This document shows, piece after piece, positions 1-64,000 of a stretch of 64,000 bases of DNA (the stretch's first letter is position 1; each line of letters begins with the position of its first letter). A program made the translations under genes and the position numbers. The DNA is from Amyelois transitella (lineage: Eukaryota; Arthropoda; Insecta; Lepidoptera; Pyralidae): NCBI RefSeq assembly GCF_032362555.1, contig NC_083518.1:7390501-7454500 (forward strand), read 5' to 3'. Under the pieces are notes generated by a model. That model was not told the DNA's origin. It was given only the letters and a program-made list of their open reading frames with translations, and searched no databases.

Positions 1-365
1 AAGAAATAACAGTTTCAGCATGCTCTTGTACATCGTACCATTCACGTCCATTGACGAGTAACTCATTGTAATCAGCATAGGTTATAATTTTACAATTAGG
101 CAAAGACATTTGGCAGAGGTTGTTCACATATATGAGAAATAAGGTAGGTCCTAGCACACTACCTTGGGGAACTCCATAATTCACAGACTTCTTTGCTTGT
201 GATTCCGTCTAAAATGACATAATGGAAACGGTTATTGAGATAACTTCGAAATATGTCCAGTGCAACCCCACTTATACACATACACTTAAGTTTATTAAGT
301 AGGATCAGAACAACTACAGTATCAAAAGCCTTAGTAAAGTCTAAATATATACCAATCTTTTTCTT
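1..365 (-). pseudogene. Reverse transcriptase relic of a non-LTR retrotransposon (partial)
   Basis: Translating the minus strand gives recognisable reverse transcriptase pieces. Near 340-300 is a palm motif A-like stretch (LDFTKAFDTV). Near 175-60 is the motif PQGSVLGPTLFLIYVNNLC, followed by TYADY where an active enzyme has YADD. The order is that of a Jockey/CR1-type enzyme. The frame is broken around 185-210 and the second catalytic Asp is lost, so this is a dead fragment. It runs off the left edge of the window, so the element's full extent is unknown. Confidence 0.8.
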
Positions 366-576
366 TTTTTCAGTTTACTATCATCCTGTATAGATCTATA
401 TTAAGAAATATTGTCTTTGTCACCACTCCCGAATATGGGTTGAACAATGGCTTTCTTACATAAATACACTAGGGAAAACTCCTGAAACAAGTGCCAAATT
501 AAAAATGTGATTCAAAATAATAAGTGAATAATATTTACACGATTTTATTATTAGCCAAGATGATTTATTACACCTA

Positions 577-655
577 CATGCATTAAATCACGCGTTTCCT
601 GGGAGGGGTAGGCACAGACCACATCTTTCCCCTTGCCACAATCCCTTCATAGATG
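577..655 (-). repeat. RTE-type LINE 3'-end fragment
   Basis: The block containing 'ggaggggtaggcacagacc' is a diverged copy of the 3' end of the RTE-type element at 56,412-58,917 and lies in the same orientation. Only the last roughly 80 bp of the element are present. Confidence 0.7.
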
Positions 656-1560
656 GAAGGTCCTATTATCTATTACAGATACAGTCAACACCTATCAAAA
701 TGGAATGAAGTACAAGAAACTACACCATCATAGATAACGGTAGGGTCTTAAGACTCGTGCAGAGGTACTTACTTACCACTCAACTCTGAGACAGCTATGT
801 GGAAGGTAATAGACATGGCTGTTGAGTTTGAACACACAAGATGCATTGTGTTCATGGACCGAATCTCTGCAGACTATATATGAAATATGTAAGTCCATGA
901 ATTTTCGTATCTTTAGCGGATTATGCACCGATACCTTCAAGTTACTTGAAGATAGTGTTGCTTTAGAAGAAGTGGACTCAGTTGAATACAGTGGGGATGT
1001 GGAAGTGGGCGAGTAGGATCTTATTATGATCTCAAGACAGCAAGTGGTTTGAAAACAGAAGAACTGTCTATAAGAGAGGTAGTGACAACATACCTGAATG
1101 TCTTGACAAAGATGAAAATGTAGTGCTCCAATCAGAGACCAAACAATTATTGATTCTATTGGGCAGAGATAGTGAAAAATGATGAAATATCTAGTTCTTT
1201 GTATAAATAAATGGAATAGGTACTAAAGATTTTAATTACTTTTATTCATCTTTTACACGTCAGGCCTTTATTTGTTAGCGGACAGACAAATACTGGGGTT
1301 TATATTAAATAAAACTAATCAATGGACATTTCAGTGGGCCATTTTAAAAAGGTATCTTTTCCATAGGGGCCTTCGGACTGTAAGTAGGCTCTGAATAAAA
1401 GGTATAAGGCCCAAAATGGTTTCCTTAAAAATTTATTGACATTTGAAGTATAAACCCCTTTTTTTAGATAGGTAATCAAATAAATTACGATCGATATATG
1501 GACATAATATATTTATTGAGATGAGAGAAGAAAAACATTTATTCTGCTTTTGTTAGTAAT
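656..1560. other. Intergenic stretch without a recognisable gene
   Basis: This is the 3' flank beyond Rpn2. A 64-codon frame at 822-1,016 (plus) matches nothing I recognise, has no visible splice partners and is probably chance or a repeat relic. I see no RNA gene or regulatory site here that I can support. Confidence 0.4.
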
Positions 1561-1623
1561 TCAATGTACTTTAACATTTTACGTTCTAGTTATCATAACT
1601 TGTTCAATACATTTTATATTATG

Positions 1624-1629
1624 TTTATT
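1624..1629 (-). promoter_or_regulatory. Polyadenylation signal of Rpn2
   Basis: AATAAA on the minus strand, about 47 bp beyond the Rpn2 stop codon. Distance and orientation suit cleavage shortly afterwards. Further minus-strand AATAAA motifs occur lower down and could be alternatives. Confidence 0.5.
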
Positions 1630-1675
1630 TTCTATAGATAAGAATACATGAATAACTTTAGCCAAAAAGACTATA

Positions 1676-4600
1676 TCAATCATCCAAGTATTCGAAAGGC
1701 TCTGGTGGCTCAGGTTCTTTTTCTTCCTCTGTCTTGGGTCCAAAGGCTGCAACAGGCTCAACAAGTACTTGCTCGATATCTCCAGAGTGGTTCAACATTA
1801 CAATTCCACCAATCGTAATGTCTTTCAATGGTGTAAATCCTGAACCTTCCACAATAGTGAGCCCCTTCAGTTGCTGTCTCATTACTCGAGCTGGATTATT
1901 CAAAATTTCAAATGTTGGTTCAGGTTCCTTCTTTTCCTTTGTTTCTTTCTCATCTCCATCTTTTTCCTCCTTCTTCCCATCTTTAGATGAGCCTGAATCT
2001 TTTTCTGTCTTGCCATGAACTGTAATATTTGGGTTTGGGGATTTTGATGGCTTTTTTTCGTCCTCATCTACGTCCATTTTAGAAGTTGAAGATGAGGAAG
2101 CGCTGCCAGTCGACCCTTCAGTACCGTGAGCGCGCCTGCGAGCTCTTGCTGCGGCAATGCTCAACACTGCAGTAGTAACTCGTTCTCTTTCTTCACGCTT
2201 CTTCTCTTCCAGAGGGGCAGGATAAGCATACAGAGAAGGTTTGGCATTAGACTTGAAATCTAGCTGAGGCATTTTCAAGTCAGAGTTGAGAGCAATCAAG
2301 CAGGTAGGAGTAAAGGCCAAAGACAGGCAGTGGGCGAGAGGGAACCAGTACCAGTATTGAGTGAATACTAGCATGCCCACAACAGCTAACATGTTCATGT
2401 GGCCAGTTCTATTCTGAAGAGAAACCGTAACATTACGCCCACCAGCATCAATAATGCCTTGAGCTAAAATGGCTCCGAATTTTGCCATCACATCTTCGTG
2501 CTTGTTTGAGATAACTTGAGCATACAGTTGACGGAAATATGTAACTTTAGGGCACAATGTTTCAGTTTGTTGTATAAGAATCATAGCTGAAGCAATCAAT
2601 GCACCCTGCCTCACGAAATTGACAGGGTCAAATTTGACCATTGGTTCTAGGAGGCCAATTGCCTCACGATTTCCTGTGCCAGCACAAGCAATTCCCAGTG
2701 CCATTGCTGCTCCATAGCGTACATGAGGATTGTAAGATTCCGCCAAAAGTGAAACTACTGAAGGACATTGTTCTGGTGTCCTGAAGAGTAAGAAACCAAG
2801 AGCAGTTACAGCTGCACGACGAACATCATCATTAACATCAGATACAGCAACATGAAGAAGTGTACGTATTGAATCATTGTTTCCAGTTCCACAGTAAGCA
2901 GTTGCTATGGTATAGCAACCTGCACGCCGCAAAAGTGGATCTTTGTCTCTTAACAATTGCTGGACTAAAGCATCAGCTTCTTCAAGTCTTCCATACATAG
3001 TGAAGGCTATGCCTACTGCCAAACCTCTGAGGATCTTCTCATGTTGAGTTTCCTGTGCATATGCAACCATATCTTCAATGGCTGCAGCATGTCTCGAGCC
3101 TAACATGACCATACCCATGGCAATTCCTGCAGCCTCGCCTGTAACTGCATCATCTTGATAGAGATTAAACTTGAGTTGTTCATAAACATCTTGGCGATGA
3201 GTGCCCATAGCAGCTAAACCCAAGCCAAGGCAGCCACCATGGCGAACCATTTCATTTTGGGCATCTTTTAATTGAGTTAAAAGGTAATCAATGATATTCG
3301 CACCATGGTTAGCATGGATTAATCCAAGAGCATATAAACCACCACCTTCAGAGTAGCCAGATGAGGGACCAGCTTCTTTAGGGAGATAAGATTGCATGAG
3401 GGCTAAGGATTCATTCTCATGACCTCTGTGTATGACTCCAAGTGATGCTGTCACAGTTAGTTTAGCCCAGTTGGTGGCCCGAGCCAACCACTCAAGATTG
3501 TCTCTCAGGAACTGATCACTTGTTGTTCCAGCGTGCATAAAAGCATTAGCTATAACCGTGGCTGTATGACAAATGGATACTCTGATGGCATCCTTAGTGT
3601 TCTTCAGTATAAGCATGTCAGCATGATTTGATCTTATTAAGAATTGTAATTGTAATCCGATGGAGACATCTCCACCTAAAATTGAGATTAATTTTTCTAC
3701 CCTTCTCTGATGTTCTTTTTCTTCGTCATTCAGGCTATCAATGTTCCTTTCTGAACTTTTGGCTTCTTCAGCAGGTGTTTCAACTTCCATAGCTGCTTCT
3801 GGGAATGGTCCACCTTGTGGTTGTGGCTTTCCACCAAGGGCACTAGGGATGGGGGCAGTTGTCCTCAAAGCTTGTAGAACTCTGCCAAGAAATTGTTGCG
3901 TAGCTGAGTCATATAAGTCAAAGGCTATTTGATAGGCCATAAGAACAGACTCTTGTGGACCTGATGTAAGTTTGTCTAATATTTCAGCCACTGATAGAGG
4001 GTCTTCCAGGAAGATTAGACACTGACACATGTTGACATAGTCCGGGATGTTGAGACCTCTGTACAGACCCACTAGGGACCGGAGGACGGTACTACGGAAT
4101 CCCCTGTTTTGGAGGAGACTCATTGCCACTGTGAAAGCATACTGAAGCATACCTGCAAACAAGAAGATATAAAATTTAATTTACATTTTTGTTGTTGGCA
4201 ATGCGGACGAATTGGTGTAAATATGCTGCTATCAAAAAAACCTAACATTAGTAGGTAAATCAAGGAATGTGTCATGCCAAACAATATTTACATTAGAATA
4301 GAATAGATTTATTTTCAAAATTGGATACAAGGTATCACTTATTGATGTCACATCACTTAAATCTAATTAAACTACTACTGCTTCCAAAGTGCATGTGTAG
4401 AAGAAGCGGCGGAACAAACTACACTGCAGCATTTTTACCATATGTCAATTTACAAATATAGATCTCTTAAAACTTAATCTTGGATGAATGCACTCTACAT
4501 TAAAAAACATTTATTATGTTACAATACTGAGTAATGTATTTTCAGATCTATGTAAAGAACAAAGGGTTTAAGTTATAATTACCAGCAACATCATCAGATT

Positions 4601-5102
4601 TCATGATAGACTGCTCAAAGATGTCCATCCGGCGGGTTTCCAGCGCTAACCCTAGCGCCTGTCGATACTGCCCATCGTCCAGGCACCTCTGGAACATCCT
4701 ATTCACTATAGCCTCCAATCGAGGGTCAATGGCCTCCCCAGAACTATCCACGAACAATGCCTTCCTCTTCTGGGTATAGAAATCAATAGCTTTTGCAATA
4801 GTTGTGTCCACATATTCGTTTCGTGCATTTACGTCGAACAAATCGCCAGCTCCCAATGCGTACGTCAACGAATCCTCAAACGCACCTAAGTGGTAATAAA
4901 CTTTACTAGCGACCAACGCTGCCAGCTGATGCTGTGTAAACACTTTATCTTCGTGCAAGATCTCGATCTTCTCAATGGACTCTGATATTTCTGGCCAAAA
5001 TTCGTCAACGATGTTATCCAACCTCTTTAAAGCGAACTCCTTTACTTCGGACATGGGTTCGTCGAGCAGGGATATTATCCCTGCTGCCGATGTGATATTC
5101 AT
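1676..5102 (-). CDS. Rpn2: 26S proteasome regulatory subunit Rpn2 (PSMD1)
   Basis: Large scaffold subunit of the 19S regulatory particle base, acting in ubiquitin-dependent protein breakdown. Two coding exons: 5,102-4,583 and 4,152-1,676, joined in phase 1 across a 430-bp intron, giving 998 residues, close to animal Rpn2 length. The start is Met at 5,102 because [16 protein letters not shown] matches the family N-terminus; an in-frame start 11 codons upstream is not conserved. Residues about 1-170 form the N-terminal helical domain (ETRRMDIFE at its end). The middle carries the Ala/Gly-rich proteasome/cyclosome (PC) repeats that form the toroid (for example [27 protein letters not shown]). 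A Lys/Glu-rich low-complexity segment follows. The last residues, PEPFEYLDD, match the tail that binds the ubiquitin receptor Rpn13. No break is seen. Confidence 0.97.
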
Positions 5103-5621
5103 TTTATATTTTTTCACTTTACAAACTGCAATCAATTAATTAACAAGACTAAATTCATGAAAATAATGAAAATCCAAATGAATGCAATGATTTGACAAAA
5201 ACACTTTTCGACTTTTCATTCGATTGATAAGTCTTTTGTCTATGGTAGACGAAAGACAAGACTTAGTTTATTGTAACTGTGTTGCCATATTTCAGATTAA
5301 AAAAAGAAATTAGGTATTACAAGAAAGTCACGAGTAATATGGGAATTGATTGAAGCAGAATATGTGTAACCTGTTTTTAAAAAGGTACCTTGGTATTGAA
5401 CCTGTTCAACTAAAGGAGCCCAAAATGTTACACAAATTTTGATGATTATTGTTGGACATTGGATTGGATATGAATGATAGTAACACTGAAAACATAACTT
5501 ATTGCGTTGTCAATTTACTATCAATGTCAAATTAACAACAGTCAAACGTAAGCACTTGGAAACATCTGTGCTGTAATATAGAAATTAGTTAAATTATTAC
5601 AAAATTGCCTCCTAAACCAAG
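5103..5621. promoter_or_regulatory. Divergent promoter region between Rpn2 and SRP receptor alpha
   Basis: Only 519 bp separate the two start codons of two constitutively needed genes read in opposite directions. The region must hold both 5' UTRs and both core promoters. No convincing TATA box is visible on either side. Shared control is an inference from spacing alone. Confidence 0.6.
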
Positions 5622-8600
5622 ATGCTAGATTTATTCAGCATTTTCAGTAAAGGTGGGATTGTACTATGGTGTTTCCAAAGCACCAGTGATATTTTTACGC
5701 CTTCTGTTAACGCTTTAATCCGTAGTGTTATTTTGCAGGTGAGTTGATTTATCATTCTGAAGCCTTTTACGGCCTTGAATTAACGTAATTAGCGATTGTA
5801 GAACACGTGTATACTGTTATATTTATTTAAACTTACTTTTACTACTTTGTTTATGTTGTAAAATGTTTTACTCAACTTTGAATTTTCCAATACAAAAACT
5901 TTGTTTTAGGAGCGAACAGGGAACAATACTTTCAACCACAATGCTCTAACGCTGCAGTACAAGCTCGACAATGAGTTTGAACTGGTTTTTGTGGTGGCAT
6001 ATCAGCGTATACTTCAATTGTCATACGTGGATAAGTTCCTTAATGACATCCATCTGGAATTTAGAGATAAGTACAAAAATGAGTTGCAGGGAGCGCAGCA
6101 TATCATGGACTTTGACTTCAAGACAACATTTGACAAGATTCTCAAAGGATGTGAAGTATGGGGTAAGTGAATCTTTGACTCTCTTGCTGTGCTTTTATGT
6201 AATATTTAGCTAGGAATTTCTGAAATCCTTACAAATTGTCTAAGAGAGTAAGGCCAAGGTAGTCTAGTGACATTTAAATACCACATTATTCCCTTACCCC
6301 TAATCTTGCTACCAAATTTAAGGCCAAACATGATATTTCAATGTTTAAAGAATTGGAGGATTATTTTCATAAATCAAACTAAATTATGATGTTTATTTTA
6401 CAGCTAAGTCACAAGCTAAGATTCCAAAACAAATGAGAACATTTGAAGATTCCCAGAAGTCCAAAAAGACTGTTGCTTCAATGATTGAGCGTAAGGGAGA
6501 AGAAAAGAGTAAAAAGTCAGGTCAGTACCACATAAATTTTTTTTTTTATTCCATAAATAACATCCTTACTGTATCCCATAAAATTTTCAAATGAGTTTCT
6601 TTTTTTTTACCCTGTTAAGTTTAAACCCTTTTTTATCAGTCTCATTGGAACTTTGTGTAGAGAAGAAACATGTGGTAAAGAAATATGAAAACAGGAATTA
6701 ATAAGGATTAAGGATAGAAACAAATAAAGAAATAATAACCAAATTCAATTTTTAATTTGCAGTAAAAATAGTTGAAACAAAGATCAATAGTAATGGGAAA
6801 GTTGAGGAGTCCCCAGAGACAGATGAAGATGTGATAGCTGCCAACCGTGCCAAGTTAGCGCAGAAGCTTGCATCCAAGAATAAGAAGGAAACTAAGTAAG
6901 TTATTGTTAGTGCTATTGTGTGTGGTGGCAATTGAGTTCATGAAAATTTTAATATCATAAATTGAGATGATGAATTCACCACTGTGACGACTTTTGGTTT
7001 TTTATTTAATAATAAAATAATATATAATAAAAACAAAATTCACTTTTTTAACAAAAATTAAAGTTCAGTTTCATATTAATATTTTTTTTTATTGGAAGTA
7101 TACATCGTAATAAGTGTTTGAATCGGTAAGGAGCCTGATTAAAATGTGTGATGCACAGAATGGTTCAAATACCACCAACAAAAACAAGTTCAATTAAATG
7201 ATATAGAATAATGATATGAAAATCAGTATAGCAATGACAGTAATACAAACAGACTTGCATGGTTTTCATATTACTACTATAAACTACTTGGATGAAGTAT
7301 GAATCACTATGCTGGCCTTGGTAATTAGCTTAGCTTTAATTAGAAATGTAAGTAAGTAAGTAAATGCTTTATTGTTCACTAAAGGAGTACATTACAAATA
7401 AAAACAGTACAGTACAAAGGCGGGCTTATCCCTAAGTGGGATCTCTTCCAGCCAACCTGACAGTAAGAGGATCATAAACAAAATTGAGGCAAGGGTGAAC
7501 AACGGTGCTTTTACTAGAATTATCCTTAAGACACAACAATTATATACGTAAAATACAAATAAATAAATAAAGAAAATATATAAACATGTATATATTCTAA
7601 ATTAACTTCAAAACCAGTTCAAGACTCGAGAAAGAATTTATTAAGCTTATTTTTGAAGGAATTAGAAGAAGGGGACAATTTTATAAGAAGGGGCAGTTTA
7701 TTCCAAAGGCGAGCAGCCAACACGGAAAAGGACTTACCGTAGGTTTGAGAATGGTAGTCAGGAATCTGTAAAAGGAGGGTATTACAGGAACGAAGGCGTG
7801 GATCATGGATGCGAAAAGTGAATTTTTCTGACAGATATTTAGGGAAAAGGGGATTAAAAAGAACACTGTACAAAAAGGAGACAATATGTAAGTTACCACG
7901 TGATCTCATAGATAACCAGTTCAAACGTGAGCGGAACTCCGATATGTGGTCAAATTTCTGAAGACCAAAAACAAAACGAATGCACATATTCTGTATCCGC
8001 TCAAGCTTATTTAACAGTTCCTCAGTCAGGTATCGTATATCGATACGCAACATCAGCGTAATCGAGAACAGGGAGGAGCAATGAACGAGCCAAAAGCGGT
8101 TTAGTATCAGAAGGTAGGAACTGTTGCAATCGCCTCAGAGAATGCAAGGAGATAAAAGTTTTCCGGCTAAGTTCATTGATTTGAGGGGACCAAGAAAGAG
8201 TTTCGTCAATGATTATTCCCAAATTTTTGACTTTGGAAGCAAGAGGTATAGTGTCATTGCCTAAAACAACTTTGGGAAACACCAATGACTTAAATTTAGA
8301 GATAAAGTGAGGACTACCTATAACAATGGCCTGAGACTTGGCCGCATTGATCAATAAACCAAAGGATTTGGCCCATTCAGCAATACGAGCCAAATCGGAG
8401 TTGATAACACTGATCGCATGGTTGAAATTATTCAGTGTAGCAGCTGTATAAATTTGGAGGTCGTCCGCATAAAGGTGGAATGAGGAAGACAGCGAAGAAG
8501 TGATTCCATCAATGAATAAAGAAAAAAGAATTGGCGAAAGTATGCCACCTTGAGGGACACCAGCATCCAAACTACACCAATCAGAACGATTGTCATCAAC

Positions 8601-11600
8601 CTTGACCAACTGACGCCGCCCAGTAAGATAAGAACGAAACCAGGCCAGGGTAGAAGAGGAGAAGTTAAGACTGTACATTATTGCAAGAAGAATCTCGAAA
8701 TCGACTGAGTTAAATGCATTAGAAAAATCAAGTAAAACAAGCAGCGTAAGATTTTTGTTTTCTATGTTAAGACGAATGTCATCAGTGATTTTAACAAGTG
8801 CTGTTGTTGTGCTGTGACCAACCCGAAAGCCAGACTGGAAGGGACTCAAAATATTATACTTAGCCAGATGGTTAGAAAGACATTTATGAACATGTTGTTC
8901 TAAAATTTTGGATAGAAGAGGAAGTATGGAAATTGGACGAAAGTGGGAGTAAGCAGTAGGGTTGGATATTTTAGGAAGAGGAACAACAAGCCCTAACTTC
9001 CAGGCACTAGGAAACACCCCTGAGGACAAAGAGCTGTTGATAATATTAGCAATTACAGGAGAAACAAAGTCTGCTATGGGTTTAATCATGTCTAAGGAAA
9101 TATTGTCATTGCCCACAGCCTTTGAATTAATAGAATTTATGATTTTTTGTACTTCATCAGATGTAATCGATTCAAAGACGAACGGGAAAATGTCAGTAGA
9201 AACATTACTGTGAAGTCTAGCTAGAGTTGCATGTTTTGAATTAGGTGAAGTACAAACTGGCGAGGTAGAGAAGTGTAAGTTCAACTCATTTAGATTGAAC
9301 TGAAAATCTGTACCAAATCTCTGTTTGCCGCTCCCCAGCCCTTTAAGAAATTTCCAAAGTTTGTTGGGTGGGCAATTATCAATATTATCGTGAATATGTT
9401 TCCGCCTAGCATCACGACACTTGCGGTTGCACAGATTACGAAGAGAAACATAAGTATTATGATTGAAGGTAGAAGGACAATGACGTAGCCTCAGTTTTGC
9501 TTTGTCTCTCTTCGCCATAAGTTGTTGGATTTCCGGGCAGAGCCAAGGAGCAGGAAGGTGCTTAACACGAACAGGATGAAGAGGGGCGTGTTTATCATAA
9601 ATAGATAAAATAAAGGAGTTGAAAGCAGCCACTTTTTGATCAACCTCATCCAGGTTCAGAATAAATGTAATGTTTTTCTGTCCAGGAAGTCGCCAAAAGT
9701 GACGAAGTCGCCTGTGGCGGAGGAGCGCGTGAAGCAGCCGCGCGTGTGGGCGCTGGGCGGCGGCGCGCGCGACCTGCCCGCGCTGGACTTCAGCACCGAC
9801 CGGCCCGAGGACGCCGACCACCGGATCAACGCCGACACACAGGTTGGAGTTCGTTTTCAAATGTAATTAATAAACAAAAAGGTTAAAATTGGTGTTAAGA
9901 AAAAATTTTTGAGTGATACTCCTTGATGACAAGAGAGTTATTTGTTTTCTTTTATCATATTTACATTTCTTTATTTTTTAAGAAAGAAAACAGACAAGCA
10001 ATGTTTATTTTATATGAACGATGAACGAAGATATATGTAGGTATGGTCAGGGGTACTGAAATGTGACCACCTTATGGTGTTTATATGCAGAGGTGGTCAC
10101 AAACACTCATCAAATTATCATCATTCCTGATCCCTTAGATGTTATTCTTGCTATGATTGTTAAGATAAGAGCATACTTACCTTACATCATTTATGGTCAT
10201 GACTTTATCTATTTATATTTTGTGTCTATTATCAATTTGACTCTGGGCAAGATTAAATGAAAACAACGGCCAAGTGCTAGTCGTACTCGCGGATCGGTCG
10301 TCTATGACAGACAGGCAGTGAAGTGCTTTTACCTTTAAGATACAGACCCTAAAGTCAATAATTATTGTCAATTGTCAAATGACCATGTTTTGTTTCAGTT
10401 GGTCGGGCAAATGACCGGCGCTATCCGCGACCTAGAGGTGGAATCCGAGGAGAGCAGCGAAGACGAGGAGTACGACGCCAAGCCCAGCCCCAAGAAGTCG
10501 GGGGGCATGTTCAGCATTTTCAAGGGTGCGTCATTTTGAACTGAGACTAGCTTGTTAAGTGCAACTCAACCCTGTTGAACTTACATATAATCACGTCTAT
10601 ATCTCTTGCGGGGACGACAGTGCCAACAGTCTTGAAAAACATTATAAGCCACATTCAGTTGTTTGGCTTAATAATAAAATTGAGATTCAAATAGTGATAG
10701 GTTGCTAGCCCATTGCTTAAAAGAATAATCCAAAGTTAACAAGCCCATTCCTTAGTCGCCTTTTAGGACATCCATCGGAAAGAGATGGTGTGGTCCTATT
10801 CTTATTTCTATTGGTGCCGGAAAACACACGGCAATAATGGCCCAATTAACTTAAATTACTGTTTTTTCTATTTCGTCAAAATCGGTCCAGCATAATTTGC
10901 ATTTAAACAGTCTCAGGACACCTTAGAGCATTGGCCATTCACAGTATTTTTTTTTAATTCTGGCTAAATTGATTCAGAAGAAACATATTCACACTTATTC
11001 AAAAGACACCTGTGAAATAGTCCTTTGCAAAAGTATGGCAGGTTCATTTGACTTAAAAAACAACAACAAAAATGTGGTCATAATATTTTATTTATAACAT
11101 TTTTAGGTCTAGTCGGGTCCAAGGCCCTGACTGAGGAAAGCATGCGTCCAGTTCTAGACAAGATGCGTGATCACCTGATCGCTAAGAATGTCGCCGCTGA
11201 CATCGCCAACAAGTTGTGCGACTCGGTGGCCAGCAAGTTGGAAGGAAAGGTTTGTAATATCTTTATTGCACAGTTACAAGAAATAGTACATACATACATA
11301 CATAAAATCACGCCTCTTTCCCGGAGGGGTAGGCAGAGACTACCTCTTTCCACTTGCCACGATCTCTCCATACTTCCTTCGGTTTCGGGTACATTACATT
11401 AGTAGTTAAATAGTACATAGTTGACAAAAAAACATCAGTTGCAATGGCGAAGTTATCTCGTGCTGCAATCTTTTCCAGTTAGTTTAAGGTACTAAAGTTA
11501 TGTCGTTTGAAATACACAAAGTATGTATGGGAGCGATGATTCGGGGTCGACCGTCACAAAAGGAAGATCGATATAATATGCGATGTTTATCTATATAAGT

Positions 11601-14600
11601 ATTTATTATATAACAAGCTGTGCCCGCGACTTCGTCCGCGTGAAATAATTATTTTGGGCATCATTGAAGCCCTCAAGGATAAATAATTTTCCCCGTGTTT
11701 TTCACATATTCCATTATTTCTTTGCTCCTTATAGTTGCAGCGTGATGTTATTTAACCTTACTCGATAAGTGGTCTATTCAACGCAAAAATAATTTTTCAA
11801 AACAAACCAGTACTTCCTAAATTAAATTAAAATTATAAAGCCGAAGAGTTTGTTTGAACGTGATACACGTTAATAATAACACGTAACAATATTAGTATAT
11901 AATATAGTATCGTTGAGTTTGTATTTCTTGATACAAGTCTCGAACTAACTTCAAGGCTAACTCAATCTGTGTAATTTGTCCCGTATATAAAGTTGTTCTC
12001 TAATAACAATAAAAATACTATTGACAGGTGCTAGGAACATTCGACAGCGTGGCCAAAACAATCAAGACTACCCTCACGGAGTCCCTGGTTCAGATCCTGT
12101 CGCCAAAACGTCGCGTGGACATCCTCCGGGACTGCATGCACGCCAAGCAGCAGGGCCGGCCTTATGTTATGGCCTTTTGTGGGGTGAGATTGAAAATCCA
12201 CATTTTTTTTTATACATATAGTCACGTCTATATCCCCTGCGGGGTCTAGATAGAGCCAACAGCTTTGAAGACACTCAAAGGCCACGTTCAGCTGTGTGGC
12301 TAAATGATGGAATTGAGGTTTGAATATTGAAACTTTGCTAGCCCATTATCGCTTACAAGAAGAATGACAAGTTTAGCCTTTCCCATTGTTTGAGTGTACT
12401 GTTTTAGATAAATGGTATTTTACGTGGTATTATATGAAAACAAAACTAAAACACTTTTCCTGTACTAGGATAGAACTGTATTTAATTTCCACAAAATATA
12501 CATAACATATAACATGTACTTTTTTATTATGAAATACAATCGGACATATAATATTTGCTCTTTTGCTCTTCTCACGTTGGTCATTTTTTATTTTCGTTCT
12601 ATCTCATAATATCTTATTTTTTTGGCCAACAACAAAACAAAAACATAAAAAGGTTGAATACTTTCCAGACTTATATAGATACAGACGTGACGGTACTTAG
12701 AATTGTTTATATTAATTTAACTTTAAACTCGTTCAGGTGAACGGCGTAGGCAAATCGACGAACCTGGCGAAGATCTGCTTCTGGCTGATAGAGAACGACA
12801 TGTCGGTGCTGATCGCGGCGTGCGACACGTTCCGCGCCGGCGCCGTGGAGCAGCTGCGCACGCACACGCGCCACCTCAACGCGCTGCACCCGGACGCGAG
12901 GCACGGCGGAAGGAAGATGGTGCATTTGTATGAGAAGGGATATGGTGAGTTCTTTATTAATAAGTTTTTGTGAGCTCCTTGAAAGGGTACGGTGAGTAAT
13001 GTGCCTGGAGTTGGTTGACATGCCATGAAGTCATGAAAATTAGACATCATGAACGCAAGATGCATTTGTATGAGAAGGGATATCGATCGTGTTTAAATTC
13101 AAATTCTTCAGTTCCCTACATGAACAAGTGGCGTACCTAATTGCGGCTACGGCGTATCCTTCAAAGACGGCAATTTACGAATAGCGGCCGGCATTTTATT
13201 TGTTATCTTTTTATTATAGCTTTTATTTGCCAACGTATTTGCTTATATTTTTCTTAATTTAAAACAAAGTAAGTTTAGTTCCTTTGGTGCATAGACGCAA
13301 TTTCGCCGTCATATTACCTCACTTATGTCCCGATTATTCTTGATATTTAGGACTGGTGCTCTGTCTTTCTCGCTAAAGATTAAAAGACTGAAATCATAAG
13401 AAGGTACACCCTGGGAGCCCGGTATGGATTGGTACACAAATCTATACTAATATTATAAAGCTGAAGAGTTTGTTTTGTTTGTTTGTTTGTTTAAACGCGC
13501 TAATCTCAGAAACTACTGAACCGATTTGAATAATTCTTTCACTGTTAGATAGTCTATTTATCGAGGAAGGCTATAGGCTACATTTTATCCCGGATTTCCT
13601 ACGGGAAACGTCAACAATGCAGGTGAAAGTTGAATGAGTCGGCCATCTGCGAGCTTTCCACGCGAACGCTGCGCAAACCAACAAAGATATAGTAAAACAA
13701 TGTACTAAAGATGTGAAGTACTCATTTTTTGCCACAAAAAAGTCCGCGAGAGCATATATCTATCTCTTAAGGTTTACTTACAATAACCACTTTTATGTTC
13801 ATTTTTTAAGATTATTTTTTCATTATAAGCATAAGTTATTTTGAAACCAATTTTCTTTAATTAGTATTAATCCTTATCCAAATAAATATGTTTCTTACTT
13901 TCGGCTGTTCATGTAGACTAAAATTGCCATTTACAGTATATAAATCAGACGAATAGGTTTTGAGATATAGTCGTTATAAGCAATTTGCAGCGAAACATTT
14001 AATACGGCGAACCAGCGTTCTTTCTAATACGCGTGACCGCCTGACCGAGTCGCATAACAATTAGCAGCTATAATTGATAAAGCCGAGGAGGGTGTTTGCA
14101 AAAATAAATATGATGCCCAAAATTACTATTCCACGCGGACGAAGTCGCGGGCACAGCTAGTCAAATTATACAAACGAATAGACGTAGTTAATTAGTATCA
14201 TTAAGATAAACAGTGAGCTACTTAACTTACAAGTTAATTACTTTAAAAGCAAAATTTGCTTAAATGTAATTTTCAAATAGGTAATACTATTATAATAATA
14301 TAGGTAAAATCACACCGAATAACTACTAATATTAAATTTTAACGAAATCAGAATTAACTTCTTGTTTTATGTACGCCCTCTGGGGACATTAACTTCGCAA
14401 CTATTTGTTTTTTGTACAAAATATACAATTTTACTTTCTTTCTTTCAATCAAATCAACATAAATATTGACTCGGAAAAGTCAATAGAAACAAATTAGATT
14501 TTGTATTTCCTTAAAAGAACGCCAAATATTCTAATTATATGGACTATGTATGAAAAAAATGGAGTAGTCAAAAGAAAGTCATGTGTTGGCAAAAAGTTGG

Positions 14601-16287
14601 CAATATTGAAAATTTCCTACATATATTGTCCCATCTTGGAAGAAAAAAATATTTAGTGGTCGTGCTGAGTTTGGGTTGGATTTCATTCCTTTGTTCCAAG
14701 TGCAAGGGACAATACCAGTACCTGGACAATACGTCACGGCCCATGCCTCCCAAGGGCGCACGACATGGTGCTGCACACGCGTGGGGTGTACCATTTGAAG
14801 TCACATTCAGATTTGTTTTTGAACAAAGTTTCACGATAAATAATAAATGTTAGGATCTACATATCTATACTAATATTATAAAGCTGAAGGGTTTGTTTGT
14901 TTGAACGCGCTAATCTCAGGAACCACTGGCTCGAATTGAAACATTCTTTTTGCGTTGAATAGACCATTTATCGTGGAAGGTTTTAGGCTATATAACAACA
15001 CGCTGCAACTATAAGGAGCAAAGAAATAATAGAAAATAGAAAGAAAACCCTAATATGATGCCCAAAATAACTATTCCACGCGGACGAAGTCGCGGGCACA
15101 GCTAGTTAGTACATAACTGAGTAACAGAAATATTCATCTGTATATACAATACATACGCATATAATACCGTCTTTATATACATCGGTCAGACAGAGGTAGA
15201 TCAATAGTCTTGAAAGGACTGAAAGTATTGAAACCATTGGTAAAGTTCGAACTTGTGTACTACCTTGCTTTTTTATTCGGGTATTTTAACGGTTCTAACT
15301 TCAGCGCTTACCTAAGAACACATTATTAAAAGTTTTTTTTTTTTTGCAGGCAAAGACGCCGCCGGCATTGCTATGGAAGCTATAAAGTTCGCGTCAGACA
15401 GCAAGATTGACGTGGTGCTGGTGGACACGGCGGGCCGCATGCAGGACAACGAGCCGCTGATGAGGGCGCTGGCCAAGCTCATCAAGGTCAACGAGCCTGA
15501 CATGGTGCTGTTTGTGGGGGAAGCCTTGGTCGGGAACGAGGCTGTCGATCAGCTGGTCAAATTTAATCAGGTAAACGAGTATTCATGTTTACATCATCAT
15601 CATTTCAGCTGTAGGAAGTCAACTGCTGAACTTAGGCCTCCCCCAATGACTTCCACTTCGCTCTTTATGAGGCGACCTGCATCCAACATATTATATTTAG
15701 GCGTGCTGCCATATTTAGGTGTAATATAGGAAGTAGTTACAAGATAGCTGTCAAAATTACATAAAAAGGAAATGCTAAAGTAGCGCCATCTATATATGTT
15801 TAATTTAAACTCAAAGAATGTTGCAATAGCTATTGTGAAATGTATTGGTTGTTACTATTAACTGATGAAGGTCTACATCCCCATTGCCCTAAAATGGGTG
15901 TAATTTAACCTGCAGTGGACCATAGTAACATAATCAATTTCCTGAAATTTTACAGGTTTGCTTACTTTTTTCTCCACTATTTGAACATCGTTAAGTTTTG
16001 TAAAATCACGTAGGTAATTAATTTATATTGTAAAATTTTGATGAAAACAAATATATTAATATAATTTTGTCTTCCAGGCGCTGGCAGACCACAGCTCCTC
16101 GACGAACCCCCACATGATCGACGGAATAGTGCTGACCAAGTTCGACACAATCGACGATAAAGTCGGCGCGGCGATATCGATGACGTACATCACTGGCCAG
16201 CCCATAGTATTCGTCGGCACCGGACAGACTTACACGGATCTGAAGGCACTCAATGCGAACGCCGTAGTCCATGCTCTGATGAAGTAA
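5622..16287 (+). CDS. SrpRalpha: Signal recognition particle receptor subunit alpha
   Basis: GTPase that docks SRP-ribosome complexes at the ER membrane. Eleven coding exons: 5622-5738, 5910-6162, 6404-6520, 6763-6895, 9686-9842, 10399-10525, 11107-11249, 12028-12183, 12737-12944, 15350-15570, 16078-16287. All introns are GT-AG and phases match, giving 613 residues, close to the usual length. Residues 1-125 ([18 protein letters not shown]...) are the SRX domain that binds SR-beta. A charged linker follows with the conserved PRVWALGG. The NG GTPase domain begins near 300 ([15 protein letters not shown]). Nucleotide-binding motifs are GVNGVGKS (401-408), DTFRAG (from 431), DTAGR (495-499) and TKFD (564-567). 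Exon 5 (9686-9842) is strikingly GC-rich. Introns hold a LINE, SINEs and Helitrons. The protein looks fully functional. Confidence 0.97.
7352..9662 (-). mobile_element. 5'-truncated CR1/Jockey-type LINE in an SRP receptor intron
   Basis: Two minus-strand frames encode a non-LTR reverse transcriptase. 8,022 to about 9,660 carries the RT domain with [49 protein letters not shown] and YADDLQIYT, so the catalytic Asp pair is intact. 7,619-8,053 carries the C-terminal segment in another frame, so one frameshift has occurred near 8,030-8,050. The endonuclease domain is absent, as expected of 5' truncation. The 3' end has AATAAA and then short TTAC repeats. AAATGTAA occurs at 7,344-7,351 and again at 9,663-9,670 and is a plausible target-site duplication. 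The open frame continues past 9,662 into the antisense of the GC-rich host exon, which is accidental. Clade assignment is tentative. Confidence 0.85.
10588..10836 (-). repeat. SINE, family 1 (near full length)
   Basis: The first and one of the longest copies of a SINE seen some 20 times in the window. Its hallmarks on the plus strand are 'cacgtctatat', 'gccaacagtcttgaaaa', 'ttggcttaat', 'gttgctagcccat' and 'cgccttttaggacatcc', ending in a 'gtgccgg...cacacggca' block. The sense strand, judged by the (ATGT)n tail of other copies, is minus here. It lies in an SRP receptor intron. Confidence 0.75.
11288..11395 (-). repeat. RTE-type LINE 3'-end fragment
   Basis: Starts with (TACA)n and 'aaaatcacgcctctttccc', then the 'ggaggggtaggcagagacta' block. 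This is the reverse complement of the 3' end of the RTE-type element at 56,412-58,917. It sits 40 bp downstream of SRP receptor exon 7. Confidence 0.85.
11575..11995 (+). repeat. SINE body split by a nested Helitron-like insertion
   Basis: 11,580-11,612 ('gatgtttatctatataagta') and 11,895-11,995 ('atcgttgagtttgtattt', 'cccgtatata') match, in reverse, two neighbouring parts of the SINE at 33,665-33,875. Between them (about 11,622-11,890) is a minus-oriented Helitron-like block with the terminal 'gcccgcgacttcgtccgcgt' and the distal 'ataaagccgaagagtttgtt'. The order shows the SINE was there first. Confidence 0.6.
12218..12395 (-). repeat. SINE, family 1 (partial)
   Basis: Diverged copy of the SINE at 10,588-10,836 ('gtcacgtctatatcccctgc', 'gccacgttcagctgtgtggc', 'gctagcccatta'), starting 35 bp after SRP receptor exon 8. 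The distal 'gtgccggg' end is missing. Confidence 0.7.
13441..14160 (+). mobile_element. Non-autonomous Helitron (720 bp)
   Basis: Begins TCTATACTAATATTATAAAG and ends with a GC-rich partial hairpin (CGCGGACGAAGTCGCG) 7 bp before the terminal CTAG. It is inserted exactly between an A (13,440) and a T (14,161). A 5' TC, a subterminal hairpin, 3' CTRR and A/T insertion without duplication are the Helitron signature. No Rep/helicase coding is present, so it would depend on enzymes supplied elsewhere. Confidence 0.8.
14864..15105 (+). mobile_element. Non-autonomous Helitron (242 bp), same family
   Basis: Same 5' end (TCTATACTAATATTATAAAG) and same 3' end (CGCGGACGAAGTCGCGGGCA then CAGCTAG) as 13,441-14,160, again between A and T. 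The interior is shorter, so it is a deletion derivative or a different subfamily. Both lie in the same SRP receptor intron (12,945-15,349) and in the same orientation. Confidence 0.8.
15590..15690 (-). repeat. LINE 3'-end relic
   Basis: On the minus strand the segment reads like the end of a LINE of the type whose last codons give GEAYVQ-like residues ('aggcctcccccaatgacttc' on plus), ending near (ATG)n. It is short and degraded. Family recognition is from memory of common lepidopteran repeats. Confidence 0.5.
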
Positions 16288-16835
16288 TTCTGAATGTGTT
16301 GTATATGCCAGGATTTGTAATTATTTCAGATATAAAAAGGTAGGTTTGAAAGTAGTATTTTTTTTTATTTTGTTTGGGGTCGGTGTTACAAAAGTTTTTT
16401 GATGAAAATCGCTAATAGAAAAGTATGTATGTTTGTGTCTGTAATGTACTTACAAAGAATATAAAAAGTACCAAATGTATAGAGTATATTTTTCAGTCTG
16501 TTTTTTTTATATTATTCACATTGACAATACTTTACTTTTATTATCTGGCATATACAATATTAGATAAATATATTATTAAACTTTAATTATTTGCCCTAAG
16601 TATTTCGACCGTATTGTATTTCTTTACCTATTAATATTTACTGTTTATTCATGTAATAGTATAACTGTAATCTTAAACTAAACTTATTATTTCAAACACG
16701 TTCTAATACAAAGCAACGAAATAGACACATTCAGTTATTTTTTGATATTTTATTTGATCTTTAAACATTGTTATCGTGAAATAATCATGGTTATGTGTCC
16801 TCGGCAACTTTTCAATATAATTTATTGTTTCTCTT

Positions 16836-16841
16836 AATAAA
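16836..16841 (+). promoter_or_regulatory. Possible polyadenylation signal of SRP receptor alpha
   Basis: AATAAA about 550 bp after the stop codon at 16,287, in AT-rich sequence. Several near-matches lie closer, so the true site is uncertain. Confidence 0.35.
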
Positions 16842-17529
16842 TATTATTCTACTCGTATCACATATGATTTTTATTCCAATATAAAGTTACAGGGATTTGG
16901 GTTTTTTTAAATGTATTTTTTTATATATTGTAGCGATTGTTACTGTGTCATATAGTTTAGTCATTATTGCGTACTATCATCATAATATTCGCTTTCAGTA
17001 AAGTTCATTCCATACAAATCTGAGGTACAATCTGAAAGACAGTGTCAACCATCTTATAGTAAGTCGCATCGGCAAAATTCAATGGCGCAGAATAGCGCAA
17101 CCAACCGCCGAATGAAAACTCAATAAAATAATGACCTTATCAAAAGTACATTAGACTTAAAATGCAAAAACAACATTTCTTCTGCTATCTCGCTCATAAT
17201 AGCGGTTCGCGGGTTCAACTGGTCAATTTGAGTTTTGCTTGCTTTATCGCTTCCGCATGTAAAAAAAAATAAACCCAAAACTTCATAGAAATAATAACAG
17301 ACTTATGATTTTGTTGGTCGACATTATTGAAGCAAGACTTAAGATTCATGCGCATCACTTGTAAGTTTACCTTTTGATCCAACTGTCTTTTTGCATCGAC
17401 CACATTGTGCCTTTCCCGCTTTGCCGAGCGGTAAAATGAAACAAAATATCCACTGCCCGATGTAGCCTTCACAGATGATACGCTCAATCTTGATGAGTAT
17501 TTTTTAGGTAATTAGGTACTAAAATAAAG

Positions 17530-17707
17530 GTAAACATTCTTGACACGTCTTTTTTATTGATAAATACTTTCAAAAATTTTAGTCTTAAAAAAAAATAGCA
17601 AAAAGAAATGACAGACATTATAATGAATTAGTTTTGCTGTTAACCATACCTTATTTTAGACATGACACATGTATTTTCAGCAAAAAGACGTATCAAGAGT
17701 GTTTACT
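17530..17707. mobile_element. MITE candidate with 25-bp terminal inverted repeats
   Basis: The ends (17,530-17,554 and 17,683-17,707) are inverted copies with two mismatches over 25 bp (GTAAACAnTCTTGAnACGTC then five T). The interior is about 130 bp of AT-rich non-coding sequence. Size and structure fit a miniature inverted-repeat element. A clear target duplication could not be fixed. Confidence 0.6.
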
Positions 17708-18701
17708 TTCAAACAATTGGTTCATAAATTTTAATAACCACTAACCACCTAATGCCTTCACAGATAATAGAGTTCGCCCGTATGTACTTAGATATATTCT
17801 GTAATGTAAAACCACATCACTTCAGTTGTTTCTCTGAGCCGCGGCTCAAATTAGGGTTTGTAACCGTCACACTATGGTCATTTTGTAAAGATACCTATTT
17901 AACTCTAAAGGTTTAGTAAACCAGTCTTCACTTTGTGTTCACTTTACCTTATAACGTCAATGCCCTTATCAATCCATGTAATGCTCTGAAAAATATTATG
18001 TATTGTCATAAGTATAGTCTTAATTTTATCCGTTGAATAATCTGTTATGTATTTATAAATAAACTTTAATTATATCTACAGCGTTAACATTGATAAATTT
18101 AATACAATTGTTTCATATTACAGTTGGTTCAGCATGTTGTATTTTATTTCTATTTGTTAATTGAGCAGACACGATTTTCTTTAATAAAAAGCGAATTATA
18201 TATGCATTTTTTATTTCATCTTCCTTTGGAAGAAAATGTGTGATAAATAAGCACTTGAGCCTTTTTTAAATAATGGCCGTGGAAAGTTTCGAAAAGACAA
18301 TATATTTTAAAATGATTCTAAATTGGTTAAATGGTTTACCAGCGAAGCCGTGAAAATATGCTATAAAGAAGCAGTAGTTATAAATGCACTACTCTTGTCT
18401 TCTTACTCCTAGATCTAGGTCATAGTCCTAGCGAGGACGAAACCCGCTCAAACGCCGGGATGATGATCAGTATCAAGGGCCTCGATTTTGACCAAAATGC
18501 ATATTAGGAACCGGCATTATTTAGTTACCATGTGCCACACTAAACAATTATCTCAATTTATTAGCGCCCAAAACTTTTTGCGACCTTTTAATTCAAACAT
18601 CCTAATTACTGTAGTTACCGTCACTATCACAAATTCAGCAGTACTTTTAGTGAATTTCTCCGTAAGGTAGTGTGTAGTGTATTTATAGAAGAAACAAAAA
18701 T

Positions 18702-21700
18702 ATGGAAAAATTATACAAAGATGCCAAGGAGGCATTTGTCGGTTTTAAAATGGACTATTGTTGTTGGTTTGCGCCAGTTAGGGTAGGATTATACATAATA
18801 GGGTGGTTAAATCTTGTCGCTGATGTAAGTTGCATGATATCAGTAAGTACGATCGCGTTCATATCTGCAGTCATAGTTTTAAAATTCTTACGGGTTAAAA
18901 TAGCGTGCACTGTGGTTCCACTAGATACACACACACATGCATATTTAAAAGAATAAATATTCCTTCAAATGAATACGGTCTTTAATACCAATGATTACTA
19001 AGTAAAAGAGTTTATTATTCTATGACATATAACATAACAAAACAGAAAGAGAAGGTAATCAACGATGGCCGAACTGGGCCCGATAATTGTCGATCGAAAT
19101 ATCGTCGTCTCTCATTATTTGCATAAGATTTGCCTATAGAGGGAAGCCTGCCAGACTTATGTCATTTTAATAAGGTTGAAAGTTTGTCTGCACTCGACCC
19201 TAACATAGGTAGTGGTTCCTTTGAAAGTTATTGGGTAGCAATTTTATTACTTCGTGTGAGCAAGTGAGATCTAAGATATATTAGATAATCTCGCTTGCTC
19301 ACACTCGCTTGTTCTAGTTACTAGCGTTACTTGGATTCCGAAGTTATTCAAGGATTTTTTGTCTATTTTAGTGTTATTGACAATTTTTAATGTTTCAAGG
19401 TGCCATTTGAACTAAGTAACTGACTGACTAACCAACTAACTGATATCTAAGAATTACATTTACTTTACATTTCCGTGTTTTCAAACACGGAAATCAGCAA
19501 GATATATTAAACAAGAGGGAGCAAAATAAAACATTCAATAATTAAAATTTAGTAAATTTTATTGAAACAGTTTACCTATAGTTTTATTTACATATTGATG
19601 ATTATATAAAGCTATACATATATAGTTTATTACACTAATTGTATCATCCACTTATCTCCTGTTATTAAGGTTACAGCTTAATTATTCGTTTTCATAAAGA
19701 AAAGATATTGAAGCTGTCCTTAAAATACTATCTAAGTAATTAGTACTTTTAATATAAATTGGCAGAACCTTTCACGCACTATATGGACTCGATGCACAGG
19801 GCAGTTGTCTTGCACAAATGATATTGTTGGCATATCATCAATCGGATAAATACACCGCACAGTTGGTAACATGGTTTCTTCCAGCACTTGCACATAATGA
19901 GCAGCTGTAGCGCGTCCTGCTATCCACACCTGTTCCCCAGGTCCAGCAGCACTCATCTAGCCCCACATATTTACAGAGATGTGTCCAGACTCCATATTTG
20001 GCACAATATTTTTTTCTTCATACCGAGTTGCATTTCTTCGCCATAAATAAATGAAGTCTACCGTGTTGTGATGACAGAAAATAAACGAACTTTTCGTCCG
20101 TAAATATCGCTTTTTTCCAGTCAAAATCCAAATACTGCCGAGCAAATTCTAAACGTTTTTGCTTATTTATTTCTGATAAATACGGCTTTCTTGCTGGCTG
20201 TCTGTGGTGTAGTCCCTCACGGTGCAAACATAAAACAGTAACCGTAGTAAACTGATGTGTCGAGCTGTTCCGCAAATATTCTGGTCGGCATGAAGCCATT
20301 ATTTTCGTACTGTTCCACCATGGATCTCCGCTGTGTGGCGTGTCGCTGTGTTGATTAGCGGACGACTTTTTTTTTTCACTACCCTCTTCTTGATGGCGGG
20401 TTACCCAACTTGTTGTTTATTGTGTTATTTGTGTGAATGTGTGAGTGATAGCAGCGGTGCAAGCTATAAAGTTTTGCGAACTATTACTGCAATTATGAAC
20501 GCGACCGTACCTATTTGCATGTAATGGTAATTAATACATTACGATAGATTTTATTAACAAATTTAAATTTTTTTATATATATTGCTGAATATATATATAC
20601 ATATATATATGTATATATATACAAAAAAAATCCTACCACAACAGAATGTACTAGATACTGTTTATGCTTAAAATATAAGAAATAATGAAAAAATACAGTA
20701 GCTTAAGTTAAGGGCTATTTGGTATTTTAACCCCCAACGAAAAAGTGGTGTGTTGCTGTAATTATCACGCAAATATTTCTGTTTAGACAACAATGCACTT
20801 TGAATAACATCGTAGTTAAAATAATATCTATCACAATTATCTATGTTACAGGTGGTCGCCATAATAGGGACAACGAACGATTCGCTAGCACCAATAATAT
20901 TAAAGGTGCAAGCAGCCATGCTTGAGGATTTGGAGTCAAAGCTGATGCCATTGCTCGCGTATTCCACGGAAATGTGTTTCACAATCATGTTGCTTTGCGG
21001 CATTTATAGGGTGAGGCGTCTATACAAAAGTACTACTTATAACAAAACGATTAGTTAGCTATTCATCTGAAAATATCGTGAATTTTAAAATGAACTTGGG
21101 ATGTTACTTTTAGGTGATGGGGTAGTAACCATCAAAGGGATAAAGATGTGACTTTATGTAATTGTAATATGTATGTAAGATTGCTTTACGCCTTCATGCT
21201 TAAACTATACTTACCTAACTGAATACTTTATGAAAGTAGAGTAACGGAGACAGGGTTATTTTTACACAGGCCGCATTCGAAATATAGTAATTTTTCTGCA
21301 TTTCGAGAATTTAAGTTTACCTCCAGATACTATCTTCAAACGGGTACAAGCTAGAAAATCATTGTGTCATTGTGTAATTTCTATGGTGTATTTTTCAAAC
21401 CTTATTTTTTTCTTTTTTAGAAAGATGTAGTTCTATTAACTTACTACATATACTACACGCTAGTGACAATGATAATGGAGTTTCTAGTATATTCGATGGT
21501 GTTCGTCAAACTGGACGTGATTATCATCGTAGGAATAGTATTAAGTTTTTGTAAGTAACATTTTATTTTTGGAAGAAAGTTGGCTTTGGCATCTGAGTTT
21601 AAGTTTAGATAGGTAGTCCGGAACGAATTTGATTCCCTAATTCAGTATAATTAATTCACTTAAAACATCGACCTTTTATAAATCTATTTCTTGTTTCTAG

Positions 21701-21996
21701 TGCTACAGTTCTATACAATATTACTTGTTAGAAGTGTCATCGTCGATATAAAGAGAACACAGGAGGTCAACGGGAAAGTTCATTACAATGCCGTTGAACA
21801 GCAAATAAAGGAGATTAGTACAAAAGTGGACGTCGAGATTCTGCCCCCCAGCCCTTCACCGGGGCCCGAGGACTCCGTAGACCCTGAAGGTGTTTCGCCG
21901 CCGAAGGATAATGAAACAAGACTGGAAACAGTTAATGAAGACCCAAAAGAATCGGCGGAAAAACTTGAAGAAACAAAAGAATCGACTAATGTTTAA
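18702..21996 (+). CDS. Four-pass membrane protein with acidic cytoplasmic tail
   Basis: Four coding exons: 18702-18824, 20852-21010, 21421-21550, 21701-21996. All introns are GT-AG with matching phases (0, 0, 1), giving 235 residues. Hydrophobic segments lie at about 22-47 (GLYIIGWLNLVADVVAIIG), 78-96 (CFTIMLLCGIY), 100-122 (YYIYYTLVTMIMEFLVY) and 124-153 (DVIIIVGIVLSF). A loop of about 30 residues separates segments 1 and 2. The last 75 residues are hydrophilic and rich in Pro, Glu and Lys. The topology resembles the insect-specific small four-pass family that includes Drosophila Pasiflora and Fire exit (septate-junction and glial proteins), but that is a guess from topology only. The function is not identified. 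Intron 1 carries a dead Tc1/mariner transposase. Confidence 0.8.
19255..19308. repeat. Short inverted repeat (hairpin)
   Basis: GTGTGAGCAAG-GAGAT on the left is matched by ATCTC-CTTGCTCACAC on the right, with one mismatch, around a loop of about 17 bp (TATATTAGATA-type). It lies in intron 1 of the four-pass gene. It could be a MITE relic. Confidence 0.6.
19680..20330 (-). pseudogene. Tc1/mariner-type transposase relic
   Basis: Minus-strand pieces in different frames keep the order of a DDE transposase: NKQKRLEFARQYLDFDWKKA, IFTDEK (first catalytic Asp), VNMWG, GPGEQVWIAGR, MLPTVRCIYP and FVQDNCPVH (second catalytic Asp). Frameshifts near 19,957-20,145 and stops break the frame, and the N-terminal DNA-binding part is missing. 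It sits in intron 1 of the four-pass gene, antisense to it. Confidence 0.8.
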
Positions 21997-22346
21997 ATTG
22001 TTGCTATATTTTGTCTGAGATTAACCGTTAAGTTAATTATAGAGAGAAGACATATGCCTTAACGTTCACTTATTTGGATCACCTAGTAGCAATTCGTCAT
22101 AGATGCAAACTCGTCACACATACGCAACTCGTTTTAAGTATGAATGGAACGAAAAATAAACGTTATGAACTGGACCCGCGGAGACAGTCGCCGGATTCTT
22201 TTATTTTAAAATTTTCTTCCCGCGACTGGAACCGCTTAGAAAATTTTTTTTTTATAAAGTCTGTACTACTGAGTACTAAGTCTGTACTACTGTAAGTCTG
22301 TCCTACTGTCACAGTGAGAAAACATGTCTTACATACTTACGTGAAC

Positions 22347-22352
22347 AATAAA
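22347..22352 (+). promoter_or_regulatory. Polyadenylation signal of the four-pass gene
   Basis: AATAAA 350 bp after the stop codon, followed at once by a GT/T-rich stretch (gtgtttatttc), the usual downstream element. Confidence 0.5.
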
Positions 22353-24029
22353 AGTGTTTATTTCAAATTCGATTTTAACATTTTTCTTTGCAAAATTATT
22401 TTATGATAAGTACTGAAATATAAATAACTTACTTGTTAACCGACTTTTGAATTTTAGGTAACATTTTATAACTTTTAGACAATTTTTTTTAATATATGTA
22501 GTGATTACTTAATTGATTATTTGTATTTCATGTTTATTTTATTTTATTTTTTTTAAATAAAATAAAAGTAAAATTTCATGTTAAAATATAAGAATGTTTT
22601 TTATGACATTTTTAAATCATAACGACTTGATGTTTAATTATTTAATACAAATTGCGCTTGACTGTACATTTTGGGCTCCAATAATAGATTTTTTTTTATT
22701 TATGTCCGGTCCCCGTTACTAGAAGAAATAAATGAATCAAGAAACAATGAAAATGTCTTATCATTGTTGGATCTACGCCTGAAAATGTATATTATGTCCT
22801 ATGTATTCTCTCTTTCTATAGATATCTTTTGCTACCTACTACTAAGTTATAGAAAGCGAGAGAATATATAAAAATGCACTGTCAATGGTAGTAAATGGGC
22901 TGGTTATTCAACTGATGTTACATGCAAATATGAAATGGAAATAATTTTAATTCAATTGACCATTGAATGGATTTTTTTATTTATTAATTAATTACATATA
23001 TCGATATCCATCCTACTTCATAGAATTCATCAGTTACCTAGGTAAGTAAATAAAAAAAAATTTTTTGATATAAAAATATTTATTATAGTCATAATTTTTT
23101 TCAAGATCATCATATATTATATAATAATAAAATTATATTAAATTTGGTATTTACAAAGAGTATTCTTTAATCTACTTAATAAGGAAACATTATAATACGA
23201 AACTTTACTTAAAAAGCTATAATGACAACTGAGTAATGAGCCTATTTGATTAATACAAAATATCTATTTGACATCCATTATAGGCACTTACTTCCTATAA
23301 TAAGAACGGGAAAAGTTTATGCATATAAAAAAAACAGACTACGCTATTTCAAACGGTAGGTACCAACAAATAATGGAGCGTTCAATTATGACGTAACGCA
23401 ATTTTGAAGAATTTTGAATTGTGTTAAGTTCGTGTTTGAACAGTATTTTATTATTTTTTTAAGATTATACATTTTCAAAATGTGACGTCACGATATTTAG
23501 TTAGGACCCCTATTACCCACTTGTCACACAATGTCACATTTCCCCGAAATTTATGGATGAACGCATATTTATTGAGAAACATAAAAAAAGAGCGTTGAAG
23601 GCAGCAAATATTAATTGCATTTAGGCTTCAGACTCACACTTTACAGTTCCTTACTATATTGTACCTAATCAAATCTACATTCAGACATCAAAGGCATGCA
23701 TTATAAGTACTCAGATAAGTTTTCTGAAAAAACTTGTCAGTACCACGCGGTTTAGTCATTGGACTCATAACTTTTGGTGAGAGAATTTCACAAAAGAGTT
23801 GACTGGTTTCGTTTCCATAATAAAACGGCAATGTATGGAGGTGCAACACGTTCCTGGCTTGTGGAAAATCCTTTAACGGCCGTTTGTATTACAACAACAA
23901 ATGTAATTAAGTTTTAATCTTACTTTTGTTTAGAATATTTTAGCTACAAACCGTGATTAACTGAAACAGACCTTAGTACATCCGCATAGACTCTTAATTA
24001 CACTGCAGTGCAATTAACTCTATAATATA

Positions 24030-24084
24030 GATCAATAGAAACAAACTTGTATATAGTCTATATACAAGTTTGTTTCTATTGATC
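24030..24084. repeat. Perfect 27-bp palindrome with 1-bp spacer
   Basis: 24,030-24,056 is the exact reverse complement of 24,058-24,084. The A copy (near 34,972-35,000) holds only one arm, in diverged form ('aagtttgtttcttgactgat'). The second arm therefore arose after the segmental duplication. Confidence 0.9.
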
Positions 24085-24847
24085 CTATTGAAAACAGAAA
24101 TTTCTTATTGTTTTTTGTTTGTTCGGAACATCTCAAACAAAAAACAAGGACCAAAATAGATATTTATATATCCCACAGAAATCGTATATTGCACTGTATT
24201 GTAATATAGCAGTCTTCTTACAAAGTTGGTTTTTAATAACTGGGGTTATTTAAAGTTAATAGTTTGGTTCGAGCTTTATTTAGAATAGGTAGATTATATC
24301 GTAAATGTAATGTACGGTATAACAAATTTATTTATTTTGGCGCGGTTTAATGAATTGCGGTCGAATAACCTTATTTCCACCAAAAAGAAAATAACTTTCT
24401 GATACCGTAGGTAACGATAATTGAGAGAAAAATTAGGTGGTATAATAATTACAGTGAACGATTTAACAGTATTGTTAAAGATTTCTGTTAACAATAATTG
24501 TAAATGTTTTGAGTTAAACACACAAAGTTTAGTGCAAATGGGTATTAAAGGATTGTCGACAATCCGAAATAATAAATAGTTACGTAACAAAAACGTTCAT
24601 AAGGCCATCTTGGTTAGATCTATAGGTTAAAAAAAGGCCGATAAGAAATCATTAGGAAACCCTTAGCTTTGTCATCCATGCAAAATTCAATCCAAAAGTA
24701 ACTAAGTAGTGAACCTAATTGAAATTAAAGGATTATAGTAAATTTAAATTTTATATGACGGTGTAACAATGTCCCTTGTACTATGACTAATTTAATTAGG
24801 CGCGGTGCATTTGAGTGAAAAGGGGAATATTAAAACGTATGATATCC

Positions 24848-24904
24848 ATAGCTTGACCGTTACAGCTGTACTCTACATGGGTACATCGGTTACGGTCAAG
24901 CTAT
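24848..24904. repeat. 13-bp inverted repeat hairpin in copy B only
   Basis: ATAGCTTGACCGT (24,848-24,860) and ACGGTCAAGCTAT (24,892-24,904) are exact complements around a 31-bp loop. The equivalent place in copy A (about 35,780) lacks the whole block, so it was inserted in B or lost from A. Confidence 0.8.
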
Positions 24905-25239
24905 AGTCGTTTACTTACTAACAACATTTAGTTACATAAACACTGGTATACTATAAGTATAATATATTTATATAAGTAAACAATTGTTTACTCCCTGTAT
25001 AGCGGGGGTAAACTAAATACTGTAGTATAAGAAATATACTTTACGCTGTTATTTTAATATTCACTTTTATCACTTTTTAAATTAAACGTTTCATTTAAAT
25101 AATACCATCAGCTACTTTATTCACAAATATGGGAAACTACCTACAACTACGGGAATAACCATTTGTTAGGAAGTTATCATTACATCGTTCGTGTTCATTC
25201 ATTATTAGAAAAGGAAAACATTCATTCATTTTACATTTG

Positions 25240-25320
25240 ACTCGTCGCGCGTCGATAGCGTGTCCGTAACGCGCGCTTTTACGTTACGAACACGGTACGG
25301 GCTCCCGACGCGCGACGAGT
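25240..25320. repeat. GC-rich 81-nt hairpin in copy B only
   Basis: Outer arms ACTCGTCGCGCGTCG and CGACGCGCGACGAGT are a perfect 15-bp match. An inner pair, GTGTCCGTAACG with CGTTACGAACAC, adds 12 bp with one mismatch. It lies about 400 bp below the stop codon of the chimeric gene, within AT-rich sequence. No copy is seen at the matching site in A. It may be a small inverted-repeat element or a structured RNA. Confidence 0.7.
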
Positions 25321-25721
25321 TAAAATAAAATTTAAAACAAACATTTCCCACAGAACATGTTCTTCTTAAAGCCAGTTGATTAATTAATCGTTACTTCATT
25401 TAAAAAAACATTAATATGATAAAAAAAACGTTTCGTTTGGGCGACAATTCTCAAAACCTTTTTGTGAATAAAGTGCAGACAATTTAAAGTTTGGCTGTTT
25501 ATGTTTCACTCTTTTTACGCTTGGCAAAAGCCTTTACGCTGCTTTTTGTGCAGCCTTATTATTTATATCAGCACACACCCAACCAAACCTTACTTGAAAA
25601 ACCATCAATGTCCCACGCCTAAAGCCGTAAAACGTATAAAATATACCTACATTGCCATGTACAAGTTAAGAAGTAAGGTAAAAACTATCTTAGATAATAA
25701 TAAGTTAAGAACTAGGTATGT

Positions 25722-28700
25722 TTACTTGGAACTTTTCATGTCGTTGAAACTGCTGCCCCATTCGACACGGCCACGATCTGCCAAAATATTGTTTGACATT
25801 AATTATTAGACATTTGGCATATTGGTCTCTCTATACACTTAAATGAAAAGCTGCATTGATTTTTATGTAGGTACTATTAGAATATTTTTTGATGAAATTT
25901 TAAATAAGTACCTTTAATTTAACTTTTTAGCGGTGAAAGTAGTTAGGTATTATCTTTGTGTAATTTATTTGTTCTACGCTTTAAGTAGGTACTATTTTAG
26001 AATATATATACATATTTCGATATAGCTATGTATATAGCCATTACATGGTAAAATTGCCTTATTTTAAATACGGCCTACGGAGGCACCCTGTGCTCCTTTC
26101 CATAGAGATGAGGATGTAACAGGGACTAACGTCAAGGCGAAGAACAAAATATCAACCAAACGTGGCCTTCGAATCTTTTCGAGACAGTTCTCTGTATATA
26201 CGGAAAGGGATATATGTAGACGTAAGATTAATAAGGCGCGGTACTAAGCAAACTTTTTTTTTAAACTTACCAGCCCGTAGAGGGGTGGCTGGCTTGTTTA
26301 TCTTCTCGGTACTTGTAGATTGACGGACCTTCCAGGCAACTGTATAAATAAATTGTAATAATAGATTATTAATACTCAATAAAAATAAGGTGTCTGTATG
26401 TAGGTACATTAAAATATTAAAAAAAAAACAAATAGTCGAGGGTTTAAGAGTAACCAAGAAAAACTATTTTTTAAATTCTTGTCTGTCTTTCTGATATGGT
26501 GTGTTTTCACAAGTAGATTACATATAATAAGGAGCGTTATCTAATCGTTTAGTTTCGTCAAAATCGGTTACGGGCGAAAGAAATTTTGGCCAATTGAAAA
26601 TTTATTTCAAGTGAAGCTTGATACAGAGTCGAATGCGGTTTACATAAACGTAAAAAAAATATTTAGATAAAGCTTGAATTCCTACTTTGTTTGACCCAAT
26701 TCCCTATATTTGTAGTTTTAGAATTAACTATAATTGTAGTTACCGCAGGTTACGCGAAAAGCGACAAACGCGGCACCTAGTATCAAAATATTAAATTTTT
26801 ACCTTCCTTTGACGTTTTGCACTCTGGCGTGATTTTCCTGAGAATTTTCTTGGTACCTGTGGAAAATTATCATTGTAATATTGCCGTGTTGTTCGCGGCA
26901 CTTAGTTATTTAGAATAGGACTAAACCATCTTATTCCCATGGATGTCAGGAAGAAAAGGAGCACATTCATCTCTTCCCTTGCAGATTGTAAAAGTCAATC
27001 AAGTAAAATAATTATAAACTTGGGGTTCTTCTTTTAATCTATGGGCTAGCAACCTGTCACTTTTGATTCTTAATTCCATGTCCTTTCCTGGATTAAGTGC
27101 CAGTTACATACTCACTACACTCTGGAGAGGAACCCGGAGTATGCCATTGACCATGGATCTTGGATTGGGTGAGTTGGGTTTTCACACGAGACGATTCCCA
27201 TCTGAACTCCGTAACCATTGCAGGTAAACCTGACTTGTGTTGCATCGATCATGGTTAAACTATACTCTGTAAAATATAGCTTGATACCTGCGACATTAGC
27301 GAGTACGTTTTAAAGACAGCTATAAGAAATTTTCTCTTGAAAATGTTCAAGTTATTAATTTTTAATAAAACATTTGTATACAAAAATACAAGCTGTTTTC
27401 AATAATGAACACGTTCCAATTGAGATACGACTAAAAACCGTAACTAATGTGCCTAAACAGAGTGTAGTTGCCTGCATGTGCAGTGTCCAAGTTTCCTAAC
27501 GATGTTTTCCCTCAACGTAAGAGCATCGGTATGTGTTCAAACTAATGTACATAGCTTCGAAATTGTTCAGTGGTAGGTACATGGCCTAGGTGGGATTCGA
27601 ACCTGTGCCTTTCTGCGCATCACGCATTGGTGGCAGTAGTCGAATCGGTAAAGTTACACCACCTTACTCCATCTCAATCGACAGTCTCAATTCCGTCATT
27701 ATGACATATAGCTGGCCTTAGGTATGGTCTTTTCAAGACTGTTGGCTTTTTTACTCCAAAAGAAAACGTATAAACATTATCATAATTAAATATTCTTTTA
27801 GGCGATTGGCTAGCAACCCGTCACTATTTGAATCTCAATTCTATCAAAAAGCTAAACAGCTGAACGTCTTTTCAAGTTTGTTGGCTTTGTCTACCCCGCA
27901 AGGGATATACAAAGCGTAAATATAGTCGTGATGATATGTATGTATGTATAAATTAATATTAAATGATATCCCAATCAATAACAAATGTTTTCATTGTTCT
28001 TACATTCAAATTTCGCTTTGCGCTCTGGTGCGTTATTCTTTAGAAGGGTGGCGGCATCTGTGCAAAAATATCATAGGCATTTAATACCGAAATAGTGCCG
28101 TGTGGTTCCCGGCGCTTTTTAAGGTTATGGGCTAAGAACCTGTCGCTATTTTAATCCAGCCGAACGTGGCTTTTCGATTTTAGCAAGACTGTTGAATCTG
28201 TCTAATCAGTAAAATCTGGCACGCCATCTACTTATAGATAGGTATAATAAATGAATTGATTTGATTGGAGGAGAAAAAGTTGAGCAAGTGAAAGAGTTTG
28301 TATATCTAGGATCAAAGTTTACATCAGATGGCAAGTGTGATAGCGATATTGAAAGGAGAGTGAACGCGGGGAACATGGTGAATGGAGCTTTGCATGCCTT
28401 TATGAGCAGTCAGAAACTATCCAAAAAGGCTCGACTGGCTGTGCATGGGGGCGTGTTGGTCCCGACATTAATGTATGGGAGTGAAAGTTGGGTATGGCAA
28501 AAGAGGCACGAAAGCATGAAAGTGGAAATAAGAGCGTTAAGGTAGGTACTCCTTAATCCGGTCACTCAATTTCACACCCAACATACTTGTTGGGTGTGAA
28601 ATTGAGTGACCGGATAAGGAACAGCGTGATAAGGGAATGTTGTGATGTGAAAGAAGATGTAGTTACAGGAATAGAAAAGTGTATGTTGAGATGGTTCGGT

Positions 28701-31562
28701 CATGTGGAGAGGATGAATGAAAACAGGTTGACTAAGCAGATATACAAGGAGAGTGTGGAGGGAAAGGTCGGAGTGGGAAGACCTAGACGAACGTATCTTG
28801 ATCAAATTAAGGACGTCCTGGTAAAGAGTCAGGTCAAAAGTACCCGAAACCGAGCTTGCATGAAGAGAGTTATGAATGTGGATGAAGCGAAGGAAATATG
28901 CAGAGATCGTGGCAAGTGGAAAGAGGTAGTCTCTGCCTACCCCTCCGGGAAAGAGGCGTGATTTTATGTATGTATGTATAATAAATGAAGGTAGGTACAT
29001 AAGAGATTTGGCAAATCTGTGCCACGTACATATACGTACGTCTGACTTTTATAATAAAAATCATTACTGAGAAGTCTCGGTTGTATAATACTCACTAGAT
29101 GAACCTGTGCTATTCCTCCGCGAGTTGTTGCCTGTGGACGAGCACGATGGAGATGGTGAAACCTGTAACAACCGATTCAAATCCTAGAGGAAACCTACAC
29201 ATACAACTGGATGCTCAACCAGGATATATATTTTCTACTAGCTGTTGCGCACGACTTCCTTCGCCTTAAAAGGTTATTGACAATTTTTCATCCACTCTTT
29301 TAAATCCTTCGCCCCCTTTTTTTTGCAATAAAATGTAGCCTTTCTCAGAGACTACTATTTCTGTACTAAATTCCATAAAAATCGGTTAAGTGGTTTGGGC
29401 TTGAAGGCGTTACAGACGTTACGTAAAGACGTTATATATGGATGACTAGAGGCTGCCCGCGACTTCGTCCGCGTGGAATCAATCCCGCGGGAACTCCGGG
29501 ATAAAAAGTAATAGCTTATATGTTATTCTGGGTCTTCAGCTACCTACATACCAAATTTCATCGTAATCGGTTCAGAAATTTTGCGCGGAAGAGTAACATC
29601 CATACTGACATCCTTACATACTCACAAACTTTCGCATTTATAATATTAGTAGGATTTTGCGACATGTGGTTAGCTCGCATGGCATAGAAAGGGCTGAGAC
29701 AAAATATTGTATAAAACACTTACACTCCTAACATCTGCTTCATTATTTTGTTCTTTGAGTTGAAGGTCTTCCTGCAATGAAATAAAAGTTCATTGAAAAT
29801 TTTTCATCCCCTCTTTTAACCCCTTCTCTCCCCTTTTCCGCAATAAAATTAAACCTTTCTCAGGGACAACTCTATTTCTGTATTACATTTCATCAAAATC
29901 GGTTCAGTGGTTTAGCGGATGGTAGGATGATTTTGCGACTTAAAACACTTACTCTCACAACATCTGCTCCAATTCTCTTTTCTTCGAGTTGAAAGACTTC
30001 CTGCAATAAAATAAAAATGTTTACTTATGCAGTGCCTTTGTCCAGTCGAATGGGTTTATTCAAAGACGTAACACAACATAACAATATAATCACGTCTATA
30101 TTCCTTGCAGGGAAGACAGAGTCAACAGTCATCTAATGACTGAACACGTTCAGCTGTTCGGCTTAATGATAGAATTGAGATTCAAACAGTGACAGGTTAC
30201 TAGCCCATCGCCTAAAAGAGAAATCAAGTATATACCCACCTAAGCCTGTCCCTTAGTCGCCCATTACGACATCCATGGGAAGGAGATGGAGTGGTCTAAT
30301 TCTTTTTTTTCTTTTGGTGCCGGGAACCACACGGCACTAAAGACCTTATTACTAAGCGGATGCTTAGTAATAGGGTCCCGTTTTTACCTTTTACGTACCC
30401 GTGTTACCTAGAAACACGTATACCTTTTACGTATACGTGTTTTTAGTTACAGAACCCTAAAAATTATGACGTATTTTGAATAATCTGTTTTAAATATTTC
30501 CTAATAGTGTTACTGATATGTGCTTTATAGCTGTTGTTTGTAGGTTTTATAAGCGCTCAATTCACGAATTCCTAATTTTAGGTTTAAATGATTTTCAGTT
30601 TTGGATTACTTGCAATTAAGTATATTCTTAAATTAACATGTTATTCACCATCATCGGTTAATTTTGAATTTCAAAAGAAACATAAGAATTTTTTTGGGAC
30701 CTATTGAAGTAAATAGTAAAGTAATTTAAGATTGTAGCGTAGTACTTAGTTGCAGAATATGTTAGTAGGTAGGTACCTACTTATACAAAAAAAACAGTTT
30801 GCAAAATAATTTTGTAATTTTTTTACCATTGAGTGATTCGTTGGGCGTGGGGTTTTACCCCATTTGGCAGTAATATATCAAGAGAAAGAAATAATGAGCT
30901 TAATAAATTGATTTTTTTTTATAATTGTGGGTAAAAAATAAAACTTTTTGAAATAAATTGAACAGTTATTTCAGTACTGGTAGAACTTAATGAGAAAGCT
31001 ACGTTAGTTTAACGGCTTCATTCATGGTGTTGTCGCATTAATTTCATATTCTAAGCTCACCAGACCCCAGGCACGAATGCAACTGGGAACTCGCTAAGGT
31101 GAGAGAGCTTACCTCAGGAATTTCCGTATCAACCGATATGAAATTTGTATCTGAACTTGATGATGGGCATCGTGGCTTAGGAGACACTGTATATAGTATG
31201 GTATCGGTGTCTGCACGTTTCAGAGGCTCCGTTGATACCTTGTCTTCTTTTGCTTCTATTTCCTCGCTGATATCTGCAGACTCTGGTTCAGTTTCTTCAA
31301 GTAGTTCTGGTAGCATATTAACATTTAAGTTATCTTCGGCCTCATTGTTCTCGTCCTGTTTTGTTAAATTAAAGAACGGAATAGTTTCTATAAACTTATT
31401 CCAAGCTGTAATTTGTTCCGAAAATTGTGTTATGGTGTCATTTTGTTTTATAATAACTTCCTCCAATTCGTCAACTTTCTGAGCAAGGAAGTCTACATTT
31501 GCTTTAATCATCATTATTGATTTATCTAAAGAAGATAACGGACCCATTTTGTTTTTAAACAT
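25722..31562 (-). CDS. Chimeric gene: coiled-coil N-terminus plus maelstrom C-terminal tail
   Basis: Eight exons: 31562-31113, 30000-29953, 29771-29724, 29162-29096, 28057-28004, 26856-26803, 26339-26271, 25777-25722. All are GT-AG and phases agree throughout, giving 281 residues ending at TAA. Exon 1 (residues 1-150) starts MFKNKMGPLSSLDKSI, has a predicted coiled coil at about 10-60 (FLAQKVDELEEVIIKQN) and an acidic Ser-rich remainder. I do not recognise it. Exons 2-8 (151-281) are paralogous to mael exons 7-11: exon 4 shares 12 of 22 residues (PSCSST) and the last exon 9 of 18 (RGR, SFN, SK-stop). Exons 2 and 3 are both copies of mael exon 7; exons 5 and 6 are both copies of mael exon 9. 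The HMG box and MAEL domain are absent. Splicing is predicted, not observed; an alternative is a pseudogene still looking intact. Confidence 0.65.
26880..27080 (+). repeat. SINE, family 1 (diverged)
   Basis: Sense-plus copy beginning 'gccgtgttgttcgcggcact', with 'cccatggatgtc' and 'gggctagcaacctgtcactt'. It lies in an intron of the chimeric gene, antisense to it. Confidence 0.65.
27095..27665 (-). repeat. tRNA-derived SINE (diverged)
   Basis: On the minus strand the head at about 27,665-27,590 has a tRNA-like A box and a B box (GGTTCGAATCCCACC), then 'aggccatg'. The body includes the block around 'tctggagaggaacccgg' and 'accatggatcttggattggg', shared with the copy at 32,900-33,310. Confidence 0.65.
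27685..28210 (+). repeat. Cluster of three family-1 SINE fragments
   Basis: Fragments at 27,685-27,775, 27,795-27,955 and 28,090-28,210, all sense-plus. The second ends in the (ATGT)n tail ('gatatgtatgtatgtata'). The third begins 'gccgtgtggttcccggcgc'. They flank exon 5 of the chimeric gene (28,004-28,057). Confidence 0.65.
28255..28985 (+). mobile_element. RTE-type LINE 3' fragment
   Basis: Plus-strand translation ([20 protein letters not shown] ... [20 protein letters not shown]) matches the C-terminal third of the 824-codon frame at 56,435-58,909. It ends with the same 'ggcgtgattttatgtatgta' tail. The frame is interrupted by an inserted inverted segment at 28,546-28,587 and by small indels. 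It lies in the intron between exons 4 and 5 of the chimeric gene, antisense. Confidence 0.9.
28550..28620. repeat. Quasi-palindrome inside the RTE fragment
   Basis: 28,550-28,583 is the reverse complement of 28,588-28,620 apart from one extra A, around a 4-nt loop TACT. The right arm is normal RTE sequence; the left arm is an added inverted copy, because the element at 56.4-58.9 kb lacks it. Confidence 0.9.
29238..29440 (-). mobile_element. Helitron-like element (degraded)
   Basis: On the minus strand it ends in CTAG next to T (plus 'a|ctagctgttgcgcac'), with a decayed 'gacttccttcgcc' terminal block. It abuts the better-preserved Helitron that starts at 29,446. The 5' end is not certain. Confidence 0.5.
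29446..29654 (-). mobile_element. Non-autonomous Helitron (209 bp)
   Basis: Read on the minus strand it begins TCCTACTAATATTATAAATG and ends CGCGGACGAAGTCGCGGGCA...CTAG, between A and T. The family is related to the Helitrons at 13.4 and 14.9 kb but has a different 5' end. It lies in an intron of the chimeric gene. Confidence 0.8.
30085..30342 (-). repeat. SINE, family 1 (near full length)
   Basis: Carries all family-1 blocks in order: 'atcacgtctatattccttgc', 'gttcagctgttcggcttaat', 'gacaggttactagcccatcg', 'gacatccatgggaaggagat' and 'gtgccgggaaccacacggca'. It marks the approximate upper end of duplicated copy B. Confidence 0.85.
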
Positions 31563-31789
31563 TTTGAAGTGAGAGAATAACGTGTAGTACCTATAAGATA
31601 ACCACCTTGACTAACTAGTAACTCCGCAGTAAATGACGACTTGTCTTTGAGTGTAAGCGACGGGTAGACGTGATTTTTCTTAAAGATGTAGTCGTTAAGT
31701 GGTGCATTGATATCTAGGTATAATATTAGGTCCTTACATATGAAATTGGCGTTTGGTATAGGTGGAAGACGAATATTTTTTAATAATAA

Positions 31790-32160
31790 TATATTTATTT
31801 ATTCAAAGTAAGAACCATTATCTATGCATTTTTGCATTTGCATTATTATGTATGCAGAGATCGTGGCCAGTGGAAAGATGTAGTCTCTGCCTACCCCTCC
31901 GGGAAAAAGGCGTGATTTTATATATGTAAGCACTTTTGCCATCTCATAGGTATGTAGTTAATTAATCCCTTTACTAAAAAAAAACAATCATCTTTAAAGG
32001 TGGTTTGCCCTATCGGCGTTGAGTTTTTCTCTTACCTAAAAGAAGAAGTTATCCAAATTTCGAAAAAAATGGTAATCTGTTGGAGCACGGTCCGGGGAGT
32101 ACGGTGGATGTCTTAGACATTCCAATAGGCATGATGACAAGTTTTTTGTTTTGGGCTTAA
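31790..32160 (-). pseudogene. Mariner transposase C-terminal relic with nested RTE tail
   Basis: Minus-strand pieces HPPYSPDRAPTDYHFFRNLD (about 32,130-32,050) and KCIDNGSYFE (about 31,850-31,800) are the C-terminal part of a mariner transposase. Between them, at about 31,848-31,930 on plus, lies an RTE 3' end ('agagatcgtggccagtggaa' ... 'ggcgtgattttatatatgta'). The mariner copy was therefore already present when the RTE fragment arrived. It sits 230 bp above the chimeric gene's start codon. Confidence 0.75.
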
Positions 32161-32899
32161 TTTAGTTTCACAACAACTAAAACATTGGTCAAATAACGGC
32201 ATCAATAAACAATAAACTACCTGAGATATACGAAGTAACATAACACATTATTTGGACTAGTCCAAAACGCCCCTTACAAAACGCTACTCGAGTGTGTCGT
32301 CACACTAGAGTTACTTGTTCGCGAAATGAACTCCATTTGTATGGCAGCTACCTTTATTATTGCGTTTATGAATATGATGTCTTAATAAAAGTTATTGCAA
32401 ATTGTATTTATTCACTCCTGGCATAGTTATTTTTAAATAATTTCGAATTTTTTCAATGGACTTTCCCATCGTACCTACTTTGAAAGAATATCTATAAAAC
32501 GTATAGGGTGTCACAAATAAAACTAAAAATTCACGTAACGTATTTAATTACGTGTATTCTATCATGTTATTAAATCATTAATATTGTTTTGAGACCTCGT
32601 CACCATCCCTATTGAAACTCATCTAATTTGGTAGCTGTCTGTTGTGCAGTGGTGTCTAGCGTTGTCGTGAGCGGCAGTGGCGTGGAGCGATTGACCAGCC
32701 TCGTTTGTTCAGCTGCTAGCTTTTCCATCATATTTTGCAATTGCTGACAATTGACGTCTGTCGTATCGGCTGGCCAGATTTGAGAAAACGGTAATGGAGG
32801 ACACCGCTACTAGTCCACCACACGCTTACAAAACCTGTGAATTTGAATCATATTTCCACCATTAAACCATACTATGTATGTGTATCGAACTGATCGAAT

Positions 32900-33310
32900 C
32901 GACCAGTAAATTACGGTGGTTTTTCCCACCTCCTGGCTTTAGTCCCGGTTGCATCCTCACCTCTCTGGAGAGGAGCCCTGGGTATGCCTTTGACCATGGA
33001 TCCTGGATTGGGTGAGTCAGGTTTTTGCACGAAGCGACTCCCAACTACCTCCGCAGCCTTTGCAGATATTATTACTATTTAGTATTGCAGGTAGTAACCC
33101 GTATTGGATCCATGGTTACACATCCAGTTGACTGAATGTGCAGGTTTCCTCACGATGTTTCCCTCACCGTAAGAACATCGGTTAGTATTCAAACGAATGT
33201 ACTTAATTTTGAGAAGATTAATTGGTTGATATATGGCCGAAATCGGATTGAAACCTGTGCCTTTCTTTTATCACGCATTTTACCGATTCGACCACCGACG
33301 CTGTATTACG
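32900..33310 (-). repeat. tRNA-derived SINE
   Basis: The sense strand is minus. The tRNA-like head is at 33,310-33,240 (GTGGTCGAATCGGTAAAATG, then a decayed B box). The body contains the 'gaggtgaggatgcaaccggg' block. The same family occurs at 27,095-27,665, 36,440-36,600 and 51,905-52,135. Confidence 0.7.
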
Positions 33311-33664
33311 GCTGTTTTTACAATGTATTGCTTAGGGTAACTAAATGTACCAGTGATATACCTAATGACGTTTTTCGTAGTCCATTCAATCAATTTTAAA
33401 ACTATGAAACCTTACTTGTACTATAAAGAGCCAATTAAATCTGAGACGTCCCAACACTATCTTCAAAATGGTATATCATTTTCGGAAGGTAGTTTTTAAA
33501 AAATCTTGCAAGTGGTGTTTGTGTATAGTGATTTAAAATCGTGAAAAAGTAGGTATGTGAGCATATGTATTTTAAAAAAATTCTGCAGGTACCTACTAGT
33601 TTTGATTTAATGCAGAAAACATATCCAATAGGTACATGACGAAAATTAAATATATACATATATA

Positions 33665-33875
33665 TAAATTTATTTAAATAAAATAAATATATACGGGACG
33701 GAACTGCGAGACTTGTGTTACAAAATACTAACTCAACGATAATATATTATATCATAAATACTTATATAGATAAACATCCAAGACCCAGGCTAATCTGGCC
33801 TGGCCGGGATTCGAACCCGGGACCCCTGGTATCACAGACAAGCGTACCTACTACCGCTGCGCCACAGTGGCCGTT
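33665..33875 (-). repeat. tRNA-derived SINE with well-kept A and B boxes
   Basis: On the minus strand it starts GGCCACTGTGGCGCAGCGGT (A box) and contains CCGGGTTCGAATCCCGGCC (B box and stem), 50-60 bp apart as in a tRNA. The body continues through 'gtttatctatataagtattt' and ends near 'cccgtatatatttattt'. It is a SINE rather than a tRNA gene because the head runs into a conserved body also found at 11,575-11,995. Confidence 0.8.
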
Positions 33876-36080
33876 AATTAATTAATATCTCTAGTTTTTA
33901 ATAACGGAATGTCGCGTGTACCTACAGTCAATAGCACATCAATCTACTCAAATTTATCTCGTTTACCCCGCCATAGAGTTCCATGCTGGGTAACTTTTCT
34001 GTAGTTAAAATTTTTTTTGGTAGTCCTTGTTACTTCAAATCTTACCCTTCCACCGTAGTAATACCTTTTTTATATATCCTTCATAATACTCCATTATTTC
34101 ATACTAACCTATAGAGAAAATATTTTTGTTTGTAACGAATTAATTGAAACAGGTAGAAAAATAACGAAATTTTATAAGAATATTTGTAATTGTCAAAAAT
34201 TTTTCAAGATCACAAAATATTATCTAATTATAAACAATTTGGTATTTAACAAAGAGTATTCTTAAATCTTCTTAATAAGGAAACATCATAATATGAAACT
34301 TAAAAATCTATAATGGAAATGAGTAATTGAACATGTAAATAATAAGTAGGCTGTTTGACGTTCTCTGATAATTACAAAATATCTATGTATTTGACGATCA
34401 ATATAATACTTCTTATTATTAGTAGGGACGAAGAAAGTTTCAGCATATTGTCAATTAAATTTTTTATTAACCTTTAAAATAATGAGTAAATATTTTAAGG
34501 AATTCAAAGGCAACGTTGACAAATATTTCTACAATTTATATTATGTTTTCAATATGTGAAAATATGAAGATATTTTCCCACCCTATATTTATTATATTGA
34601 CTAGTACATCAAGAGGAAAACACCGATTTATTGAATTGCTACCTTTATAATGATTGCAACGGTCACAACATTGAGATTAATTATGTATATGTCAATATTT
34701 CTTGTAAGTTTATGAGCTTTTTCTACAATATTAAAATCGAAAAGACATTATAACTGTTGGAGACAGAATTTTACAAAAAAAATAGGTAATAAGTGGCTTC
34801 GTTTCCATTAAAAAAATTTAGTGGTTCGTGAAAAATCCTAACGCCCATTTGCTTAAGATACTTACATTATAACAACATTATCTTGAGTTTGAATCTTAAT
34901 TTTTTTCAGAATACTTTTAGCTAGAAACCGTGATTAATATAGACTCTTTACTGAACTGCAGTACAATTAATCCTAGAAGTTTGTTTCTTGACTGATCGTG
35001 TTTGAAAGATCAAGCTTAATAGGTACCAGTACCAAAAATAGACATTAGTATAGCCCAATAAATTTTTACACTGCATTATAGTTTTCCGTCTATCTACGTA
35101 GGTACAGTTTGTTTTTGTTGACCCCGATATTAAGTTTAAATTCTGAATACGCTTTTACTTATAGAACTAACTAAAAAAGACGCATGAATGAACGTAACGT
35201 ACGGTAGAACAAATTTATTTTATTTAGGTGGGGTTGAAGTTTTGTCAAAAAATAATCTATTTCGACAAAAAAGAAAATAACTTTGCAATACCGTAACCAT
35301 AATTGATAGAAAAATATTTTATGTGTCTTTAGATAAGGTCAATAAAATTTCTTGATCAGTTTTAACATAGTGCTGAGAAAGTTTGCTACTAATATAATTG
35401 TGAATGTTTTAAGTTAAGACACATTACTGCAAATGGGTATTACAGGATTCTTAAAAATCCAAAATTATAATTACGTAACAACAAACGATCACAGCTACCA
35501 CTTCGTTAGGCTTAAAATAAAAAAGACTGTTTCTTTTTAAAAGAAACAGCCAAACTTATAAACTTATTCAAATTACAACCTTAAGTTTAGTTACCCTTTA
35601 GTATCACATCCTTTACTTGCAGTCGTCCATCCAATATTCAATCCTTAAGTAGAAAATAGTATGTAATTGAAATGATATGATTGGTAATTTAAATTTTATT
35701 TGTTACAATGTCACTCTTACTATGACGCAATAAGGCGCGGGGCATTTGAGAGAAAAAGGGAATATTTAAAATGAGCCATTATTCGTTTACTTTTTCTAAT
35801 TGAAATTGGTGACTTGAATCAAAAAATGTGGAATCCAATCTTGTTCATTTTGATCACCCAGGTGACCAAAGTGGAATAAACTCTTTCTATTATTATATTT
35901 TCCACAAATAGTTAACTGAATAAAACCGTAGTAAGAAATTGCTAGATATAACATTAACGATGCCCCACGCCAAATACCATGGAAGTATTTTACGTATCTA
36001 CATAAGTTATCAGGAAGTAAGGAAATACGCTTATAACTAACATATTAACTTTGACAAGACTAAGAATTGCGATGGCACGT

Positions 36081-39000
36081 TTACTTGGAAATGTTCATAT
36101 TGTTGAAACTGCCGGCGAGATCACCGCGGCCCCGACCTGCAAAAATATCGTGTGATATCCGTTAGTCATTTTAGGTATTTGCTTATACATTTCAAAAAAA
36201 ATAAAAAAACTTATTAATTATACAAAACAATATAAAGAGACAATTATCATCAATATTTTGTTATATAGGAATACTTCGTCAAATAAATTAAGAGGTGTAC
36301 TACTACCGTTGAATTATTGGCGTAAATAAATAAATTGATAATATAGGCATTGTGCAGTGCAGTTTAATAAGATCACTCAATTCTTTCCCACGGATGTCGA
36401 AAAAGGCAACTGAGGGAATAGGCACAATCATCTAGTGCAGCTTTTACCATGATGGCTATGGGTTGAGTTCCCCTGATGAGATGCGGAGATCTTACGGGAA
36501 TCGCTTCGTGTAAAAACCTACCTAACTCCACTCAATAGATACATGGTCACCCCGGATTCCTCTCCAGAGAGGTGAGGGACTAAAGCCAGGACGAAGAACA
36601 AGCAATTCAGCTGAAAGTAGACTTCGAATCTTTCGAAACGGTATTACCATTTTGTATAAGTTAATTTTAATTAATAAATAAGTATGGCGCTAGAATATTT
36701 GAGCGGTTGAGCCAATCAGAGCGCGCCATATCAACCCATGAACTTAGCAGTCCGCTAATGTACTACTATGATAGCAGAAATCATTTTTTTATTGGGTTTT
36801 AAGTACTTTTAATAAGGTCGAAAAAGGAATTTTTATTCGGTTATTCGGCGGTAGCTTGCGCTATATCCCGGGCCGCTTTTAAAACTGGTGTTACTGTTAG
36901 AAAATTGTTTCTCTTCAACTCACCAGTCCGCCTTGAAGTAATAGGCTTGAAGTCCTGCTCGGTAATTTCTGGCGCAACGCGAAGCTTTGAAGCAACTGTA
37001 TAAATAAATGAATAAATTATGTCATATTAAATAAGGAAAATTTCAGTTGTTATGATATTAAAACCGCTACAGCATATGAACAGAAAACCTCAAAAATCGC
37101 AAATATAAAGGAATTAAAAATAAAGTTTGACCAGTAATATAGCATACCTCGTTGTAATGCGGTTTAAAAAGTGAATTTAAATTCTAGCAACAGTTACATA
37201 CGCAAAAAGTACATACACGCAATGAGTGTCGCAGGCGAAGTCTGTAAGGACCGTATCAATTGGAAAGGCATCATGGTCTCTGCCTGCCCCAATGGGAAAC
37301 AGCCCTGATGTATGTAGGTATGTTAAGTAGTCAGTCTTGTTTAAGGCTCTTTTTATTACTTACATCTTTTAAAACAAGTCTGTTTATGTGTTCTCAATTC
37401 CATCATAAAACCAAACAGCTGAATGGGTTCTATCAGTCTTTTCAAGACTGTTGGCTCTGTCTACCCCGCAAGGGAAATAGACGTAATTATATGTATGTAT
37501 GCTGTTTATGTGTCGCTTTGTTATTAGTTGTCAAATTACCTGACTATCTATTACATAACTATTTAGTGTTGCTATAGGTATGAACAGTGTTGCTATATGG
37601 ACAGTTCTGCTAAATTTATTTATGCTCAAGCTTTATTTGCCTTTTGTGGTGGAAATCCTAGATCGTAGGGTTGAGGCTGGGGTAAACCAGCCCACTTTTC
37701 AATTTTCTGTCCAAGAAGTTGATCGAGGTATCAAGTGGCAAGAGGGCTGGCAACTTCTTGGGTCATTTTGACCTTCTGTGGACTGTATCTATTTTCTGGG
37801 GTTGGTGTTTCCTCGCTGGGCGAATAAAAATGCGTGGGCTTCCAATAGACGTGTATTCAACCCGACACCGATACAAGCAAGAGAGCGGCGGCAATGTTGC
37901 CATTGTACAAAAAGTATTTAAAAACCAATGATTTTGGTGTTGCTAGTTGCAACAGGCACGTTGCAGCGGGGAAACGATTAAAAGGGATTATACAATTTAT
38001 AAATTTGATTTCAAGGTATCTTATTTTTTTAACATTATGTGTAGATATGTTACCTATGTATACTGTATATGCACAAGTTTAAATAATGTCAAATACGAAT
38101 TCAATCATTTATAATAATAATAATAAAATATGTACTTACAATCCATATTTGGCTTGCGCAGTGGTGTATGTGTCCTGAGAGCTCTGGTGAAACCTGTGGA
38201 AAATTATCATATTTCAATATTATAAATATGTTTGAATTGCATGCAAATTTTACTGAAACTTTTCAGTAATCTACAGCTTATAGATATTGTTATATGTACT
38301 TAGTTTTCAATACATATAGCCCTTGTAGTATTCTTTACTGTGGCCTACAGTACATAATACATATAGCAAAAAAGTGTAGACTAGTAAATTAGGTGTCTTA
38401 GGGATGATTTTCAATAGAAACTAATTCGGATGGTGCATGTGACGTGTTACATACATTTACATCCGTGTTCGTATCATCAAGACCACCGTTGTTTCACATT
38501 TTCAGCCACAGCCAGACTGCTGGCCCCGTCTACCCCGCAGGAGATACCGACGTGACTATATATGACCAGTAAGTGGTCCTGGTTGTAATCACTCACTTGT
38601 AGAGGCGGTGCTGTCGTTCAGCGATGTATTGGCTGTGGAAGAGCACGATGGACCTGCTGAAGGCTGTAACAACCAATTCTAATATTATTTATACATACAT
38701 ACATACATAAAATCACGCCTCTTTCCCGGAGGGGTAGGCAGAGACTACCTCTTTCCACTTGCCACGATCTCTGCATACTTCCTTCGCTTCATCCACATTC
38801 ATAACTCTCTTCATACAAGCTCGGCGGTTTTATTTATTTTGATATGATATGCTGTCTTTCTTGACTACAAGCAGATGGAGTATGTGTCCTGGCGTGCAAC
38901 GTGACTCTTCAGTGAACCAACCCTTTAACATTCATTGTCCTTCATTGGATTAAATATACCTCGTTTGGTTACGTGGTTTGGTGCCGTGTGGTTCCCCGCA

Positions 39001-42000
39001 CTTTAGAATAAGACCACTCCACATCTTACCTATGGATGTCGTTTAAGGTGACCAAGGGAACAAGGCTAATAAACATGAGATTCACCTTCTAGGCGATGGG
39101 CTAGCAACTTATCACTATTTGAATCTTATTTCCATCATTGAGACATACACAGCTGAAGGTCCTGTCCACTCCGCAAGATAGATATTTACCTTATTGCACC
39201 AAAAGAAAAACCGAGAAAAAGGTACAAAGGCGGACTTATCGCTAAAGCAATCTCTTCCTGTTAACCTTTGGGTGGGAGGAAACTAAAGAACATGTACGAG
39301 TATGTATATCTCGTTTTTGAGTCGACTTGTAGTTTCTGGGATATAGAGGTATTCAATTGGTTCGGGTGCTTCTGTAGTATTTTGCTGTAATTTGCAACAA
39401 TACTTCTGTCATGGGCATATTCAGGATTTCATGAACTACGGCTATCTTTATAAACCTTGATAGAAAATATTATCTACGATTCGTCTTATGTTGTTCAAAA
39501 AGACTAAAGAAGTTAATAAAACAATTATAAAACACTTACGCTTGCAACACTTGGTCCAGCTCGGACTTTTCTTTGTTCTTTAAATTGAAGTATTCCCTGC
39601 AATTAAGAAAATAGTGATATAGATAGTTAAAATGCAGGGTCCTTGGTGTTCAGCATGTAAGACTGAAAAAACCTGCACTCTTTTGTATGTGGCGTCGAAT
39701 TCGCCCGGGCGAAGTTGCTTCTTAAAGCTAGTTGAGATATAGAGCTGAGCTTGACCTTCAATCTTTTCGTAACGAATAAAAATCTTTATTGTTCTTCAAC
39801 ATGATTATCAAATTAGTAGACTACTAAATGTTTTTACTGAGATTTTTTAATATATTATTTATTTCATAAATAGTTTTTACCTGTAGCTTCATTCGCGCGA
39901 AATAGTAGCAACCTGATCGCGCGTGCCAACTGTTCTGTTATATTATGTATCTGTTAAAAACTAACGCGTGGCAATTAGTTTTTAACAGATATGAAAACTA
40001 CCCTATATCCTTCTCAAGAACGCAAAAATTCAAGAAGATCAATTCAGTAGATATAACAGAAAATGTTTCAGTAGAGACAACAAACAAACATACTTACTTT
40101 CGCATTTATAATTTTATACAGTCGAGTGTATCCACTCACCTCGATGTTGTAATCGTGCGGCACGTGTTTCCCGGGCGCGGGTTCGACGTCCGTGCGAGGC
40201 AGCGCCAGGTCGAGCACGGAGTACGCCCAGCGCGTCACTCGCGACTTGGCGCACTCCGTAGACTTGTCCAAGTCCTCGTGGTGCTGTGGAAACGAACAGA
40301 TTCTTGCATATTTGCAATGTGCAATCTTGAATTGTGATAAGGGATTCTCACACCCGCGGGAATTTTCACAAATATTAACAAGCCTGGTTACTCCTGAAGG
40401 TTCTTGCCATCGGATATTTTTTTAAATAATTCATGAAATATAAAAGATATATTTCACAAAAAGATTATAGCTTAAAATGTGGATGGATATGTGTATAAAA
40501 AGTACAAAACAAAAAATCCAAACTGGGGTTAGTCATAACGTAACCCACCAAGCTGACTCAAAGTGGGTTGGTACAATTGCAAAATACATTTCATTTTGGG
40601 AACGATACAAGATATTGTTCCGTGGCGTTTAATAGAATAGGACCATTCCTTCTCTTATCCGTGGATGTCGTAAAAACGACTCAGGGATATGTTACTAAAC
40701 TTGAGATTCTTCTTGTAGGCAATAGGCTAGCAATCTGTCCCTATTTGAATCTCAATTTCATCATAAAGACATACAGTTGAATGTAGTCTTTCAGTGTTTT
40801 CAAGACTGTTGGCTCTGTCTACGCCCCAAGGGTTATAGACGTGACTATACGTATGTAAAAAATGTGTGCGTGTCCCTTGCAAAGGAATATGGTCAAAAGG
40901 TATAACCCGAGCTGATCTCCAGAGTCAAGAGAAGCAGACAAATAAAGTCTTACTTGACAACCGAGTCCAGGCGTGTATTTAAAGCCGTCTTGCTTCAGGT
41001 GACCCATGGCCAGCGATTCTTTAGGCAGCATCATCTCCTTGGAGCTGGCCAGCCCATTCACCAATGTGAACAGCAGGGTGTCCAAACGGTACACGCGGAA
41101 TAATGAGTCGTCTTCAGCTGTAAGGGAATAAAATTAGTTCAGTTTATTTGAAAACTAGGTTTTACCCGCAGCTTCGGCCGCACCTACAAAATTTTGCGCC
41201 ACCAACAAAAAGGGACGAATTTAGCGCCACCACGGAAACCATAGCTTTATCGGGATGAAAAGTTCCCTATGTCCTTCTCCACACGCTTAATTCTAAGTAT
41301 ACATGCTAAATTTCAATATTTGTTCAGTAGGTAACGCGTGAAGAGACAACAAACAAATAAAATTACTATCACGTATTCCTCACGCTATCAACATTACGCT
41401 GCCGCTATCTTGGATACCGTCTTTTAAATTTTTATTATTTTGATTTTAATATTTATTAAAAAAAAAGGTGTTTGATTGTGTTTATAAGATACAAATCGCA
41501 TTGTACTAATATTACAAATGTTTGTTACTCCTTCACCCAAAAACTACATACATACATATATAATCAAGTCTTTATTTCTTACGGAGTAGACAGAGCCAAC
41601 ATCTATGTATGGCTTTAATGATGTAATTGAAATTCAAATAGTGAGGGATTGCTAGTCTATCATGTAGAAGAAGAATGCAAAGTCTATTAGCCTATACCTA
41701 AGTCGCCTTTTACGACATCCTAAATTTCTTTAAGATGTCATAAAATACACAAAAACTATTGAACGGATTTTGATGAAATTGAGAGGACATAGACATAGGA
41801 TACTAGAATTCCAATTGGAGTGAATCCCTGGTGCGCTGTAAGTGTAGTACACTCACAAGCCTTGTTGCACAGCTGAATAATAAAATCTTGAACCGCCTCC
41901 ACTTTTTCCGGCACAGTGAATATCGGGGGAAAGTTCTTCATATCTGGACGCTGAGAATTGGGCCTGTCCTCTTGGTTGTGTTGGTGGAGATAGTCTATGA

Positions 42001-44510
42001 TGTACGCAAGGATGTGGATGTAGTCGGTGCGCTTCTGCGGGTCTTCGTCCGGCATTTCCAGACCTAACTCCTGGCTGCCGTGCTTCACGTCTGATGCGTA
42101 TCCCGTCGGGATGTGTCCTGGGAAGTTAAGAATAAGGGAGAACTGTGCATTTTATAGTACAATTCATTAAAAAAATCACGTCTATATCCCTTGCTGGGTA
42201 GACATAGCCAACAGTCTTGTAAAGCCTGACAACCCACATGCAGTTCTATGGCTTAATTCAGAGCTTGAGTTACTATTAACATAAGGAATCCCAAGTTAAT
42301 TAGCCTTTTCCTAAGTGGCCTTTTACGACAAAATATTATTATTAAAAAGGTAAAATAGTGCTGACTTTGACTACAAAAACATAGAGAAAAAATTGTAGAG
42401 GTATGCATATTTATATTTAAATGCATACAACAGAGACCTTTCGAATTTTACAGATTTGATTCTCTGGAATCTAATCTATAACCACATAATTCCACAAACT
42501 TTACCATATCACCACAAACGTGGACATGTGCAGGACAATGCTTTGAACAGAGGCACATAAAATCGTGCTCATTTAATTAAACAATACTTGGTATGCAGAC
42601 TTACAAATAATGTAAATAATACTTAGTTGTTGCTAAGTGAGAACTTTCTGCTTATTCAAATTTCTTGGTATTGCTTATTGAAAATAAAATTATTGAATTA
42701 CTGAAATTTCAGTTCAACACATAGTGGACAGATACTTTTTTGTGTAAGTATCACAAAGTTTACATTGATACTATTTTTAAAATATGAACTAGTATAAGGT
42801 GTAGTGATAATTTTAAATTCAACTACTAAGTACTAAGAAATTAAACCAACAAGTATATTATCAAAAGGAATTTATATTCAGCTAACAGCACCTTTACATA
42901 CATACATACATACATATGATCACGTCTATATCCCTAGCGGGGTAGACAGAGCCACCAGTCTTGAAAAGACTGATAGGCCACGCTCAGCTGTTTGGCTTAG
43001 TGATAGAATTGAGATTCAAATAGTGACAGGTTGCTAGCCCATCGCCTAAAAGAGAAATCCCAAGTTTATAAGCCTATCCCTTTACATATAATAAAAAAAG
43101 TTGCCGATCAATCTGTACTTAAAAGATACATATACAAAACATGCCTCTTTCCTGGAGGGGTAGGCAGAGACTACATATTTACACTTGCCTTGATAAAAGA
43201 TATTAGCAACCTGTTACTATTTGAATTACAAGGTATATTTAAAGAAACAACATGTTATCTTACCAGGGTTGATATTCTTATGATACTGTTCTTTGATACC
43301 ATCCCGTAGATTGAATCGTAACACTGCAAACTCTCCGATCAAGTAGGTGGAGTCCACTTTGCAGTAATAGTTCACATCCATCAAGTAGAAATCTTCCCAA
43401 TATATTGCTGAAATTCAAGTAGTAATTACAGCCGTAAGCAACGAAAAATACAATACTGATTAAACTGACTCATACAATTTTCTTTTATAAATATATATCG
43501 TTTCACCTTCTGCTTTCATATCTGCTTTCCCGTTATTACTATGATATAGTCAACCTCAGTCAAAATTATTCTACAATGGGTTACTTGCCAGCTTTTCTAC
43601 AAATACAATAAAAAGGTACCAAACAGTGGTTAAATTTGTATTTTACCTTTATTAAAACATTTCAATTTTATCAAATCATTAATGTCTTGTTTCTCTGCTT
43701 CTGCAGCCTCTTGAAGTTCTCTATTTTGCCTCTCAATCTCTGACAAAGGAACCCCAGTGGATGTAAACTTCTGTAGTGGAATATTGCGCTTTTCTTTTTC
43801 CTCCTTGGCAATGGCTTCAAATTTAACCCTCACTGATTGTGGAGCTTCCTGATGGGATTTTTTGTAATGTGATAAAAACCCAGTGTTGTGTAACACGGTC
43901 AATTTGAAAGTGCTCATAATTTTTTATTTATTTATAGTGCCGGACCACTCCATCTGTTTCCCATGGATGTCGTAAAAGGCGACTAAGGGATAGGCTTAGC
44001 TTGGGATTCTTTTTTTAGGCAATGGGCTAGTAACCTGTCACTTTTTGGATCTCAATTCTATCATTAAGCTAAATAGCTGAACGTGGCTGAGAAGACTGTT
44101 GGCTCTATCTACCCCACAAGGGATATAGACCTGTCCTAAACAATAATTTTTAAAAACAGATATTACTTGATAGAGCCGATGAAACCAGCACAGCATCTTG
44201 CAGTATGAGGGGGGTATTCAGAGGTTTAAGATCATGGAAAAAACATAGCCTAGTTCAAAAGCGTGATTATTTAACAAGTGTTGTTGTTGAAGTATGCAAA
44301 GTATATGTATAGATAAAGTATTTGCTTATAATAATAATATAAAAATCAACAGGTAGTTTTCTTCTTCGAAGGTTTACTTACTCTCCAGAGGGGTCCTGCA
44401 GCATTTGCAATTTCTGCCATGTTAGCATATTGGATCCCCTTTTTCCTTTGCTCTTCCTTAAAATCCAACATGAAGAAATAAAATGAGTTCCTTGGTTGTT
44501 TTTTAGGCAT
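36081..44510 (-). CDS. mael: Maelstrom, piRNA-pathway protein
   Basis: Needed for piRNA-guided transposon silencing in animal germ cells, in nucleus and nuage. Eleven exons: 44510-44382, 43848-43647, 43407-43264, 42117-41857, 41117-40954, 40283-40140, 39596-39540, 38663-38597, 38193-38140, 36995-36924, 36136-36081. All are GT-AG and phases agree, giving 449 residues. Residues 1-70 are an HMG box (MPKKQPRNSFYFFMLDFKEE; APQSVRVKFEAIAKEEKEKR). Residues about 110-345 are the MAEL domain, an RNase H-like fold. Its metal-binding ECHC set appears as E136 (IGEFAV), C299 and H302 (GLGCQHHED) and C311 (STECAKS), followed by RVTRWAYSVLDLAL. Residues 349-449 form a low-complexity tail ending in RRTGRGRGDLAGSFNNM. 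Only the tail exons have a second copy, at 25.7-30.0 kb. Introns carry many SINEs and LINE tails. Confidence 0.95.
36440..36600 (+). repeat. tRNA-derived SINE body, shared by both duplicated copies
   Basis: Contains 'ctctccagagaggtgaggga' and 'ctaaagccaggacgaagaac'. The matching place in copy B (26,060-26,140) holds a decayed version ('gaggatgtaacagggacta', 'gtcaaggcgaagaacaaa'). The SINE therefore predates the segmental duplication. Confidence 0.65.
37210..37320 (+). repeat. RTE-type LINE 3'-end relic
   Basis: Reads CKDRINWKGIMVSACPNGKQ, a decayed form of the RTE C-terminus ([20 protein letters not shown]), followed by 'tgatgtatgtaggtatg'. It lies in mael intron 9, antisense to the gene. 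Confidence 0.7.
37400..37505 (+). repeat. SINE, family 1 (3' part)
   Basis: Sense-plus fragment with 'cttttcaagactgttggctc', 'tgtctaccccgcaagggaaa' and an 'atatgtatgtatg' tail. Confidence 0.75.
38490..38562 (+). repeat. SINE, family 1 (3' fragment)
   Basis: 'gactgctggccccgtctacc' and 'gacgtgactatatatg', just below mael exon 8. Confidence 0.6.
38690..38832 (-). repeat. RTE-type LINE 3'-end fragment
   Basis: (CATA)n, then 'aaaatcacgcctctttcccg' through 'cataactctcttcatacaag', closely matching the terminal 140 bp of the element at 56,412-58,917. It inserted about 30 bp upstream of mael exon 8 in the sense of transcription. Confidence 0.9.
38985..39195 (+). repeat. SINE, family 1 (long copy)
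   Basis: Starts 'gtgccgtgtggttccccgca', with 'cctatggatgtcgttta' and 'aggcgatgggctagcaactt', ending near 'cactccgcaagatagata'. Confidence 0.75.
39880..40100. repeat. Unclassified dispersed repeat in a mael intron
   Basis: A block with 'tttttacctgtagcttcatt', 'ctatatccttctca' and 'agacaacaaacaaaca' shares its order of motifs with 41,160-41,370 ('ttttacccgcagcttcggcc', 'ctatgtccttctcc', 'agacaacaaacaaataa'). These are two copies of one short repeat, possibly Helitron-like. An inverted pair 'gtatctgttaaaaactaacg'/'ttagtttttaacagatat' lies at 39,946-39,991. Confidence 0.5.
40615..40855 (+). repeat. SINE, family 1 (long copy)
   Basis: Sense-plus, from 'ttccgtggcgtttaatagaa' to 'gacgtgactatacgtatg', with the central 'caataggctagcaatctgtc'. 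It lies in mael intron 5, 100 bp below exon 5. Confidence 0.75.
41558..42335 (-). repeat. Two family-1 SINE copies flanking mael exon 4
   Basis: 41,558-41,735 ('ataatcaagtctttatttct' ... 'gtcgccttttacgacatcc') and 42,170-42,335 ('aaaatcacgtctatatccct' ... 'gccttttacgaca'), both sense-minus. They lie on either side of exon 4 (41,857-42,117), which is not itself part of the repeat. Confidence 0.7.
42890..43190 (-). repeat. SINE family 1 next to an RTE 3' tail
   Basis: 42,890-43,085 is a family-1 SINE headed by (TACA)n. 43,125-43,190 is an RTE 3' end ('atgcctctttcctggagggg'). Both are sense-minus in mael intron 3. Confidence 0.75.
43940..44135 (+). repeat. SINE, family 1
   Basis: Sense-plus in mael intron 1, from 'agtgccggaccactccatct' to 'ccccacaagggatatagacc', almost full length. 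Confidence 0.8.
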
Positions 44511-45591
44511 TTTACAGCTTTCTCTTCAATTTCCGCAAATAAATCAATAAGTGCCGGTCCGGCGCCGAAAGGTTCCGATTGGAATCCGTCTTCTTCCGTC
44601 CGTCTCGTTTCGTCTGTCCGATTTCAAATTGAATGAATCGAACGGATTGGGCAACGTAAGGCACTCCGAACCTATGCTTTCAACTCTTACCGACAAGAGA
44701 GCGGCAAATCAATACCAAAAAATCGCTATACCTATTGGCAAAAATCTCAGACAAGCCAAAAAATACCGCTGCGGTGTCTGCCAAGCTTTGTTCAAATAAA
44801 ATGATTTGTCCAAAAACAAACTTTATTCAGTTTTAAATCAAATGTATTAATTACCCAATTTAATTTTTGTAATATAGGTTTCATTTACTAGATTTTAGAT
44901 TACAGAATAAACTAATTTAATAAAATCTGAAAAAAATATATTAGTTATCAAGATACAGTCAACCCTTCTAAAATAGTAACTACATATGTTACGAATGGAG
45001 CAGAGCACAGAGGCAGTCAAACAAAAAACATGAAATATATTAATCGGTAATTTCATATAGAAATGCGATTGTTTTGACAATCTTGCGCTATTTTAGTTTC
45101 GATTTAGTGCTTTTTCGTCGAAACGTTTTCTTTCTTTCTTTTCTATATTATGGCTTCCACCGGACTTTCGGTGATTCTGCCAATGTCATGGTTTGATGGT
45201 TTGAAGAGACACGAAGTTACAAAAATGGACGGTATACAATCTGAAAGGAGATTGAGATCAAAACGTTGTATTTGGCAACTACTTTTGTCACTGTCAATAT
45301 ATCACTGTCAACATTTTTTCATTTTTAATTTCAATGACGTTGACAGACTATGACTTTGACTGTCATTTCATTGCATCTCGCTCGCTCTGTGCTTAGGTGC
45401 TTGCTGAGCTGTGTCGTTGTGAGCTACAGTGAGCTACCTACCTATCGTAGATGAAATAATTTAGGAACATAATATAAGTAAAATATAATTTTCAAATAGC
45501 ATAATATTTCATTGATGGGCTGGTTTGATGTCTGCATCCAATAATTTCAAATTTCTGTGTCTTTGATTAGTCAAAATATATTTGTAACATG
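44511..45591. promoter_or_regulatory. Divergent promoter region of mael and FUT8, with FUT8 5' UTR exon
   Basis: mael starts at 44,510 (minus). A probable non-coding first exon of FUT8 ends at 45,591 with a good donor (ACATG|GTAAGT). The start sites of both genes must lie in this 1.1 kb. An 82-codon frame at 44,551-44,799 (plus) has no recognisable domain and begins 40 bp from the mael start; I do not call it a gene. No TATA box is convincing. Confidence 0.5.
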
Positions 45592-46588
45592 GTAAGTATG
45601 ATAACGGAAGTTTTTATATTAGATTTATTGTACAATAGTACCTAAAATACTCGAAGCAAGCCGGTACATAATACGGTTTTATTTTATTATATGGTTAGTT
45701 ATTATCTATCGAAAAAAGGTGATTGCTCACTCTCACCAATCAGGTTTGGTCAGATTTGTTATTATAGTCATCCTGCCATTTGTGGCATGCCTCCCCATAC
45801 AAAGTTTATAACTAACTCATTATGTGTATATAAAAATACAACGATGCACTGGATGGTGAAACCCTAGAATTATCTTATAAATTATAATTATGTTATCAGT
45901 ATGCAACACACAATACTTAGCAAGAGGTACAGTCAATATTCATTTGTCTGTGAAGCCTAATGCCTATGAACAGGGAGGAATAATACCCTACCAGGGTTAC
46001 TATATATGAAGGTCATGATTAGATTGTTAATGATAGTAATGATCTAAGAGATTGAAGCATTAATAACAGACAGCCAGTCAATATCTTTGTACATAATTAA
46101 AACTTCAAATTTAAGTGTTCTTACTTTTGCCATGGATAAAAGTTTTATATTTTCTGTTTAAAAAAGATAACTTCTGTGACTTTTCATAAAGTCAATAATT
46201 CCAGTTTCATACTATGTGATTATGGTATGTATAGTTACTATGAGATGTGAACATGTGTTTATAAACATTACTCTCAGAAATGTGTCACATTGTTTCATTG
46301 TGAAGTTAAGCACCTGATATGTATTCATTTAAGGCCTGCTATTTTGGAGATTTGCCATTGAAGGAGACAAAGGCAAACCAACATGTCATGTGACTATTGA
46401 CTCTGTCTACCCTGAAGGGATTAAGATGTGATATAAGTCTGTGATTTTAAGAATTTATGTAATATAAGTAGAAAGACAAGCCAAGGCCTCAGACAGAATA
46501 TGTAAAACAAAAATATGTATTCAAAAACAATCTTTGATGGCACACTTTACCTTCATTACAATAACTGAATAAATATGGATTGTTTCAG

Positions 46589-46641
46589 GTAATTTCCAAG
46601 TTGTAATTACATCTATCAACATGACATTGAGAAGATTATAA
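46589..46641 (+). promoter_or_regulatory. FUT8 leader with two short uORFs, the second overlapping the start as TAATG
   Basis: Exon 2 starts at 46,589 after 'tgtttcag'. If it is joined to the exon ending at 45,591, the ATG at that exon's end opens a six-codon uORF (ATG GTA ATT TCC AAG TTG TAA). A second six-codon uORF (46,621-46,641, ATG ACA TTG AGA AGA TTA TAA) ends in TAATG, sharing its last A with the main start. Both uORF starts have A at -3. Confidence 0.6.
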
Positions 46642-49600
46642 TGAGGTATCATTCCAATGGTCACATGACATTCAATGATTATTTTATGATGTACTTGGCC
46701 AAATGGAAGCGAGTCTCTGTACTGTTATTGGTCATATGGATTGGAGTCACATACTTTGTGATATCACCACTCAGGTAAATCGGTTAAAGTACAATTACTA
46801 AATTCATAAAAAAAAGTCATTTATGTTGACAAGTGAGGGGTTTCAGTAGTGAAGTATTTGCAAGTTAGGTAAATTGATTGATATGTTACAATGTTCTGAA
46901 AAAAATAATCATATGTATTCTAAAAATATTCATCAATTTAATTTGATAAAGAACTTCAAACTTAGCCAGCAGACCTTGGAATAAACGGGATTATATTATT
47001 TTAGATGCAATGGGAACTCAGATGAGGCGCTGGAGTATCAAGACAAGTTGAGGAGGGTCACTTCTCAGTTGGAGACACTCAGGCAAAAACACAGCAATCT
47101 TATATCACAGATAAGAAAGTCTTCAGGGTGAGATTTTCTATTTACTATGACTAGAATTATAAAAAAAAAGGTGCTTCTACTAACGAGTCTACTTGTTTAG
47201 TCAGTAGTACCGCCGCCGGCGCCGTTTTATTTCATTGTAGAGAAGCGGCCAAGTGTCAATAAATTGGTTAGGTAATGTTAACATACCTATGAAAAGTAAA
47301 AGGTTCTCAGCTAGACTGTAATAACTACCTAGGCATACCTTAGCCTTCTTCTTCTTCTAGCAAACTGATCAAGATGATTATGAACATGAAAAAAACTGTT
47401 GACATAATGTGAATTCTTAAATACATGCAGATAATAATAAGTGCTTTACAATTTAAATTTAGAAAATTTGTTTCTCTTAAGCAGAATTTTTTAATAACTT
47501 TCAATTTCAGTTTGAATGGAAACCTGAAAGACTTAGACCCATTATTCTTAGAAGGGGGTCATGGACCAACAGAAGAGTATGAAAACCTCAGAAGAAGGAT
47601 CTACTCTAACACAAAGGAGTTTTGGTATTACGTGAACCACGAGTTAAGCAAAGTTATGAAAGAGGACAACAAAGTTGAATCTATTCAGGCAATATTGGAT
47701 GAAGTCGCTCAGAGAAAGAAGTAAGTAAATCAGCCTATCTGAATCACTATTCTGTAATACATACATAAAATCACCCCTTTTTCCCTATTATCTATTCTGT
47801 AATATGTGTGATTGATAAGGTGTTATTAGTCTTCTATATTATTTACTTTAATGCGTTTAATCGAAATAAACTTCAACTTTTAACTAATGATTTCCTCAAA
47901 TATATCTCCTTAATACTTTAAATCCAATTTGATGTTATCAAAAAATGTATACTTAGTTACGATCGTATTGGCAGTGTAAAGGTATTGCAAGGGTTAGATT
48001 TCCTTCTATTTACGTTATCTTAAATTCCGGCTTCAGCTTTTGAACCCTTCCTGCTTCTGAATCTTAAAAACGGTAAAAGAATATTATTTTTAAAAGATCT
48101 TTATTATAACGTTGCTACCTGTTAGGCGGCGACAAGATAACAAATCATTTAGCATCTAGGGGCGAAACGTGACCTCTGTGTTGACTAAGCTGAGGCTCTG
48201 TTATTCCATCATGTACGAGTATACGTAGACTTCATTTAATATGAGGTTTAATTTTGTTGATATTTTTGTAAGGAACTGTTCTTTCCACATTTATGTACGC
48301 TCTTCACGCTCTAAGATGGATGCTTCTTAACCCTTAAGTAGGTGATAAGACGGATTTTTGTCGACTTTCTTAGAATGACTCTATTATTTTCTATTACCGC
48401 CTCTTTAGTTCAAGTACTAGATCGCTGTTTAGAGCTGCAGCATCAAAAATTTGAATAGCTGTAATGATAGCCAACCTCCGGCAGGAGACGGCACCATAAG
48501 AAGAAGAAGACTGGTCCTGTCAACTCTATGTCACTCATTTTATTTTTTTACACGAATATGTTATTTTATTGCATCATTAAGCCATTCAGCTGAACATCGC
48601 CTTTCAGTCTTTTCGAGATTGTTAGGTTTGTATTTCCCTTATGGGTTATGGATCTGATTATATGTATGTAGGTATCGTATATGTTTGCTGAATCATATAT
48701 GTAATATGAAGTATTAGTATCTCTTAAGCATCTATTATTAACAGTATATCTTATCTTTATTATCACGCAATAAGCGTATCAAAAGTGCCACCCGACAACT
48801 GATAAGTGTATTATCTGATCAAATCACTGTTTGTTTTGCAAACACTCATATATCTTTATCTGATACTGAACTAACAGTAGCGGGTGATTTCGTGTGTTTG
48901 TAATTGCTGTGTGTCACAAATTGTTTCCGGTCGTTTTAATCGGATTTCCGAGTCACGCGTTTGAACCGCGCCGTTCAGATGCGGCCGATTGTAAATAGTT
49001 ACACTAAATATTAACCGAAGTTCAAACGCAGTCTATCTTGAGTTGGGTTATGAACATAAGTTTGTTTACCGACTGGCAGTCCCGAGGTGGGCGAAAAAAT
49101 CACGAGGGAATCTGCACATTCAGAATGTGAAACCATGACCTAGTATGGGTAAGGCTGAATAGAAATGTCTTTAAGTTAGAGGAAGTCCTTATTTTGCCAT
49201 TTTATTATTTTTAGCTCCCTATTATCCGACCAAGAGAAACTGCCCGAGCTGGACGGTTACCAGGAGTGGCGGTTGGCGGAAGCGGCAAATGTCAGCGATC
49301 TCATACAGAGGAGGTTATATTATTTGCAAAACCCACCCGACTGCAGGGAGGCGAAGAAAGTCATCTGTAACTTGAATAAGGTAAGATCTCTTTATTTTTA
49401 TATTTTAGAGCAAGTACTAATAGAATTTCCCCTACTATAGGTACTTTGATATATCATTACCATTAGTTGTGCCTGCTTCCGTGACGACGTAGGATTCAAC
49501 ATGTATAGCGACCATCGCGATGGTGACTATAATCTATCTCGCACACATATCCTGATATAAACACTCCAGTTTAAGAAATTCTGAAAACTAAAATTCTGAT

Positions 49601-52600
49601 ACTTGATTGAGTATTGGTTGATCTGATACCCTATTACAACTTTTAATTCGAAGTGCGCCTCTTTGAACCTTGTCATACTAACATACCTACAATTGTTCAA
49701 ACAATCGTATACTGAGATTAGGGCGTAATCATTGAAACAGCAAATTATCGCCCCCGCACTACGTACTCCCTAGCGGCGGACGGTCACGCGACAATTGTAA
49801 GATTTGATTGTGTGGCCATAACGATTATGTCGATTGAATCGAATACGCGTAGGCATGGCTAATCGATCATTCGATTAATGCATTTTTAATAAACACTGGT
49901 CAGGAGTTTCCTAAACCGATGGGTTTGAATAAAGAGAATGATAAATGTGCATGAAGCAAAAGAATATTGCAGGGATTGTGGCAAGTGGAATTAGCAGAAA
50001 GATAATTTTATCTGTATCCGCCAGTAGAGTATGCGAAACGTGAATAGTGTCTATTATTTCTGAATATTTAAAATCTTATTTATTTTATGTCCATAAATGT
50101 GAAGTGTTAAATATGCATCGCATTTTTTTGATAATAAGATAAAACTTGGGTACCTACGTTAAGTCTTTTTACTGAAAAAAAAAAATGCTACGCATTCGTT
50201 TTTCTGCGATAAAAACTAATTAGAATTCCAAACAAAAAGTATTTCACGTGTTCGAGAACAATGGAATATTTTTTGCCGTCAGTTTTCGCGTTGTATAATA
50301 GAAGTAAGTAATTTACCATTTCGGTAAATTTCCTATTGTTGAAATATTCAATTCAATTTATTCATATATACATATAATATTACATTGCATTCGAATAAAC
50401 TAGTTACTAAAATTAAAATTAATACTATATCGCGAAAAAAGCCAAAATTTACGATTTCTGTTAAAATTCTAACATAACAAAAGAAGGAATTAAAACGAAA
50501 TAATTATAAGTCATCATCATTATATCAACACTTACCAGATGATTTAATCCGTAAATACTTATATTACTACTAGAGAACGCGGATCTACCCGCGTAAAAAA
50601 AATATATTCGTTCCGTTAATTTTCGTTTTTTCTTTGCTCCTTATAGTTGCAGCGTGATGTAATATAGCCTAAAGCCTTCCTCGATAAATGGTCTATTCAA
50701 TGCATAAATAATGTTTCAATTCGAACCAGTAGTTCCTGAGATTAGCGCGTTTAAACAAAACACCTCTTCAGCTTTATAATAGAATAGAAAAATAGAAAAT
50801 AGAAATAGAATAGAATAGATATATATAGATTATTCCAGTGCTCAAAATAACATGTATGTACCGTACTAATCATATTCTCGTAAACAAGCGCTATACATTC
50901 GCTTGTTTTCCCCAAATTGGTTTAGATGGTCACAAACAACGACTGCACCCGACCGTCACTCTATTATAGGAGTCGTTGACACCATTTCGTCACCTACTGA
51001 CAATTGTTCGGTGTTCACATGTTGCCTTACATCCAATTCGATAAGTTTACTTTTTATAGCGTATCACTAGTTATTTTTTATATCTAAAATAAAAGCTCGT
51101 ATAAAAATAATTAACATCGTATTAAAATTATCTAATTGTTTAAATTTAAATTATTATATAAATTAAAATATTAAGTATAATTTTATACGCTATTCTATGT
51201 GTTTTTATAATCTGTACAACTTGAAGTAACAAATTGAAGTAAATCTAATTTGTTATATTTAGTAATTTAATATTATATGAATAACAACAAAACTTTGAAA
51301 TTTGATTATAAACTCAACTTAGCCAATAGCATCTCAAACAGGGATCTCACGACTGTGTGCTAATATTCTAAAAGTAGTTAAGTATTAAAAATATGGTACA
51401 GAGTTTATAAAAAGATTGGTACATGAACTGTGCAGTAATTAATATGGATCTAGTTGACGAAATGAATGAACTGTGTAGTAATTTATATGTTTCTAGTTAA
51501 ATTTTATGTGAGGAAAAAATTTCGGGATAATTCTCATAACTACAAAGATAATCATCCTTAAATTGTTTACTGTCCTCTTAATTGTGTGGTCATGGGCCAT
51601 GGCCTTTTTTGCTGTATGACCCGGAGATAGTTACTTCAATCTATTTAAATGATAACTATATGAAGCTGCTGTCCAAATAACTAAAAAAAATAAAAGCGTT
51701 TATAAATCTATCTCGTTATTTTATAAAGATTTCAGGTTTGAATATCTTTCTTCAGTAGAAATATAACATATCTTCATGGTATTTATTTGGCGAAAATTCA
51801 GTATTATTAAATGGTCGCAATTCTATTATTTCTATTAATTCTAAGATTTCATCATTAAAAAAAAACCAAAATGGTCGAAAAGCTGTTAGTTTACACGGTG
51901 GCTGGATCGCTTTAGGCCTGTTATTTCAAATAGCAGTTGCGCCTTTGACCATCCTGGATTTTTTAAAGTCAGGTTTTAACACGATCGGTTAGCACTAAAA
52001 CTTATGTAGGTACATAATTCAGAAAATATAATTATAACTTGGCTGCGCTATAATTTGGACCTGTGTCACCCTGTGCATTGCTCTTTTCATTCGGTCACCT
52101 TAACGTTTCGACCACCGACGATGTTCTCATACTGTAACAAGCATGGGTTCCAAAAATATGCGTGTCAAAGCGCCGGTATTTATCGTATTTACCGCGCACG
52201 CAAACACAAATGTCATAGCAATCATTAGGTCTGACCTTGCCCGCCAACGCGGAGAGAATAGTACTTTTGTATTTATAATATCAAATATATGAATTTGCAA
52301 TCATACTAAATACCTATGTAATGGATAACCATTTTCTGTACTTCGATACAATAATAATATACATATATTTGTTTTGTAATGGATGAGCACTTAAAACGTG
52401 ATAAGTTGTAAAGAATACATTAATATAATCACGTCTTTATCTGTTACCGAGTAGACCGAGCCAACAGTCTCGCAGACTAAAAGCCACGTTTTAAGATTCT
52501 TTTGCCATTTAAGAGTTAAAGCTATTCATTACATTCCAAATAAAAATAATTAGTTATTGAAAGTGAAGGTGAATTACGAATGAAAAATTATAAGGCAAGT

Positions 52601-55600
52601 AGTGTTAAGGAATCATTGTAGAAACCTAAAACTCTAAAGCCAAAAAGTTTGTTTAACATGTTTATCACTTGGACGATCATACATAAATAAAATCACGTAG
52701 GGGTAGGCAGAGGCTACATCTTTTTACTTGCAACAATTCCTGCAAACTTTTCTCGTTGGTACAAAACATAAATAACATGTAATTTGCTCATCTTCCAGGG
52801 TTGTGGATTCGGCTGTCAGCTCCATCACATAGTCTACTGCTTGATATTCGCGTACGCGACAGAAAGGACCTTAATATTAAACTCAAAAGGTTGGAGATAC
52901 AACAACCACGGATGGGATTACGTGTTCTATCCAATATCAGACAGCTGTACTACCGCGTACAACGACAAAGTGATGCAGTGGCCAGGTAATCATCAATCAA
53001 TCAATATTAAACTTTTGCCTTACTGTGTTATTGAGTAATAGATAACATACAGTCTAAACTACTGGGCGTAAGAATCTATATTTTACAATACTTCTTGGGC
53101 AATGTACTATGAAAGAATTAAAATTCTCGAATAAAGCAACGGGCATTAACGACAAACGCGGACGAGGTCGCGGGAAAGCGGAATAACATAGGAAAGGTAT
53201 AATCACTTCTATGCTGGGGGTAGACGGACACTAATTAATAGGCATTTGCCACCAGCCTGCATTCTTTTAATTTTTATAAATTTATATTCTATGCAAGTTT
53301 GTCTGTTTAAGTACTCGACCAAGGTCCCCCTTAATTCAAGGTAAGGTCTAGGTCGTTCGTCTAGGCCTTCTTCCAACGTTCCGATTTACATCGCCTGGTA
53401 TATTCACTAAATCTGCGTTCGTTCATCCTCTCAACATGACCTAAACTGGCCAGGTGATTGAGACTCTATTTGTTAGATCTAAAGGTTGTAAATCGTTTGA
53501 CGTTTGTGTAATCGCAGCGTTTACGTCGCAATAAAGATTTATTAATGGCAGGAGATTGACGGTTATAGATTCTATTGCTGTAGGTACAACGGGCGCTTGT
53601 ATTTTGGAATCTAATATATAGAGAAGGAATATACTCGTATAGAGGAATCAATTACTTTTAAGCTTTGCTGCGGTAGATACATGTATTCAGGATTAAGTAA
53701 ATATACCTAACCTATGTTACTCTTGAACTTGTTCATCTCAGTGTATATTTTATAAAAAATGGTACAAAAGTTTTTAACTTGATAACATAAAAAAAAATAC
53801 AAATATTTCGGAAGTTATGGATGGAGACAATATACTGGGTGTTTTAAGTGAGGATCTAAGCTTTTGTTTAGCACAATTTTTCTTTTATTTTTCTTACATA
53901 AATGGGATTTTGGGAACGGAAGTGGAACAACAAGTAAACATATAAAACATAATCAGATTTCTATCACAGGCAAAGTGTGATTGTAGACCATTGTTGGTGC
54001 AGTCAGATAATAAACCATAGTTAACTAAACATTTTAAGTGACCAATTATCATATTTTTTCAAATAAATCAATTGGTCTCTAAAGATAGATTAAGTTACAC
54101 AGTTTGAGTTAGAAATACAATATCTTGATTGTTCCCTCGCAACTAGAACTTGCTGAATTAATTAATCGTATACCAAGTCGTAAAATTTTACTACCAAGAC
54201 TTTATGCGTTATACGTCGCCGACTTCAATGAGAGGAAATTTTATTAATCAATTTACGATGTTTATAGGTTGCATTAGAGAAAAACCACTGTAATAAAAAC
54301 GAATTCAACCAGCTTTTAGAAAATATTTTCAAAAATTTCTGACCCTCAAATAAGAACATAAAGTACTGACTGTTGGTTTTCTTTACTCTGTTTGTAAAAT
54401 ATGTTTCCTTCTCACTTTTTGCGTATTCCTAGTTGTGTTGAATCCGTAACTACATAGACTATTAAAATGATGTCGTTGCTGTCAAAATCGAATATATATT
54501 GTTATAATAAGGCATTTTAAATAAAAAGATATGTGAAAGCTTAATGTTCACGAAAATTTTACGGATTATTCATTGGTATTTAATAAATTGCTCAAAACAA
54601 GACTTTTTTTTCAGTATCGTACGACGCCAAAGTAATATCATTGCCATTCATAGACTCGTTAACACAAAAACCAAAGTTCTTGCCACTGGCGGTGCCAAAG
54701 GACTTAGCTCATAGGTATGTACGATAAAAATATCTACTATGTTAGCATTATTAATAATTTTTTTTCATATTCAGTTTTGCCGTTTGGGTAAAGACAGGCC
54801 CTTTGGACTTAAATACTTACTTAGTTTACATTAGTGTTTGAATCTGCTTTCATGTGTAATGATATTAAAGCATAAAATTAGCATCTTAATTGATTCTTGA
54901 CCAAGGTTTATTACATGTAATGTTTGAAACGAAAGAAGTTTTTGTTTAGTGAAACTTACAAAAAGAATAGATATATGATCAAAACACGTGTTATACCCAT
55001 ATAGATTTATATTTACAAATTAATATCAATGACAAAATAACTTTCTGTCCAGGATAGTTCGTTTCAACGGTGACCCATCTTCGTGGTGGATCGGCCAGAT
55101 GCTCAAGTATATATTAAAGCCTCGAGCTGAACTGCAAAAGGCGATCAACGAAACGATCGCTAAGATGAACTTCAAAACGCCTATTGTCGGGTAAGAACGT
55201 TTTTTACAGAAGCCGTAACACTATAAGATTCACAATTAGCCATGTGGTTACCAGTAAAAGGCCATTCTGCAGATAATTTCTATAAGATTTACAAATTAAG
55301 AAGTGATTTTTTCGATGACTGTGAAGTCATCCTATGGTCAACATCGCTTTGGGAATTTAATGCGTAAAGAATTTATATTACTAATTTTAAAATCAGAAAC
55401 ATACAGTTTGCAACCGATGTACACAAAGCCCGCAAAAGAAAAGTGTTTCAGCATTAACTATTCTTACATCTGACAGCAACGCAATTCAAAAAAGGAATTA
55501 ATTTCAGCGTACACATCCGGCGCACGGACAAAGTAGGCACGGAAGCGGCATTCCACCACATACACGAGTACATGACGCACGTGCGGCACTACTACGAGCA

Positions 55601-58600
55601 GCTGGAGCTCACGCGGCTGGTGGACGCCAGGCGCGTCTACCTCGCCACGGACGACGCTAATGTTAGTCCACCACTAATAATAATGAGAAGAAAACGATTT
55701 GTATTTTTGTGTTTTTATTGTAACGAATAAGTTGATCATGTAAAAAATTATAGGACCAGTCCATCTCTTTCCCACGGATGTGGTGGTGACTAGGATAGGA
55801 TAATAAACTTAGGATTCTTCTTTTAGGTGATGGGCTAACTACCTGTCACTATTTAGATCTCATCGTCTCATCGTCGTCATCTCATTCGTTTGTATGTTCT
55901 GAGTAAAAGTGAAGTCATTTGAATTGAAAATGACCTGCTTTAGAAGATGTAGGTATTGTAAATAATATTAAATAAAAAACCCGCCTGCGTAAAAACAAAT
56001 CAATAATTGATTACGTTTTTCAAAACATGTTTGTTTGTTTACTGTTTCGGTCCCGAAACTTTAAATTTAAACTCGTAATCGGGAAATAAACTAATTATTC
56101 ATTTAATCAGGTCCTAGATGACGCCCGCAAGAAGTACCCGGACTACGTTTTCCTCGGCGACCCGTCCATAGCCAGGACTGCGGCCACGCATCGCCGGTAC
56201 ACGCCTCTCTCTCTCACGGGGCTCCTAGTGGACCTCCACATGCTTTCCATGTGTGACTATCTCGTGTGCACATTCAGTAGCCAGGTAGGTCCATCATCTA
56301 CTCAAGTTCATTATCTTTCGACAGTCAACAAAATAAAATCTTCAACAAACAAAAAAAATAGAACCTAAAATATGACAGACTATCTATAGTCACAATCTCG
56401 CCCAGGAATTACATACATACATACATACATAAAATCACGCCTCTTTCCCGGAGGGGTAGGCAGAGACTACCTCTTTCCACTTGCCACGATCTCTGCATAC
56501 TTCTTTCGCTTCGTCCACATTCATAACTCTCTTCATACAAGCTCGGCGGTTTCGGGTACTTTTGACCTGACCCTTTACCAGGACGTCCTTAATTTGATCA
56601 AGATACGTTCGTCTAGGTCTTCCCACTCCGACCTTTCCCTCCACACTCTCCTTGTATATCTGCTTAGTCAACCTGCTTTCATTCATCCTCTCCACATGAC
56701 CGAACCATCTTAACATACCCTTTTCTATTCCTGTAACTACATCTTCTTTCACATCACAACATTCCCTTATCACGCTGTTCCTTATCCTGTCACTCAATTT
56801 CACACCCATCATACTCCTTAACGCTCTCATTTCCACTGCATTTATTCTGCTTTCATGCTTCTTTTGCCATACCCAACTTTCACTCCCATACATTAATGTC
56901 GGGACCAACACGCCCCTGTGCACAGCCAGTCGAGCCTTTTTGGATAGTTTCTGACTGCTCATAAAGGCATGCAAAGCTCCATTCACCATGTTCCCCGCGT
57001 TCACTCTCCTTTCAATATCACTATCATACTTGCCATCTGATGTAAACTTTGATCCTAGATATACAAACTCTTTCACTTGCTCCACTTTTTCTCCTCCAAT
57101 CAAAATATTACATGCTGTCATTTCTTTCTCCATTTCAAAAACCAGTGTTTTAGTTTTACTTACGTTCACTTTCATTCCTTTCTCTTTTAAAGCTTCATGC
57201 ATACAGTTTACCATCTCCTGTAACTCCTCCGCTGATGACGCCAGTATAACCTGATCGTCGGCATAGAGCAGACATTTGACGAGTAACTCATTCATCCTTA
57301 ATCCACTTTTAGACTCTTTCAAATCTGTCAAACAGCTATCCATAAATAGGTTGAACAGCCACGGTGACGCAACACATCCTTGCCTAACGCCTTTCTCAAT
57401 CTTAAACCACTCAGTGTGCGCTCCGTTTATCCTGACACAAGCACTCGAATCCTCATATAAGGATTTCAGTGCTCGTATTAAGAGACTGCTCACCCCATGC
57501 ATAGAAAGTGCTGACCACAATTCATTCCTCTCAACTCTGTCATAGGCCTTTTCCAGATCTACGAATGTGCAATAGACTTTTTGACTCTTGGCCAAAAACT
57601 TTTCGGCTATGCACCGCAAGGAAAAGACCTGATCAGTACATCCCATTCCCTTTCGAAATCCCGCTTGAGCATCCCATATTTTGTCATCAGTTTCATTCCT
57701 GACTCTATTAATCAATACCTTAGCATACAATTTGCCGACGACGCTAAGCAGGCTTATACCACGATAATTTTTGCAGTCCAGCTGTGACCCTTTTCCTTTG
57801 TAAAGTGGCACGATAACAGCCTTACACCAATCTTTTGGTACTCGGCCGCTTCTCCAACACAAATTGAAAAGGCAGTACAACTGACTAGCTACTACGCCTT
57901 TTCCTGCTTTAAGCATCTCGACCGACACTCTATCACACCCAGCAGCCTTTCCCGCTTTCATACTCTTAAGTGCTTCCACAATTTCGAACATTTCAATTTC
58001 GCCTTCCATCTCATTCTCTTTTTCTTCGCTATAGCAGAAATCTTTCTTATTTCCTTCCTTTTTTTCAAATAAACTTTCAAAATAGTCCTTCCATATCTTT
58101 AGTACACATTCTTCTCCTTTCACAACGCTACCATCCTGGCATCTGATCCTAGTCAGCTCTCTGGTTATAGTATTTCCTCGGGCTGACCTTACGGATTTCC
58201 AGAATACTTTCAGATTTGACTGAAAGTCTTCTGATAGCCTTTTATCAAAATCCTCTTTATACTCTTCTTTCTTTCTAATCACAGCTTTCTTAACCAAATC
58301 TTTCATTTTCTTATATTCCTTACGTGCTTCATTCACATCTTCATCTATAACCTCTTGCATTCTTAAGTTAGCTTTTGCTGCTAACAAATCCAGCCATGCT
58401 TTCTTCTTTAATCGCACAAGTTCTTGCACATCTTTACTCATCCACGCATTTTTGTGATTTTTTCCTTTCCTTCTTCTACTTACACCACACACTTCAACAG
58501 CTACTTTCACAATTCTTTCTTTAAATTCCTTCCATCCATCTTCAATATCGCTCATTTCATCTAAATCTTCAAATTCATCCTTCAGTCTATTAATATACTT

Positions 58601-61034
58601 CTTACCTACATCCATATCTTGCAAATTTTCTACTTTTACTCTTTCCAAAGCGCTGGTTTGCTCCCTTACCCTGTGCCGCCAGCGATTGAAGATACCCCTT
58701 ATCCGGGATATCACCAGTAAATGGTCCGAGTCAATGCCAGCACCGCGATATGCACGGGTATCCAGCACTTTGTTCTTCAATCTTTCATCTACAATCACAA
58801 AGTCTATCATACTTTTTAAAATACCTTCCACTCTTGTGTAGGTGTGGATCTCTTTATGTTGAAACATTGAGTTCGACACAAAAAGATCCCACTCTAGACA
58901 AATTTCCAATTAGGAAGGGAATTATACAAAACAAAAAATCCCGTTCGCTCGTTCTAAAATGGATCTTAAAATATTGCAATAAACACGCTTTTCAAATAAC
59001 TTCTGAAAACTGTGGCTACGCTTTGCCGATACACGCCTCTCTGTCACAGGACTCTTGATGGACCTTCACATGCTTTCCCCATGCGATTTCCACGTGTGTA
59101 CATCTCTGATCCCTGATATTGAGAAATTTGCATTTATTTTCTAAACATTCACAATTTTTTGGATTAATTTACTACAGAAATGGATTTTTCTTCTCATATC
59201 AAAATTTATATATATTATTTGGCGAGAAACGCCGAGAAATTCCTTGTAGTGCACATCTGAATTACATAAAGAACCTAAATGGCTAATTTAAATCTCTCTA
59301 TCTACAATCTATTAGTAACCTTTTTTTTATTATTAAGATTGTAAATTAATTTCAATCACTAGTCAATTGGTCAGTTACCTCTATTATTATGTAAAATTTA
59401 ATGTTTTTTTTTAAATTGTCAGGTGGGGCGTGTGGCCTACGAGATGATGCAGACAAACAGACTGGACGCGTCCAACAGTTTCTATTCACTGGACGACATC
59501 TACTATTTCGGCGGACAAAATGCGCACGATCGCATCGCGGTCATGCCAAATAAGGGCGGGAACCATGATATATCATTAGAGGTGATTTTTTTTACTCTTT
59601 TGTGTCTTTATCCCTTGCGAGATTGACAGAACCAACAGTCATGAAAAGATATTCAGCCCGATGGCTTAGTGATGGCATTTAGATTCAAATAGTGACAGGT
59701 TGCTAGCATATCGCCTAAAAGAAGATCCCAAGTGATAAGCCAGATTATGTGATATCTGCCTACTTCTCTGGAAAAATGTATTACCAACATGTATGAGTCT
59801 TTGGTCCGATTCAGAGCTTGTCCAACTGAATTTTATTTCATTTACTGCCATAATATTTGGTCTAGATACATAAGCCTATTGTTGGATCCCCTTCCCATTT
59901 TTATATAAAATACATACATATGGTTAAGTCTATATCCCTTGCGTCTTGAAAAGACTGAATGGTCACGTTCAGCTATTTGGCTTAATGATAGAATTGAGAT
60001 TCAAATAGTGACAGGTTGCTAGCCCTTCGCCTAAAAAGAATCTCAAGTTTGTAAGCCTATCCCTTAGTCGCCTTTTACGACATCCATGGGAAAGAGATGG
60101 AGTGGTCCTATTCTTGTTTGTATTGGTGCTGGGAACCACACGGCAAAAATACATACATAAAGACAGATATAGTCAATAGACTCCAAAACCATGCTCAGCT
60201 GTGGCCTGGCCCAATGATGGAACCGACATTCAAATGGTTACAATTAATTTATTACTATAGCATAGTGCACTTTTTCTCAATGGTGCAAAATTATATTATG
60301 GCGGCACTGTATGTTCTTTCCTTGCTGCATTTAATAAAAACTTACGTTTATTTACAGGTAAACGATCTTATAGGCATCGCGGGCAACCATTGGAATGGTT
60401 ACGGCCGCGGCACGAACAAGAGGAGTAATGTGGTAAGTGAGCATTTACACACATCGGACACTTGAAATAAATCCATGTTAAGAGTGTTTTTGAAAAAAAA
60501 AGTATTTTGCATTCATCATTCCGACAGTTTTTGGTTTCGGTTGCGACCTGGGTTTGGTTTGTATTACACCTCTACACAATATTACACCACACATTAAATT
60601 TTTTTTTATAATACATACATACATAAAATCACGCCTCTTTCCCGGAGGTAGGCAGAGACTACCTCTTTCCACTTGCCACGATCTCTGCATACTTCCTTTG
60701 CTTCATCCACATTCATAACTCTCTTCATGCAAACTCGGCGGTTTCGGGTACTTTTTTTTTTTTTTAAATATTTGGTTTCAATTAAAATATTTCAAAGATC
60801 AAGATTTTCCTTTGCTTAAGACATTGGGATACATTATGTGGTACTAAAATTTTAAGACCCACATACTTCATTGATTACAGGTGTGCAATTTAAATACTTC
60901 ATATGAATTATTTTTTTATTTTTCAGAACGGCCTCGTCCCTTGGTACAAGACTGCGGATCACCTGGTATTATATCCGTTTCCGGAATACAAGCAAGTGCC
61001 ACTTTATTCCGACACCAGGCAAAAAGAGTTATAA
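46641..61034 (+). CDS. FucT6: Alpha-1,6-fucosyltransferase (FUT8, FucT6)
   Basis: Golgi enzyme adding core alpha-1,6-fucose to N-glycans from GDP-fucose. Twelve coding exons: 46641-46774, 47005-47127, 47511-47720, 49215-49380, 52799-52985, 54615-54714, 55053-55190, 55508-55661, 56111-56284, 59423-59581, 60358-60432, 60927-61034. All are GT-AG with matching phases; 575 residues, the same length as vertebrate FUT8. Type II membrane layout: short tail, anchor at 25-44 ([16 protein letters not shown]), coiled-coil stem (about 50-105), catalytic domain. Motif I is [16 protein letters not shown] (354-369, Arg357/Arg358 for GDP binding), then VYLATDD (Asp401/Asp402) and [20 protein letters not shown]. 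The C-terminal SH3-like domain is at about 502-562 ([14 protein letters not shown]). A relic of a duplicated exon and a large LINE lie in intron 9. Confidence 0.97.
48565..48672 (+). repeat. SINE, family 1 (3' part)
   Basis: 'attaagccattcagctgaac' ... 'gattatatgtatgtaggt', in the FUT8 intron between 47,721 and 49,214. Confidence 0.7.
49920..50040 (+). repeat. RTE-type LINE C-terminal relic
   Basis: Reads [18 protein letters not shown], a decayed form of the RTE segment [18 protein letters not shown]. Frames are broken and the tail is lost. Confidence 0.6.
50570..50792 (-). mobile_element. Non-autonomous Helitron (decayed)
   Basis: On minus it ends CTAG next to T, with a decayed hairpin ('gaacgcggatctacccgcgt' on plus). 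Its body ('tgctccttatagttgcagcg', 'gagattagcgcgtttaaaca', 'cttcagctttataata') is shared with the elements at 11.6 and 14.9 kb. It sits in the 3.4-kb FUT8 intron. Confidence 0.65.
51905..52135 (-). repeat. tRNA-derived SINE (decayed)
   Basis: Fragments of the 32,900-33,310 family ('tttgaccatcctggat', 'gtcaggttttaacacgatcg', 'ggtcaccttaacgtttcgac'). It is strongly diverged. Confidence 0.5.
52425..52755 (-). repeat. SINE family 1 fragment and RTE 3' tail upstream of FUT8 exon 5
   Basis: 52,425-52,500 is a SINE fragment ('ataatcacgtctttatctgt', 'gccaacagtctcgcaga'). 52,680-52,755 is a diverged RTE end ('aaaatcacgtaggggtaggc'), ending about 45 bp before the exon at 52,799. Confidence 0.6.
53260..53470 (-). 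repeat. RTE-like LINE relic
   Basis: On minus, 'ggtcatgttgagaggatgaa' encodes GHVERMNE, the conserved segment [12 protein letters not shown] of RTE-type enzymes. The surrounding frame is broken, and the copy is older than the other RTE fragments here. Confidence 0.55.
55750..55865 (+). repeat. SINE, family 1 (partial)
   Basis: 'ggaccagtccatctctttcc', 'cttcttttaggtgatgggct' and 'acctgtcactatttagatct', 90 bp after a FUT8 exon. Confidence 0.7.
56412..58917 (-). mobile_element. RTE-type LINE, 5'-truncated, with an uninterrupted 824-codon frame
   Basis: Non-LTR retrotransposon antisense in FUT8 intron 9. The frame (58,909-56,435) opens inside the end of the AP-type endonuclease ([24 protein letters not shown]). 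The reverse transcriptase follows ([62 protein letters not shown] with its Asp pair), then a C-terminal region ([35 protein letters not shown]) ending AYPSGKEA. The 3' end is 'gtgattttatgtatgtatgt'. GGAATTA occurs at 56,405-56,411 and 58,918-58,924, a likely target duplication. The endonuclease N-terminus is missing, so this copy should not move on its own. No stop or frameshift: it is young. Confidence 0.92.
59009..59107 (+). pseudogene. Decayed duplicate of a FUT8 catalytic exon
   Basis: Nucleotides align with the 3' part of FUT8 exon 56,111-56,284 from 'actgcggccacg' (56,177) to about 56,276: both have 'acacgcctctct' and 'catgctttcc', and one frame reads [20 protein letters not shown] against [21 protein letters not shown] 2-bp deletion after 'cctctct' shifts the frame. 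The 5' half of the exon, the acceptor and the donor are absent, so it cannot be spliced as an exon. Confidence 0.8.
59605..60240 (-). repeat. Family-1 SINE cluster in a FUT8 intron
   Basis: Three sense-minus copies: 59,605-59,745 (starting 24 bp after a FUT8 exon), 59,915-60,150 (nearly full, ending 'gtgctgggaaccacacggca') and a short third at 60,152-60,240. Each begins near a (TACA)n tract. Confidence 0.75.
60612..60752 (-). repeat. RTE-type LINE 3'-end fragment
   Basis: (CATA)n then 'aaaatcacgcctctttcccg' to 'gcaaactcggcggtttcggg', close to the end of the element at 56,412-58,917. It lies in the last FUT8 intron. Confidence 0.9.
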
Positions 61035-64000
61035 TCCAACCCCAACATTGTACACTCAAATTACAATATGACATAAAGAAGTTTTACTCGATTATTGAAG
61101 AGGTTAAAACGGGCGGCATAATGACCTACTTATAGTACTATGATTTCTTGTCTTGTGGCCCACAAATAACCGATTAAGGGATTCATGCATTATCATGTTA
61201 GTATTCCGAATCGTCATCGTTATCTGACCCATATCGATTTAGCATCTTATTGATATCAGATTTTTTGTGATATAAATCATCTTACAATGTTATGCCAAGT
61301 CGTTCCATTTCAGGTTAAAAATGTATTTGATAATTGGTTCAGAGTACCGACGTCATATACTTTTATTACATTTACCAAATAATTGACCAAATAGGGTTCA
61401 AATGCCGCCATTAATCTCTTTTGAATCGAGTTGTACAACGCTATCATAACTGCCAAAATCTTTGAAAAATTTGACCACAATTTGTTGATTTATATTAACG
61501 TATAATACCGAAATGCGTAACTCTAATTATGTTTTGTCACAATTCCACCAATTTTAATTATTTTTCGTTTTATAATTTGATGTTTATAGTATTGTCAGTT
61601 AGATTAATTGTAAAATTTCAAACTTCAGTGATTTCATTCGTTTCCTTTTTTACAAAAAGATAAGGCATTAGTTGTTTATTAGCTAATATAATTTTATTTA
61701 ACTTTACGTTAATAGATGAATGTATTTTTCGTATAACTTGTGGACATGATATCATATTATTATCCAAACTCATATATGTATTATAATTACACATTGGTCA
61801 CAAAAAGTAAACTTATTCGGTTACTGGTGATATTAGTGTTTTATAAAATAGCTCATGTTAAATAACAATGGAATGTCGACTTAGGTTTTTTAAGTAAACC
61901 CTGTATGTGTCGGCGTAGTAAATTTTTTATAGCCTTTCAGTTTCTTTCGTAGACTCGGAAATATTATGAAATTTTGACCACGAGACTGTATAAAAAAGAT
62001 GCCTTTTTTATTTAGACCTTCCCAAAAGGTGGTGGCGATTTTTTTTTTATTTATAATCTTGCTTTAGTTTATACCGACATTATATTAAATGGATAATTTA
62101 AAAAATGTAATATACCGATTTTGTGCTCAATTTAGTATTAAAAATTACTTTCTCTAATCAAAAAAGATTTTTCTATCTAGTATTTAAAGAATCAAACACG
62201 TCTCAAAATTTGAATATGTTAATACTCGAATATATTTATTATTATATTTTTGTTGAAATTGTTATTTGCTAGCACATTATTTTAAGTATTTGATACTCCT
62301 ATGATATCGAGCAACGGAAAATTCTCGAATATTTTCATGATAGTGTTCATAAATAGTCTTTTTCTACATCACAATTACATTCCTTAAAGGGTTTTTATAT
62401 TTTTAATTTCTTTTCTCTCTTTCTATTCTTTAGAAATCTGTATTGGTATGGAATGGATTTTGAATGAGTGTACAGTACAAACACACACCACAAACCTTAT
62501 TGACTAAAATACCCATGTTTAGACAATTAGGCCATTTTAAACTTTCCCTCATCAAAGATATTACCTGGATATTCAAACAAATTAAAAATAGTTTATAATT
62601 AACTAAGTTCTTCTCATTTTTCTATCTTTAACTTAACCCTTCATTGCATGATTTTTCCTATTTCTAAAAAAAAATACAGGTTGATGTAATTAATGCTCGT
62701 GATTAAAGGAAAAATATTTAAAAAAATCCTAGTATAAATAAGAATTTGAATTATTTAAAAAACAGTGATGAAAATTTACATCATTATGCATTGTTACATA
62801 TATAGCTTAGTACTAAATAAGTCAAAAGATATTGTTTACTTATTCTCCTTTATTCTAAATGATAATTTAAAAAACAACTATTATTTTTATTCAAGCACAA
62901 ATGAACTCCACATTGATTACACGAAATTGTGGAATAGCCTTTACATTTGGGAAATTTACACCGAAGTGATCTTTCTTTTTATTTATTGTAATTCATCTTC
63001 TAGTAGACTGGTACTAGGGTTTTGTTGTACGCAATAGTCATTTATAAAGTTGCCAGCAACAACAAATTTAAAGTTTACAGTTTTTGAGTACCTTTTTTTC
63101 TTCACTAAATGTTATGATTGAAATTTCCATCATCATGCAAAGAAGGGTTAAAGCTCCTGGGTTTAAAACGACTAATGTTATTCTTTTTTTATTTTTGTGA
63201 AGCGTTTATTTTCGGCATCTATGCTTTTTGCGTTTGAATATTTTGGAATATGTTCAGCAACTGTACTATCATAAAATTTTCATGTTTCCTTTTCTCTATG
63301 TTAAGTATATAACTGTCTGGATTAGGTGAAAACGATAAATAGGAACACACACACTTGCCTTCAATAGATATTAGATGTTATATATCTTTATATAAAAGAA
63401 ATATGTTAGATCAATGGCCTCGTTTCTATATTTCTATACTATAGCTTTATATTTAATATATATCACGGTCTAAAACACTTTCACTTTGTATTTTATTAAC
63501 ATATATACAAATAGTCACGTCTATATCCCATGCGGTGTAGATAGAGTCAACTGTCTTGAAAAGAAAATTTTATTTATACTAAAATAATTGAGATTTTAAT
63601 TAAAAAAAGTTTTATTAATTTATTTTTCCGGGATATCGTGTAACTAGAAGGATTTATCTCAAATTATGTAAGTGTCCTCATCACTACTTACAGATGAATA
63701 CAAATTGTATGGAAATCCGGATTTCCCTTTCAATATTACAACCCATCTTGGGAAAGGTTCACTGACCTGCATCAGTATAGATACACTCTATTTAGAGCAC
63801 TTTTTTGGTTTTGTTGGTAAAACTCGCGTGTAATGTTTTTGTGTTTTATTTTAAATTTGATGCGATCAGAAATCTATTTTGCAATCAATATATTTGATTT
63901 AGTGAAATTAGACTGCTAGTATCGAACGTAGCTTTTCGTATTTTAGCAAATTTCCAAATTTATTTAATTTCCTTCTTAATGTTAATCATGAATAATGCCA
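61035..64000. other. FUT8 3' UTR and downstream flank
   Basis: AT-rich, without a recognisable gene. 63,500-63,565 is a family-1 SINE fragment ('agtcacgtctatatcccatg', 'gtcaactgtcttgaaaag'), sense-minus. No clear AATAAA was fixed for FUT8; ATTAAA occurs near 62,083. The 90-codon frame at 62,765-63,037 is low-complexity and probably chance. Confidence 0.45.

Follow-up and report, generated by a model that had tools for sequence, protein, structure and literature searches.

A segment carrying exons 7-11 of the maelstrom gene (mael) and the start of its 3' untranslated region (3'UTR) has been tandemly duplicated downstream of mael, and a new 5' exon, X1, predicted to form a coiled coil, reads in frame into the duplicated tail. 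Maelstrom is a factor that helps to silence jumping genes. At a probability of about 0.66, our preferred reading is that partial tandem duplication of mael and the new 5' exon have together produced a chimeric gene for a lineage-specific, fast-evolving coiled-coil protein. On balance, the structure appears to be a gene, and the sequence evidence supports a chimeric gene over a simple pseudogene, its protein perhaps having a germline role.

The window analysed, a 64-kb stretch of DNA, lies at C14:7390501-7454500 in a chromosome-scale genome of 327,366,114 bases (33 contigs) and contains an apparently intact mael gene on the minus strand, with 11 exons from 44510 to 36081 and GT-AG boundaries at all introns. 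Exons 1-6 (44510-44382, 43848-43648, 43408-43262, 42115-41855, 41115-40954 and 40283-40140), whose edges were placed by peptide, the real edges lying within 3 bases, encode the HMG box and the MAEL domain, and are followed by exons 7-11 (39596-39540, 38663-38597, 38193-38140, 36995-36924 and 36136-36081). The product matches residues 2-436 of the 449 of Bombyx Mael (PDB 9nhc_F, E 1.4e-135), a match spanning the HMG box, the MAEL domain and most of the tail. Profile PF13017 recognizes it at E 2.5e-39 and has two matches across the whole genome, both of them exons of this gene.

X1 (31562-31113, minus strand; 150 codons, donor gtaagc) begins about 4.5 kb downstream of mael, on the same strand, and joins the duplicated tail exons in phase 0. 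All of these are on the minus strand: A1 (30000-29953), the homologue of mael exon 7, shorter by 9 nt; A2 (29771-29724), the tandem duplicate of A1; B (29162-29096), the homologue of exon 8; C1 (28057-28004), the homologue of exon 9, and C2 (26856-26803), its second copy; D (26339-26271), the homologue of exon 10, shorter by 3 nt; and E (25777-25722, including the stop codon), the homologue of exon 11. Beyond the stop codon, the start of the 3'UTR (25721-25558) is homologous to the mael 3'UTR at 36080-35907. Spliced over its eight exons, the structure yields an open reading frame (ORF) of 281 amino acids with GT-AG boundaries at 7/7 introns, and we recover exon for exon what the preliminary description had proposed, namely seven open, canonically spliced paralogues of mael exons 7-11, entered in phase 0 from a 150-codon exon. 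Net length changes against the mael exons amount to 9 nt (A) and 3 nt (D) with no frameshift, and no lesion of the kind that marks a pseudogene was seen in any exon or splice site. The product was also expected to lack the HMG box and the MAEL fold, and at E up to 1 neither HMG profiles nor PF13017 matches the 281 residues, PF13017 reaching 2.5e-39 on the neighbouring Mael.

Mael exons 7 (A) and 9 (C) are each doubled in the chimeric gene, with 82% identity between A1 and A2 over a 78-nt block and 65% between C1 and C2 over a 121-column block. A pair of 75% identical blocks, repeat-like by eye, flanks A2 (29915-29744 and 29398-29229); the first extends 28 nt into A2, so that the repeat may have had a part in the exon doubling. 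The intron between B and C1 holds an ORF (28557-28961, plus strand) that by eye resembles a piece of a reverse-transcriptase-like ORF at 56435-58909, itself open over 824 codons and of non-LTR type by eye. An interspersed element pair occupies intron 1 of the chimeric gene (30252-30028) and mael intron 3 (43073-42897), the translated pieces, 12 to 24 residues long, being 83 to 100% identical.

The N-terminal half of X1 has the pattern of a coiled coil: in residues 6-54, 13 of the 14 heptad a/d positions are hydrophobic, a regularity equalled by 0/500 shuffles of the first 70 residues. The second half (residues 66-150) is acidic, with a net charge of -16, and the chimeric tail is basic (+9, the same as the Mael tail) and Ser-rich in exon B. 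The X1 frame is the only one of six with a positive coding score, at 0.097 bits per codon over 150 codons, compared with 0.148 for the chimeric tail and 0.219 for the mael tail; this score is not decisive, because 9 of 92 noncoding ORFs of at least 50 aa exceed it (those nine being 51 to 86 aa long). Searches of Pfam and PDB with X1 gave weak matches of coiled-coil type and nothing stronger: the heptad region is weakly similar to SlyX (PF04102; E 0.0026, 18.8 bits against a curated cut-off of 30) and CC2-LZ (PF16516; E 0.0088, 16.9 bits against 35.3), both below their curated cut-offs. The chimeric tail has no match in PDB at E up to 10. We considered whether the 3' end of X1 is an extra copy of exon B (VSPKPRC.. 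against VSPSPSC..) and rejected this, shuffles being as good in 354/1000 cases for the window's B and 866/1000 for that of mael. Among viral contigs, 8 stretches fit the X1 pattern and 0 were confirmed; among bacterial and archaeal contigs, 527 fit the mael-tail pattern and, as expected, 0 were confirmed.

Homology between the two tails is above chance (E down to 1.8e-18) and extends into the introns and about 160 nt of the 3'UTR, which makes this a tandem duplication at the DNA level and not a retrocopy. The tails had been described as about half identical, and the counts given for exons B (12/22 residues) and E (9/18) are exact; the remaining exons are lower, with 4 to 9 identical residues of 16 to 23; over the whole tail, 40 or 41 of 97 aligned codons, by choice of doubled exon, encode the same residue. 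Across these 97 codons, nucleotide identity is 0.62, dN is 0.47 and dS is 0.78 or 0.73, and dN/dS is 0.60 (bootstrap 0.34-0.98) or 0.65 (0.37-1.11), again by choice of doubled exon; the amino-acid constraint behind these values would lie mainly on the mael side. Between the doubled exons themselves, dN/dS is 2.3 (0.93 to 9.9), over 34 codons, too few to claim diversifying selection. In end-free alignment the 3'UTRs agree at 103/160 aligned bases, and of the 9 gaps 7 are not multiples of three. The alignment score exceeds that of 500/500 shuffles, which attain an identity of 0.63 over fewer columns (0.64 for the 3'UTR). In the pooled 60-nt flanks, 520/752 positions are identical (shuffles 0.63), and the exons, at 0.62, are no more alike than the flanks; flank identities from fully global alignment were discarded, as shuffled exon D reached 0.71.

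The 3'UTR divergence, d 0.24, provides a rough neutral yardstick, soft and possibly too low, in which case neutral retention of the tail would be even less likely. We simulated neutral decay in 5000 replicates, taking each mael tail exon once and scoring nine splice dinucleotides, the frame and the absence of stops. At d 0.24, survival was 0/5000 with an indel ratio of 0.16 (near the 3'UTR values) and 0.0002 with ratios of 0.1 and 0.05; at d 0.15, it reached 0.0034 with the lowest indel ratio (0.05) and, wherever else d was at least 0.15, stayed at or below 0.0004; the mildest setting (d 0.1, indel ratio 0.05) gave 0.024. In an earlier simulation (doubled exons, splice sites excluded, 3000 replicates each), survival lay between 0.0003 and 0.0153 for d 0.15 and between 0 and 0.001 for d 0.25. 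The frames and splice sites are kept beyond simulated neutral expectation, and the argument that a pseudogene of such age should have lost them withstands this calculation, in which 0 or 1 of 5000 survive at d 0.24. A reading of the exons as neutral debris with frames open by chance would account for the nearly equal divergence of exons and flanks and for the 9/92 noncoding ORFs that beat the X1 coding score, but it has to meet both the heptad pattern of X1 and a simulated survival that, for d of at least 0.15, peaks at 0.0034 (d 0.15, lowest indel ratio) and otherwise stays within 0.0004, and we regard it as hardly credible.

Trace of an early transcript of the chimeric gene seems to survive elsewhere in the genome. 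A DNA search of the moth's own genome with X1 leads to a cluster on another chromosome, C23, where C23:5497381-5497010 aligns with a query of X1 plus the mael tail exons over 403 columns (63.5%, E 2e-24), continuously across the X1|A join, and with X1 plus the window's own tail exons over 361 columns (62.3%, E 1e-16). In this relic the 3' end of X1 abuts exon-A sequence and the intron is absent, the exon-exon join by which a processed retrocopy is recognized; the exon-A match begins with the second base beyond this join. There, mael exon A scores 134, compared with no more than 89 over 60 nt, or 84 over 120 nt, among 1000 shuffles and with 79-80 for the best site elsewhere on the 17-kb C23 stretch, and the opening 120 nt of intron 1 show no match to the same sequence (456/500 shuffles as good). 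Taken alone, the window's A1 and A2 were equalled by 100/1000 and 213/1000 shuffles over 60 nt and by 39/1000 and 102/1000 over 120 nt; since only mael exon A matches significantly, the exon-A state of the relic is nearer to that of mael. Read in phase, the relic gives RII*FEEQKKVRVEPSVT, alongside Mael GILQFKEQRKVRAGPSVAS. Its continuation across A|B is weak, the mael B being equalled by 3 or 10, and the window B by 30 or 88, of 1000 shuffles. The relic ends within exon B, the exon-B part lying near an inverted repeat that is MITE-like by eye, and a search for poly-A found no run of 8 A over 711 nt past the end.

The simplest reading of this relic is a retrocopy of an early spliced X1|A transcript, which on C23 would have decayed while X1 pieces were amplified. 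X1 lies downstream of mael and could therefore not be spliced in cis to mael's own exon A today; the relic suggests that the chimeric gene was once transcribed and spliced through X1|A. Compared with X1, it shows 10 gaps that break the frame and, at aligned codons, 1 stop, counts that depend on the alignment, and it forms a decayed contrast to the intact gene on C14. It adjoins a tandem array (1295-base period, 3.2 copies) with further X1-like pieces; over C23:5497010-5502589, 16/16 of the X1-like pieces listed are on one strand. The array also holds a transposase fragment, Tc1/mariner-type by eye and 88-89% identical to window 20283-19986, and an exon resembling the LDL-receptor class A by eye lies near the X1-like pieces.

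A transposon origin of X1 was considered and rejected, the C23 relics being its sole DNA-level relatives found in 327 Mb, and a protein-level search of the genome gave a C23 match at E 1.27 and two others above 9, none convincing beyond these relics. The genome DNA searches score the best candidates only, so that diverged copies can be missed: the mael-tail query did not list the chimeric tail, nor did the chimeric-tail query list the mael tail.

The relic also bears on whether the distal exons might be alternative 3' ends of mael itself, with exon 6 (phase 0, ending at 40140) spliced to A1 to yield a differently tailed Mael isoform, and X1 incidental. Compatible phases and a position on the same strand about 10 kb downstream would allow this, but in the relic exon A follows X1 and not mael exon 6, the X1 frame is open and ends in an in-phase donor, and over half of the Mael-conserved residues have been lost from these exons; we assign such splicing a low probability.

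The age and rate of the chimeric tail were assessed with Bombyx Mael (PDB 9nhc) as the single outgroup, over 82 columns of hand-joined alignments. Where the two Maels differ, the chimeric tail sides with the neighbouring Mael in 14:4 (p 0.03) or 16:2 (p 0.0013) columns, which indicates that the tail duplication is probably younger than the divergence from Bombyx. Lineage-specific changes number 22:4 (p 0.0005) or 21:2 (p 0.00007) for the chimeric relative to the mael tail, and the chimeric tail appears to change at several times the rate of the mael tail. With dN split by these change counts and dS split evenly, dN/dS would be about 1 on the chimeric branch and about 0.2 on the mael branch. 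Mismatches between X1 and the C23 relic number 26, 28 and 26 at codon positions 1, 2 and 3, and none of the other four C23 copies shows a third-position excess; this even distribution gives no sign of strong amino-acid constraint on X1. Frame conservation and sequence conservation part ways in the chimeric gene, its frames and splice sites being kept while its amino acids are almost free, as would be expected of a disordered tail or an arms race.

Such rates raise the prospect of a recently dead gene, a coding chimera for most of its life whose expression or translation has now ceased. The near-neutral amino-acid rate that we estimate for the chimeric side and the lack of codon-position bias agree with this, but the exons and splice sites are free of any lesion, and we consider recent death unlikely. 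In the preferred reading, the C14 gene would have gained second copies of exons A and C and changed quickly with frames and splice sites retained, and it would be, or until lately have been, a protein gene.

The preliminary description had proposed that the tail could act as an adaptor, competitor or decoy for whatever binds the Mael tail, a proposal that our comparison with Bombyx counts against. Among the 40 residues common to this Mael and Bombyx Mael, the chimeric tail keeps 18 (or 19) and has lost 22 (or 21); among the other 42 columns, it keeps 14 (or 16), so that the Mael-conserved residues are not preferentially retained (Fisher p 0.37, or p 0.50), and the tail also evolves faster. In Drosophila, the contact of Mael with AGO3 and Aub is placed in the MAEL domain by AlphaFold2, and the Mael C-terminus is described as disordered, in the available part of PMC12014135. 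Mael has also been reported within a Spn-E and Qin complex that binds unloaded Siwi (PMC11094040, in the part available), and PMC4408791 makes no mention of the C-terminal region, duplicates, paralogs or Lepidoptera. A decoy or competitor would profit from a homologous tail that is still basic (+9, like that of Mael) with a Ser-rich exon B, and from the avidity that a coiled coil would add; the indifference to Mael-conserved columns (18/40 against 14/42, or 19/40 against 16/42) and the predicted placement of the Mael-PIWI contact in the MAEL domain (Drosophila, AlphaFold2; available part of PMC12014135) make such a role distinctly doubtful. The chimeric tail probably no longer does the job of the Mael tail.

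If the chimeric gene encodes a protein, X1 may form a homodimer or oligomer through its heptad region of about 49 residues and display a basic, Ser/Arg-rich and probably disordered tail. As the likeliest mechanism we tentatively propose a germ-cell scaffold oligomerised by X1, with a basic, fast-evolving tail that would have lost the contacts of Mael's own; action in germ cells is suggested because a heritable retrocopy requires a germline transcript. Were it expressed in the moth germline, the gene would be a fast-evolving addition at the mael locus, outside Pfam coverage. A more elaborate possibility is conflict with transposon silencing, in which a lineage-specific germline coiled-coil protein on a hijacked Mael tail, diversifying as its exons double, would be checked by small RNAs from the broken, amplified C23 copies; we think this very unlikely. 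The Stellate / Su(Ste) pair would offer the comparison for such an arrangement.

Among the known systems closest to the chimeric gene is Maelstrom (Bombyx Mael, PDB 9nhc_F and 5af0; PF13017): exons A-E are homologous to exons 7-11, the C-terminal tail, of the neighbouring mael. Unlike Maelstrom, the chimeric product lacks both the HMG box and the MAEL domain, begins with a predicted coiled coil, and carries a tail that is about 41% identical to the mael tail and accelerated. In the Drosophila obscura group mael has also been duplicated, and the new copy of D. pseudoobscura is reported to show evidence of adaptive protein evolution (PMC6505081, in the part available); that duplicate moved from an autosome to the X, whereas here the 3' part alone was copied, in tandem, and fused to a new exon, and the available part of PMC6505081 makes no mention of a fusion. 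In the open-access literature, including the available parts of PMC5844692 and PMC11288676, we found no gene with the structure of X1 plus a mael tail. The locus, with the parent gene adjoining and an apparent molecular fossil of the early transcript surviving on C23, lends itself to tests of new-gene formation from part of a genome-defence factor. In chimeric genes of the jingwei kind, a duplicated part of an old gene is combined with a new exon and then evolves fast, as here. The difference lies in the donor part, which in the present case is a tail duplicated in tandem as DNA, the putative retrocopy being a by-product and not the source.
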